This document shows, one piece after another, positions 1 to 43,598 of a stretch of 43,598 nt of DNA. Position 1 is the stretch's first letter. Every line of letters begins with the position of its first letter. The stretch comes from Bacteroidetes bacterium HGW-Bacteroidetes-13 (lineage in GTDB: Bacteria > Bacteroidota > Bacteroidia > Flavobacteriales > Flavobacteriaceae), in NCBI GenBank assembly GCA_002841025.1, contig PHDQ01000003.1, positions 1 to 43,598 on the forward strand, in the 5' to 3' direction. Made by a program: the position numbers and the translations under genes. The notes below the pieces were generated by a model that searched no databases, was not told where the DNA came from, and worked only from the letters and a program-made list of their open reading frames with translations.

Positions 1-135
1 TTTAGTTTTTTTGTCCTTCGATTTGACACTGGATTTAAAACCTACGATCCGGCGGAACCAAATGGGTCAAGATGGTTCAGAAAATACAATTTTGCCAATG
101 CGGTTTTAAATATTGGGATTAATTATCCTTTCTAA
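1..135 (+). CDS. C-terminal end of a BamA/TamA-type outer-membrane protein (partial)
   Basis: An open frame enters from the left edge in frame 1 and stops at TAA 133-135, giving 44 residues. The alternating aromatic/polar pattern and the final NIGINYPF, ending in phenylalanine, are what the last strands of an Omp85-family (BamA/TamA/TamL) beta-barrel look like. The ORF track omits it because its start lies outside the window. An outer-membrane assembly protein just upstream of fba and accD is an order I remember from Flavobacteria. The subtype cannot be told from this fragment. Confidence 0.6.
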   Translation, partial: FSFFVLRFDTGFKTYDPAEPNGSRWFRKYNFANAVLNIGINYPF

Positions 136-149
136 ACTTAATATTTTTT

Positions 150-157
150 TACCTTTG
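150..157 (+). promoter_or_regulatory. -7 promoter box (TACCTTTG) upstream of fba
   Basis: TACCTTTG matches the Bacteroidetes sigma-A -7 consensus TAnnTTTG and lies 26 nt before the fba ATG. No clear TTTG -33 box sits 19-21 nt upstream, so only half of the promoter is supported. Confidence 0.45.
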
Positions 158-183
158 TCACCCAATCTTAGAAAATCAAAATT

Positions 184-1254
184 ATGTCAACGAAAATAAA
201 AGCCGGTGTCGCTACCGGAGAAGAAGTTCAAGAAATTTTTCAATTTGCCAAACAAAAAGGATTTGCACTTCCGGCAGTCAATGTGACTGGTTCCAATACT
301 ATAAACGCTGTTTTAGAAACTGCCGCAATTCTTAAATCTCCCGTGATTATTCAGTTTTCAAATGGCGGCGCCCTATTTAATGCCGGCAAAAGCTTGTCTA
401 ATGAAAACCAACGCGCCGCCATTCTTGGAGGTGTAGCCGGTGCCAAACACATTCATTTGTTGGCCGAAGCATATGGTGCAACTGTTATTCTTCATACGGA
501 TCATTGTGCGAAAAAATTATTGCCTTGGGTTGACGGGTTGTTAGATGCATCCGAAATACATTTCAAAAAGACCGGCAAACCGCTATACAGCTCACACATG
601 CTCGATTTGTCTGAAGAACCCATCAAAGAAAATATCGAAACTTGCCAAAGATATCTTGAGCGCATGAGCAAAATGGGGATGACACTCGAAATAGAACTCG
701 GCATCACAGGTGGTGAAGAAGACGGTGTGGACAACTCGGATGTGGACAGCTCAAAACTCTACACACAACCTGAAGAAGTGGCTTATGCTTATGAAAGTTT
801 GAAAGAGGTGAGTGATCAATTTACCATCGCAGCAGCTTTTGGAAACGTACACGGTGTTTACAAACCCGGAAACGTAAAACTTACCCCAAAAATCTTAAGA
901 AACTCACAAGAATACGTTCAAAAACATTACAATACCGAACACAATCCAATTGATTTCGTTTTTCACGGCGGGTCGGGTTCAACCGTTGAAGAAATCAGAG
1001 AAGCCATCAGTTATGGAGTGGTGAAAATGAACATCGACACCGACTTACAATATGCCTTTCTTGAAGGTGTGAGAGATTATATTCAGGACAACAAAGCTTA
1101 TTTGCAAGGACAAATCGGAAATCCTACTGGTAGTGACCAGCCCAACAAAAAATATTACGACCCTCGCGTTTGGCTTAGAAAAGGTGAAGAAACCTTAAAA
1201 ATTCGTCTAAAACAAGCATTTGAAGACCTCAACAACATCAATACTTTAGCTTAA
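184..1254 (+). CDS. fba: Class II fructose-bisphosphate aldolase
   Basis: This is the zinc-dependent glycolytic and gluconeogenic aldolase, which interconverts fructose 1,6-bisphosphate with DHAP and glyceraldehyde 3-phosphate in the cytosol. The 356-residue protein has the class II metal-site motif HTDHC (residues 104-108), the phosphate-binding HGGSGS (about 261-266) and the NIDTD motif (about 283-287). Length and the long C-terminal segment fit the class IIA type of E. coli FbaA. The ATG follows a -7 promoter box by 26 nt. accD follows after 23 nt and is probably co-transcribed. Confidence 0.95.
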   Translation: MSTKIKAGVATGEEVQEIFQFAKQKGFALPAVNVTGSNTINAVLETAAILKSPVIIQFSNGGALFNAGKSLSNENQRAAILGGVAGAKHIHLLAEAYGATVILHTDHCAKKLLPWVDGLLDASEIHFKKTGKPLYSSHMLDLSEEPIKENIETCQRYLERMSKMGMTLEIELGITGGEEDGVDNSDVDSSKLYTQPEEVAYAYESLKEVSDQFTIAAAFGNVHGVYKPGNVKLTPKILRNSQEYVQKHYNTEHNPIDFVFHGGSGSTVEEIREAISYGVVKMNIDTDLQYAFLEGVRDYIQDNKAYLQGQIGNPTGSDQPNKKYYDPRVWLRKGEETLKIRLKQAFEDLNNINTLA

Positions 1255-1277
1255 TTCGTTAACCAAATAAGAACGGT

Positions 1278-2144
1278 ATGGCAATGTCAGCTTGGTTTAA
1301 AAGAAAAGAAAAAGGCATTCAAACCCCAACGGAATCTAAAAAAGACGTTCCTAAAGGTCTGTGGTACAAATCGCCAACCGGAAAAATTGTAGATGCCGAA
1401 GAGCTTGAAAAGCACTTTTTTGTCAGCCCGGAAGATGATTACCACGTGCGAATCGGAAGTAAAGAATACTTCCAAATCATGTTTGACAACAATGAGTTTA
1501 CTGAACTCGACAAAGACATGACCTCCAAAGACATGCTGAAATTTGTCGATACCAAAAACTACAACGATCGGCTCAAAGATGCCTATCAAAAAACCAAACT
1601 CAAAGACGCAATTCGTGTTGCAGTAGGCAAATCAAAAGGTAAAGATTTGGTGATGGCGGTGATGGATTTCGGGTTTATAGGCGGGTCGATGGGTTCGGTC
1701 GTAGGAGAAAAAATAGTTCGTGCTGCAGATTATTCTTTGAAAAACAACATTCCATTGGTAATAGTTTCAAAATCAGGTGGTGCACGCATGATGGAGGCAG
1801 CATATTCGCTGATGCAATTGGCAAAAACCTCGGTCAAATTGGCACAACTCGATGAAGCCAAAATACCCTACATATCACTCTGTACCGACCCGACTACCGG
1901 CGGGACAACCGCTTCGTTTGCTATGCTCGGCGACATCAATATTGCAGAACCCGGAGCACTTATCGGTTTTGCAGGACCTCGTGTAGTCAAAGACACCACC
2001 GGAAAAGATTTGCCGGAAGGATTTCAAACTTCAGAGTTTTTGTTGGAACACGGCTTTCTGGATTTTATTGTTCACCGAAAAGACCTTAAAAATACCGTAA
2101 ACAAATATCTCGATTTGATTCTCAACCAACCGCTGAGGGATTAG
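1278..2144 (+). CDS. accD: Acetyl-CoA carboxylase carboxyltransferase subunit beta, zinc ribbon lost
   Basis: This is the beta subunit of the carboxyltransferase that, with AccA, moves the carboxyl group from biotin to acetyl-CoA to make malonyl-CoA for fatty-acid synthesis. The crotonase-like core is intact, with [22 protein letters not shown] and [17 protein letters not shown], and the end [11 protein letters not shown] is typical. The N-terminal region that normally holds a four-cysteine zinc ribbon instead reads SPTG (32-35) and SPED (50-53), so all four cysteines are missing. I recall similar loss in other flavobacterial AccD proteins. An in-frame ATG two codons downstream is an equally possible start. 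Probably an operon with fba. Confidence 0.93.
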
Positions 2145-2324
2145 ACATCTCGGTTTGCTTTAAATGAGGTTGGCGTTTTTAGCCGTTAGCTTTTTATTGA
2201 AACTGCTAACCAAGGTTTGCGTGTTCGGATTTTATTTCCGTTTTCTGTTTAACCCTTATTTCATCAGTACAGAATTCTGGAAGTTGCAGACGCTTACCAA
2301 AGCTAACCGTCAATAGCAAGTTTC
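2145..2324. other. Intergenic region between convergent accD and mutA
   Basis: 180 nt separate the 3' ends of accD (plus) and the mutase gene (minus). I see no strong GC-rich hairpin with a T-run on either strand, no RNA gene and no credible ORF. Confidence 0.5.
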
Positions 2325-3695
2325 TCATTTCTCAAAAGTCAGCCGTTCTTGCTCGACAGACTCGGATATTCTTTTCGGAATAATCGGATTTATCAGTGTT
2401 TTACGCGGTTTAGTTTTGAGAAAAGGAAACAATTCTAAATTTTCCTTCATTTGATCTTCCGGGTTGGTGTATCGGGTTGTACCGACCAAAATCTCTCGAT
2501 GCAAATCGTATAATTTTTGCTCCTTTTGGTGGCTTTCAGTTACTTTTTTTTGGATAAAACCATTTTTAAGTTGCTTGATGAAACCACCTTTTCTTTCAAT
2601 TTCTTTAAATAAAAGCAAAGCTTTTTCAGCCAATTGTGTCGTGATGGATTCAATGTAGTATGACCCGTCAGCCGGATTGGAAACAGCGTCAAAAAAACAT
2701 TCGTTTTTCAAAATCAGCAATTGATTTCGCGCGATACGATGCCCGAATTCATTTTCTTTGTGAAACAAAGTGTCGTACGGTAGATTGCAAACCGCATCGG
2801 CAGTACCCAAAACCGCGCTCATACATTCAGTGGTTGTGCGCAACATATTGACGTTGTAGTCATAAATCGTTTTGTTTCTCAAGGATGGAACAGCAAAAAT
2901 GTGACAGGTTTCGGGAAAACCATATTCGTTTGCCAAAGAAGCGTACAAAATACGGAACGCGCGAAGTTTGGCAATTTCAAAAAAATAATTACCCCCTACG
3001 GCAAATTGAATGTTGACGGCAGCACTACACAAATTTGAAAACTGATTGAAATATTCATTGAGATGCGCCATTGCGAAAGCCAATTGCTCAACCCTGTTGG
3101 CTCCGGCTTGTTGATAACTCATCACATCGATGCTCAAGAGTTTTTGGTCAGGATGTGAAGACAGAAGACCTTTTAAATTTTCAAAGTCTTTTGCTTCGTT
3201 TTCAAACCAATTCCCATCGCTCATCAATCGACCGATTGGGTCTAAATTCAAAAAAAAATGTGCTTTTTTAAGTTTAAAAAATTGAATAAGTCTTTCTATA
3301 AAAATCAAATCAAAAAAACTGAATTGACAAAAAACGGTCACCTCTTCAAACGGAAAACCGGAAAATATTATTTCTATGTCAAAAGGTTCATCCGCTTGAA
3401 GGCGAATTGCTGTCGCGCCGTTTTCTATACTTTTCAAGATGTTTTTACGTGCGAGTTTTTCATTTTTCACAAAAAAAGTATCCACTATTTTCCAAGCATC
3501 GGTAGGTTTTGAGAAAGGTGCCTTCGTTTTTTTTTCTTCATCAAAATGGTAAAACGGCTTCACGTGGATACCTTCTAAACTCTCCCACAACATGGTTTGG
3601 TTGTAGTCTGCTCCTTTGAGTTCAAACTGTATTTTTTGTTTCCAAGCTTTGGAAGTAATTTCTGGAAAGTCGGATAGATCTAAGGTCTTACTCAT
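2325..3695 (-). CDS. mutA: Methylmalonyl-CoA mutase small (beta) subunit
   Basis: This is the non-catalytic partner of the B12-dependent mutase that interconverts succinyl-CoA and methylmalonyl-CoA. At 456 residues it has the N-terminal pattern of the family (WKQKIQFELKGADYNQ, then TMLWESLEGIHVKPFY) and a degenerate TIM-barrel, with ADGSYYIESIT near the C-terminus. It has no C-terminal cobalamin-binding DxHxxG domain, as expected for the small subunit. The large subunit gene, usually adjacent, is not in this window, because the next gene downstream is accD on the other strand. It overlaps the upstream DivIC-like gene by 8 nt, so they share a transcript with udk. Confidence 0.88.
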   Translation of the reverse strand: MSKTLDLSDFPEITSKAWKQKIQFELKGADYNQTMLWESLEGIHVKPFYHFDEEKKTKAPFSKPTDAWKIVDTFFVKNEKLARKNILKSIENGATAIRLQADEPFDIEIIFSGFPFEEVTVFCQFSFFDLIFIERLIQFFKLKKAHFFLNLDPIGRLMSDGNWFENEAKDFENLKGLLSSHPDQKLLSIDVMSYQQAGANRVEQLAFAMAHLNEYFNQFSNLCSAAVNIQFAVGGNYFFEIAKLRAFRILYASLANEYGFPETCHIFAVPSLRNKTIYDYNVNMLRTTTECMSAVLGTADAVCNLPYDTLFHKENEFGHRIARNQLLILKNECFFDAVSNPADGSYYIESITTQLAEKALLLFKEIERKGGFIKQLKNGFIQKKVTESHQKEQKLYDLHREILVGTTRYTNPEDQMKENLELFPFLKTKPRKTLINPIIPKRISESVEQERLTFEK

Positions 3696-4008
3696 GAGTC
3701 AATGTGTCATTTTCAATGATAAAAATATCTTCATTCTCTCGTTTCATAAAAAACTTGTCGCGAGCGTATTCTTCCAATTTCTCACTGTCTTTAAATTCTT
3801 GAATGGCTTTTTTATCTTGCTCAATTTCTTTAGAAAAAAACAATTTTTTCTCATCTAATTTATCAATCTCTTTGCTGAGTTCACGATGGATAAAATATGA
3901 ATTTGCATCCAAAAAAATCATCCAAACCACAAAAAACACACCAACCACCAAGTATCGATTGGTGAAAAACCGGAAGTATTTGTTGCCAAACAATTCTTTT
4001 ATACTCAT
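3688..4008 (-). CDS. FtsB/DivIC-family septum formation initiator protein
   Basis: A 106-residue bitopic membrane protein with a short cytoplasmic N-terminus, one transmembrane helix (about residues 20-38, YLVVGVFFVVWMIFL), then a coiled coil of about 40 residues (EIDKLDEKKLFFSKEIEQDK) and a C-terminal EYARDKFFMKRENEDIFII that matches the end of FtsB/DivIC proteins. These proteins recruit the FtsL/FtsQ part of the divisome. It starts 2 nt after the udk stop and overlaps mutA by 8 nt, so translation is probably coupled. Which of FtsB or DivIC it corresponds to is uncertain. Confidence 0.82.
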   Translation of the reverse strand: MSIKELFGNKYFRFFTNRYLVVGVFFVVWMIFLDANSYFIHRELSKEIDKLDEKKLFFSKEIEQDKKAIQEFKDSEKLEEYARDKFFMKRENEDIFIIENDTLTHE

Positions 4009-4010
4009 TT

Positions 4011-4625
4011 TTAGATAGATATCAGCTTGTTGTTGATGATGGTGCGAACGATATCAACCGCCACCGTATTGTATCGATTGTTCGGGATAATGATGTCTGC
4101 ATACTCCTTGGTCGGTTCGATAAACTGTTCATGCATTGGTTTTAATGTCACTTGGTAGCGATTAATCACCTCTTCCAAATCTCTACCCCGTTCAGATATA
4201 TCTCTGCGCAATCGTCTGATGAGCCGTTCGTCGGAGTCGGCATGAACAAATATCTTGATGTCAAACATATCTCGAATATCCGGGTGCGTCAAAATGAGAA
4301 TCCCTTCGACTATCATTACTTTTCGAGGCATGGTTATCACTACCTCTTCTGTTCGGTTATGGATTTTAAAAGAATAAACCGGTTGCGGAACAGCGTGTCC
4401 GGATTTAAGCATCTTAAGATGTCCTACCAACAAATCAAAATCGATGGCGCGCGGGTGATCAAAATTTACCTTTGCGCGATCTTCAAAAGTCAAATGAGAC
4501 AAATCGTTGTAGTAGGAATCTTGACTGATGACACCCACCTCATCTACAGGTAGTTCGTTGATTATTTGATCGACAACCGTGGTTTTTCCACACCCGGTTC
4601 CTCCGGCTATTCCGATGATAAGCAT
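4011..4625 (-). CDS. udk: Uridine kinase
   Basis: This enzyme phosphorylates uridine and cytidine in pyrimidine salvage. The 204-residue protein opens with IIGIAGGTGCGKTTV, a Walker A P-loop at about residues 8-15, followed by SQDSYY, FDHPRAIDFD and VEGILIL, all standard for Udk. Length fits the family (about 205-215). It is the first gene of a three-gene minus-strand run with the DivIC-like gene and mutA. A -7 box (TAATTTTG on the minus strand) lies 16 nt before the ATG. Confidence 0.93.
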   Translation of the reverse strand: MLIIGIAGGTGCGKTTVVDQIINELPVDEVGVISQDSYYNDLSHLTFEDRAKVNFDHPRAIDFDLLVGHLKMLKSGHAVPQPVYSFKIHNRTEEVVITMPRKVMIVEGILILTHPDIRDMFDIKIFVHADSDERLIRRLRRDISERGRDLEEVINRYQVTLKPMHEQFIEPTKEYADIIIPNNRYNTVAVDIVRTIINNKLISI

Positions 4626-4641
4626 GTTCTCTTGATTTTTA

Positions 4642-4649
4642 CAAAATTA
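4642..4649 (-). promoter_or_regulatory. -7 promoter box upstream of udk
   Basis: The minus strand reads TAATTTTG, an exact TAnnTTTG match, 16 nt before the udk ATG. No clear -33 TTTG was seen at the expected distance. Confidence 0.4.
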
Positions 4650-4876
4650 GGGAAAATGGTTTAGATTGATTTAAGTTTTTTGAAAAACGGTTTTCAACCC
4701 GATTTACATTGACTTAAGCACGCACAATCGAAAAATTTTTGGGTCTGAAAAATGCTTTTCTCCCTTGGTAAATATTCAAACATAATTACAATTAAACAAA
4801 GACCGTAGGTAAAATCTTTCGTGAATTTATGTTGTCAATCGACCATTTCATGCACTTCAAACCAAAGAAAATACCC

Positions 4877-6082
4877 TTACAGGGGTGCACGCGAATTGCC
4901 AAAACGAATCCTGAAGATTTTACCTTGAAAGATATCTGACAAATAAAGCATCCCATCGGGTCCTTGAGCCAATCCCAAAGGATTGCCCTTTCCGTCAAAA
5001 TTGTAGGTTGCAAAATCTTCAAAAGTGACCGTTGAACTTAATCCACTACCTTGAAACGTTCCGACACGTATGCGTTTTGCCAAGGAGGAAGGCCCGTCTG
5101 AAAAAGTGCTGCCAAAAAGTACCGTAAACATTTTACCTTTAAAATTTTGTGGAAATTGAGAACCTTTATAAAACAATATTGCATTGGGCGAAACAATGTT
5201 TTCCCAAACAAATATCGGATTGACAAACTCCGGTTGCGCTGAATTTCCCAAAACTATTGGCCAACCGTAATTTCCCCCTTTCACAATGACATTCAGTTCA
5301 TCTTTCCTATCTGGTCCATTTTCTGTTGCCAATAAATCTCCATTGTCATTAAAAGCCAACCCAAAACTATTGCGCAGCCCACTTGCCCAAACGTATGAGT
5401 CCGGATTCGGATTATCTGAAGGTATAGACCCATCCGGATTCAATCTCAAAATTTTACCGTTAAATTGATTCAAATCTTGTGCCTTGTCTTGTTCAAAGGC
5501 ATCACCGACCGAAACATACAATTTTCCATCCGAACCGAATGCCAAATTTTCAATTTGATGCCCGGGTGCGCTCGGCAGATTGTCTAACAATATTTCAAAG
5601 TCAACCGCTCTGTTATTCTGATCTTTCATCCGGGCTACTTTTCCAAGCGTACCGTTTGGGGTTCGGACAGCAAAAGTGACATATACATACCGATTGGCAA
5701 CATAATCCGGGTCAAATGCCAACCCAATTAATCCATTTTCGCCCGCCGAAGGGAATCCACCCATTACCATAGTTTCTACATCTGCAAATGGCAGCGCATT
5801 AAGCCTTCCATCTTGTATGATTTTTATTCTTCCAGATTGCAATTCATTGACAAACAATCGGTTTGAACCATCAGGCGGAAAAGCAACCGTCGTAGGAAGT
5901 TCCAACCCTGTTGCAAATTCTTCGACAATAAACCCCGATGGGACTAATATATCTTGAACCAATTTTAAACCTTCAGTGTCCGGTGGTGATACAATTGCAT
6001 CAATGTTATTATCCGAACCTGAACAAGCAGTCAATAAGATTGTCCAAAAACCAAAATGAACGAATCGATGTCTAATTTTCAT
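4877..6082 (-). CDS. PQQ-type sugar dehydrogenase family lipoprotein (GSDH domain)
   Basis: A 401-residue secreted protein. The N-terminus (MKIRHRFVHF to LLTACSGS) is a lipoprotein signal peptide with lipobox LTAC, cleaved before Cys20. The rest is a six-bladed propeller of the glucose/sorbosone dehydrogenase family: NGLIGLAFDPDY, DGKLYVSVGDAF, NGKILRLNPDGSIP, WASGLRNSFGLAF, GGNYGWP and GPDGMLYLSD occur in the usual order. Relatives use PQQ to oxidise sugars, but many members have unknown substrates and some may not bind PQQ. It is a single gene, divergent from hutH. The substrate is not predictable. Confidence 0.85.
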   Translation of the reverse strand: MKIRHRFVHFGFWTILLTACSGSDNNIDAIVSPPDTEGLKLVQDILVPSGFIVEEFATGLELPTTVAFPPDGSNRLFVNELQSGRIKIIQDGRLNALPFADVETMVMGGFPSAGENGLIGLAFDPDYVANRYVYVTFAVRTPNGTLGKVARMKDQNNRAVDFEILLDNLPSAPGHQIENLAFGSDGKLYVSVGDAFEQDKAQDLNQFNGKILRLNPDGSIPSDNPNPDSYVWASGLRNSFGLAFNDNGDLLATENGPDRKDELNVIVKGGNYGWPIVLGNSAQPEFVNPIFVWENIVSPNAILFYKGSQFPQNFKGKMFTVLFGSTFSDGPSSLAKRIRVGTFQGSGLSSTVTFEDFATYNFDGKGNPLGLAQGPDGMLYLSDIFQGKIFRIRFGNSRAPL

Positions 6083-6197
6083 GAGGCCTATTTTTATTTT
6101 GCCAAATTAAAACAAAATTGAGCCTATCGATTTTATTTAACCCTTTTTTAAGTCTTAAAAAGATTTTTGGCTCTGTGAAAATTGTAACTGAAAACCC

Positions 6198-6205
6198 TAA
6201 CTTTG
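6198..6205 (+). promoter_or_regulatory. -7 promoter box (TAACTTTG) upstream of hutH
   Basis: TAACTTTG matches TAnnTTTG and lies 16 nt before the ATG at 6222. Because it sits close to the TTG used by the ORF track (6213), it favours the ATG as the true start. A TTG occurs 28 nt upstream, too far for a good -33. Confidence 0.5.
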
Positions 6206-6221
6206 TTAAAACTTGCAATTC

Positions 6222-7784
6222 ATGATTCAAACTAAAAATATATTTCTTTGGGGTAAAGACACGCTTACCGTGCGCAAAGCATTGGCCTTGTCAAAAGGTA
6301 AAATGGCTGCTCTCTGGCATGATGTCACCATCGAAAAAATAAAATCGAACGCAAAAATCGTAGAACTCATTTCCAAAAATCAAGCGGCTGTTTATGGCAT
6401 CAACACCGGTTTTGGGCCGCTTTGCACCACCAAAATTTCACCCGCCGAAACGCGCAAACTCCAAACCAACATCCTCAAAAGCCACAGCGTGGGTGTCGGA
6501 AAACCCATCGATTCCGACCTTGTCCGGCTGATGTTAGTCCTCAAACTGCATGCTCTTTCTTTCGGCTTTTCTGGCGTTAGTTTTGCCCTGCTCAAGCGCA
6601 TGCAATGGCATTTGGAAAACAACTGCATTCCGATAGTTCCCGAAAAAGGCTCTGTGGGTGCTTCAGGAGATTTGGCACCCTTGGCACATCTGTTTTTACC
6701 ACTCATCGGATTGGGAAAAGTAGTTTTCGAGACAAGGGAAATGGAAACTTCTGAGGCACTTCAAAAAGCAGGTTTGCAACCCATCGAACTCGGCCCAAAA
6801 GAAGGTTTGGCACTCATCAACGGCACTCAATTTATTCTTGCGCATGCCGTGAAACTCGTCGAAAAAGTGCACAATTGCCTTGCGCATGCAGATTTGGTTG
6901 GTGCGCTGATGGCTGACGGTCTGCAAGCTTCTATCAAACCTTTTTCGCCCGAATTGCACCAGCTTCGGCCGCATTTGGGTGCCATTCATGTGGCAAATAA
7001 TCTGCATCGATTGTTAGAAAATTCTTCGCTTTTGCAAGCACACGAACACTGCGAACGCGTGCAAGACCCCTACTCGCTTCGCTGCATGCCGCAAGTGCAC
7101 GGTGCATCGCGCGATGCTTGGCTTCACTTAAAAAACACCGTCGAAACTGAACTCAATTCGGTGACCGATAATCCCATCATTTTTGATGAAAATCACAGCA
7201 TCAGCGGTGGCAATTTTCACGGTCAACCTTTGGCGTTGCCCATCGATTACGCCTGCCTTGCGACATCCGAATTGGGCAATATTTCCGATCGACGCATCTA
7301 TCTTTCACTCTTGGGCGATCGCGGCATCCCAAAACTGCTGATGCCCGAAACCGGTATCAACTCCGGATTTATGATGTTGCAATACACCACTGCCGCTTTA
7401 GCGAGCGAAAATAAAACCCTCTGTTTTCCCGCATCGGCAGACAGCATACCGACTTCACTTGGGCAAGAAGACCACGTGAGCATGGGTGCTTTCGGTGCCA
7501 GAAAAGCCTTGCAAGTTGCAGACAACACGACTAAAATCTTAGCCATCGAATTGCTTTGCGCCGCACAAGCCATCGATTTGAGGAGACCTTTAAAGTCCTC
7601 CGAAACTTTGGAAAAAGTACACCGAGAAATCCGCAAACACATCTCGTTTGCTTCCGAAGATCGAATTTTTTCTGCTGATATCGAAAAATCCACCGCTTTG
7701 GTGGAAAGCGGAGAATTGCTAAAACTGATTTCTTTTTCAAAACCAAAAACCACAAACGCAGATGGACTATTCGAAATTTATTGA
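6222..7784 (+). CDS. hutH: Histidine ammonia-lyase
   Basis: First step of histidine degradation, converting L-histidine to urocanate and ammonia. The autocatalytic MIO triad Ala-Ser-Gly lies in [14 protein letters not shown] (triad about residues 147-149 from the chosen ATG). NTGFGPL, NPEL-like [15 protein letters not shown] and GQEDHVSMG are all present. At 520 residues it has normal length. I start at the ATG 6222 rather than the TTG at 6213, because the -7 box would place the transcript start at about the TTG. The stop overlaps the hutU start by 23 nt, so the two are coupled. No hutI or formiminoglutamase gene follows in this window. Confidence 0.95.
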
Positions 7785-9429
7785 TGCCTACGCCAAACAC
7801 CCGCATTATCACGCACCGCGCGGCTCGAAATTAAACGCCCTGTCGTGGCAAACTGAAGCGCCGTTACGGATGTTACTCAACAATCTGGATGCAGAAGTAG
7901 CTGAAAATCCGGATGAACTTGTGGTGTATGGCGGCACCGGAAAGGCGGCACGAAACCGGGAAAGTTTGGAGAAAATTATTGAAGTTTTGTTGCGTTTAAA
8001 AGAAGATGAAAGCCTGTTGGTTCAATCTGGAAAACCGGTCGGAATCATTCCCACGCATTCGGAAGCGCCCCGCGTTTTGATTGCCAACAGCAACCTCGTA
8101 CCCAAATGGGCTACTTGGGAGCATTTTGACGAATTGGACAAAAAAGGACTGATGATGTTCGGGCAAATGACCGCCGGAAGTTGGATTTACATCGGCAGTC
8201 AGGGAATTTTGCAAGGAACCTACGAAACCTTTATGGCTTGCGGACAAAAACATTTTGCCGGAGACCTGCGCAAAAAGCTGATTGTTTCAGGCGGTATGGG
8301 CGGTATGGGCGGTGCGCAACCTTTGGCGGCAACCCTTGCCGGAGCAACTTTTTTGGGTGTCGATGTCGATGAGAAACGGATTCAAAAACGCATCGAAACT
8401 CGCTATATCGACAAGATGACCCATTCTTATGAAGAAGCCATAAAATGGATATTGGAAGCGCAAAATGCCGGAGAGAATATCTCCGTTGGCTTGGTGGGTG
8501 ATATCGGCGACGTACTCGAAAAACTGTTGCAAGACAACATCATCCCCGATGTATTGACCGATCAAACCTCGGCGCACGACCCTGTCAACGGCTATGTCCC
8601 GAACGGCTATACTTTGACGGAAGCCGACAAATTGCGAAAAAATCCGGAAGCCTATCGGAAAATTTCCATTGCAAGCATGGCGCGACATGTCGGCCTGATG
8701 TTGGAACACCAGAGAAGAGGCAGTGTCGTGTTTGATTATGGCAACAACCTCCGCGCCTATGCTGTGGAAGGTGGAGAGCAAAAAGCTTTTACCATCCCCG
8801 GTTTTGTTCCGGAATACATTCGGCCGCTGTTTTGCGAGGGAAAAGGACCGTTTCGTTGGGCGGCACTTTCGGGCGATCCGGAAGATATTTACGCCACCGA
8901 TCAAGCATTGATGGAAGCTTTCCCGGAGAACAAACCGCTGATCAAATGGCTGACCGAAGCCAAAGAAAAAATCGCATTTCAAGGTTTGCCTTGCCGTATA
9001 TGTTGGTTAGGATTGGGCGACCGACAAAAAGCCGGATTGATTTTTAACGAACTCGTGCGAAGCGGGAGAGTCAAAGCACCAATTGTGATTGGCCGCGATC
9101 ATTTGGATTGCGGTTCGGTGGCCTCGCCCAACCGTGAAACCGAAGGCATGTTGGACGGCAGCGATGCGGTGTCCGACTGGCCGTTGCTCAACCTGATGGG
9201 CAATACTTCGGGTGGCGCAACTTGGGTGTCTTTTCACCACGGTGGCGGCGTGGGTATGGGCTACTCGCAACACGCAGGCATGGTGGTGCTGGCAGATGGT
9301 ACCGATCGTGCGGAAAGATGTCTCAAACGCGTTTTGCATACCGACCCGGCCATGGGCGTTTTCCGGCATGCAGACGCAGGTTATGAGAAAGCCCAAGAGG
9401 TTTCAAAAAAGTTTGGGTTGGGGCTGTAA
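7762..9429 (+). CDS. hutU: Urocanate hydratase
   Basis: Second step of histidine degradation, using tightly bound NAD+ to hydrate urocanate to imidazolonepropionate. The 555-residue protein has [10 protein letters not shown], the Gly-rich NAD site GGMGGMGG (about 177-184), [11 protein letters not shown] and the urocanase signature [16 protein letters not shown] with its catalytic cysteine. Length and sequence are full. It overlaps hutH by 23 nt. The hutH-hutU pair reads as richer in G+C than most flanking genes (by eye, not computed). A weak AT-rich inverted repeat (TTTTTAGA/TCTAAAAA, 9471-9488) lies 42 nt downstream and may act in termination. Confidence 0.95.
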
Positions 9430-9609
9430 ATTATTTCAAAATTGCACAGTGATGCTTCGCTAAAACGCGGTTTTTAGACATCTAAAAATTTGACTGCGCT
9501 GGTTTTGTATATAATACTAACTACTCATTCATAGTTAAATATATAGTGGAAAATTGTAAGTGTCTGGGGGTGTTCAATATTTGGTAGTAATTTAAAAATA
9601 AACTGACAA

Positions 9610-9684
9610 ATGGGTTGGTTAAATAATTTTGAAAAATTTGGACATTGCGAATTAAATGATAAATTCAAATCCCATAAAGTGTAA
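9610..9684 (+). pseudogene. Truncated 24-codon ORF, probable gene remnant
   Basis: ATG at 9610 reads MGWLNNFEKF then GHCELNDKFKSHKV and stops at TAA 9682, where the sequence turns into a possible insertion-sequence end (TGTAAGCTTCCCCAAAAA). A promoter-like TTG-N19-AATATTTG lies 26 nt upstream. It may be the 5' end of a gene cut by an insertion whose remainder was later lost. The product is not recognised, and a chance short ORF is not excluded. Confidence 0.3.
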
Positions 9685-9798
9685 GCTTCCCCAAAAATAG
9701 TACAGTTTAAAAGTAGAAAAATTAACTTTGTAAATTGAAACTAAAAACGAAAAGTAGTAAATTCAATCCGACCCATCCTCGAGGAGTTTGATTTAGAC
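9680..9798 (+). mobile_element. Possible remnant of an IS left end (IS3-like)
   Basis: From 9680 the sequence TGTAAGCTTCCCCAAAAA resembles the TGnnnnnnCCCC-AAAA termini of IS3-family elements. It is followed by an exact -7 box TAACTTTG and a Lys-rich start (TTG, KLKTKSSKF) like an OrfA N-terminus that meets a stop after about 18 codons. No transposase domain, right end or target duplication was found. This is a weak call from pattern only. Confidence 0.25.
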
Positions 9799-9945
9799 TA
9801 AGATTTAGAGACCTTTGTAAGTTTAGGTTTAAGTAATATCGCTTTCTGCAAATGAAATCAACATTATGCCGACAGGCGTGCAGTCACTACGTCTTCTGCC
9901 ATATCATTTCAAAACGCTAATTCTTCGAATATCTTTCAATTGTGG

Positions 9946-9953
9946 TATCTTTG
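9946..9953 (+). promoter_or_regulatory. -7 promoter box (TATCTTTG) upstream of tyrS
   Basis: An exact TAnnTTTG match 23 nt before the ATG at 9977. It supports starting tyrS there and not at 9866, because a transcript from this box could not include the earlier start. Confidence 0.5.
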
Positions 9954-9976
9954 CCAAAAGTGATTTTTACATTTGT

Positions 9977-11272
9977 ATGAAGAAAAATTTTTATCAGGAA
10001 CTGACATGGAGAGGCATGTTGCACGATGCCATGCCAGGTGTGGAAGAACATCTCCAAAATGGCATACAAAGTGCCTATGTAGGCATCGATCCAACTGCTG
10101 ACTCGTTGCACATCGGTCATTTGGTAGGCGTGATGATGCTCAAACATTTTCAACTCTGCGGACATCGGCCCATTGCTTTGGTAGGCGGTGCCACCGGCAT
10201 GATTGGCGATCCGTCCGGGAAATCATCTGAACGCAACCTGTTGGACGAAAAAACACTGCGTCACAATGAAGATTGCCTTAAAAATCAGCTGGGTCGTTTT
10301 TTAGATTTTGACAGCTGTGAAGCAAACGCCGCGCTTTTGGTCAACAACTACGACTGGATGAAACCCCTGAGCTTTTTGGAATTTATCCGCGATGTCGGCA
10401 AACACATCACGGTCAATTATATGATGGCCAAAGATTCTGTCAAAAAACGCATTGACAGCGACCAAGCTGAGGGTATGTCGTTTACCGAATTCAGTTATCA
10501 ATTGGTGCAAGGATATGATTTTTTGCATTTGTACCGCACCCACAATTGCACCTTGCAGATGGGCGGAAGCGACCAGTGGGGCAACATCACTACCGGCACA
10601 GAGCTCATCCGTAGAATTGCATCCGGAAAAGCATTCGCACTCACCTGTCCTTTGATTACCAAAGCCGACGGCTCCAAATTCGGAAAATCGGAAGGTGGAA
10701 ACATTTGGTTGGATGCCCAAAGAACTTCGCCATTCAAATTTTATCAATATTGGCTGAACACTTCCGATGAAGATGCGGAAAAATACATCAAAATATTCAC
10801 GCTTTTCTCACAAGAAGAAATACAAACAGCCATCGAAAGTCATCGTGCTGCGCCACATTTACGATTGTTACAGAAAAAATTGGCTCAGTCAGTTACCATC
10901 ATGGTACATTCTGAGGAAGCTTTGGGAAATGCGGAAAAAGCCAGCCAAATTCTTTTTGGAAACAACACCGCAGAAATCCTAAAATCCATTGATGAAACCA
11001 CGCTTCTGGAAATTTTTGAAGGCGTGCCCACCGCCGAAATTTCTATCGAAGAACTAAAAATCGGTGTTTCAATTGTTCAAATCCTGACTGAAAAAACAAA
11101 TTTTTTAAAATCAAACAACGATGCGCGACGTGCTTTGAAGGAAAACAGTATAGCCGTCAACCAGGAAAAAGTGAATGAAGAATTTGTATTGACTCGGCAA
11201 TCACTGCTCAATAACAAGTATATACTGTTGCAGCGTGGCAAGAAAAATTATTTCTTAGTTAGAACTACATAA
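9977..11272 (+). CDS. tyrS: Tyrosyl-tRNA synthetase
   Basis: Charges tRNA-Tyr with tyrosine. The class I signature HIGH is at residues 45-48 ([10 protein letters not shown]) and the KMSKS-equivalent is KFGKS in [15 protein letters not shown]. Tyrosine-site elements such as [22 protein letters not shown] and [10 protein letters not shown] are present. An S4 RNA-binding domain forms the last 70 or so residues. From the ATG at 9977 the protein is 431 residues, normal for Bacteroidetes TyrS. The ORF track's 37 extra N-terminal residues are not TyrS-like and precede the -7 box. Confidence 0.96.
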
Positions 11273-11278
11273 AAAGCA

Positions 11279-11307
11279 AGTCCCGCGGTGTTTCAAGCCG
11301 CGGGACT
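11279..11307 (-). terminator. Intrinsic terminator hairpin between tyrS and the YHS gene
   Basis: A perfect 10-bp stem AGTCCCGCGG / CCGCGGGACT with a 9-nt loop. On the minus strand it is followed by TTGCTTTTTAT, so it best fits termination of the YHS gene, whose stop is 45 nt away. On the plus strand it begins 7 nt after the tyrS stop but no T-run follows. It may serve both. Confidence 0.65.
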
Positions 11308-11351
11308 AACCAAACTAACTAACAATATATGAAAAAAACTAACTCTCTTTT

Positions 11352-11798
11352 TTAGTTGACAACCAATTTGTCGTAATTTCTGTTCGCTTTGGCCATCAAA
11401 GCTTTCGGATTTTCAGTCAACCAGGATTCGTAAGTATTGTTGAAAGCAGTTAAATAAAACAGATACAACTTTCCATCTCTTACCTCAAACGATTTCGGAT
11501 TGATGTCCACTTTTTCGCCTGTTTTGGCCATCGCATAAGCACAGTAACCTCCGTATGCTGGCACGTATTTCTCAGAATCTTTTTGAAATTTTTCCAAATT
11601 ATCTAAGGAAGAAAACCGATATTTTGCTCCATTGTATTCTGTTTCAAATTTGCCATCTCCTTTTGTGGCTTTTCCCTGAAAATAGGCAACTACATCATAT
11701 CCTTTTGCCATCAAACCTTTGTCTAAATTGAGTTCTCCTTGTTGAGAGAAAACCGACAGACTCAGTGTGAAAATGAATAGGTTGATAACTGATTTCAT
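11352..11798 (-). CDS. Secreted YHS-domain protein
   Basis: A 148-residue protein with a Sec signal peptide (MKSVINLFIFTLSLSVFSQ, cleaved near residue 19) and a single YHS-like domain: KGYDVVAYFQGKATKGD, AKYRFSSLDNLEKFQKD, then KYVPAYGGYCAYAMAKTG. YHS domains are found in copper/metal ATPases and in many small secreted bacterial proteins. The domain may bind metal, but the role here is unknown. It probably ends at the 11279-11307 hairpin and stands as a single gene. Confidence 0.8.
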   Translation of the reverse strand: MKSVINLFIFTLSLSVFSQQGELNLDKGLMAKGYDVVAYFQGKATKGDGKFETEYNGAKYRFSSLDNLEKFQKDSEKYVPAYGGYCAYAMAKTGEKVDINPKSFEVRDGKLYLFYLTAFNNTYESWLTENPKALMAKANRNYDKLVVN

Positions 11799-11898
11799 GA
11801 CTATTTGAGATTGATTTGGCTAAGGGAAAAATTTCTCGCTGAAATATTTCCAACAATCAAAAAGTCGAAGGGGAAGTTTAAAACTTTCGGGCTAAAGT

Positions 11899-11919
11899 GT
11901 TAAAAATTAAAATTTTAAC
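11899..11919 (-). terminator. Weak AT-rich hairpin downstream of the hydrolase gene
   Basis: GTTAAAA and TTTTAAC form a 7-bp stem 19 nt past the hydrolase stop, next to more TTTTAAC repeats. It is AT-only apart from the end pair, so termination is uncertain. Confidence 0.25.
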
Positions 11920-11937
11920 GTTTTTAACGTTTCTCTC

Positions 11938-12783
11938 CTAATTGGATTTCACGAAATCAATCGAATCGTCAACCAAAATTTGGAAAGGTTTTGGAAGTGA
12001 AGTTTCGGTGTACGGATGCTTACCGCCAAAGACGTGGTCGGCTTGGTCGATTAGCTTCAATTGCCCTTGTTTGCTCCAATCGTGTAAATTTTTTGCATCG
12101 GTGACAGGAACAGTCGTGTCATCTGAACCATGCAAAATAAGAAAAGGTTTGTCCATGCGTTTCACCGCCGATTGGATATTCAACCGATCTTGATTTGCCT
12201 GAAAATTTTCGAAAAACTGATAGTGATGCGGCATTTGTTGTTTTGTTCGTGCATTTTCGACATGCATTACTTGCAGTTTTTTCCACATTTCCAATTTCTC
12301 ACCGTTTGGAAAACGGGATCCGAAATCGCTCACAGCCGCCCAGGTAATCAGCTTGGTCACATATTGATTTTTAGCTGCTTTCAAGGCGACTATTCCTCCG
12401 CCCCGACTATGTCCAATCAGGGTTAGGTCATTCCGGTTGATTTCGCTTTCAAAACTTGGTTCTGTAATTGCCCACTGAATAACCGCTTCCAAATCGTCTA
12501 ATTCTGTGGTGAAATTGTTTTGCCCAAAGGCTTCCAGATCACCAAATTCCAACGGATTGTCCGGTGTTGTACCGTTGTGTGAAAAATTAAATTTCACAAA
12601 AAAACAATCGGCTTGGGCAAAGCTTTGCGCAGCCAAATCCCAACAACCCCAGTCTTTAAAACCTTTGTAACCGTGACAAAAAACAACAATCGGTTTGGTT
12701 TTATTCGTTTCTTTATAAAACACATCCAAAAGAATGGGTTTTTGATGTTTTCCGTCTATTTGAATGTTTCTGAGAATTTTCAT
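11938..12783 (-). CDS. Alpha/beta hydrolase family protein
   Basis: A 281-residue cytosolic alpha/beta hydrolase. VVFCHGYKGFKDWG gives the oxyanion-side HG motif, GHSRGGG the nucleophile elbow with Ser in GxSxG, LILHGSDDTTVPV the acid strand, and the final DHVFGGKHP the catalytic histidine. It resembles the dienelactone hydrolase/YheT-like group of general esterases, but substrate cannot be inferred. Its ATG overlaps the stop of the AddB-like gene (ATGA), so it is translated from the same message. Confidence 0.8.
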   Translation of the reverse strand: MKILRNIQIDGKHQKPILLDVFYKETNKTKPIVVFCHGYKGFKDWGCWDLAAQSFAQADCFFVKFNFSHNGTTPDNPLEFGDLEAFGQNNFTTELDDLEAVIQWAITEPSFESEINRNDLTLIGHSRGGGIVALKAAKNQYVTKLITWAAVSDFGSRFPNGEKLEMWKKLQVMHVENARTKQQMPHHYQFFENFQANQDRLNIQSAVKRMDKPFLILHGSDDTTVPVTDAKNLHDWSKQGQLKLIDQADHVFGGKHPYTETSLPKPFQILVDDSIDFVKSN

Positions 12784-15554
12784 GGTAGTAATTTTTCGGT
12801 TATGGGCATCGCCGGATCAAAAATTTCTTGTAGCAGCGAAGTTAGCAAAGATTCAAAAGACTTCAGAACAATTGCATCAATCTTATGCACTTTGATGGCT
12901 CCTTTACCCATTTTGTCTTTAACCGCAAAGGGCATAAACCCCGCAGTTATGTTTTTAAACGAGAGGATACCCGCTTCAAATGGCAAGTTAACATCGTTGC
13001 TTTTTTCTAGCAAATAAGCGTAAAACAAAACTTGAAAAGCCTTGCTGTATTTGAAGTCTTCGCGTAAACAATCCCATTCGATAATTTCTAAATTGGCAGG
13101 CTCCACTTTGCCGGTTTTGTAGTCAACAATGCGGATTTGTCCATCCACTTCATCTATACGGTCAACAGTACCTTTGAGCAGGATTGGGAAGTCGAAATGA
13201 GGCAAATCGAGGTTTGCGGTCAGCGTTCGTTCGGTGAATAATATTTTGACTTGATGGCCATTTTCGAGCAGTTTCCTGTCGATCTTAATCAATTGTTCCA
13301 CAAATTTTTGTGCTACATAGAATACTATCAGATTTTTACCGTGGGAAAAATTTCCGCCTTGAAAATTGATTTCAAAATATTTTCTAACCACCTGCTCTAT
13401 GTTTTGATGCATTTCATCGAGTATGGCAATGCTTAAATACTTGTTTTCATAAGGTTTGTAAAACGCTTCCAACGAATGATGAACGATGTCGCCCAAAGTT
13501 CGCAATTCCACGTTTTCCTCTACCTGTTTCTCTTCGTAAACTTTCAGGATAAACTGTTCGTAAAACTTAAGCGGATTCAATATGTAATTGGTCAACGTAG
13601 TGGGCGAAAACCCTGTTTGTGCCCGTTGTTTGAGCAGTTCGATGACACCTTGGGTTTTCGTTATTGATTTCAACGAATTTTGTGCAATTGGCGCGGTGTT
13701 ATCAACCTTAATTTCTTGTATTTGATGTGGTGAATCAAGTTTGAGTTGCAGCAAGAAACGGCTCATTTCACCCGCTCCAAAACTGTCGGTATCGGTGTTG
13801 TATATAAATATTAAATCCGAAGAACGGCTGACCAATCGATAGAAATGATACGCAAAAATAGCATCGGATTCTTTGTAAGTCGGCAGTTCGAATGCCAATC
13901 TGACTTCCTGTGGCAGTAGGGTTCGGTGATTTGGTTTGGTCGGTAGATATCCTTCATTGACACCCAACATGATGACGCGGTCAAAATCCAAATTACGCGA
14001 CTCGAGCAATCCCATGATTTGAAGTCCTTCCAATGGTTCGCCGCTAAATGAAAGTTTTTGGGTGTTAATCAGCTCTGTAAAAATTCGATTGAGCGTTTTG
14101 ATATCATTCAAAAAAGGGTAACGCGCTTGGTAAGATTCGAGTTTGTTAAATATTTCATGGAAGTGAAACAAATATTCGATTTTCAAGACGTTTGCATCCT
14201 TATTTTGCAGAAGCTTTCCCTTGATCAGTTGAATTATTTTTCCGAAATTTCCTAGAATTTCCTTTTCCGGCCAATTCGAGAAAATCAAACGCAACACTTC
14301 CTTGTCACCTATCGATTCGATATGGTCAAAAATCGACTTGGGTGTCAAAAAAATCAAGTTGTTGTTTGTGATCTGTTCTTGCAAACTTTTGACAGCTTCC
14401 AAATGCAAAATCCCATTCAGCAAGTCACAAATCGAAAAAACATCTTTGTAATAAAATTCTTTGACCGACGATGTGCTGTTTGACAAATTGGTATGTATTT
14501 TAAAAATATGCTTAAAAAGTTGTGCAACACCAAGATTTTTCAGCGGTAAACCCATGGTGATGTTAGCGGTGGTAATGGATTCCGGAATGGCGCTTAGCAG
14601 TGGTTCCAATAGATTTTCATCAGCCAAGATGATGGCTGTTTGTCCTTCATTTGCATATGTTTTAAAACTTTGTTGCAATAAATTTCCGACGTATTTAACT
14701 TGCCCAATATTTTTGGAAACAGCTACAGACTGAATTTTTTTGCTTTTTTGGAAGTAATCACACTCCCAAAGAAAAGGATGTGTTTTGTAATAGGGCAAAT
14801 TTTGGAGTCTTCTGAAAAATTGACCAATCTCACTCGATTCGTGATGGATGAAATAACTGTCAACATCCCACAATGCGATGCCGCGTTCGGCTTCTAGTAT
14901 GTCGAAAACTATTTTCTCTTCGGCTTTGGTAAAGGCGTTAAAACCTGCAAAAATGATTTGCACTTCCGGATTTTTGAATAAAAAATCCTGAACTTTCGAA
15001 GTGGCTTCTCTATAAATCAAGCCTCGATAGCCTTGTTTTTTTAGTATGAGTTGTTGGCTGAAACGTTCATAATAACGCCAAAAATTATCCCATCGTTTCA
15101 GATAAGAATCTTTCAATGGATTGGGTTGATTCAACTGCTTTGACCAATGGTCTATGTCTTTGATATTTTTTAAGTACCCGAAAACTTCTTTGGGATTGCT
15201 CAGATTGCTGTCAATTTCATCAAAATCGTGGAGCAACATCGAAGCCCAACTCGTAAATTGATCAAAGCTTTCTGGCTCATCATCATTTGGGACGGTTGAT
15301 TTATAGACCTCATAAAATTCCATATTTTGCTCCAAGTTATCCATCAATCGAAGCCCGGACAAATCAATTGCAAATTCTTGAATGGTGAGAATTTTAGGCG
15401 AAAATGATGCCTGCTTTAGTTGTGTTTTTAGCGAATTTAAAAAGAACAGACCTGCGCGTTTGTTCGGCCAAACCACCCAAGTGTTAAGCAACTGATTCTC
15501 GTGATTGTCTATCACGTGTTTGACGACCTGCTGAATGAATGATTTTGTTTCCAT
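12780..15554 (-). CDS. AddB-like PD-(D/E)XK nuclease / inactive helicase protein
   Basis: A 924-residue protein that looks like the AddB half of an AddAB double-strand-break processing enzyme. It opens with NTWVVWPNKRAGLFFL, where a Walker A would be, has the helicase-like GLQIMGLLESRNLDFDRVIMLGVNEGYLPTKP segment (split here: MGLLESRNLDFD, then MLGVNEGYLP), and ends with a RecB-type nuclease containing GTVDRIDE and VDYKTGK. The cysteines that hold the Fe-S cluster in Bacillus AddB are absent: the family CP-F-Y segment reads NPLKFY. No AddA gene is in the window. It overlaps the hydrolase by 4 nt. Confidence 0.75.
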   Translation of the reverse strand: METKSFIQQVVKHVIDNHENQLLNTWVVWPNKRAGLFFLNSLKTQLKQASFSPKILTIQEFAIDLSGLRLMDNLEQNMEFYEVYKSTVPNDDEPESFDQFTSWASMLLHDFDEIDSNLSNPKEVFGYLKNIKDIDHWSKQLNQPNPLKDSYLKRWDNFWRYYERFSQQLILKKQGYRGLIYREATSKVQDFLFKNPEVQIIFAGFNAFTKAEEKIVFDILEAERGIALWDVDSYFIHHESSEIGQFFRRLQNLPYYKTHPFLWECDYFQKSKKIQSVAVSKNIGQVKYVGNLLQQSFKTYANEGQTAIILADENLLEPLLSAIPESITTANITMGLPLKNLGVAQLFKHIFKIHTNLSNSTSSVKEFYYKDVFSICDLLNGILHLEAVKSLQEQITNNNLIFLTPKSIFDHIESIGDKEVLRLIFSNWPEKEILGNFGKIIQLIKGKLLQNKDANVLKIEYLFHFHEIFNKLESYQARYPFLNDIKTLNRIFTELINTQKLSFSGEPLEGLQIMGLLESRNLDFDRVIMLGVNEGYLPTKPNHRTLLPQEVRLAFELPTYKESDAIFAYHFYRLVSRSSDLIFIYNTDTDSFGAGEMSRFLLQLKLDSPHQIQEIKVDNTAPIAQNSLKSITKTQGVIELLKQRAQTGFSPTTLTNYILNPLKFYEQFILKVYEEKQVEENVELRTLGDIVHHSLEAFYKPYENKYLSIAILDEMHQNIEQVVRKYFEINFQGGNFSHGKNLIVFYVAQKFVEQLIKIDRKLLENGHQVKILFTERTLTANLDLPHFDFPILLKGTVDRIDEVDGQIRIVDYKTGKVEPANLEIIEWDCLREDFKYSKAFQVLFYAYLLEKSNDVNLPFEAGILSFKNITAGFMPFAVKDKMGKGAIKVHKIDAIVLKSFESLLTSLLQEIFDPAMPITEKLLP

Positions 15555-15583
15555 TGAAGTACCAAGATAGGGCTAAAAATAAA

Positions 15584-15609
15584 AAAAGCGCCGGAAACCC
15601 GACGCTTTT
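15584..15609 (-). terminator. Intrinsic terminator of the OmpA-family gene
   Basis: On the minus strand AAAAGCGTCGG and CCGGCGCTTTT form a GC-rich stem with one mismatch and a GTTT-type loop, followed by a T-run. It begins 22 nt after the ompA-like stop. Classical shape. Confidence 0.8.
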
Positions 15610-15631
15610 CATTTAAAAATTTAAGCTGAAA

Positions 15632-17050
15632 TTACTTGATAACAGTAACTTCTACTCTTCTGTTATTTTTTCTGCCTTTTGCAGTATTGTTAGAATCGAT
15701 TGGGCGAGATTCACCATAACCGTGTGATTCAAGCCTACTGCCTTCCAAACCTCTTGTAGTAAGGTATTCTCTAACAGTTGCTGCTCTGTCTTCAGATAAT
15801 TTTAGGTTTAAGGCATCGCTACCCACGCTGTCAGTATGTCCATCTATTGAAAATTTAGAATTTGGATATTGCTTCATAATTTCAGCAATAGCGTTCAAAG
15901 TTTCCAAAGATCCTTTTTGAATTGATGCTTTACCTGTATCGAAAAGAATAGTTTTAGAATAGTCATTTAATTTTTTGACATCATCCACAGATACTTCAGG
16001 ACAACCGTTGTTTGCTACAGTACCAGCAACAGTTGGGCATTTGTCATCTTTATCAAGTACACCGTCGTTGTCGCTATCTGGCCATGGGCAACCTTTATTT
16101 GCTTTAGGACCCGCTTGATTAGGACATGCATCGTCTTTATCTGCGATACCATCACCATCTGCATCTGGACATCCATTAAGTGCTTTCAAACCTGCAACAG
16201 TTGGGCAGGCATCTTCTTTGTTTGGAATACCGTCACCATCTGTATCAGGACATCCGTTAAACTCGGCTAAACCGGCTTCATTAGGACAAGCGTCTTTACT
16301 GTCTTCGATACCATCGCCATCAGAATCTGGGCAACCTTTAAATTGTGGTAATCCTGGCACTTCCGGACAAGCATCTTCTTTGTCAAAGATTTTGTCTCCG
16401 TCTGTGTCTTTGTCTCCAAATCGGAATACAAGACCCAATTGATGTTGCCAGTGAGAAATACTGCCCTCGATTGGGCTTGCTATGTTGGCTTGATTGATAG
16501 TTTCACCACTATCGGCGGCGTATTTGTAGGTTGTTTGCAAATTTAAACCCAATTTGTCGGTCAACCAAAAATTGATGCCTGCTCCAGGATTAAAAGTCGC
16601 AAAACCTTCATTGTCAATCCAAGTGTATCCTGCGCCAACATTGATGTATGGATCAAAAATCTTTGAACCAATCAAAGTAGCTAAACTATAGCTGAATCCA
16701 CCATCCGCTGAGTAGTAAGATAAATCTTCAGGGCGAAGTAAAGTATTTCGTTCTAAAATAGCAATTCTATCAATTTGGTTAAACGAAAGGTTAACACCAA
16801 AAGAAATGTTGTCTGCAATATGTCTTTTAACGTTGACATAAGAAAATGGTGAACCAACGAAATTCCAATTGTCGCGTGCATTAAATGGTTGAGCAAACAA
16901 GTTACCCATCCCGCTTGCGCCAGTACTTGAGAAATCTACGGCGTTAGCACCAATAGTAATCGCCCACGGATGGTTTTTATCCTGAGCATAAGAAACGCTG
17001 GTTATAAGCGTTAGAAAAGACAAAATCAAAAGTTTGCTAAAATGTTTCAT
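15632..17050 (-). CDS. OmpA-family outer-membrane protein with thrombospondin type 3 repeats
   Basis: A signal peptide ([12 protein letters not shown] to SVSYAQ) precedes an N-terminal beta-barrel of about 200 residues. Next come five calcium-binding thrombospondin type 3 repeats of the form DxDGDGIxDKxDACP...GCP, about residues 215-345. A C-terminal OmpA peptidoglycan-binding domain follows ([40 protein letters not shown]). Such proteins tie the outer membrane to the wall, and this repeat layout is common in Bacteroidetes. I choose the second ATG (17050) because the signal peptide starts there; the ORF track uses 17056. A strong promoter lies upstream and an intrinsic terminator downstream, so it is a single, well-expressed unit. 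Confidence 0.92.
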
Positions 17051-17087
17051 ATTCAATTGTTTAAAAATTTTTCGGTTTAATATTTGG

Positions 17088-17120
17088 CAAATGTAAGTTG
17101 TTAATATCTATTAACAAAAA
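17088..17120 (-). promoter_or_regulatory. Strong Bacteroidetes promoter of the OmpA-family gene
   Basis: On the minus strand: TTTTTG, 19 nt, TACATTTG. Both boxes and the spacing fit the Bacteroidetes sigma-A consensus. The -7 box ends about 37 nt before the start codon. Confidence 0.7.
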
Positions 17121-17176
17121 TAAAATTAATAAAATTTTTGGTTTTCCAACTCAAAAATATACATTTTTTTTGAATC

Positions 17177-18370
17177 TTATATAATTTTCAAGCTTTTACC
17201 AACAATTTTAAAAGCCTCCAGTGATTTTTCAATATGCGCTTTGCTGTGCGCCGCTGAAATTTGCACCCTGATTCGCGCTTTTCCTTCCGGAACGATTGGA
17301 TAATAAAATCCGATAACGTAAATTCCTTCCATCAGTAGTTTTTCTGCCATTATTTGCGATAATTTGGCATCATATAGCATTACTGGAACGATGGCAGATT
17401 CTCCTTCTTTGATGTCAAAACCCAAAGCCTTGATCCCTTTTTTGAAATGATTTGTGTTTTCCTCGAGTTTATCTCTCAAATCGGTATTTTTCCCCAACAT
17501 TTCAAACACTTTGAGTGATGCACCTACAATAGCAGGAGCCAATGAGTTAGAAAACAAATAGGGTCTTGATCTTTGTCTGAGCATTGCGATGATTTCTTTT
17601 TTCCCGGTGGTGTAACCACCCATGGCTCCTCCCAAGGCTTTGCCAAGCGTACCGGTGATGACATCTACTCTGCCCATCACGCCTTTGGCTTCGAGCGTGC
17701 CTCTGCCGGTCGGCCCGATAAATCCCGCCGCATGACATTCATCAACCATAACCAAAGCATCATATTTATCAGCCAAATCGCAGATTTTATCCAACGATGC
17801 CACCACACCATCCATTGAGAACACGCCGTCGGTAACGATTATTTTGAATCGATGCCCTGATTCATTTGCTTTTATGAGTTGTTGCTCCAAATCTTGCATG
17901 TCGTTGTTTGCATACCGATAGCGTGCAGCTTTGCATAGCCTCACGCCGTCAATAATAGATGCGTGGTTGAGCGCGTCAGATATTATTGCGTCTTCTTCGG
18001 AAAACAAAGGCTCAAAAACCCCTCCGTTGGCATCAAAGGCAGCAGCGTATAAAATGGTATCTTCTGTTTGATAAAACTCGGCTATTTTTTTTTCGAGTTT
18101 CTTGTGAATGTCTTGTGTTCCACATATAAATCGGACGGAAGACATCCCAAAGCCGTGAGAATCCATCGCGTCTTTTGCGGCCTGAATCACTTCGGGATGT
18201 GAAGATAAACCCAAATAATTGTTGGCGCAAAAATTAATAACTTCTCTGCCATCTTCTAATTTGATGACCGCATCTTGTGATGAAACGATGATGCGCTCTT
18301 TCTTGAAAAGTCCTTTTTCTCTAATACTTTCAAGTTCTTTTTGAAGATGAAATTGCAATTTTCCGTACAT
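17177..18370 (-). CDS. kbl: Glycine C-acetyltransferase (2-amino-3-ketobutyrate CoA ligase)
   Basis: PLP enzyme that splits 2-amino-3-oxobutyrate with CoA into glycine and acetyl-CoA in threonine degradation. The 397-residue protein has [46 protein letters not shown] and the PLP lysine K244 in [15 protein letters not shown]. Length equals E. coli Kbl (398). No threonine dehydrogenase gene is in the window. A MITE ends 30 nt upstream of the ATG and supplies a -7 box facing this gene, so kbl expression may depend on the insertion. Confidence 0.93.
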
Positions 18371-18392
18371 ATTCTTGAATTAATGTGTTCAA

Positions 18393-18400
18393 AAAAAATG
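18393..18400. repeat. Left copy of MITE target duplication AAAAAATG
   Basis: Abuts the left MITE end. Identical to 18633-18640 at the other end. Confidence 0.75.
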
Positions 18401-18632
18401 ATAACTATTCAGTCCAATGAAAAATCGACACAAATATAGTCTGTTCGAGTATTTTATTGAAAAATGCGACCGCTTTTTTAATAAAACGTATCGAGAACGC
18501 TACAATTTCAAACTTCTCGATACCTGCCTGTGGCAGACAGGCAATTTTTAATAGTAAAGCTGTCGCATTACTATTAAAAACCACTCGAAGTGACGATTAA
18601 AACTAAATTCATTTGAATAGCTGAATAGTTAC
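18401..18632. mobile_element. Complete 232-bp MITE with 12-bp TIRs and 8-bp target duplication
   Basis: The ends are ATAACTATTCAG and CTGAATAGTTAC: 12-bp terminal inverted repeats with a single mismatch at the outermost base. The flanks carry AAAAAATG directly on both sides (18393-18400 and 18633-18640), an 8-bp target duplication. No ORF is inside. The interior is an imperfect palindrome with nested stems: GTATCGAGAA/TTCTCGATAC (18488-18497, 18514-18523), GCCTG/CAGGC, and a perfect 13-bp stem TTTTTAATAGTAA/TTACTATTAAAAA (18545-18557, 18568-18580). GTAA ends with an 8-bp duplication are the hallmarks of IS66-family elements, so an IS66 transposase is the likely mobiliser (inference). A second copy begins at 43437. 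Confidence 0.85.
18431..18438 (-). promoter_or_regulatory. Outward -7 box inside the MITE facing kbl
   Basis: The minus strand reads TATATTTG, an exact TAnnTTTG match, 60 nt before the kbl ATG. The -33 position carries TTTTTC, not TTTG, so strength is doubtful. The second MITE copy keeps a consensus box (TAAATTTG) at the same place despite an indel. Confidence 0.4.
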
Positions 18633-18640
18633 AAAAAATG
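18633..18640. repeat. Right copy of MITE target duplication AAAAAATG
   Basis: Abuts the right MITE end. Identical to 18393-18400. Confidence 0.75.
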
Positions 18641-18650
18641 AAACTGTTTA

Positions 18651-19229
18651 CTATTTGTAAAAATTCATCTCATCCAAATATTTCCATACTTTTTCCGGCA
18701 ACATCGGCCTTACATTTTTACCAGCCTCGATTTGATTTCGGATAAACGTGGAAGATATTTCAATTATGGGAGCTTCGGCATAATGGATGTTTGAGTGATT
18801 AATCAAGCTTTCATCCATTTTTTCAGCAGTAAGCCTTGGATAAACATACAGTTGGTGTTGCTTGAGAATGTACTCATAGTTTTTCCATTTGTGGAAAGTT
18901 TTGAGGTTATCCTCTCCGACAATCAAAGAAAACTGATGCTCGGAATACTTTTCAGACAAGACAGCCAATGTATTGACCGTATAGGAAGGTTGTGAAAGTT
19001 TAAATTCGATGTCCGTCGGCCTGAGTTTCCCATAGTCTTCTGTGGCGCGAAATACCATTTCGAGTCGCTGGTAGTCATCTAAAAGTGTTGATTTCTTTTT
19101 ATGTGGATTGTGCGGTGTCACCACCAACCAGACTTGTTCCAAATCGGCGTTTTCTGCCATATAATTGGCAATTATCAGATGTCCCACATGTATGGGATTG
19201 AAGGTGCCGAAAAATAAGCCGATGTGCAT
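18651..19229 (-). CDS. nadD: Nicotinate-nucleotide adenylyltransferase
   Basis: Joins ATP and nicotinate mononucleotide to make deamido-NAD in NAD synthesis. The 192-residue nucleotidyltransferase has GLFFGTFNPIHVGHL with the HxGH motif near residue 18, VTPHNPHKKK, and the C-terminal ISSTFIRNQI motif that closes the ATP site. Its start directly follows the gmk stop with no gap, so it lies in the yicC-gmk-nadD run, an order I know from Flavobacteria. Confidence 0.93.
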   Translation of the reverse strand: MHIGLFFGTFNPIHVGHLIIANYMAENADLEQVWLVVTPHNPHKKKSTLLDDYQRLEMVFRATEDYGKLRPTDIEFKLSQPSYTVNTLAVLSEKYSEHQFSLIVGEDNLKTFHKWKNYEYILKQHQLYVYPRLTAEKMDESLINHSNIHYAEAPIIEISSTFIRNQIEAGKNVRPMLPEKVWKYLDEMNFYK

Positions 19230-19802
19230 TTATTGTTTAATAAACTCTTTTACAAGCTCATACGCGTCTCGCTTGGCTTGCTCCAGATTTTGGTTTTCAA
19301 TGATTACGTCAAACAAATGTGCGGTTTCCAACTCTTTGAATGCCTTTTCAACGCGCATCCTAATTTTCTCATCGCTTTCGGTCTGACGATTTCGCAAACG
19401 TTTTTCCAATTCTTCCACCGATGGAGGCCTGACAAAAACCGCCAATGTTTGTTCGGGAAATTGCTTTTTGATATTCAATCCGCCAATCACATCTATGTCA
19501 AATATAATGTTTTTCCCCTGAGTCCAGAGTCGTTCCAACTCACTTTTGAGGGTTCCGTAATAAGTTCCTTTATAAACTTCCTCATATTCAATAAATTGAT
19601 TTTTGGAAATTTTATCTTCAAACGATTCATTGGATATAAAATAATAGTCTTTACCGTCTATTTCAGCAGGTCTTTTTTCACGGGATGTGGCTGACACAGA
19701 AAACGCGAGCTTCAAATCTTTTTGATTGAGCAGGTGATGCACCAAAGTAGTCTTCCCAGATCCGGAAGGTGCAGAAAAAACGATGAGTTTGCCTTGTTTC
19801 AT
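19230..19802 (-). CDS. gmk: Guanylate kinase
   Basis: Phosphorylates GMP to GDP. The 190-residue P-loop kinase starts KLIVFSAPSGSGKTTLVHHLL (Walker A about residues 11-18 within that stretch), then SVSATSREKRPAEIDGKDYYF, the GMP-binding region, and IDVIGG. Length is normal. It lies 9 nt after yicC and directly before nadD. A yicC-gmk pair is widespread across bacteria. Confidence 0.95.
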   Translation of the reverse strand: MKQGKLIVFSAPSGSGKTTLVHHLLNQKDLKLAFSVSATSREKRPAEIDGKDYYFISNESFEDKISKNQFIEYEEVYKGTYYGTLKSELERLWTQGKNIIFDIDVIGGLNIKKQFPEQTLAVFVRPPSVEELEKRLRNRQTESDEKIRMRVEKAFKELETAHLFDVIIENQNLEQAKRDAYELVKEFIKQ

Positions 19803-19811
19803 TTTGTTTCT

Positions 19812-20669
19812 TTACAAAGCGTTCAATAATTGTTCCTTGAGCTTTTCGAGTTCGTCTTTCATCTGCACGACTAATTGTTGCATTCCGGCATGATTGGCTT
19901 TTGAACCGATGGTGTTGATTTCGCGACCCAATTCTTGGGCGATAAAACCCAATTTTTTTCCATTGGAATCGGCCGAATTCAAATTTTCCATAAAGTAATC
20001 CAAGTGGTTAGAAAGTCGCAATTTCTCTTCAGCGATGTCGTATTTTTCCAAATAATAAATCAATTCTTGTTCAAAACGATTCTCATCAACAGTTTCCTTA
20101 AGTGCCGTGATGGCTTTGTGCAATCTGTCTTTGACCATCTCGACACGCTCGGTTTCAAATGCGGGAATTTTCTCCAAAAGCGATTGGATGTTGACGACTC
20201 TCAATTTGAATTCTTCATACAACACCCTGCCTTCCGAAGCCCTGAAATCAATCAGTTGCCTAACGGCTTCTCTTACCGCAATTTCGACCTCTTCCCACTC
20301 CACCGCATCGGCTTCCTCTTTTCTGGTCTGCATAGCATCGGGCATCCGCACTGCCATTTTCAACAATTCGGTCTTGTCGCCATCCACGATTTTTTGCATT
20401 TGAACAATGTACTGATTGACAATGACTTCATTCAATTCAGCGGGAGTCGTTGACCCCAAGTTTTCTATATAAACCGTCAAATCAACCTTGCCTCTTTCGA
20501 GCAATAGTTGTACGATATTTCGCAAAGTCAGTTCTTTTTCTCGATAATAGGACGGCAAACGGAGATTGAGATCAAGCGATTTGCTGTTCAGTGATTTTAT
20601 TTCAACGGTGATGGCTTTGTCTGAAAGTTGGCGGACACATCGGCCGAAACCGGTCATGGATTGAATCAT
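19812..20669 (-). CDS. yicC: YicC family protein (YicC/DUF1732)
   Basis: A 285-residue protein beginning MIQSMTGFGR with VEIKSLNSKSLDLNLRLP, the diagnostic N-terminal YicC motif, and ending in a DUF1732 domain (GKKLGFIAQELGREINTIGSKAN, split as GFIAQELGRE and NTIGSKAN). E. coli YicC has been described as an endoribonuclease that acts on the small RNA RyhB, but function in Bacteroidetes is not established. It is first in the yicC-gmk-nadD run and divergent from hemW. Confidence 0.92.
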   Translation of the reverse strand: MIQSMTGFGRCVRQLSDKAITVEIKSLNSKSLDLNLRLPSYYREKELTLRNIVQLLLERGKVDLTVYIENLGSTTPAELNEVIVNQYIVQMQKIVDGDKTELLKMAVRMPDAMQTRKEEADAVEWEEVEIAVREAVRQLIDFRASEGRVLYEEFKLRVVNIQSLLEKIPAFETERVEMVKDRLHKAITALKETVDENRFEQELIYYLEKYDIAEEKLRLSNHLDYFMENLNSADSNGKKLGFIAQELGREINTIGSKANHAGMQQLVVQMKDELEKLKEQLLNAL

Positions 20670-20704
20670 GTAGCGTATTTAAAAACTTTGGCGAAGTTAC
20701 AAAA

Positions 20705-20736
20705 TTGACCGGATTAATTAAATTGAAATATCTTTG
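20705..20736 (+). promoter_or_regulatory. Promoter of hemW
   Basis: TTG (20705-20707), 21 nt, then TATCTTTG (20729-20736): both boxes at good spacing. The predicted transcript start is downstream of the ORF-track start at 20734, which supports the ATG at 20791. Confidence 0.6.
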
Positions 20737-20790
20737 ACAACGATTTCACAAATCGCACCCAACAAATTTTCAATACAACCCAACAAAATA

Positions 20791-21960
20791 ATGTCCGGCA
20801 TCTATATTCACATTCCTTTTTGCAAACAGGCATGCCACTACTGCGATTTTCACTTTTCAACTTCCTTGAAGATGAAACGCGCCTTGGTTGAAGCGCTCCA
20901 AAAAGAATTGATTTTACGAAAGGATGAAGGAATCGGTGAAGTCATTGAAACCATCTATTTCGGCGGCGGCACACCTTCCGTTCTCGAAATTTCCGAGCTG
21001 CAATCGATTATCAAAACGGTTTACAAACATTACCAGGTGATTGAAAATCCGGAAATTACCCTTGAAGCAAATCCCGATGACCTGACCGATGAAAGTGTTT
21101 TTAAAAATTATAAAAATATAGGGATCAACCGTTTGAGTATCGGTATTCAATCTTTTTTTGACGGTGATTTAAAGTTGATGAATCGCGCTCATGATGCGAA
21201 TGAAGCAAAAGCGTGCCTTCAAACTGCCAAAAAATATTTTGACAACATCTCCATCGATTTAATCTATGGAATCCCCGGAATGTCGGTTGACCGTTGGTTG
21301 AAAAACATACAGACCGCTTTGGCTTTTGATGTGCCACATCTGTCGTGTTACGCACTGACGGTTGAACCCAAAACCGCTTTACACAGCTTTATCAAAAAGG
21401 GAATCATGCAAGCACCGGACGATGAAATGGCGCAACTGCATTTTCAAGTTTTGACTGAAACTCTTGAAAAACAAAACTTTATACACTACGAACTTTCCAA
21501 TTTCGGCAAGGAAGGTTTTTTCTCCAAAAACAACACGGCTTATTGGTTGGGCAAAAAATACCTCGGCATCGGCCCTTCGGCGCACAGCTATGACGGGTTG
21601 TCCAGAAGTTGGAATGTGTCTAACAATCATCTTTACATCAATCGTTTAATTGAAAATCGTTTGCCCTCAGAAAAAGAAATTCTGACCCAAAAAGATCGAT
21701 TCAATGAAGCCGTAATGACCGGACTTCGAACCATTTGGGGTGTTTCTTTTGACAAAATAAGTGCTGATTTCGGCAGACATTATTTAGATTATTTGATTCG
21801 ACAAGCACAACCACATCTGCAAAACAAGCTTTTGCGCATAGAGAAAGATATACATTCGCCGGAATTGGGACGTTTGATAACGACACAAAAAGGGAAATTT
21901 CTCTCGGATGGCATTGCTTCCGACCTATTTTTACTCAATGACAAACCCATATCACTATGA
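20791..21960 (+). CDS. hemW: Radical SAM heme chaperone HemW-like protein
   Basis: An HemW/CPDH-type radical SAM protein, thought to deliver heme and formerly called anaerobic coproporphyrinogen oxidase-like. From the ATG at 20791 the protein starts MSGIYIHIPFCKQACHYCDF with the CxxxCxxC cluster ligands C11, C15 and C18. GGGTPSVLE and SIGIQSFFD follow. It is 389 residues, close to family length, and lacks the extra N-terminus of true HemN oxidases. The preceding 19 codons of the ORF-track call overlap the promoter. Its stop overlaps the next start (ATGA). Confidence 0.9.
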   Translation: MSGIYIHIPFCKQACHYCDFHFSTSLKMKRALVEALQKELILRKDEGIGEVIETIYFGGGTPSVLEISELQSIIKTVYKHYQVIENPEITLEANPDDLTDESVFKNYKNIGINRLSIGIQSFFDGDLKLMNRAHDANEAKACLQTAKKYFDNISIDLIYGIPGMSVDRWLKNIQTALAFDVPHLSCYALTVEPKTALHSFIKKGIMQAPDDEMAQLHFQVLTETLEKQNFIHYELSNFGKEGFFSKNNTAYWLGKKYLGIGPSAHSYDGLSRSWNVSNNHLYINRLIENRLPSEKEILTQKDRFNEAVMTGLRTIWGVSFDKISADFGRHYLDYLIRQAQPHLQNKLLRIEKDIHSPELGRLITTQKGKFLSDGIASDLFLLNDKPISL

Positions 21961-22727
21961 TTGCTACCATTCAAACGAACGCAAAAAGTTTTGAGGTCGA
22001 TTTGTCAAAACCCATTGACATTTCCATTTCCATCCAACATGGAGAAAAAAATCTGACCGCTTGGGGAATTGAAGCACCACACATCTCTCCGGTTGTTTCC
22101 GGCGATTGGACAGGAAAAGTTACGGAAGGCGCAAATGTCAATTTCAACAACATTTTTTTCAACCCACATGCCCACGGAACGCATACGGAATGTTTGGGAC
22201 ACATCACCCGTGATTTTTTTGATGTGCAAGACTGTCTGAAAACGTTCTTTTTCTTTGCAGAATTGATTACGATTGAACCCGAAAAGCACGGTAGCGATTT
22301 GATAATTACCAAAATGCAAATCGAGAAAGCATTGAAAATTAAAAATACCGAGGCAATCATCATCCGAACTTTGCCCAATGGCATCGATAAAATTTCAAAG
22401 CAATATTCCGGAAACAATCCGGCTTTTTTATCAGCCGATGCCGCAAAATACCTCCGTGAAATAGGAATCAAACATTTACTAATCGACTTGCCCAGTGTTG
22501 ACCAAGAAGAAGATGGTGGAAAACTCGCAGCACACAAAGCATTTTGGAACGTTAAAAACACAACTCTGCTGAACTCAGACGCGCGGTTGGATGCCAGCAT
22601 TACCGAACTCGTTTTCGTACCCAATACCATAGGAGACGGTGCTTATCTGTTGGATTTACAGCTTGCGCCATTCTCAAACGATGCCACACCGAGCAAGCCG
22701 ATTTTGTATGAAATTAAAAAGGTTTGA
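21957..22727 (+). CDS. Cyclase family protein (kynurenine-formamidase-like fold)
   Basis: A 256-residue metal-dependent hydrolase of the putative cyclase family (Pfam Cyclase), whose best known members are bacterial kynurenine formamidases. The metal motif appears as HAHGTHTECLGH (family HxGTHxDxPxH), with LSKPIDISISIQHGE at the N-terminus and LLIDLPSVDQEEDGG near the C-terminal part. The aspartate after the second His is Glu here. It overlaps hemW by 4 nt, so they are coupled. No tryptophan-degradation genes are nearby, so the substrate is unknown. Confidence 0.82.
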   Translation: MIATIQTNAKSFEVDLSKPIDISISIQHGEKNLTAWGIEAPHISPVVSGDWTGKVTEGANVNFNNIFFNPHAHGTHTECLGHITRDFFDVQDCLKTFFFFAELITIEPEKHGSDLIITKMQIEKALKIKNTEAIIIRTLPNGIDKISKQYSGNNPAFLSADAAKYLREIGIKHLLIDLPSVDQEEDGGKLAAHKAFWNVKNTTLLNSDARLDASITELVFVPNTIGDGAYLLDLQLAPFSNDATPSKPILYEIKKV

Positions 22728-22797
22728 CACCAAAACGAACCGCTCATATCGCTCCTGCCAAAACAATATGGAGCTGATTTTTCAAATAATTGATGTT

Positions 22798-25700
22798 TTA
22801 AAAATATGCCCGCAACTGGACCGTTCCCGTGTGAATGGTGTTAATGTTTTCGGATTTTCTTCCGAAATAACTCAAATTAAAATCCAAAAAATCGGTGAGT
22901 TTTTTTTGCAAATTGAGTGTCCAGGTGAGGTTGGTTCCGGGTTGCAAGCCTTCGAGCATTTGAAATCCGACCGGTGAAAAACTGTCACCGGTGAATTGAT
23001 TGTTAAACAAATTGAACTCGCCGGTTACCGATATTTTCTGTAGGTTCGAATAGTTGAATGAAATACCAATGCGTTGTTGGTCTAAAACCTCACGCTGTCC
23101 CAAATCGTTTTCTTTGTTTTGATATTGATAAAACAAATCGAATTGTGCGTTGCTGCTGAACAAATACGATATTTTTGGGTTGAGCGTATAACCGACGATG
23201 TCAAAATTGCGCGTCGGGAAATTCTCTGAAGTGTTTTGCGTCCGGGAAGAATTGGTCAGAAAATTGGCTAACCAAAAGGTTTTGAATTTGTGGCTGAACT
23301 GCAACTGATGAGAAGTCAATTCGCCTTCTTGTGTGCCGGTTGACAAAAAGTTTTGACTTTGTGTTCGAATATATGTGTATGAAGTGGTGTAGCGTTGCAG
23401 CCCGCGATTGAAAAACAGGCTGTTGCGCAGATTCAGGTTGAGCCCCAACAAATCGTTGCTACCGGTGTCAAAAGGGTTGAGATCTAATACGTTTTCTTTT
23501 CGTCGCACTTTGCGATCTATCAAAAAAGAAGTTTGGTTGTAAAAATGGGAAAGTGTTTTCTTCAGTCCGGTTTGGTTGCTCCACGAAAGCGGATTGAGCG
23601 TCAGAATCTGACTCCATTTGTTTTGGTGCGTTTTGACAAAATTTCGATTAGGCAAGAGTACCCGCACAAAATTGGCTTCATCCTGGAAAGCGGCTTGCTC
23701 AAATTCATCAAATTCTTGCAGCCCATTGTTGTTAAAATCAAACCAAGTGAAACTTCCCGTACCGTCTTCGACCTTGACAAAAGTAAACTCCTGTTGGGGC
23801 TGAGTGCCGGAATTGGTTTCAAAAACGGTGTTGAGTTGTACTTTTTTATCCAAAAAATATTGGTTGTAAAAAATCCGTGAGTTAAGCGATTGCTCGTCGC
23901 TGACTTCGGGGTTGGTGTTGTTCAGGGTGCGATAATTTGCAAAGATTTGCAATTGACTCGAAACGTTGTTAATCAATCGGGATTTCAGAAAATAGGTATT
24001 GGAGGTGTTTACTTTTTCCAATAAATTGTTTCGCAAACTGTCATTTACACGGTATTTAAAACCAATTTCCATGAAAATTTTGGTGCTGTCGCCCACGCCG
24101 GTGAACACCTTATATTCGTTGAATTTTTGACTTTGAGGCGATAAAATTTGTGTTTGGGCATCGCGTTGTTTATTGTCTTCCAGGCGAATTTCATTGCCAA
24201 ACCATTGTTTGTCCAAACTATACGTAATTCTGGAATTCATTCGCAGAAAAGTATTGTCTGATTGATCTGAAGTAGCATCCAGATAACTGCCGGCGGCGGC
24301 GATGTTCCAACGGTTGAAATGGAGATTGGATTGAAACAGATGCCGACTTCCGGAATAGGAATTTCCGTCAAAACTGAGGTGTTGAAATTGATAGCCGATG
24401 ATTCCGTTTTTGGGATGCGACCATTGAAGTCCAGTGCGGATGAAATTTTGGGTGCCACTGCTGTTGTTTAGATTCCAATCGCGGTCAAATTCGATGTTGT
24501 AGAGCCTTTCGATGGTTCGAAAATCTTTGTTGATGTAGTCGTAATCCAAAGTGCCTTCCAGCTTCCCCGTTTTCTTAAAAAATTGATGCTTGGCGCGGAT
24601 GGTTCCTGCAAAACCGGTGTTGTCTTGGTCGTCGAGGGAAGAAAACAGGTTTAAATCGTTGTTGCTGAAAGCACTTTCAAACTGTATGGACGACTTTTCG
24701 TTAAAATCATATTGCCCATAAAAAGTGGCAATTTGCAGTTGCGTTGGGGCGACCAATTGGATGACGGGTTCAAAATCGCCTTGCTTCACGCCATTGACAG
24801 GTGTTACAAAAGTAAAAATCCGTCCAACGACATTGGTATTGCTCAAGATATAATTGCCTTGATTTTGACCGACTTGCGAAAACCGAACCGTGAACAAAGT
24901 ATCGGTTGGATTGTTAGAAAACTCAAAGGCTTCAAAACCATCGATGGTTACTTTTTTGTACAATATCTTGTTTTCGGAAAAAGATTCTGACAGAGCCGAT
25001 GGCGCAACCATTTTGGTCGGGTCGTCGCCGGCATCGGTGAGCGTACCGATTTGTTCTTGCGAAAGATTTTGCTGGAGCGGTTGGTTTTTGGAGTCACTTT
25101 CAGAAAAAATCTTTCCGCCCAATTTAAGTTTTCCCCGCTGATATTCCGCTCCGTCGTAGGTGGTAAACCGGGTAAAATTGCGATCGCTGAACTGGTATTC
25201 GACCGTTACCCGCATTTCGGAAGTGATGGGAAACAGCGAAGTAAACGTGATTTCGCCCGCGTTGTAGTCGATTACATAATCGTTGTCTTCCCCACGCTTG
25301 AGTGCGAGTCCGTTCACATAAACCGTTTCGCTACCCGAAACGATGAGCACAAAGAGTTCGCCGTTCGGTCCTTGTAATTTATAGGGCCCTTGGTTGCCCT
25401 CTCTGCCTTGAATGTTACTGCGCGCAAACTGACCTCTGACGATTGCTCCCGAACCGAAAAGCGTGGTTTTGCTCACGCCTTTTTGAATCGTTCCTCCCGC
25501 GTAAACCCCTTGTACTTTCTTCTGAAATCGACTGAAATAGGAGTCCGAATTGATCAAATTGACATCGCCTGCACGTATGTTCCAATCTTTGGTGAACAGT
25601 TCGATAAACACTTCGTCGAACTCATCCAAACGCTGCGAAAAACCGTTTTCCTGAATGGGAATGTTGTTGTCCTGAATCGACGCACGCAGGGTGACTCCGT

Positions 25701-26214
25701 TGCCCAACTCACCCGAAATCTGCAAGTCGAGCTCCGATTTCAACACCGAATTTTGGTTGTTACCGACGGTCACGCCACGGGTGATGCTTCCTGAAGTGTT
25801 GAGTCCGTCAAAGGGAATAAAACTTTTTTTGGCTTTGTTTTCGAGACTGTACACCCTTTCTAAATTTTGTGATCGATTGACAATCAACGAATCGTCGAAT
25901 ACTTTATACAAACGAGTCAGATATTTGGGAAAAGGCAGAAAATAAACCGCAATGCTGTCTGTTTTTTTCAATGCCTCACTTTTTAAAATCAACATTGCCT
26001 TTGGGAAATCCACGGAATAATCGACTGTGCGAATGAGATTTTCGTCACTGTCAAAAACCTTAAAACCAAAAGGCTGTATGCTGACCGAATCGATGCGCAG
26101 ACTGTCTCTGCCCGCAACCGCAATCCACTTTTTTTGGAAACCGGATGGCAACTTTTGCCCCAAGGTCAACAAGGGAATAAAAAGTAAAATGATATAGATT
26201 GCTTTTCTTAGCAA
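22798..26214 (-). CDS. Giant predicted outer-membrane beta-barrel protein (1138 aa)
   Basis: Not recognised as a named family. It has a signal peptide (LRKAIYIILLFIPLLTLGQ), a soluble N-terminal part, the segment GSITRGVTVGNNQNS followed by a strand-rich region, and a conserved-looking block around GPYKLQGPNGEL, SETVYVNGLAL and DYVIDYNAGEITF. Several hundred residues of alternating aromatic/polar strands follow, ending LRAYF, as in outer-membrane barrels. Parts recall SprA-like Bacteroidetes surface proteins, but I would not assign it. No in-frame ATG exists between the upstream stop and the signal peptide, so a TTG start at 26214 seems required. It is divergent from xth and convergent with the cyclase gene. 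Confidence 0.7.
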   Translation of the reverse strand: MLRKAIYIILLFIPLLTLGQKLPSGFQKKWIAVAGRDSLRIDSVSIQPFGFKVFDSDENLIRTVDYSVDFPKAMLILKSEALKKTDSIAVYFLPFPKYLTRLYKVFDDSLIVNRSQNLERVYSLENKAKKSFIPFDGLNTSGSITRGVTVGNNQNSVLKSELDLQISGELGNGVTLRASIQDNNIPIQENGFSQRLDEFDEVFIELFTKDWNIRAGDVNLINSDSYFSRFQKKVQGVYAGGTIQKGVSKTTLFGSGAIVRGQFARSNIQGREGNQGPYKLQGPNGELFVLIVSGSETVYVNGLALKRGEDNDYVIDYNAGEITFTSLFPITSEMRVTVEYQFSDRNFTRFTTYDGAEYQRGKLKLGGKIFSESDSKNQPLQQNLSQEQIGTLTDAGDDPTKMVAPSALSESFSENKILYKKVTIDGFEAFEFSNNPTDTLFTVRFSQVGQNQGNYILSNTNVVGRIFTFVTPVNGVKQGDFEPVIQLVAPTQLQIATFYGQYDFNEKSSIQFESAFSNNDLNLFSSLDDQDNTGFAGTIRAKHQFFKKTGKLEGTLDYDYINKDFRTIERLYNIEFDRDWNLNNSSGTQNFIRTGLQWSHPKNGIIGYQFQHLSFDGNSYSGSRHLFQSNLHFNRWNIAAAGSYLDATSDQSDNTFLRMNSRITYSLDKQWFGNEIRLEDNKQRDAQTQILSPQSQKFNEYKVFTGVGDSTKIFMEIGFKYRVNDSLRNNLLEKVNTSNTYFLKSRLINNVSSQLQIFANYRTLNNTNPEVSDEQSLNSRIFYNQYFLDKKVQLNTVFETNSGTQPQQEFTFVKVEDGTGSFTWFDFNNNGLQEFDEFEQAAFQDEANFVRVLLPNRNFVKTHQNKWSQILTLNPLSWSNQTGLKKTLSHFYNQTSFLIDRKVRRKENVLDLNPFDTGSNDLLGLNLNLRNSLFFNRGLQRYTTSYTYIRTQSQNFLSTGTQEGELTSHQLQFSHKFKTFWLANFLTNSSRTQNTSENFPTRNFDIVGYTLNPKISYLFSSNAQFDLFYQYQNKENDLGQREVLDQQRIGISFNYSNLQKISVTGEFNLFNNQFTGDSFSPVGFQMLEGLQPGTNLTWTLNLQKKLTDFLDFNLSYFGRKSENINTIHTGTVQLRAYF

Positions 26215-26356
26215 AACATGTTTCGTATTATTTTCAAAAATATTCTAATTATGATTCAATCGGTGTTATTTTTTCTTAAATATGATTTGCAGACGAGATT
26301 TAATAATTGATAACGAAGTAAAACAATTTTTATGTTTTTCGTTTTAGTTCCGAATA

Positions 26357-26389
26357 AACCCCAAAAGGGTTCAAAACCCTTTCGGGGTT
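26357..26389. repeat. Near-perfect 15-bp hairpin between divergent genes
   Basis: AACCCCAAAAGGGTT and AACCCTTTCGGGGTT pair over 15 positions with one mismatch around a 3-nt CAA loop. A T-run (TTTTTT, 26394-26399) follows on the plus strand. No plus-strand gene ends nearby, so it is not an ordinary terminator. It overlaps the expected -33 region of xth. Confidence 0.7.
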
Positions 26390-26401
26390 CACGTTTTTTC
26401 T

Positions 26402-26409
26402 TAGTTTTG
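26402..26409 (+). promoter_or_regulatory. -7 promoter box (TAGTTTTG) of xth
   Basis: Exact TAnnTTTG match only 1 nt before the ORF-track ATG at 26411. A transcript from here would start after that codon, so the ATG at 26429 is preferred. Confidence 0.45.
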
Positions 26410-26428
26410 TATGATCAATCATAAAACC

Positions 26429-27199
26429 ATGACAAAGAAAATCATTTCCTACAACGTAAACGGCGTTCGAGCCGCACTCAACAAAGGTTTGATCGATTGG
26501 CTGAAAGCCGCAGACCCCGATGTATTGTGTTTACAGGAAATAAAAGCTATGGAAGATCAAGTCGATACCGAATTATTCAAAGCGATTGGATATCCCTATC
26601 AATATTGGTTTAGTGCCCAAAAAAAAGGATATAGCGGCGTGGCTGTCTTGAGCAAAACCGAACCGGAAAATGTTCAATTCGGTACAGGAATCGCTTCTAT
26701 GGATGCTGAAGGGCGCAACCTTCGCGCCGATTTTAAAGACTTTTCGGTAATGAGTCTATACCTGCCTTCCGGAACCAACATCGAACGCCTCGACCACAAG
26801 TTTGATTACATGGATGAATTTCAAAAGTATATCGACAACTTAAAAAAAACCTATCCGAAATTGGTTATTTGTGGCGATTACAACATCTGTCATCGAGCCA
26901 TCGACATTCATGATCCGATTCGCAACGCAACCGTTTCGGGCTTTTTACCCGAAGAACGTGCATGGATAGACGGATTCATGAAAAGTGGGTTTATCGATTC
27001 GTTTCGCTATTTCAATCAATCACCGCATCAATACTCGTGGTGGAGCTATCGTGCCAATGCACGCAACAACAACAAAGGTTGGCGGATTGATTATGCCTTG
27101 GTCAGCGAGCCGCTTGAGAAAAACCTCAAAAGAGCGTTCATTCTTCCCGAAGCCAAACATTCCGACCATTGTCCTGTGGGAGTGGAGTTTGAATTTTAA
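26429..27199 (+). CDS. xth: Exodeoxyribonuclease III (AP endonuclease)
   Basis: A DNA repair enzyme of the ExoIII/APE1 family that cuts at abasic sites and trims 3' ends. Motifs in order: ISYNVNGVRAAL, CLQEIKAMEDQ with the metal-binding Glu, SLYLPSGT, CGDYNICH with the Asp-Asn pair, WRIDYALVS and SDHCPVGVEFEF with the catalytic Asp-His. From ATG 26429 it is 256 residues, as usual. The six extra codons of the ORF track overlap the promoter. A terminator hairpin follows. Confidence 0.93.
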   Translation: MTKKIISYNVNGVRAALNKGLIDWLKAADPDVLCLQEIKAMEDQVDTELFKAIGYPYQYWFSAQKKGYSGVAVLSKTEPENVQFGTGIASMDAEGRNLRADFKDFSVMSLYLPSGTNIERLDHKFDYMDEFQKYIDNLKKTYPKLVICGDYNICHRAIDIHDPIRNATVSGFLPEERAWIDGFMKSGFIDSFRYFNQSPHQYSWWSYRANARNNNKGWRIDYALVSEPLEKNLKRAFILPEAKHSDHCPVGVEFEF

Positions 27200-27251
27200 G
27201 GATTATGAAAAATTTCTAGTGCATAATCTCAAACCTAAATAACAGCACATA

Positions 27252-27297
27252 AAAGCAATAACCACTCGGGCACAAACTCGGTGGCTGTTGCTTTTTT
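27252..27297 (+). terminator. Intrinsic terminator of xth
   Basis: AAAGCAATAACCAC pairs imperfectly with GTGGCTGTTGCTTT, with a run of six T at the end. It lies 52 nt after the xth stop. Confidence 0.65.
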
Positions 27298-27363
27298 GTT
27301 GTGGTGTAGTAATTTCACAAAATTTTGACTTATTTTTACGCTATTGCTATTCCACACGAACTG

Positions 27364-27789
27364 ATGAAACAAATTATAATTTTAATGGTTTTGACAGGAA
27401 TAAGTTCTAATGTCTTTTGCCAAGCAGAGGAAGTAAGAATTACTACATTAGCCGATTCGATAAAAAAACACAGCGGCGCATCAAAATTACGGTTTATAAC
27501 AAACACGAATGAAGCCAGAGAATACGCACTTGTCGATATTGAAAATAAGACTCCTTTTCTGATAACCAACGGCGGGATTGCCCCCTCAATCTCAATTGAC
27601 CAAATTAATTTTGAAGAAAAGTATCATGTTTATTTTTATGAAACCGGATGCTCATATCTTAAGAAAGACGTAGAAGGAGCATATAATTTTGTTGTTTTGG
27701 ATTTTATTTTAAGAAAATATGGCAAGGCTGCTATTGCAAAAATAAGTAAGGATGTATTTGGCATTGACGATTGGGAAAAACAAAATTAA
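27364..27789 (+). CDS. Small secreted protein, probably FEKKY-domain type
   Basis: From the ATG at 27364 it is 141 residues with a Sec signal peptide (MKQIIILMVLTGISSNVFCQ). The mature part has INFEEKYHVYFYETGC and a C-terminal YNFVVLDFILRKYGKAA then KDVFGIDDWEK, matching my memory of a Bacteroidetes domain annotated FEKKY. Function is unknown. The ORF-track start is a TTG 13 codons upstream, and those residues do not suit a signal peptide. It stands between xth and nadK on the same strand but after a terminator, so probably has its own promoter. Confidence 0.6.
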   Translation: MKQIIILMVLTGISSNVFCQAEEVRITTLADSIKKHSGASKLRFITNTNEAREYALVDIENKTPFLITNGGIAPSISIDQINFEEKYHVYFYETGCSYLKKDVEGAYNFVVLDFILRKYGKAAIAKISKDVFGIDDWEKQN

Positions 27790-27843
27790 ATAAACAGAAT
27801 TAAAAATCTTGTCTGCTCAAAAGCAGATCACCAAATTTATAAA

Positions 27844-28737
27844 ATGAAAATTGCCATTTTTGGTTACGTAAAACACCCGGAGATGATGACCAGTCTGACT
27901 TCGGTATTAGGCTCAATCTACGCCCGGCAGCTGAAGCCGATTTTGGAAAAAGAATTGTATGCGGAAGCGCTTTCGTCTGGGCTTGATGTTGCCAATCTTC
28001 AAACCTTTTCAAGTGCAGAGGATTTGGATGATTCCTTTGATCTTTTTTTGAGCATCGGCGGCGATGGAACTTTTCTTAGGTCAGTCAACTTCGTTCGCGA
28101 TTCAGGCATTCCTGTCTTGGGGCTCAACATCGGAAGACTTGGTTTTTTGGCCAACGTTCAGAAAGAAAATTTTGGTCAGGCTCTTGAATGTCTTTTAAAC
28201 AGTCGTTATGCCATCAGCAAGCGAAGCCTGATTCTTTTGGAATCAGATTTACCGTGTGAAGAAGCTCCCAGGCAGCAAATTGCATTAAACGAAATAGCAT
28301 TAAGCCGACGCAAAACCACCTCTATGATAACTGTCGAAACCTGGCTCAACGACGAGTATCTCAACGCCTATTGGGCAGATGGATTGATTATTTCAACACC
28401 CACAGGCTCCACGGGCTATTCGCTGAGTTGCGGCGGCCCGGTTATCAGCCCGGAAACAAGGGCGTTGGTGTTGACACCGATCGCTCCTCATAACCTCAAC
28501 GCAAGACCACTTATCATCCCGGACAACATGACCGTGAAACTCAAAGTTTCGGGTAGAGAACCTAGCTATTTGGTGTCATTAGATGCCAAAATGATAACAT
28601 TCGCCAACGAAACATCGCTCACCATAAAAAAGGCACCTTTTTACATCAATATGATAGAACTTCAGGGTGAAAGTTTTTATAAGACCCTTCGGAAAAAACT
28701 GCTTTGGGGAGAGGATAAAAGGAACCTCAAACAATAA
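27844..28737 (+). CDS. nadK: NAD kinase
   Basis: Phosphorylates NAD to NADP. The 297-residue protein has the GGDGT active-site motif at residues 72-76 (LSIGGDGTFLRS), GLNIGRLGFLANV, the conserved NEIALSR segment, ADGLIISTPTGSTGYSLSCGGP and ALVLTPIAPHNLNARPLIIPD. Length and order are standard. In Flavobacteria nadK sits upstream of the uppS-bamA group, as here, but a strong promoter separates them. Confidence 0.96.
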   Translation: MKIAIFGYVKHPEMMTSLTSVLGSIYARQLKPILEKELYAEALSSGLDVANLQTFSSAEDLDDSFDLFLSIGGDGTFLRSVNFVRDSGIPVLGLNIGRLGFLANVQKENFGQALECLLNSRYAISKRSLILLESDLPCEEAPRQQIALNEIALSRRKTTSMITVETWLNDEYLNAYWADGLIISTPTGSTGYSLSCGGPVISPETRALVLTPIAPHNLNARPLIIPDNMTVKLKVSGREPSYLVSLDAKMITFANETSLTIKKAPFYINMIELQGESFYKTLRKKLLWGEDKRNLKQ

Positions 28738-28757
28738 TTTAGAGCAACTTTAGTTTT

Positions 28758-28773
28758 AATTCGTGCACGAATT
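28758..28773. promoter_or_regulatory. 16-bp perfect palindrome upstream of the DUF6089-uppS-bamA promoter
   Basis: AATTCGTGCACGAATT is perfectly self-complementary and ends 9 nt before the -33 TTG of the next operon. The position suits an activator or repressor site. About one such palindrome is expected by chance in a window this size, so the location is the main support. Confidence 0.35.
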
Positions 28774-28782
28774 GACAGCAAA

Positions 28783-28814
28783 TTGTTGAATCGTAAGCAG
28801 ATTTGTTATATTTG
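28783..28814 (+). promoter_or_regulatory. Promoter of the DUF6089-uppS-bamA-ompH operon
   Basis: TTG (28783-28785, and again 28786-28788), 18-21 nt, TATATTTG (28807-28814). Both boxes and spacing fit. It lies just 15 nt before the ATG at 28830, so the transcript start is very near the gene. Confidence 0.65.
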
Positions 28815-28829
28815 CAAACTTTTAAAAAC

Positions 28830-29489
28830 ATGAAGTATTTATTCGGATTTATTTTGATGTTCACCAGCTACATACCTGTTTGTGCACAAATCTACGAAGT
28901 AGGAGTCTTTGCAGGTGGCAGCAATCTAATTTCCGATGTCGGAAAAACTGATTATATCGCTCCAAACAAATTTGCAATTGGCGCGATTGCAAAATGGAAT
29001 CGAAGTCCGAGATACGCCTACCGAGCATCTTTTACCTATGCAAGAGTTTCCGCTGACGATGCAGATTCCGATGTTGGCAAAAGAAAACAACGCGGGTTTC
29101 GATTTACGAACACCGTCAAAGAAGCATCGGCGGGAATGGAATTTAATTTTTGGGATTTTGACTTGCACGAATACGGATTCACACATACACCCTATGTATA
29201 TTCCGGTCTGAGTTTTTTTCAATACGGGACACTCACCGGAAACGATACTTCCGTTGCCATTCCGATGGTAGTGGGATACAAAGTAAAAATGACCGAACGA
29301 TTTATTTTGGCATTTGAGGTAGGCGCACGTTATACTTTTACCGATAATTTAGACTTGAGCAATCCCAATGACAACGACACTTTTGACAGTCAAAACTTTG
29401 GCAATGTAAAAAGCAACGACTGGTTTGTGTTTACCGGCTTCACAATTACTTACACCTTTGGCAAAAGACCTTGTTATTGCAGAGAATAA
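28830..29489 (+). CDS. DUF6089-like outer-membrane protein
   Basis: From the ATG at 28830 the protein is 219 residues with a signal peptide (MKYLFGFILMFTSYIPVCAQ). YEVGVFAGGSNLISDVG at the mature start, strand-rich sequence and a final FTITYTFG-like strand suggest a small beta-barrel. It resembles the DUF6089 proteins that sit before uppS in Flavobacteria. The ORF-track start nine codons earlier overlaps the promoter. It shares the sequence TAATG with uppS. The role in outer-membrane biogenesis is inferred only from the operon. Confidence 0.75.
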   Translation: MKYLFGFILMFTSYIPVCAQIYEVGVFAGGSNLISDVGKTDYIAPNKFAIGAIAKWNRSPRYAYRASFTYARVSADDADSDVGKRKQRGFRFTNTVKEASAGMEFNFWDFDLHEYGFTHTPYVYSGLSFFQYGTLTGNDTSVAIPMVVGYKVKMTERFILAFEVGARYTFTDNLDLSNPNDNDTFDSQNFGNVKSNDWFVFTGFTITYTFGKRPCYCRE

Positions 29490-30232
29490 TGGAACAAAAC
29501 GAAAGCCAACTAATTAAAGAATTCCTACCCAACCACGTTGCCATTATCATGGACGGCAATGGTCGATGGGCAAAAAAACAGGGGTTGGCGAGAGTACTTG
29601 GACATGAAAAAGGAGCACAATCTGTAACGGAAACAGTCGAAACAGCAGGTAAATTGGGAATTCAGTATTTGACGCTTTACGCGTTTTCTACCGAAAACTG
29701 GAGTCGCCCTAAACAGGAAATCGACACGTTGATGAACTTATTGATTTCTTCACTTAAAAAAGAGCTCAAAACACTTCAGAAAAACTCTATCAAACTAGTC
29801 GCAATCGGTTGCATTGAACAACTTCCTAAAAAAGCATTCCGACAATTGAATGAAGTCATCGAAAAAACCAAAGGAAACGAAAAGTTTACACTTACCTTGG
29901 CACTTTCGTATGGCGCAAGAGAGGAATTGGTTCGCGCCATGAAAGCCATTGCGCTTAAAGTTAAAAATAATATAATTTCAATAGAAGATATTGACCAATC
30001 CACGATTAATAAGCATCTTTACACGCTGAATTTACCAGATGTCGATTTATTGATTCGTACCAGTGGCGAATTGAGAATCAGCAATTTTATGCTTTGGCAG
30101 TCTGCCTATGCCGAATTTTATTTTACCGATGTATTGTGGCCTGATTTCAGGAAAGAACATTTGGTCGAAGCTTTGTTAGACTATCAAAAAAGAGAAAGAC
30201 GTTTTGGAAAAATTAGCGAGCAACTCATTTAA
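29489..30232 (+). CDS. uppS: Isoprenyl transferase (undecaprenyl diphosphate synthase)
   Basis: Makes the C55 lipid carrier for peptidoglycan and other wall polymers. HVAIIMDGNGRWAKK carries the catalytic Asp (D22), followed by GHEKGA, LTLYAFSTENWSRP, a conserved SYGAREE-like segment, LLIRTSGELRISNFMLWQ and FTDVLWPDF, all in order. From ATG 29489, which overlaps the previous stop, it is 247 residues. The ORF-track start six codons earlier is within the upstream gene. Followed by bamA after 4 nt. Confidence 0.95.
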   Translation: MEQNESQLIKEFLPNHVAIIMDGNGRWAKKQGLARVLGHEKGAQSVTETVETAGKLGIQYLTLYAFSTENWSRPKQEIDTLMNLLISSLKKELKTLQKNSIKLVAIGCIEQLPKKAFRQLNEVIEKTKGNEKFTLTLALSYGAREELVRAMKAIALKVKNNIISIEDIDQSTINKHLYTLNLPDVDLLIRTSGELRISNFMLWQSAYAEFYFTDVLWPDFRKEHLVEALLDYQKRERRFGKISEQLI

Positions 30233-30236
30233 TTTC

Positions 30237-32774
30237 ATGTCAAAAAATTACATATTCCTACTAGCACTTGTCATTGCCACCCTAAATTCGGGAAGTGTCT
30301 TTGCACAGGACAATCTGACTTTCGGCAACGGCAAAACCTATATTTTAGAAGAACTCAAGGTAACGGGTGTGGTCACTTACAACGAACAAACCATTATTAC
30401 CTACACCGGATTGGTTGTCGGTCAGCCCATCACCATCCCCGGCGTAAAACTGAGCGACATCACCAAAAGACTCTGGGGACTCGGTCTTTTTAGCAATGTC
30501 AATTTTTATTTGACAAAGGTCGAAGATGATAAAGCATGGTTGGAACTTGAGATTCAAGAATTACCCGAACTATCTGAAGTTAAAATTGTCGGGATGAAAA
30601 AAAGTAAGACTAAAGAAATCATCAAAGAAGCTTCACTCAACAAGGGAATCAAAGTCACCGAAAATCTCATCACAAATACCAAAAATTATTTGGAGAACAA
30701 ATATAAAAAGAAAGGTTATCTCAACACCAAAACCATCATCAACACCCTTCCCGATACGGTCGGAAAAAATTCGGAGAAAATGGTCATCCGTATCGACAAG
30801 GGCGACAAGGTCAAAATCAGAAAAATAATAATTGATGGAAACGAAAAAATTTCGGATTACCGACTTAAAAAAGCCCTTAAGAAAACCAAACAAGTAAAAG
30901 TTTACCGCCTCTTTAAAAGATCCAAATATATTGAAGACGATTATCGAAAAGACCTTCAAGCCATGATGGACAAATACAAAGAACGCGGATTCAGGGATGC
31001 GCGGATTCTCTCCGACACGCTCATCAAGGTCAGTAAAAAAAGAATTAATTTACAAATAAATTTAGAGGAAGGAAATAAGTTCTATTTTGGAAATATCGAC
31101 TTCATCGGAAACTCTGTGTTTTCAGATACCGAGCTCAAAAATGCGTTGGGCATCAACAAAGGAGATGTCTATAATGGGGTTCTTTTCAAAAAACGAATTA
31201 AAGACGACTCAAGACCCGATTCAGACGACTTGAGCAACCTCTACCAAAACATTGGTTATCTATTTTCAAACCTCACGGCCGTTGAGGTTGGTGTCAGAAA
31301 CGACACCATCGATTTCGAAATTCGCGTGGTGGAAGGTAAATTGGCTCATTTCAACGAAATCCGCGTAACCGGAAACACACGAACCAATGACCATGTCATC
31401 TATCGGGAGCTCCGCACACGTCCCGGCCAAGTTTACAGCAAAGCAAATCTAGTTCGTTCGGTCAGGGAATTAGGTCAAACCGGTTTTTTTGATCCGGAAC
31501 AAATCGAGCCCAAATTTGAAAACGTAAATCCGAATGAGGGTACCTTGGACATCAACTATTCGTTGGTTGAAAAAGGCTCCAGCCAAATAGAGTTGCAAGG
31601 TGGTTTTGGCGGCGGTGGTTTCATTGGTACTTTAGGCCTTTCCTTCAATAATTTTTCCATTCGCAATATTCTCAAAAGAGAAGAATACAGACCTCTTCCG
31701 ATGGGAGACGGACAATCATTGGCACTCAGATTGCAAGCCAGCAGAACCTCTAGGGTATTCAGCTTTTCATTTGTAGAACCTTGGCTGGGCGGTAAAAAAC
31801 CCGTACAATTCTCTACCACACTTTCACACAGCAAGCAGTTCCTGTTTAATGGACTTCGAAACGATGTGGACAAAAGCCGAAGCTTTACCATTGACGGAAT
31901 TACCTTGGGATTGGCCAAAAGACTGAAAGTACCGGATGACTTTTTTACCCTTTCTCAGGCCGTAAGTTTTCAATTTTTCAACCTCAATAACTTCAACACC
32001 GGATTGTTTACCTTCGGCGATGGCGTGTCAAACAATTTCGCTTACACCATTGCCATTAGCAGAAACGATACCCGTGTGAACCCGATTTTCCCAACCGCCG
32101 GTTCTAATTTCAATCTAAGCCTAAAAGTCACACCACCATACTCACTATTCAGCGGTACTGACTTTGGAAACTTAAAAAACGACCCCAATTTTCAAAATAC
32201 AGACGGCACACCCAACCAATCTTTAATCGATCAAAAAAGATTTCGATTTTTGGAATTTTACAAGGTAAAGTTTAAAGGAGATTGGTACAACAGTTTGTAT
32301 GCCAATAAATTAGTGTTAAAAACCACGGCAGAACTCGGATACTTAGGTTCCTACAATTCTGAGCGAGGCACGCCACCGTTTGAACGATTTTTCTTGGGTG
32401 GTGACGGATTGGGTAACTTCAGTTTAGATGGCAGAGAAACCATCGGACTCAGAGGATATCCAAACCAATCTCTTTCAAGTTTTGACGGAGGTACGATTTA
32501 CAACAAATTTACGTTAGAACTTAGATACCCGCTCACTTTAGGTCAAGCAGCCTCTATTTACACACTTGGCTTTTTGGAAGGCGGTGCATCGTTTGAAAAA
32601 TTCAGAGATTACAGTCCTTTCGACTTAAATCGTTCAGCTGGATTTGGAATTCGTATATTTATGCCCGCTTTTGGCTTGTTGGGAATTGATTTCGGATATG
32701 GATTTGACAATCTTCCGGGAAGTTTGAAGGCCAATGGCTGGGAAACACATTTTATTATTGGTCAACAATTTTAA
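30237..32774 (+). CDS. bamA: Outer membrane protein assembly factor BamA
   Basis: Central Omp85 barrel of the BAM machine that inserts outer-membrane proteins. From ATG 30237 it has a signal peptide (MSKNYIFLLALVIA to SVFAQ), about five POTRA domains (roughly residues 30-430, recurring YxxxGY and GNxxxxD patterns such as IDGNEKISD and VTGNTRTND) and a C-terminal barrel to residue 845 ending WETHFIIGQQF. RGYPNQSLSSFDGG matches the VRGF/Y-type lid loop 6 motif (LRGYP). Four nt after uppS and 32 nt before the first ompH, so one operon. Confidence 0.95.
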   Translation: MSKNYIFLLALVIATLNSGSVFAQDNLTFGNGKTYILEELKVTGVVTYNEQTIITYTGLVVGQPITIPGVKLSDITKRLWGLGLFSNVNFYLTKVEDDKAWLELEIQELPELSEVKIVGMKKSKTKEIIKEASLNKGIKVTENLITNTKNYLENKYKKKGYLNTKTIINTLPDTVGKNSEKMVIRIDKGDKVKIRKIIIDGNEKISDYRLKKALKKTKQVKVYRLFKRSKYIEDDYRKDLQAMMDKYKERGFRDARILSDTLIKVSKKRINLQINLEEGNKFYFGNIDFIGNSVFSDTELKNALGINKGDVYNGVLFKKRIKDDSRPDSDDLSNLYQNIGYLFSNLTAVEVGVRNDTIDFEIRVVEGKLAHFNEIRVTGNTRTNDHVIYRELRTRPGQVYSKANLVRSVRELGQTGFFDPEQIEPKFENVNPNEGTLDINYSLVEKGSSQIELQGGFGGGGFIGTLGLSFNNFSIRNILKREEYRPLPMGDGQSLALRLQASRTSRVFSFSFVEPWLGGKKPVQFSTTLSHSKQFLFNGLRNDVDKSRSFTIDGITLGLAKRLKVPDDFFTLSQAVSFQFFNLNNFNTGLFTFGDGVSNNFAYTIAISRNDTRVNPIFPTAGSNFNLSLKVTPPYSLFSGTDFGNLKNDPNFQNTDGTPNQSLIDQKRFRFLEFYKVKFKGDWYNSLYANKLVLKTTAELGYLGSYNSERGTPPFERFFLGGDGLGNFSLDGRETIGLRGYPNQSLSSFDGGTIYNKFTLELRYPLTLGQAASIYTLGFLEGGASFEKFRDYSPFDLNRSAGFGIRIFMPAFGLLGIDFGYGFDNLPGSLKANGWETHFIIGQQF

Positions 32775-32806
32775 ATTTGGTACGGTTTTTTCTAAAACAT
32801 TTCGGA

Positions 32807-34015
32807 ATGAAAACAAAACATTTACTTCTTCTCTGCTTTTTGCTTCTATCGATGAGCAATTTTGCACAAAGAGGGGTTCGCATCGCTTATGTTGACATGG
32901 ATTATATTTTAAAAAGTGTTCCCGAATACCAAGAAGCTGTAAGTTTACTCGATAAAAAAGTGATTGATTGGAAAAAAGAAATTGAAGGAAAGTTCAATGT
33001 TGTCAATCAGCAAAAAGAAGCATTGGAGAAAGAAAAAGTATTTCTCACCAAAGAATTGATTAAAGAACGAGAAGATGAAATTGTCTTTCAAGAAAATCAA
33101 ATTTTGGATTATCAGCAAAAAAGATTCGGTCCAAACGGTGATTTAGACATTCAAAAAAGACAATTGGCACAACCGGTGCAGGATCAAGTGTTCAATGCTG
33201 TTCAGGAAATTGCAGCAAAAAGGCAATACGATTTTGTGTTTGATAAATCCGCCGATGTAGTGATGTTGTATTCCGCAAAAAAATACGATATTAGCGACCT
33301 GATTGTTCGAATCATTACACGAAATGCCAAAATAGATGCCAACGGGAATAAAAATGAGGAAACAGTTGAGTCTATCTTGGATGAGCCCGATCCGGACACA
33401 CTCAGCAAACAAGAACAAATAGCCAACAAAAGAGACGAAAGACTCCGTTTGTTGGAAGAACGAAAAAAAGCAATCGAAGCTGAAAGACAAAAAAGACTAC
33501 TCGAATTTGACCAAAGAAGACAAAGACTACTCGACGAAAGAGAAGCGCGACGAACCGGAAAAACAGTAGAACAACTAAGAAACGAACGGGGTGAAAACGT
33601 GTCAGATTCGACCGCTGTCAAAGTGGATACCCGAACGCAACAACTGGAAGATAAAAAACAAGCTGTCGAAAAACAAAAACAAGAAAGACTGCAGCAACTT
33701 CAAGACAAAAAACAACAATTGCTGTTGGAACAAGAAGCACGACGAACCGGAAAAACAGTAGATCAATTAAAAAAAGAAAAGAAAGAAGACGTAAAAGACA
33801 GCCTTTCGGGTCAAGCGGATGATAAAGCGAAACAAGCTATTGACGCTAAAAAGAAAGAAGCCGAAGATAAAAAAACAGCTCGGGCACAACAATTGGAAGA
33901 TCGCAAAAAAGCCATCGAAGCAGAAAGAGCAAAAAGATTAAAAGAATTTGAAGACCGCAGAAAAAAATTGGAAGAAGAAAAATTAAAAAAGAAAAACAAG
34001 GAAAACAATCAATAA
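32807..34015 (+). CDS. OmpH/Skp-family periplasmic chaperone with extended duplicated coiled coil
   Basis: A periplasmic chaperone that keeps outer-membrane proteins soluble on the way to BamA. From ATG 32807 it has a signal peptide (MKTKHLLLLCFLLLSMSNFAQ) and an OmpH domain (VRIAYVDMDYILKSVPEY, VQEIAAKRQYDFVFDKSADV). A very charged C-terminal coiled coil extends it to 402 residues, about twice the size of E. coli Skp. Within it EARRTGKTVEQL (about residue 246) and EARRTGKTVDQL (about 310) repeat 192 nt apart with a 23-nt identical DNA stretch. The earlier ORF-track start adds ten residues that break the signal peptide. Confidence 0.88.
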   Translation: MKTKHLLLLCFLLLSMSNFAQRGVRIAYVDMDYILKSVPEYQEAVSLLDKKVIDWKKEIEGKFNVVNQQKEALEKEKVFLTKELIKEREDEIVFQENQILDYQQKRFGPNGDLDIQKRQLAQPVQDQVFNAVQEIAAKRQYDFVFDKSADVVMLYSAKKYDISDLIVRIITRNAKIDANGNKNEETVESILDEPDPDTLSKQEQIANKRDERLRLLEERKKAIEAERQKRLLEFDQRRQRLLDEREARRTGKTVEQLRNERGENVSDSTAVKVDTRTQQLEDKKQAVEKQKQERLQQLQDKKQQLLLEQEARRTGKTVDQLKKEKKEDVKDSLSGQADDKAKQAIDAKKKEAEDKKTARAQQLEDRKKAIEAERAKRLKEFEDRRKKLEEEKLKKKNKENNQ

Positions 34016-34057
34016 ATCGCAAATCTAAATTAATTAAAAAAGTAAATTCAAAAAACA

Positions 34058-34558
34058 ATGAAACATTTAAAAACCAGTCTGATAGTATTGTTAGTAACCG
34101 TTGGACTCAGTAGCATGAGCTATGCACAAACTAAATTGGCGCACATCAATACCCAAGAACTTATCAAAGTATTGCCTGAAGCCATCGAAGCAAATAAGCA
34201 ATTGGAAAAACTTGAGCAAACCTACACCAAAGACATCCAAACTTCTTACACTGAATATCAAAAAAAGTTGGAGCAATACCAAAAAGAAGCTGAGACTCAG
34301 CCCAAAGAAGTCAATGAAAGAAGAGCAAATGAGATGGCAGAAGCCGAAAACAGAATTCGTGAAGCACAAGAATCCGCAGCCAAAGAATTGCAGCAAAAAC
34401 GCTCTGACCTCTACGGACCCATCATGGAAAAAGTTCGCGCAGCTATTCAAAAAGTTGCCAAACAATTGGGATTTGAGTATGTGATGGATGCCAGCACATT
34501 GATTGTTGCCGATGGTAAAAATCTTTTGCCAGAAGTAAAAAAAGAGTTGGGACTTTAA
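34058..34558 (+). CDS. OmpH/Skp-family periplasmic chaperone
   Basis: A compact 166-residue OmpH protein with signal peptide (MKHLKTSLIVLLVTVGLSSMSYAQ), the typical opening KLAHINTQELIKVLPE, a central coiled coil and the closing ALQKVAKQLGFEYVMDAS-type segment (IQKVAKQLGFEYVMD). It is the usual short partner of the longer OmpH in Flavobacteria, 42 nt downstream of it, and completes the uppS-bamA-ompH-ompH group. Confidence 0.93.
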   Translation: MKHLKTSLIVLLVTVGLSSMSYAQTKLAHINTQELIKVLPEAIEANKQLEKLEQTYTKDIQTSYTEYQKKLEQYQKEAETQPKEVNERRANEMAEAENRIREAQESAAKELQQKRSDLYGPIMEKVRAAIQKVAKQLGFEYVMDASTLIVADGKNLLPEVKKELGL

Positions 34559-34580
34559 TCCCGAAAATTTAAACATTTTA

Positions 34581-34627
34581 CAAGCTGCCCTTCGGTGAGA
34601 TTTTCTTACTTTAGGGCAACTTTTTTT
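34581..34627 (+). terminator. Terminator/attenuator hairpin ending just before murI
   Basis: AAGCTGCCCT and AGGGCAACTT pair with one mismatch, with an inner GTGAG/CTTAC stem, followed by a run of seven T ending at 34627. It lies 23 nt after ompH and only 3 nt before the murI ATG. Confidence 0.65.
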
Positions 34628-34630
34628 ATC

Positions 34631-35422
34631 ATGACAACTACTTCTCCCATTGGAATTTTTGACTCCGGCGTAGGCGGCACAACCGTTTGGAAAGAAATCT
34701 CAAAACAACTGCCCAACGAGCAAGTCATCTATTTGGCAGATAGCAAAAACGCTCCATACGGTGAACAAAAACCGGAAGAAATCATCCGGTTATCCTGCAA
34801 AAACACTGAATTTCTCATTGAGAAAGGTTGCAAAATTATCGTGGTCGCCTGCAACACAGCTACAACCGCCGCAATTGCCACTTTGCGACAAAAATACGAT
34901 ATCCCATTTATCGGTATCGAACCGGCCATCAAACCGGCAGCTTCCCTGACCGACACCAACCGAGTGGGAATCCTTGCTACGAAAGGAACCCTTTCAAGCG
35001 CGCTGTTTCACCGCACGGCAGACCTGCATGCCAAAAATATCGAAATTGTTGAACAACGAGGTGACGGCTTGGTAGAATTAATCGAAGCGGGCGAAACAAA
35101 TTCTGAAAAGACATTCGCACTGCTCAAAAAATACATCAACCCGATGATCGAAAAGAACATCGATTGCTTGGTGTTGGGATGCACACACTATCCTTATCTG
35201 ATTCCACAACTCAAAAAAATACTTCCTGCATCGGTAAAAATAATAGACTCAGGCGAAGCTGTTGCCAGACAGACCAAACACATCCTCGAAAAATCGAGCT
35301 TGTTGAACACATCCGACACGAAACCAATCAATTTTTGTTATACCAATTATAAAACGCACCTGCTTCAAGATTTTATCAATAAATTGGAACTCAACACACG
35401 GGTTGAGTTTTTGGAATTTTGA
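34631..35422 (+). CDS. murI: Glutamate racemase
   Basis: Makes D-glutamate for peptidoglycan. From ATG 34631 the protein (263 residues) has IGIFDSGVGGTTV, YLADSKNAPYG, and the two catalytic cysteines in VVACNTATTA (C74) and VLGCTHYPYL (C184). The twelve extra codons of the ORF-track start run through the hairpin and T-run and are not MurI-like. It follows the ompH gene but a terminator-like hairpin lies between, so it may depend on read-through. Confidence 0.95.
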   Translation: MTTTSPIGIFDSGVGGTTVWKEISKQLPNEQVIYLADSKNAPYGEQKPEEIIRLSCKNTEFLIEKGCKIIVVACNTATTAAIATLRQKYDIPFIGIEPAIKPAASLTDTNRVGILATKGTLSSALFHRTADLHAKNIEIVEQRGDGLVELIEAGETNSEKTFALLKKYINPMIEKNIDCLVLGCTHYPYLIPQLKKILPASVKIIDSGEAVARQTKHILEKSSLLNTSDTKPINFCYTNYKTHLLQDFINKLELNTRVEFLEF

Positions 35423-35458
35423 GTTTTCACATCCCAAAAACTATCCATTTAAGTTCCT

Positions 35459-35466
35459 TATCTTTG
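35459..35466 (+). promoter_or_regulatory. -7 promoter box (TATCTTTG) of trhO
   Basis: Exact TAnnTTTG match 42 nt before the trhO ATG. No clear -33 TTTG at the expected place. Confidence 0.45.
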
Positions 35467-35508
35467 CAGACTTAGAAATTTTTCTTTTAAACTTAATCAA
35501 AGTATAGC

Positions 35509-36537
35509 ATGCAACTGTACAACACCTTAAGCGCAAAAGAAAGGGAAGCACTCATAGCCGAAGCCGGAAAAAAAAGGCTGACTCTTTCTTTTTATCAATA
35601 CGCCAAAATCGAAAATCCGGAAATTTTCAGAAACCATCTGTTTATTACCTGGAATGAATTCGATGTGTTGGGGCGTATTTATGTCGCCAAAGAAGGCATC
35701 AACGCGCAACTTTCTGTTCCCGCCGATTATTTTTCCGCTTTCAAATTGCATCTCGACTGCATCACATTCCTAAAGGATGTACGGCTGAACATTGCCGTAG
35801 AACACGATGATTTTTCGTTCCTCAAACTCAAAGTAAAAGTCCGCGATAAAATTCTCGCCGATGGGCTCAACGATAACACTTTTGATGTGACCAACAAAGG
35901 TATTCACTTAGATGCAATTGCCTTCAACAATCTCATCGAACAACCCGATACCATTTTGGTGGACATGCGCAACCATTACGAAAGCGAAATCGGTCATTTC
36001 AAAAACGCCATCACACCCGATGTTGACACCTTTAGAGACTCGTTAAATCTGATAGAAGAGGATTTAAAAGATTTTAAAAAAAATAAAAATCTGGTCATGT
36101 ATTGCACCGGAGGCATTCGCTGTGAAAAAGCAAGTGCCTACTTCAAACACAAAGGATTTAAACATGTTTACCAATTGGAAGGCGGCATCATCAATTATGT
36201 AAACCAAGTAAAAGAAAAAGGACTTGACAACAAATTTATCGGGAAAAATTTCGTTTTTGACGAACGCCGAGCCGAACGCATTTCAAATGATGTCATCGCA
36301 CACTGCCACCAATGCAAAAATCCGTGCGACACCCATGTCAATTGTGCTAACGAGGCGTGCAATTTGCTCTTTATCCAATGTGAAGATTGTGCTGAAAAGA
36401 TGAATCAATGTTGCTCGGAAACCTGCATGCAAATAGCCGCATTACCCTACGAAGAACAAAAATTGTTACGCAAAGGAAAAGCCAACAGCAACAAAATTTT
36501 CAAAAAAGGACGAAGTGAAGCATTGCGCTACAAATAA
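35509..36537 (+). CDS. trhO: Rhodanese-related tRNA uridine 34 hydroxylase TrhO (YceA)
   Basis: An O2-dependent enzyme that hydroxylates uridine 34 of certain tRNAs to ho5U, supporting wobble reading. The 342-residue protein has an N-terminal acylphosphatase-like domain (GRIYVAKEGINAQLSV), a rhodanese domain with catalytic C199 in MYCTGGIRCEKASAYF, and a C-terminal cysteine-rich part (CHQCKNPCDTHVNC, CCSETC) typical of the family. Its own promoter box lies upstream and 234 nt separate it from ricT. Note the TrhP-type U32 gene later in the window, which targets the same base by another chemistry. Confidence 0.92.
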   Translation: MQLYNTLSAKEREALIAEAGKKRLTLSFYQYAKIENPEIFRNHLFITWNEFDVLGRIYVAKEGINAQLSVPADYFSAFKLHLDCITFLKDVRLNIAVEHDDFSFLKLKVKVRDKILADGLNDNTFDVTNKGIHLDAIAFNNLIEQPDTILVDMRNHYESEIGHFKNAITPDVDTFRDSLNLIEEDLKDFKKNKNLVMYCTGGIRCEKASAYFKHKGFKHVYQLEGGIINYVNQVKEKGLDNKFIGKNFVFDERRAERISNDVIAHCHQCKNPCDTHVNCANEACNLLFIQCEDCAEKMNQCCSETCMQIAALPYEEQKLLRKGKANSNKIFKKGRSEALRYK

Positions 36538-36729
36538 CTTTACAACGCAAACAAAATCAATCGGCGCACAAAAAATGGTTAATCTCTAATAAAAAAAGCA
36601 GATTTGTTTTCTCAACTGATTTTATTTCATTTGAAAAACTTTTTTCCAAATAAGCAACTGCGGAAAACTTCATTTTAACCAAGTTTTCGGGAGTGATTGT
36701 GTTTATGTATATTTATACCGAGAAATCGA

Positions 36730-36758
36730 TTGATAAAATTGTGTCGATTTTATCTTTT
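36730..36758 (+). promoter_or_regulatory. Promoter of ricT-gldH-PBP1A
   Basis: TTG (36730-36732), 18 nt, TATCTTTT (36751-36758): one mismatch from the -7 consensus at the last base. It lies 13 nt before the ATG at 36772 and overlaps the ORF-track N-terminus, which argues against the 36697 start. Confidence 0.4.
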
Positions 36759-36771
36759 AAAACTAAAAACT

Positions 36772-37926
36772 ATGTCTTGCAGCAATTGCTCAACTTCAGA
36801 TAACGGCCAACCCAAAGGATGCAAGAACAACGGTACTTGCGGAACATCGAGTTGCAACAAACTCACCACCTTTGACTGGCTTGCCAACATGAAACTCCCA
36901 CAAGGTCAATCCGAAATATCTTTCGTAGAAGTAAGTTTCAAAAACGGAAGGAAAGAATTTTTCCACACACCCGAAAACATAAGCCTTCACATGACCGACA
37001 TCGTAGCCACCGAAGCCCAATCTGGTCATGACATTGGCACCGTAACACTCACCGGTGAATTGGTTGGCATTCAGATGAAAAAGAAAAAAGTACATCCCGA
37101 GAGTCCCGATATCAAAAAAATATACCGCAAAGCCACCCAAAGAGACATCGATGTTTGGCAACAAGCACGCAGCAAAGAAGAAGCCATTCAGGTGCGGGCG
37201 AGAGAAATTGCAATTGCCCTTCGTTTGGAAATGAAAATATCGGATGTAGAAGTTCAAGGTGATGGATCCAAAGTTATTTTTTATTATACGGCCGATACCC
37301 GTGTAGATTTTAGACAACTCATCAAAGAATTCGCCCGAGAGTTTTCTATCCGAATAGAAATGAAACAAATCGGACTTCGTCAAGAAGCTTCCAGACTTGG
37401 TGGAATCGGCTCTTGCGGACGCGAACTCTGTTGCAGCACTTGGCTCACAGACTTTCGTTCGGTCAACACCACCGCGGCAAAATACCAACAACTTTCCCTC
37501 AATCCGCAAAAATTAGCCGGACAATGCGGCAAACTCAAATGCTGCCTCAACTATGAGTTGGATGCTTACTTAGACGCGCTTCAAGATTTCCCGAAAACAG
37601 AAGTGAAACTAAAAACCGAAAAAGGCATCGCTGCTTGTCAAAAAATAGATATTTTTAAAGGAATCCTTTGGTATGCCTACGAAGGCGAATGGATGAACTG
37701 GCACATACTCACAACTGCAAAAGCCAATGAAATCATTACGAAAAACAAAAACAACGAAACCGTCACAAGCCTTGAAGATTTTGTAGGCGTTTTGGAAAAA
37801 GATGAAACTGTCGAATATGAAAATGTAGTTGGTCAAGACAGTTTAACGCGATTTGACAGACCCAAAAAGTCTAAAAATAAGAACCGTAACAAAAATCGAA
37901 ACAAAGCCCCTCGAAATGCGCGTTAA
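36772..37926 (+). CDS. ricT: RicT/YaaT family protein (PSP1 domain)
   Basis: Homolog of Bacillus RicT (YaaT), part of an Fe-S-containing complex that affects RNase Y-dependent mRNA processing and developmental switches. The 384-residue protein has the PSP1 C-terminal domain with QIGLRQEASRLGGIGSCG and the cysteine pairs CGRELCC and CGKLKCC. It opens with a Cys-rich segment (C3, C6, C17, C23, C28) and ends in a very basic KNKNRNKNRNK tail that could bind RNA. I start at ATG 36772; the 25 codons before it in the ORF track are unlike the family. It overlaps gldH by 11 nt. Confidence 0.9.
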   Translation: MSCSNCSTSDNGQPKGCKNNGTCGTSSCNKLTTFDWLANMKLPQGQSEISFVEVSFKNGRKEFFHTPENISLHMTDIVATEAQSGHDIGTVTLTGELVGIQMKKKKVHPESPDIKKIYRKATQRDIDVWQQARSKEEAIQVRAREIAIALRLEMKISDVEVQGDGSKVIFYYTADTRVDFRQLIKEFAREFSIRIEMKQIGLRQEASRLGGIGSCGRELCCSTWLTDFRSVNTTAAKYQQLSLNPQKLAGQCGKLKCCLNYELDAYLDALQDFPKTEVKLKTEKGIAACQKIDIFKGILWYAYEGEWMNWHILTTAKANEIITKNKNNETVTSLEDFVGVLEKDETVEYENVVGQDSLTRFDRPKKSKNKNRNKNRNKAPRNAR

Positions 37927-38398
37927 TGTTTTTTTGATGATTATTTTGATTGGCGTACTCACCTCTTGCGACCAAAAAATGATTTTGGATGAATACCAAA
38001 ACGTGGGCAGTTTTTGGCAAAAAGACAGTGCGGTGGTTTTTAATTTCAATCCACCGGATACCTTAAAGCAATACAATCTTTTTATCAATCTTCGCAACAA
38101 CAATGACTACGGTTTCAGCAATATTTTTTTGATAACCGAGTTGTATTTTCCAAATGGAGTAATCCAAACCGACACCCTTCAATACATGATGACAAACCCC
38201 AAAGGCGAATGGTTGGGAAACGGATTTACCGATCTGAAAGAGAATAAACTTTTGTACAAAGAAAATTTCCGGTTTTCAAGTATGGAAAACCATCAAGTTT
38301 ATATCAAGCAAGCGGTTCGAAAAATCGGTGCCGTTGACGGGATAGTTGAACTCAAAGGTATCACCCAAGTCGGTTTTAGAATTGAAAAAACAAATTAA
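37916..38398 (+). CDS. gldH: Gliding motility lipoprotein GldH
   Basis: GldH is one of the lipoproteins needed for gliding in Flavobacterium johnsoniae, though homologs exist in non-gliding species. From ATG 37916 it has a lipoprotein signal peptide with lipobox LTSC (Cys18) and 160 residues, with CDQKMILDEYQNV and FNFNPPDTLKQYNLFINLRNN (N-terminal part) plus a C-terminal GITQVGFRIEK typical of the family. The ORF-track start lies inside ricT. It follows ricT with an 11-nt overlap and precedes PBP1A by 17 nt, a gene order I recall in Flavobacteria. Confidence 0.88.
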   Translation: MRVNVFLMIILIGVLTSCDQKMILDEYQNVGSFWQKDSAVVFNFNPPDTLKQYNLFINLRNNNDYGFSNIFLITELYFPNGVIQTDTLQYMMTNPKGEWLGNGFTDLKENKLLYKENFRFSSMENHQVYIKQAVRKIGAVDGIVELKGITQVGFRIEKTN

Positions 38399-38415
38399 TT
38401 TTTAAGCAATTAAAA

Positions 38416-40719
38416 ATGAGCACTAAAAAAAAGGCAACTACTTCAAAACCGTTCAAATTTACCAAATGGTTTTTTGGTATTTTCTTTGCTGGATTGGGTT
38501 TCATTATATTTATTTTCCTATTGGCCTCGTGGGGCGTTTTTGGTTCTCTTCCTACCTTTGAAGTTCTCGAAAACCCCGACACAAACGTGGCTACCGAAAT
38601 CATATCTTCGGATGGTAAAACTTTGGGTAAATTTTATTTTAACGACAACCGGACACCCGTTTTTTTTGAAGACTTACCTCCGCATTTGGTCAACGCACTT
38701 GTCGCAACCGAAGACATTCGTTTCTATGAACATTCAGGCATCGATTCCAAAGGAACTTTGCGAGCCTTATTCTTTTTAGGTACTCGAGGTGGAGCAAGCA
38801 CCATCACCCAACAATTGGCTAAACAATTATTCACCGACAACGTTTCCCGAAACATCGTGGCACGTGGTCTGCAAAAAATCAAAGAATGGATAATTGCCAT
38901 TCGATTGGAAAAGCAATACACCAAAGAAGAAATCATCACCATGTATTTTAACATCTATGATTTCAATTACAATGCGGACGGAATTCGTTCGGCTGCACGC
39001 ATCTATTTTAACAAAGAACCCAAAAGTCTTTCCATCAATGAATCTGCCATTTTGGTCGGCATGTTCAAAAACTCATCTCTCTACAACCCAAAACTAAGAC
39101 CCGAGCTCGTCAAAAACCGACGAAACACCGTATTGAGTCAAATGTTTCGGTATGATTTTATCACTAAAGAACAAAGGGATTCACTTCAAAAGCTGCCTCT
39201 CAATATCAATTTTACTCCAGAATCACATAGTCAAGGTACCGCAACTTATTTTAGGGAATATCTCAGGGATTTTATGCAAAAATGGATCAATACACATCCC
39301 AAAATAAATTCCGATGGAAGCAAGTCCAAATACAATCTTTACCAAGACGGTCTTAAAATATACACTACCCTCGATTCGCGCATTCAAAAAAACGCAGAAA
39401 ACGCGGTCAACGAGCATCTTGCGCATCTGCAAAAAGAATTCTTCAGACAAAACGAAGGCAACAAAACCGCTCCATTTAGAGACATCACCAAAGAAGAAAC
39501 CCAAAGAATTCTCAACCAATCGATGAAACGATCTGAAAGATGGCGAGTTCTTAAAAACAAAGGGCAAACGGAAAAAGAAATCAAAGAGTCGTTTTACAAG
39601 AAAACAGAAATGACTATTTTCACTTGGAATGGCGAAAAAGACACCCTGATGCGCCCCATCGATTCAATTGTCTATTACAAACATTTTTTGCAAGCCGGAC
39701 TTTTGTCAATGGAACCCCAAACTGGTCATGTCAAAGCTTGGGTAGGCGGCATCAACTACAAGCATTTTCAGTACGACCACGTGTTGCAGGGAAAACGGCA
39801 AGTTGGTTCAACCTTCAAACCCTTTGTGTATGCAGCCGCTATCGACCAACTTCACCTCTCCCCTTGCGATGAATATCCGGATGTTCAACATTGTATCGAA
39901 AAAGAAAAATACGGTAATCCGGAAGCTTGGTGCCCGAAAAACTCGGACGGAAAATACTCCGGAAAAATGCTCACGCTGAAAAGTGCTTTGGCAAATTCGG
40001 TAAATAGCATTACCGCAAGACTCATTGACAAAATAGGACCACGGCCAGTAATTAATCTGGCACATAATCTCGGGATGACCTCAGATATTCCTGAAGTACC
40101 TTCCATTGCGCTCGGAACAGTCGATTTAAGCGTGTACGAAATGGTAGGAGCCTATGGCGCATTTGTCAATCAAGGAATTTATATTACCCCAACCATGATT
40201 ACCCGAATAGAGGATAAATACGGTACTGTTTTAGAAGAATTTGTACCCGAAACCAAAGACGTTTTGAGCGAAGAAGCGGCCGCAACTGTTGTGAGCCTGC
40301 TGGAAGGTGTGACACAACACGGTTCCGGACAAAGACTAAGAGGAACTTGGGCACTTGGCAGAATCGATTACCAGCGTGCAGTGACCGGTTATCCTTTTGA
40401 TTTTAAAAACCCGATTGCCGGCAAAACCGGAACTACACAAAACCAAAGCGACGGTTGGTTTATGGGCATGGTTCCCAATTTGGTCACCGGCGTTTGGGTG
40501 GGCGCAGAAGATCGCGCGGCACACTTTTCTTCCATTACTTACGGGCAAGGAGCAACCATGGCATTGCCGATTTGGGGAATTTTTATGCGTTCTAACTATG
40601 CAGACAAAACACTCAACATTTCTCAAGGAGACTTTGTGAAACCGCAAAATATGACTATCAAAATCAATTGCGAAGAAAGTAATCTGTCCAATCCCAAAGA
40701 AGAAGAATTTGATTGGTAG
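38416..40719 (+). CDS. Penicillin-binding protein 1A (transglycosylase/transpeptidase)
   Basis: Bifunctional class A PBP that polymerises and crosslinks peptidoglycan. It has a cytoplasmic tail, a transmembrane helix (about 19-38) and a GT51 transglycosylase with catalytic Glu in ATEDIRFYEHSGID (E99) and GGASTITQQLAKQLF. The transpeptidase domain has the SxxK motif S465-TFK, an SxN motif (SVN in ANSVNSITARL) and K670-TG (AGKTGTTQNQSDGWF). At 767 residues it is of normal size. It is in the ricT-gldH run. Confidence 0.95.
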   Translation: MSTKKKATTSKPFKFTKWFFGIFFAGLGFIIFIFLLASWGVFGSLPTFEVLENPDTNVATEIISSDGKTLGKFYFNDNRTPVFFEDLPPHLVNALVATEDIRFYEHSGIDSKGTLRALFFLGTRGGASTITQQLAKQLFTDNVSRNIVARGLQKIKEWIIAIRLEKQYTKEEIITMYFNIYDFNYNADGIRSAARIYFNKEPKSLSINESAILVGMFKNSSLYNPKLRPELVKNRRNTVLSQMFRYDFITKEQRDSLQKLPLNINFTPESHSQGTATYFREYLRDFMQKWINTHPKINSDGSKSKYNLYQDGLKIYTTLDSRIQKNAENAVNEHLAHLQKEFFRQNEGNKTAPFRDITKEETQRILNQSMKRSERWRVLKNKGQTEKEIKESFYKKTEMTIFTWNGEKDTLMRPIDSIVYYKHFLQAGLLSMEPQTGHVKAWVGGINYKHFQYDHVLQGKRQVGSTFKPFVYAAAIDQLHLSPCDEYPDVQHCIEKEKYGNPEAWCPKNSDGKYSGKMLTLKSALANSVNSITARLIDKIGPRPVINLAHNLGMTSDIPEVPSIALGTVDLSVYEMVGAYGAFVNQGIYITPTMITRIEDKYGTVLEEFVPETKDVLSEEAAATVVSLLEGVTQHGSGQRLRGTWALGRIDYQRAVTGYPFDFKNPIAGKTGTTQNQSDGWFMGMVPNLVTGVWVGAEDRAAHFSSITYGQGATMALPIWGIFMRSNYADKTLNISQGDFVKPQNMTIKINCEESNLSNPKEEEFDW

Positions 40720-40756
40720 TTCAATTTTTTGCTTATCCAAATTTGATTAAAAGCCA

Positions 40757-41998
40757 ATGACACCTTCAGGAAAAATAGAATTGATGGCTCCGGCAGGAAA
40801 TTTTGAATCCCTGCAAGCCGCTTTAGACAACGGTGCCGATTCAGTTTATTTTGGCGTCGAACAACTCAACATGCGGGCGCGTTCTACCATCAATTTCACC
40901 TTGAAGGATTTGCCGGAAATAGCCAAACGTTGCCAAGACAAAAACGTCCGAACCTATCTGACATTGAACACCATCATCTACGACCACGATCTGTCGGTAG
41001 TAAAAACCCTCTTGACCAAAGCCAAGGCAAACAACATCAGTGCAGTCATTGCTTCCGACCAAGCCGTTATTTCGACCGCCCGAAGCCTGGGGCTTGAAGT
41101 ACATATTTCTACACAACTGAATGTGACCAATATAGAAACCGTTAAGTTTTACAGCCTCTTTGCAGATACCATCGTTCTTTCTCGCGAATTAAGTTTGCGT
41201 CAGGTCAAAAATATTACCGAACAAATCGCCAAAGAACAAATCAAAGGTCCCAATGGAAATCTGATAGAAATAGAAATTTTTGGACACGGTGCCTTGTGTA
41301 TGGCCGTTTCCGGGAAATGTTATTTAAGCCTGCACTCGCATAATTCTTCTGCCAATAGAGGTGCGTGCAAACAAAATTGCCGGAAAAAATATACGGTCAT
41401 CGATCAAGAAAGTGGTTTTGAAATCGAAATTGACAACGAATACATGATGTCACCCAAAGATCTATGCACCATTGACTTTCTCGACCAAGTAATCGATTCA
41501 GGCATCAAAGTATTGAAACTTGAAGGTCGCGGTCGCGCACCGGAATACGTGGCAACCGTCACCAAAACCTATCGCAACGCAATAGAAGCCTACTACGAAG
41601 GTACTTATACCAAAGATAAAATCGGCGTATGGATGGATGATTTGTCCACCGTTTACAACCGGGGCTTTTGGGCCGGTTATTACCTCGGTCAAAAATTGGG
41701 TGAGTGGAGTGATAATCCGGGCTCAAATGCTACCCAAAAGAAAGTTTATATCGGTAAAGGCATGCACTATTTCCCTAAATCGGGCGTGGCAGAATTCAAA
41801 ATCGAAGCATACGATCTGACGAAAGGTGACAAAATTCTCATCACCGGCCCAAGCACGGGCGCACAAGAATTGGTTGTTGAAGACATGTTTGTCAACGACG
41901 TCGATGCCGAAAAAGCTTCAAAAGGAGATAGTTGTACTTTCAAAACACCCTTCCGAATTCGCCTTTCCGACAAACTTTATAAAATTGTAGCGGGTTAA
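40757..41998 (+). CDS. Peptidase U32 family protein, TrhP-like tRNA hydroxylation factor
   Basis: Despite the name, U32 proteins are mostly Fe-S-dependent RNA hydroxylation factors (TrhP for tRNA U34, RlhA for 23S rRNA) or ubiquinone-synthesis proteins. The 413-residue protein starts IELMAPAGNFESLQAALDNGADSVYFG, has STQLNVTN and four cysteines, ALCMAVSGKCYLS then RGACKQNCRKKY, that match the U32 cluster ligands, and ends with a small beta domain. Size and layout suit TrhP more than RlhA (about 650 residues). The downstream ferredoxin may have been its electron partner before a toxin-antitoxin cassette came between them (inference). Confidence 0.85.
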   Translation: MTPSGKIELMAPAGNFESLQAALDNGADSVYFGVEQLNMRARSTINFTLKDLPEIAKRCQDKNVRTYLTLNTIIYDHDLSVVKTLLTKAKANNISAVIASDQAVISTARSLGLEVHISTQLNVTNIETVKFYSLFADTIVLSRELSLRQVKNITEQIAKEQIKGPNGNLIEIEIFGHGALCMAVSGKCYLSLHSHNSSANRGACKQNCRKKYTVIDQESGFEIEIDNEYMMSPKDLCTIDFLDQVIDSGIKVLKLEGRGRAPEYVATVTKTYRNAIEAYYEGTYTKDKIGVWMDDLSTVYNRGFWAGYYLGQKLGEWSDNPGSNATQKKVYIGKGMHYFPKSGVAEFKIEAYDLTKGDKILITGPSTGAQELVVEDMFVNDVDAEKASKGDSCTFKTPFRIRLSDKLYKIVAG

Positions 41999-42003
41999 AA
42001 CAA

Positions 42004-42038
42004 TTTGTCTTTAAATATTTTGTACATATATTTGTACA
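42004..42038 (+). promoter_or_regulatory. phd-yoeB promoter with two TGTACA operator boxes
   Basis: TTTG (42004-42007), 19 nt, TATATTTG (42027-42034): a full Bacteroidetes promoter. Two TGTACA palindromes (42021-42026 and 42033-42038) sit 12 bp apart within a tandem TTTGTACATATA repeat and overlap the -7 box. TGTACA cores are the known operator half-sites of E. coli yefM-yoeB. It starts 5 nt after the U32 stop codon. Confidence 0.75.
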
Positions 42039-42064
42039 TATATTTTCATTAAAAATCATTTGCC

Positions 42065-42319
42065 ATGATAACAACAACTTTATCGGATTTCAGGAAAGAC
42101 ATCAAGACATATTTTAAAAAAATCACGGAAAATTTCGAAACATTAATTATAAACAGGGGGAAAGACAGTGGGGTGGTAATTATCTCTTTGGATGAATACA
42201 ATTCGCTAATGGCAACCCGGCATGAGCTTTCATCTGCCTCGAATGAAAAAAGATTGGATGCTGCCATTGAAAAATTGAAAAACAAACAAACATTTGAAAA
42301 AATACTTTTGGAAGAATGA
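42065..42319 (+). CDS. Phd/YefM-type antitoxin
   Basis: An 84-residue type II antitoxin. MITTTLSDFRKDIKTYFKKI is the Phd/YefM N-terminal DNA-binding fold, and LIINRGKDSGVVIISLDEYNSL the family core (split as ETLIINRGK and VVIISLDEYNSL). The charged C-terminal tail (EKLKNKQTFEKILLEE) should wrap the toxin. It overlaps the toxin start by 4 nt (ATGA), as is usual for these pairs. The two TGTACA boxes upstream suggest that it represses its own operon. Confidence 0.88.
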   Translation: MITTTLSDFRKDIKTYFKKITENFETLIINRGKDSGVVIISLDEYNSLMATRHELSSASNEKRLDAAIEKLKNKQTFEKILLEE

Positions 42320-42831
42320 AGTATATTTTTGTTGATGAATCTTGGGAAGACTATCTGTATTGGCAAAAAACGGATAAAAAAATGCTTCGTAAAATCAATG
42401 ATTTGTTACACGATATTTCCCGCACACCATTTTCCGAAATTGGCAAACCCGAACCTTTAAAATTCAAATACAGAGGTTTTTGGTCAAGAAGAATTGACAA
42501 TGAGCACCGGTTGATTTATCAAGTCCGGGAAGATGAAATATTGGTTGCTAAATGCAGATTTCATTACGATTTGATTTTTCTAAAATCCCTTTCACTTCAA
42601 ATGGTCATCATCACCCTTCAAAGAGAAAAATGCATCGGCTGCAACTACTGCGTCGAATTGGATTCGGCACATTTTCGCATGTCAAAAAAAGATGGAAAAT
42701 CGGTTCTTTTAAAGTCAATCAACAACAAAGGGTTTCACACGCTCAAATCGCCTGACCACAACATATTGGAAAAATCTGAATTAGCTGCCAAAGCTTGTCC
42801 GGTGAAAATTATCACTTTGAAAGAAATATAA
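42316..42831 (+). CDS. YoeB-type mRNA interferase fused in frame to a [4Fe-4S] ferredoxin
   Basis: One 171-codon frame with two parts. Residues 1-84 are a full YoeB/Txe toxin, a ribosome-dependent endoribonuclease: E46, R65, H83 and Y84 of E. coli YoeB are all present at the same numbers (KPEPLK, EHRLIY, RFHY), and E. coli YoeB is also 84 residues. Here no stop follows Tyr84. An 11-residue linker (DLIFLKSLSLQ) leads to Met96 and a complete ferredoxin with CIGCNYC (C106, C109, C112) and a fourth ligand in AKACPVK (C161). A toxin with a C-terminal extension may be damped, because YoeB uses its C-terminal Tyr. Ferredoxin can also start from its own ATG (42601). Confidence 0.85.
   Translation: MKYIFVDESWEDYLYWQKTDKKMLRKINDLLHDISRTPFSEIGKPEPLKFKYRGFWSRRIDNEHRLIYQVREDEILVAKCRFHYDLIFLKSLSLQMVIITLQREKCIGCNYCVELDSAHFRMSKKDGKSVLLKSINNKGFHTLKSPDHNILEKSELAAKACPVKIITLKEI
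42601..42831 (+). CDS. Small [4Fe-4S] ferredoxin (probable native start inside the fusion)
   Basis: From ATG 42601 the frame encodes 76 residues, MVIITLQREKCIGCNYCVEL to the end ACPVKIITLKEI, a single-cluster ferredoxin with CxxCxxC and a distant CP. I recall Flavobacteria that encode a near-identical ferredoxin directly after this U32 gene, which supports this ATG as the ancestral start. No promoter box was seen just upstream, so it probably relies on the toxin message, by read-through translation or re-initiation. No gene is listed twice here: this is the alternative product of the fused frame. Confidence 0.6.
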   Translation: MVIITLQREKCIGCNYCVELDSAHFRMSKKDGKSVLLKSINNKGFHTLKSPDHNILEKSELAAKACPVKIITLKEI

Positions 42832-42883
42832 ACGAGTTGTTTCTGTCAAATTTAATCTTGTGGGAATGGCACAAAATTATAGA

Positions 42884-43294
42884 CTATATGAATTGCTCTT
42901 TCAGCAAGGCAATTACTTGATTTTCTGTCATTGAATCTGCCGTATCGACAAATTTTACTTTACCTGACATTGCTTTTATTTTTGATATTGCCTTATGCAA
43001 CCCGATCTTTGCCTCCGCCGGTCCCAAAATAACAATAGAATCTGCCTCTTTGAGAGCTGCAATCACTTTTTCATAATAGTTCTTAAGCTGTTGCGTGAGT
43101 TTTTTTTCTTTGACCTTTTCAAAATTTGAAAATTGATTACCCATCCGTGTGTATTGCTTGCCTTCTCCATCCACTCGGATTCGGCTTTCAAAATTGGATT
43201 CAATGGATTTAATCGTTTCCTTCCCATTGTTTAAAATGACAAGTGTTGCTTTTTTACTGTCAATCCAAACGCCTACTTGTGTTAGATTTTTCAT
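42884..43294 (-). CDS. Small protein resembling bacterial eRF1-like (baeRF) domains
   Basis: From the ATG at 43294 it is 136 residues, with no signal peptide. It opens TQVGVWIDSKKATLVIL, has a central charged linker, then KEADSIVILGPAEAKIGLHK and the C-terminal TADSMTENQVIALL. The pattern of an N-terminal IDSKKA strand and a later ILGPxEAK motif recalls the bacterial relatives of release factor eRF1 (baeRF). This is from memory and function is not established. The ORF-track start 17 codons upstream lacks support. A MITE with an outward -7 box starts 142 nt upstream. It is convergent with the ferredoxin. Confidence 0.5.
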   Translation of the reverse strand: MKNLTQVGVWIDSKKATLVILNNGKETIKSIESNFESRIRVDGEGKQYTRMGNQFSNFEKVKEKKLTQQLKNYYEKVIAALKEADSIVILGPAEAKIGLHKAISKIKAMSGKVKFVDTADSMTENQVIALLKEQFI

Positions 43295-43436
43295 GGTATT
43301 GATTTTAGTTTTATAAAAAATTAGCCTATTTCTTACAGAAGACACATAAGAAAATAATCACATAAATTTAGTGATTTTTGCGTAAAAAAGCTAATAAAAA
43401 AGACCCTTTTTGAATTACAATAATCATTATTTTTTT
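43295..43436. other. Intergenic region upstream of the eRF1-like gene
   Basis: 142 AT-rich nt between the gene start and the second MITE. A weak -7-like TAATTTTT occurs on the minus strand about 25 nt before the ATG. No hairpin, RNA or ORF is supported. Confidence 0.4.
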
Positions 43437-43598
43437 GTAACTATTCAGTCTAATAGAAAATCGACACAAATTTATAGTCAGTTCGAGTGTTTTATTAAAA
43501 AATGCGACCGCTTTTTTTAATAAAACGTATCGAGAACTATACAATTTCAAGCTTCTCGATACCTGCCTGTGGCAGACAGGCAATTTTTAATAGTAAAG
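43437..43598. mobile_element. Second MITE copy, cut by the window edge
   Basis: Begins GTAACTATTCAG, the same terminal repeat as the right end of the copy at 18401-18632, and runs in the same orientation with high identity, including GTATCGAGAA/TTCTCGATAC (43527-43536, 43553-43562) and the GCCTG/CAGGC stem, until the window ends inside TTTTTAATAGTAA. Indels and substitutions show it is an older or separate insertion, not an assembly duplicate. Its right end and target duplication lie outside the window. Confidence 0.85.
43467..43474 (-). promoter_or_regulatory. Outward -7 box inside MITE copy 2 facing the eRF1-like gene
   Basis: The minus strand reads TAAATTTG, an exact TAnnTTTG match at the position equivalent to the box in copy 1, though the local sequence differs by an insertion. 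No consensus -33 was confirmed. Confidence 0.35.

What the first reader, a model, noticed from the sequence alone, without database searches (positions are those of the whole stretch)
42004..42038. Cassette promoter with paired TGTACA operators overlapping the -7 box
A complete TTTG-N19-TATATTTG promoter starts 5 nt after the U32 stop, and two TGTACA boxes 12 bp apart flank the -7 element. TGTACA is the operator core known for E. coli YefM-YoeB. The near-identical 12-bp tandem unit TTTGTACATATA puts both boxes on nearly the same DNA face. This supports an autoregulated, self-contained cassette that moved as a unit and placed a housekeeping ferredoxin under toxin-antitoxin control.
Basis: partly seen in the sequence, partly recalled or inferred. 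Interest (0 to 1): 0.5.

Follow-up and report, generated by a model that had tools for sequence, protein, structure and literature searches.

The report
Self-regulating toxin-antitoxin promoter, YefM-YoeB type
The two TGTACA boxes around the promoter are the standard self-repression switch of a common bacterial toxin-antitoxin pair, real and widely conserved; the unusual part is that the pair sits between two housekeeping genes and its toxin gene has run on into the ferredoxin gene behind it.

Summary
Confirmed, and mostly ordinary. Positions 42004-42038 hold TTTG-N19-TATATTTG with TGTACA boxes at 42021-42026 and 42033-42038, 12 bp apart, just upstream of a yefM-yoeB cassette: the published E. 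coli/axe-txe operator geometry. Of 127 distinct yefM upstream regions, 114 carry a GTAC pair at exactly 12 bp. In 63 of 75 close Bacteroidota-type loci with a pair, the -7 box TAnnTTTG lies exactly between the boxes (0.3% at shifted positions): promoter and operator are interlocked. Autoregulation is the best reading; binding and start site are untested.

"Moved as a unit" is supported: U32 and ferredoxin genes are directly adjacent in 70 sampled relatives (48 with stop-start overlap); three genomes carry the cassette between them. "Ferredoxin under TA control" is not shown: in the sister species promoter, operator and toxin have decayed while ferredoxin is intact.

The oddity is downstream: the toxin stop codon reads TTG (42571-42573), fusing YoeB in frame to ferredoxin, seen in no other sampled locus. 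Tolerated stop loss or decay is likelier than a new function, and it rests on one base of one draft assembly.

The parts
40757..41998 (+). U32-family gene (TrhP-like), upstream neighbour; ancestral partner of the ferredoxin gene
   Evidence: PF01136 E 1.4e-67; TrhP model below its cut-off; directly followed by ferredoxin in 70 sampled relatives
42004..42007 (+). TTTG, -33 element of the cassette promoter
   Evidence: sequence; TTG at N19-22 in 31 of 63 relatives
42027..42034 (+). TATATTTG, -7 element (TAnnTTTG)
   Evidence: sequence; perfect TAnnTTTG at the same place in 63 of 75 relatives with the pair
42021..42026 (.). operator box 1, TGTACA
   Evidence: 12-bp pair in 114 of 127 loci
42033..42038 (.). 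operator box 2, TGTACA, overlaps the last two bases of the -7 element
42039..42064 (+). predicted 5' leader of the yefM transcript (start near 42039)
   Evidence: inferred from -7 box at -12 to -5 in F. psychrophilum (PMC9723704); no RNA data
42065..42319 (+). yefM antitoxin gene
   Evidence: PF02604 E 2.5e-15; dN/dS about 0.06-0.07
42316..42567 (+). yoeB toxin part, residues 1-84, overlaps yefM by ATGA
   Evidence: PF06769 E 4.6e-37; E46 R59 E63 R65 H83 Y84 all present
42571..42573 (+). TTG where relatives have the toxin stop codon (lost stop)
   Evidence: sister TAG, L031 TAA at the same place
42601..42831 (+). 4Fe-4S ferredoxin, in frame with yoeB; former own start ATG 42601-42603
   Evidence: Fer4_15 E 1.3e-9; dN/dS 0.04-0.05

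Best explanation
The segment is the promoter-operator of a chromosomal type II yefM-yoeB cassette. RNA polymerase with the Bacteroidota primary sigma factor reads TTTG / TATATTTG and starts near 42039 (inferred). YefM, better together with YoeB as co-repressor, binds the two TGTACA boxes that stand either side of the -7 element and blocks initiation; loss of antitoxin relieves repression (inferred from the E. coli and axe-txe systems). The cassette was inserted at the stop-start junction of a U32-ferredoxin gene pair (shown by comparison). In this genome the toxin stop codon is lost, so the transcript encodes YefM and a YoeB-ferredoxin read-through protein; ferredoxin alone may still be made from its own ATG (inferred). 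The fusion is most likely tolerated stop loss in a cassette that is decaying in this genus.
For: Published geometry: TGTACA cores 12 bp centre to centre, overlapping the promoter, YefM repressor and YoeB co-repressor (PMC4803016, PMC7730913). Same geometry in 114 of 127 yefM upstream regions, shuffles 0.1 of 105. TAnnTTTG exactly between the boxes in 63 of 75, 0.3% at shifted positions; in three-box loci spacer 1 15/16, spacer 2 1/16. Exact pair unique in the genome. Families of both proteins. Empty U32-ferredoxin junction in 70 relatives. Lost stop by comparison with sister and L031.
Against: No binding, start-site or expression data. The sister species has lost the operator, so it is dispensable in this genus. 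The toxin here carries an extension found in no other sampled locus and changes at two nearly invariant sites (G41E, K32H), so the repressor complex may differ from the model.
Confidence: 0.85

Rival explanations
1. The operator is a relic: the toxin is already inactive (C-terminal extension beside the catalytic residues, G41E, K32H), the cassette is decaying and the boxes are conserved only because little time has passed.
For: Sister toxin is broken (stop at codon 71, H83Y) and its operator lost; the window toxin has a unique extension directly after catalytic His83-Tyr84.
Against: Both boxes, the -7 box and all six key toxin residues are intact in the window despite dS near 1 to the sister; YefM is under constraint (dN/dS 0.06).
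Confidence: 0.35
2. The fusion is an assembly or sequencing error and the toxin ends normally.
For: A single substitution in a fragmented draft assembly (358 contigs, 82% complete); no second genome has it.
Against: The frame stays open for the 30 nt up to the ferredoxin ATG, and the surrounding frames are clean. Reads could not be inspected.
Confidence: 0.2
3. The cassette promoter is the main promoter of the ferredoxin gene, so the ferredoxin is truly under toxin-antitoxin control.
For: Same strand, no terminator between cassette and ferredoxin, translational fusion in this genome.
Against: No terminator after U32 either; sister has no recognisable cassette promoter yet conserves ferredoxin; in relatives ferredoxin is in the U32 operon.
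Confidence: 0.2

Closest known systems
E. coli yefM-yoeB promoter-operator (L and S palindromes)
   Same: TGTACA cores, 12 bp centre to centre, overlapping the promoter, upstream of homologous yefM-yoeB genes (PMC4803016)
   Different: Bacteroidota -7 element TAnnTTTG sits exactly between the boxes instead of a sigma-70 -10 box under the L palindrome; no extended long palindrome was tested for
Enterococcus axe-txe promoter-operator
   Same: Same core and same 12-bp spacing (PMC7730913)
   Different: In axe-txe one repeat lies in the -10/-35 linker and the other partly overlaps the -10 box; here the two boxes bracket the -7 box
Bacteroidota primary-sigma promoters (TTTG / TAnnTTTG)
   Same: Perfect -7 element and a TTTG at N19
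   Different: Nothing unusual; the -33 element is weak across the relatives, as reported for F. johnsoniae (PMC7366714)

Membership tests
yefM-yoeB type II toxin-antitoxin system | YefM/Phd-family antitoxin | tested here: met
   PF02604 56.4 bits, cut-off 29.8; the narrower NCBIfam equivalog PRK11409 gives 45.8 bits, below its cut-off of 121
yefM-yoeB type II toxin-antitoxin system | Txe/YoeB-family toxin with catalytic residues | tested here: met
   TIGR02116 118 bits, cut-off 51.8; E46, R59, E63, R65, H83, Y84 present (roles from PMC3814384)
yefM-yoeB type II toxin-antitoxin system | Toxin ends at or just after Tyr84 | tested here: not met
   57 of 58 close relatives end within two residues of Tyr84; the window continues 87 residues into ferredoxin. 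This is a common trait of the family, not a formal criterion
yefM-yoeB type II toxin-antitoxin system | Antitoxin gene first, overlapping the toxin gene | tested here: met
   ATGA overlap at 42316-42319
yefM-yoeB promoter-operator | Two TGTACA cores 12 bp apart overlapping the promoter | tested here: met
   reference geometry
yefM-yoeB promoter-operator | Binding by YefM/YefM-YoeB and repression | not testable with these tools
   needs gel shift, footprint and reporter
Bacteroidota primary-sigma promoter | TAnnTTTG with TTTG about 19-21 nt upstream | tested here: met
   TTTG-N19-TATATTTG
Bacteroidota primary-sigma promoter | Transcript start about 5 nt after the -7 box | not testable with these tools
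   no RNA data for this organism

The most novel reading that the evidence does not exclude
The YoeB-ferredoxin fusion is real, expressed and selected: a ribosome-dependent RNase carrying a 4Fe-4S domain whose production is autoregulated by the interlocked operator, so that iron-sulphur or redox state could bear on toxin activity; and the U32-ferredoxin junction is a repeated landing site for such cassettes.
Probability: 0.07. Interest if true: 0.65.

Novelty: new member of a known kind. Interest (0 to 1): 0.33.

Why it matters
The operator itself is textbook, but the comparison shows that in Bacteroidota the conserved 12-bp yefM-yoeB operator spacing is filled by the -7 element itself (TGTACA-TAnnTT-TGTACA), so one 18-bp string predicts such loci and their likely start sites in genomes where promoters are hard to call. 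The locus also offers a toxin-antitoxin cassette that splits a tightly packed housekeeping gene pair, with one intact, one broken and one fused version to compare.

Tried and rejected
Hexamer enrichment in the window: none. Pair with up to 2 mismatches in the window: not above chance, so only the exact pair and the comparative test carry weight. A single vertical insertion for all three cassette-bearing genomes: rejected by the U32 tree (AU p 0.001), although the cassette genes themselves group together weakly (78/87). Import of the cassette with its flanks by homologous recombination: the U32 and ferredoxin DNA around the cassette in L031 is closer to its empty-site neighbours than to the window, so no trace of it. 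Remnants of the cassette in loci whose match seemed to run through toxin and ferredoxin (G1118, G1282, G1262, G1268): U32 and ferredoxin are directly adjacent there and no toxin is found. A ferredoxin partner of TrhP in PMC6599085: not mentioned, so the link between U32 protein and ferredoxin rests on adjacency alone. Kedzierska 2007 itself: not held, cited through later papers. The first dN/dS run for ferredoxin was off by one base and was redone. A mixed toxin/ferredoxin alignment aligned badly and was not folded; the one folded has no depth over the ferredoxin.

Full report
What is there. Five bases after the stop of a U32-family gene (40757-41998) come TTTG (42004-42007), a 19-nt spacer and TATATTTG (42027-42034); TGTACA lies at 42021-42026 and 42033-42038. 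The two 12-mers TTTGTACATATA at 42019-42030 and 42031-42042 are identical. Then follow yefM (42065-42319) and a 171-codon frame (42316-42831) that holds a complete YoeB toxin (PF06769, residues 5-84) and a 4Fe-4S ferredoxin (Fer4_15, residues 99-167).

Chance. The hexamer is not enriched (6 against 6.5 expected), and the promoter pattern alone is only moderately rare (5 against 1.5). The exact pair is found at one place in the 2.54-Mb genome, and the string TGTACATANNTTTGTAC occurs four times in 100 related genomes, three of them upstream of yefM-yoeB (the fourth is in a 0.3-Mb genome and was not followed). The strong test is comparative. I collected yefM-yoeB loci from the genome search at family, order, phylum and genus level and from genome contigs, took the bases before each yefM start and removed duplicates. 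Of 105 regions, 92 have two GTAC cores exactly 12 bp apart, against 0.1 on average in dinucleotide shuffles; with Flavobacterium loci added, 114 of 127. Cautions: starts were chosen by homology to this YefM, distant loci are less certain, and related loci are not independent.

Promoter and operator are interlocked. Among 80 loci with YoeB at least 65% identical, 75 have the pair and 63 of these have a perfect TAnnTTTG exactly between the boxes, that is TGTACA-TAnnTT-TGTACA with the last two letters of the -7 box inside box 2. At shifted positions the motif is found in 0.3% on average (highest 6.7%). Sixteen loci have a third box 12 bp further on: the first spacer is TAnnTTTG in 15, the second in one. 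So the spacer letters appear to be kept for the promoter and not for the repressor. TTG at N19-22 before the -7 box occurs in 31 of 63, most often at N20; this agrees with the report that no -33 motif was identified in F. johnsoniae (PMC7366714). With the -7 box at -12 to -5 (PMC9723704), transcription should start near 42039, leaving a 26-nt leader; the median distance from the -7 box to the ATG is 21 nt in relatives.

What is known. The E. coli yefM-yoeB and enterococcal axe-txe operators have TGTACA cores 12 bp apart centre to centre, overlapping the promoter; YefM is the repressor and YoeB the co-repressor; changing the spacing disturbs cooperative binding; and the spacing is said to be kept in many bacteria (PMC4803016, PMC7730913). 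The segment here is a member of that kind. What differs is the promoter type and the exact nesting of the -7 box; I found no report of that nesting in the papers searched, which is not proof that none exists.

The site. In 70 distinct sampled loci the U32 gene is followed directly by the ferredoxin gene, and in 48 of them the stop and start codons overlap (TAATG or TGATG). Only three genomes have the cassette in between: this one, a species of the same genus (G002 = L045, Flavobacteriales CG_4_9_14_3_um_filter_40_17), and a Flavobacteriaceae metagenome genome (L031, Jr-11may16-200) that falls inside Flavobacterium in the U32 tree. The U32 tree rejects one clade for the three (AU p 0.001), while the cassette genes group together with weak support (78/87), and the flanks of L031 resemble its empty-site neighbours. 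Either the cassette entered the same junction twice or it was transferred; this is left open. Other yefM-yoeB copies with the same promoter lie at unrelated sites, which supports movement as a unit with its promoter.

The toxin. L031 has a normal toxin ending HYD-stop and three operator boxes. The sister's toxin has a stop at codon 71 and Tyr for the catalytic His83, and its upstream region keeps neither the TGTACA pair nor TAnnTTTG. In the window all six key residues are intact (roles from PMC3814384), but the stop codon is TTG (42571-42573) where the sister has TAG and L031 has TAA, and the following bases lead in frame into the ferredoxin ATG, 30 nt on. No other sampled locus has a long extension. 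Sites 32 and 41, nearly invariant in relatives, are changed in the window. AlphaFold2 gives a confident toxin domain, a disordered linker (85-97) and an unreliable ferredoxin part for lack of aligned sequences.

Is the ferredoxin under toxin-antitoxin control? It lies on the same strand with no terminator in between, so transcripts from the cassette promoter could reach it. But no terminator was found after U32 either, and the sister keeps a conserved ferredoxin without the cassette promoter. The claim is possible and unproven. The U32 protein resembles TrhP (below the model's cut-off), and a TrhO-like gene lies next to it in L031 (by my reading of the sequence); a role of this ferredoxin in that pathway is an inference from adjacency.

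Verdict. The rare element is the toxin-ferredoxin read-through, resting on one base of one draft assembly and more likely a by-product of decay than a new function.

Noticed in passing
42571-42573, 42316-42831: Toxin stop codon lost (TTG), giving an in-frame YoeB-ferredoxin fusion found in no other sampled locus.
   Followed up: yes
L045 (same locus as L002), upstream of yefM and codons 71 and 83 of yoeB: Sister species has the same cassette at the same site with a broken toxin (R71 stop, H83Y) and a degraded promoter-operator, while yefM, U32 and ferredoxin stay intact.
   Followed up: yes
18524-18543 and 43563-43582: CTGCCTGTGGCAGACAGGCA, an inverted-repeat element present 34 times in this genome, several near contig ends; REP-like.
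   Followed up: partly
43489-43526: Two 18-nt arms, 94% complementary, 2 nt apart, next to the REP-like copy at 43563.
   Followed up: no
L071, L074, L076, L078, L080, L085, L092, L103 upstream of yefM: Non-Bacteroidota yefM-yoeB loci (mostly Gammaproteobacteria) have three GTAC cores spaced 12 and then 6 bp, unlike the 12/12 spacing of three-box Bacteroidota loci.
   Followed up: no
L012, L120, L124, L128, L172 upstream of yefM: A second Bacteroidota subgroup (antitoxin starting METVNYTDFR) has a GTAC pair at 12 bp but a TAnnTTTG-like box downstream of it, almost at the ATG, suggesting a very short or absent leader.
   Followed up: no
L194 (G001): A genome listed as the same genus has a much more divergent U32 (61%) and ferredoxin (51%) than other family members.
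   Followed up: no
L033: A contig labelled Thermodesulfobacteriales carries a Bacteroidota-type cassette with the interlocked operator: recent transfer or a misbinned contig.
   Followed up: no
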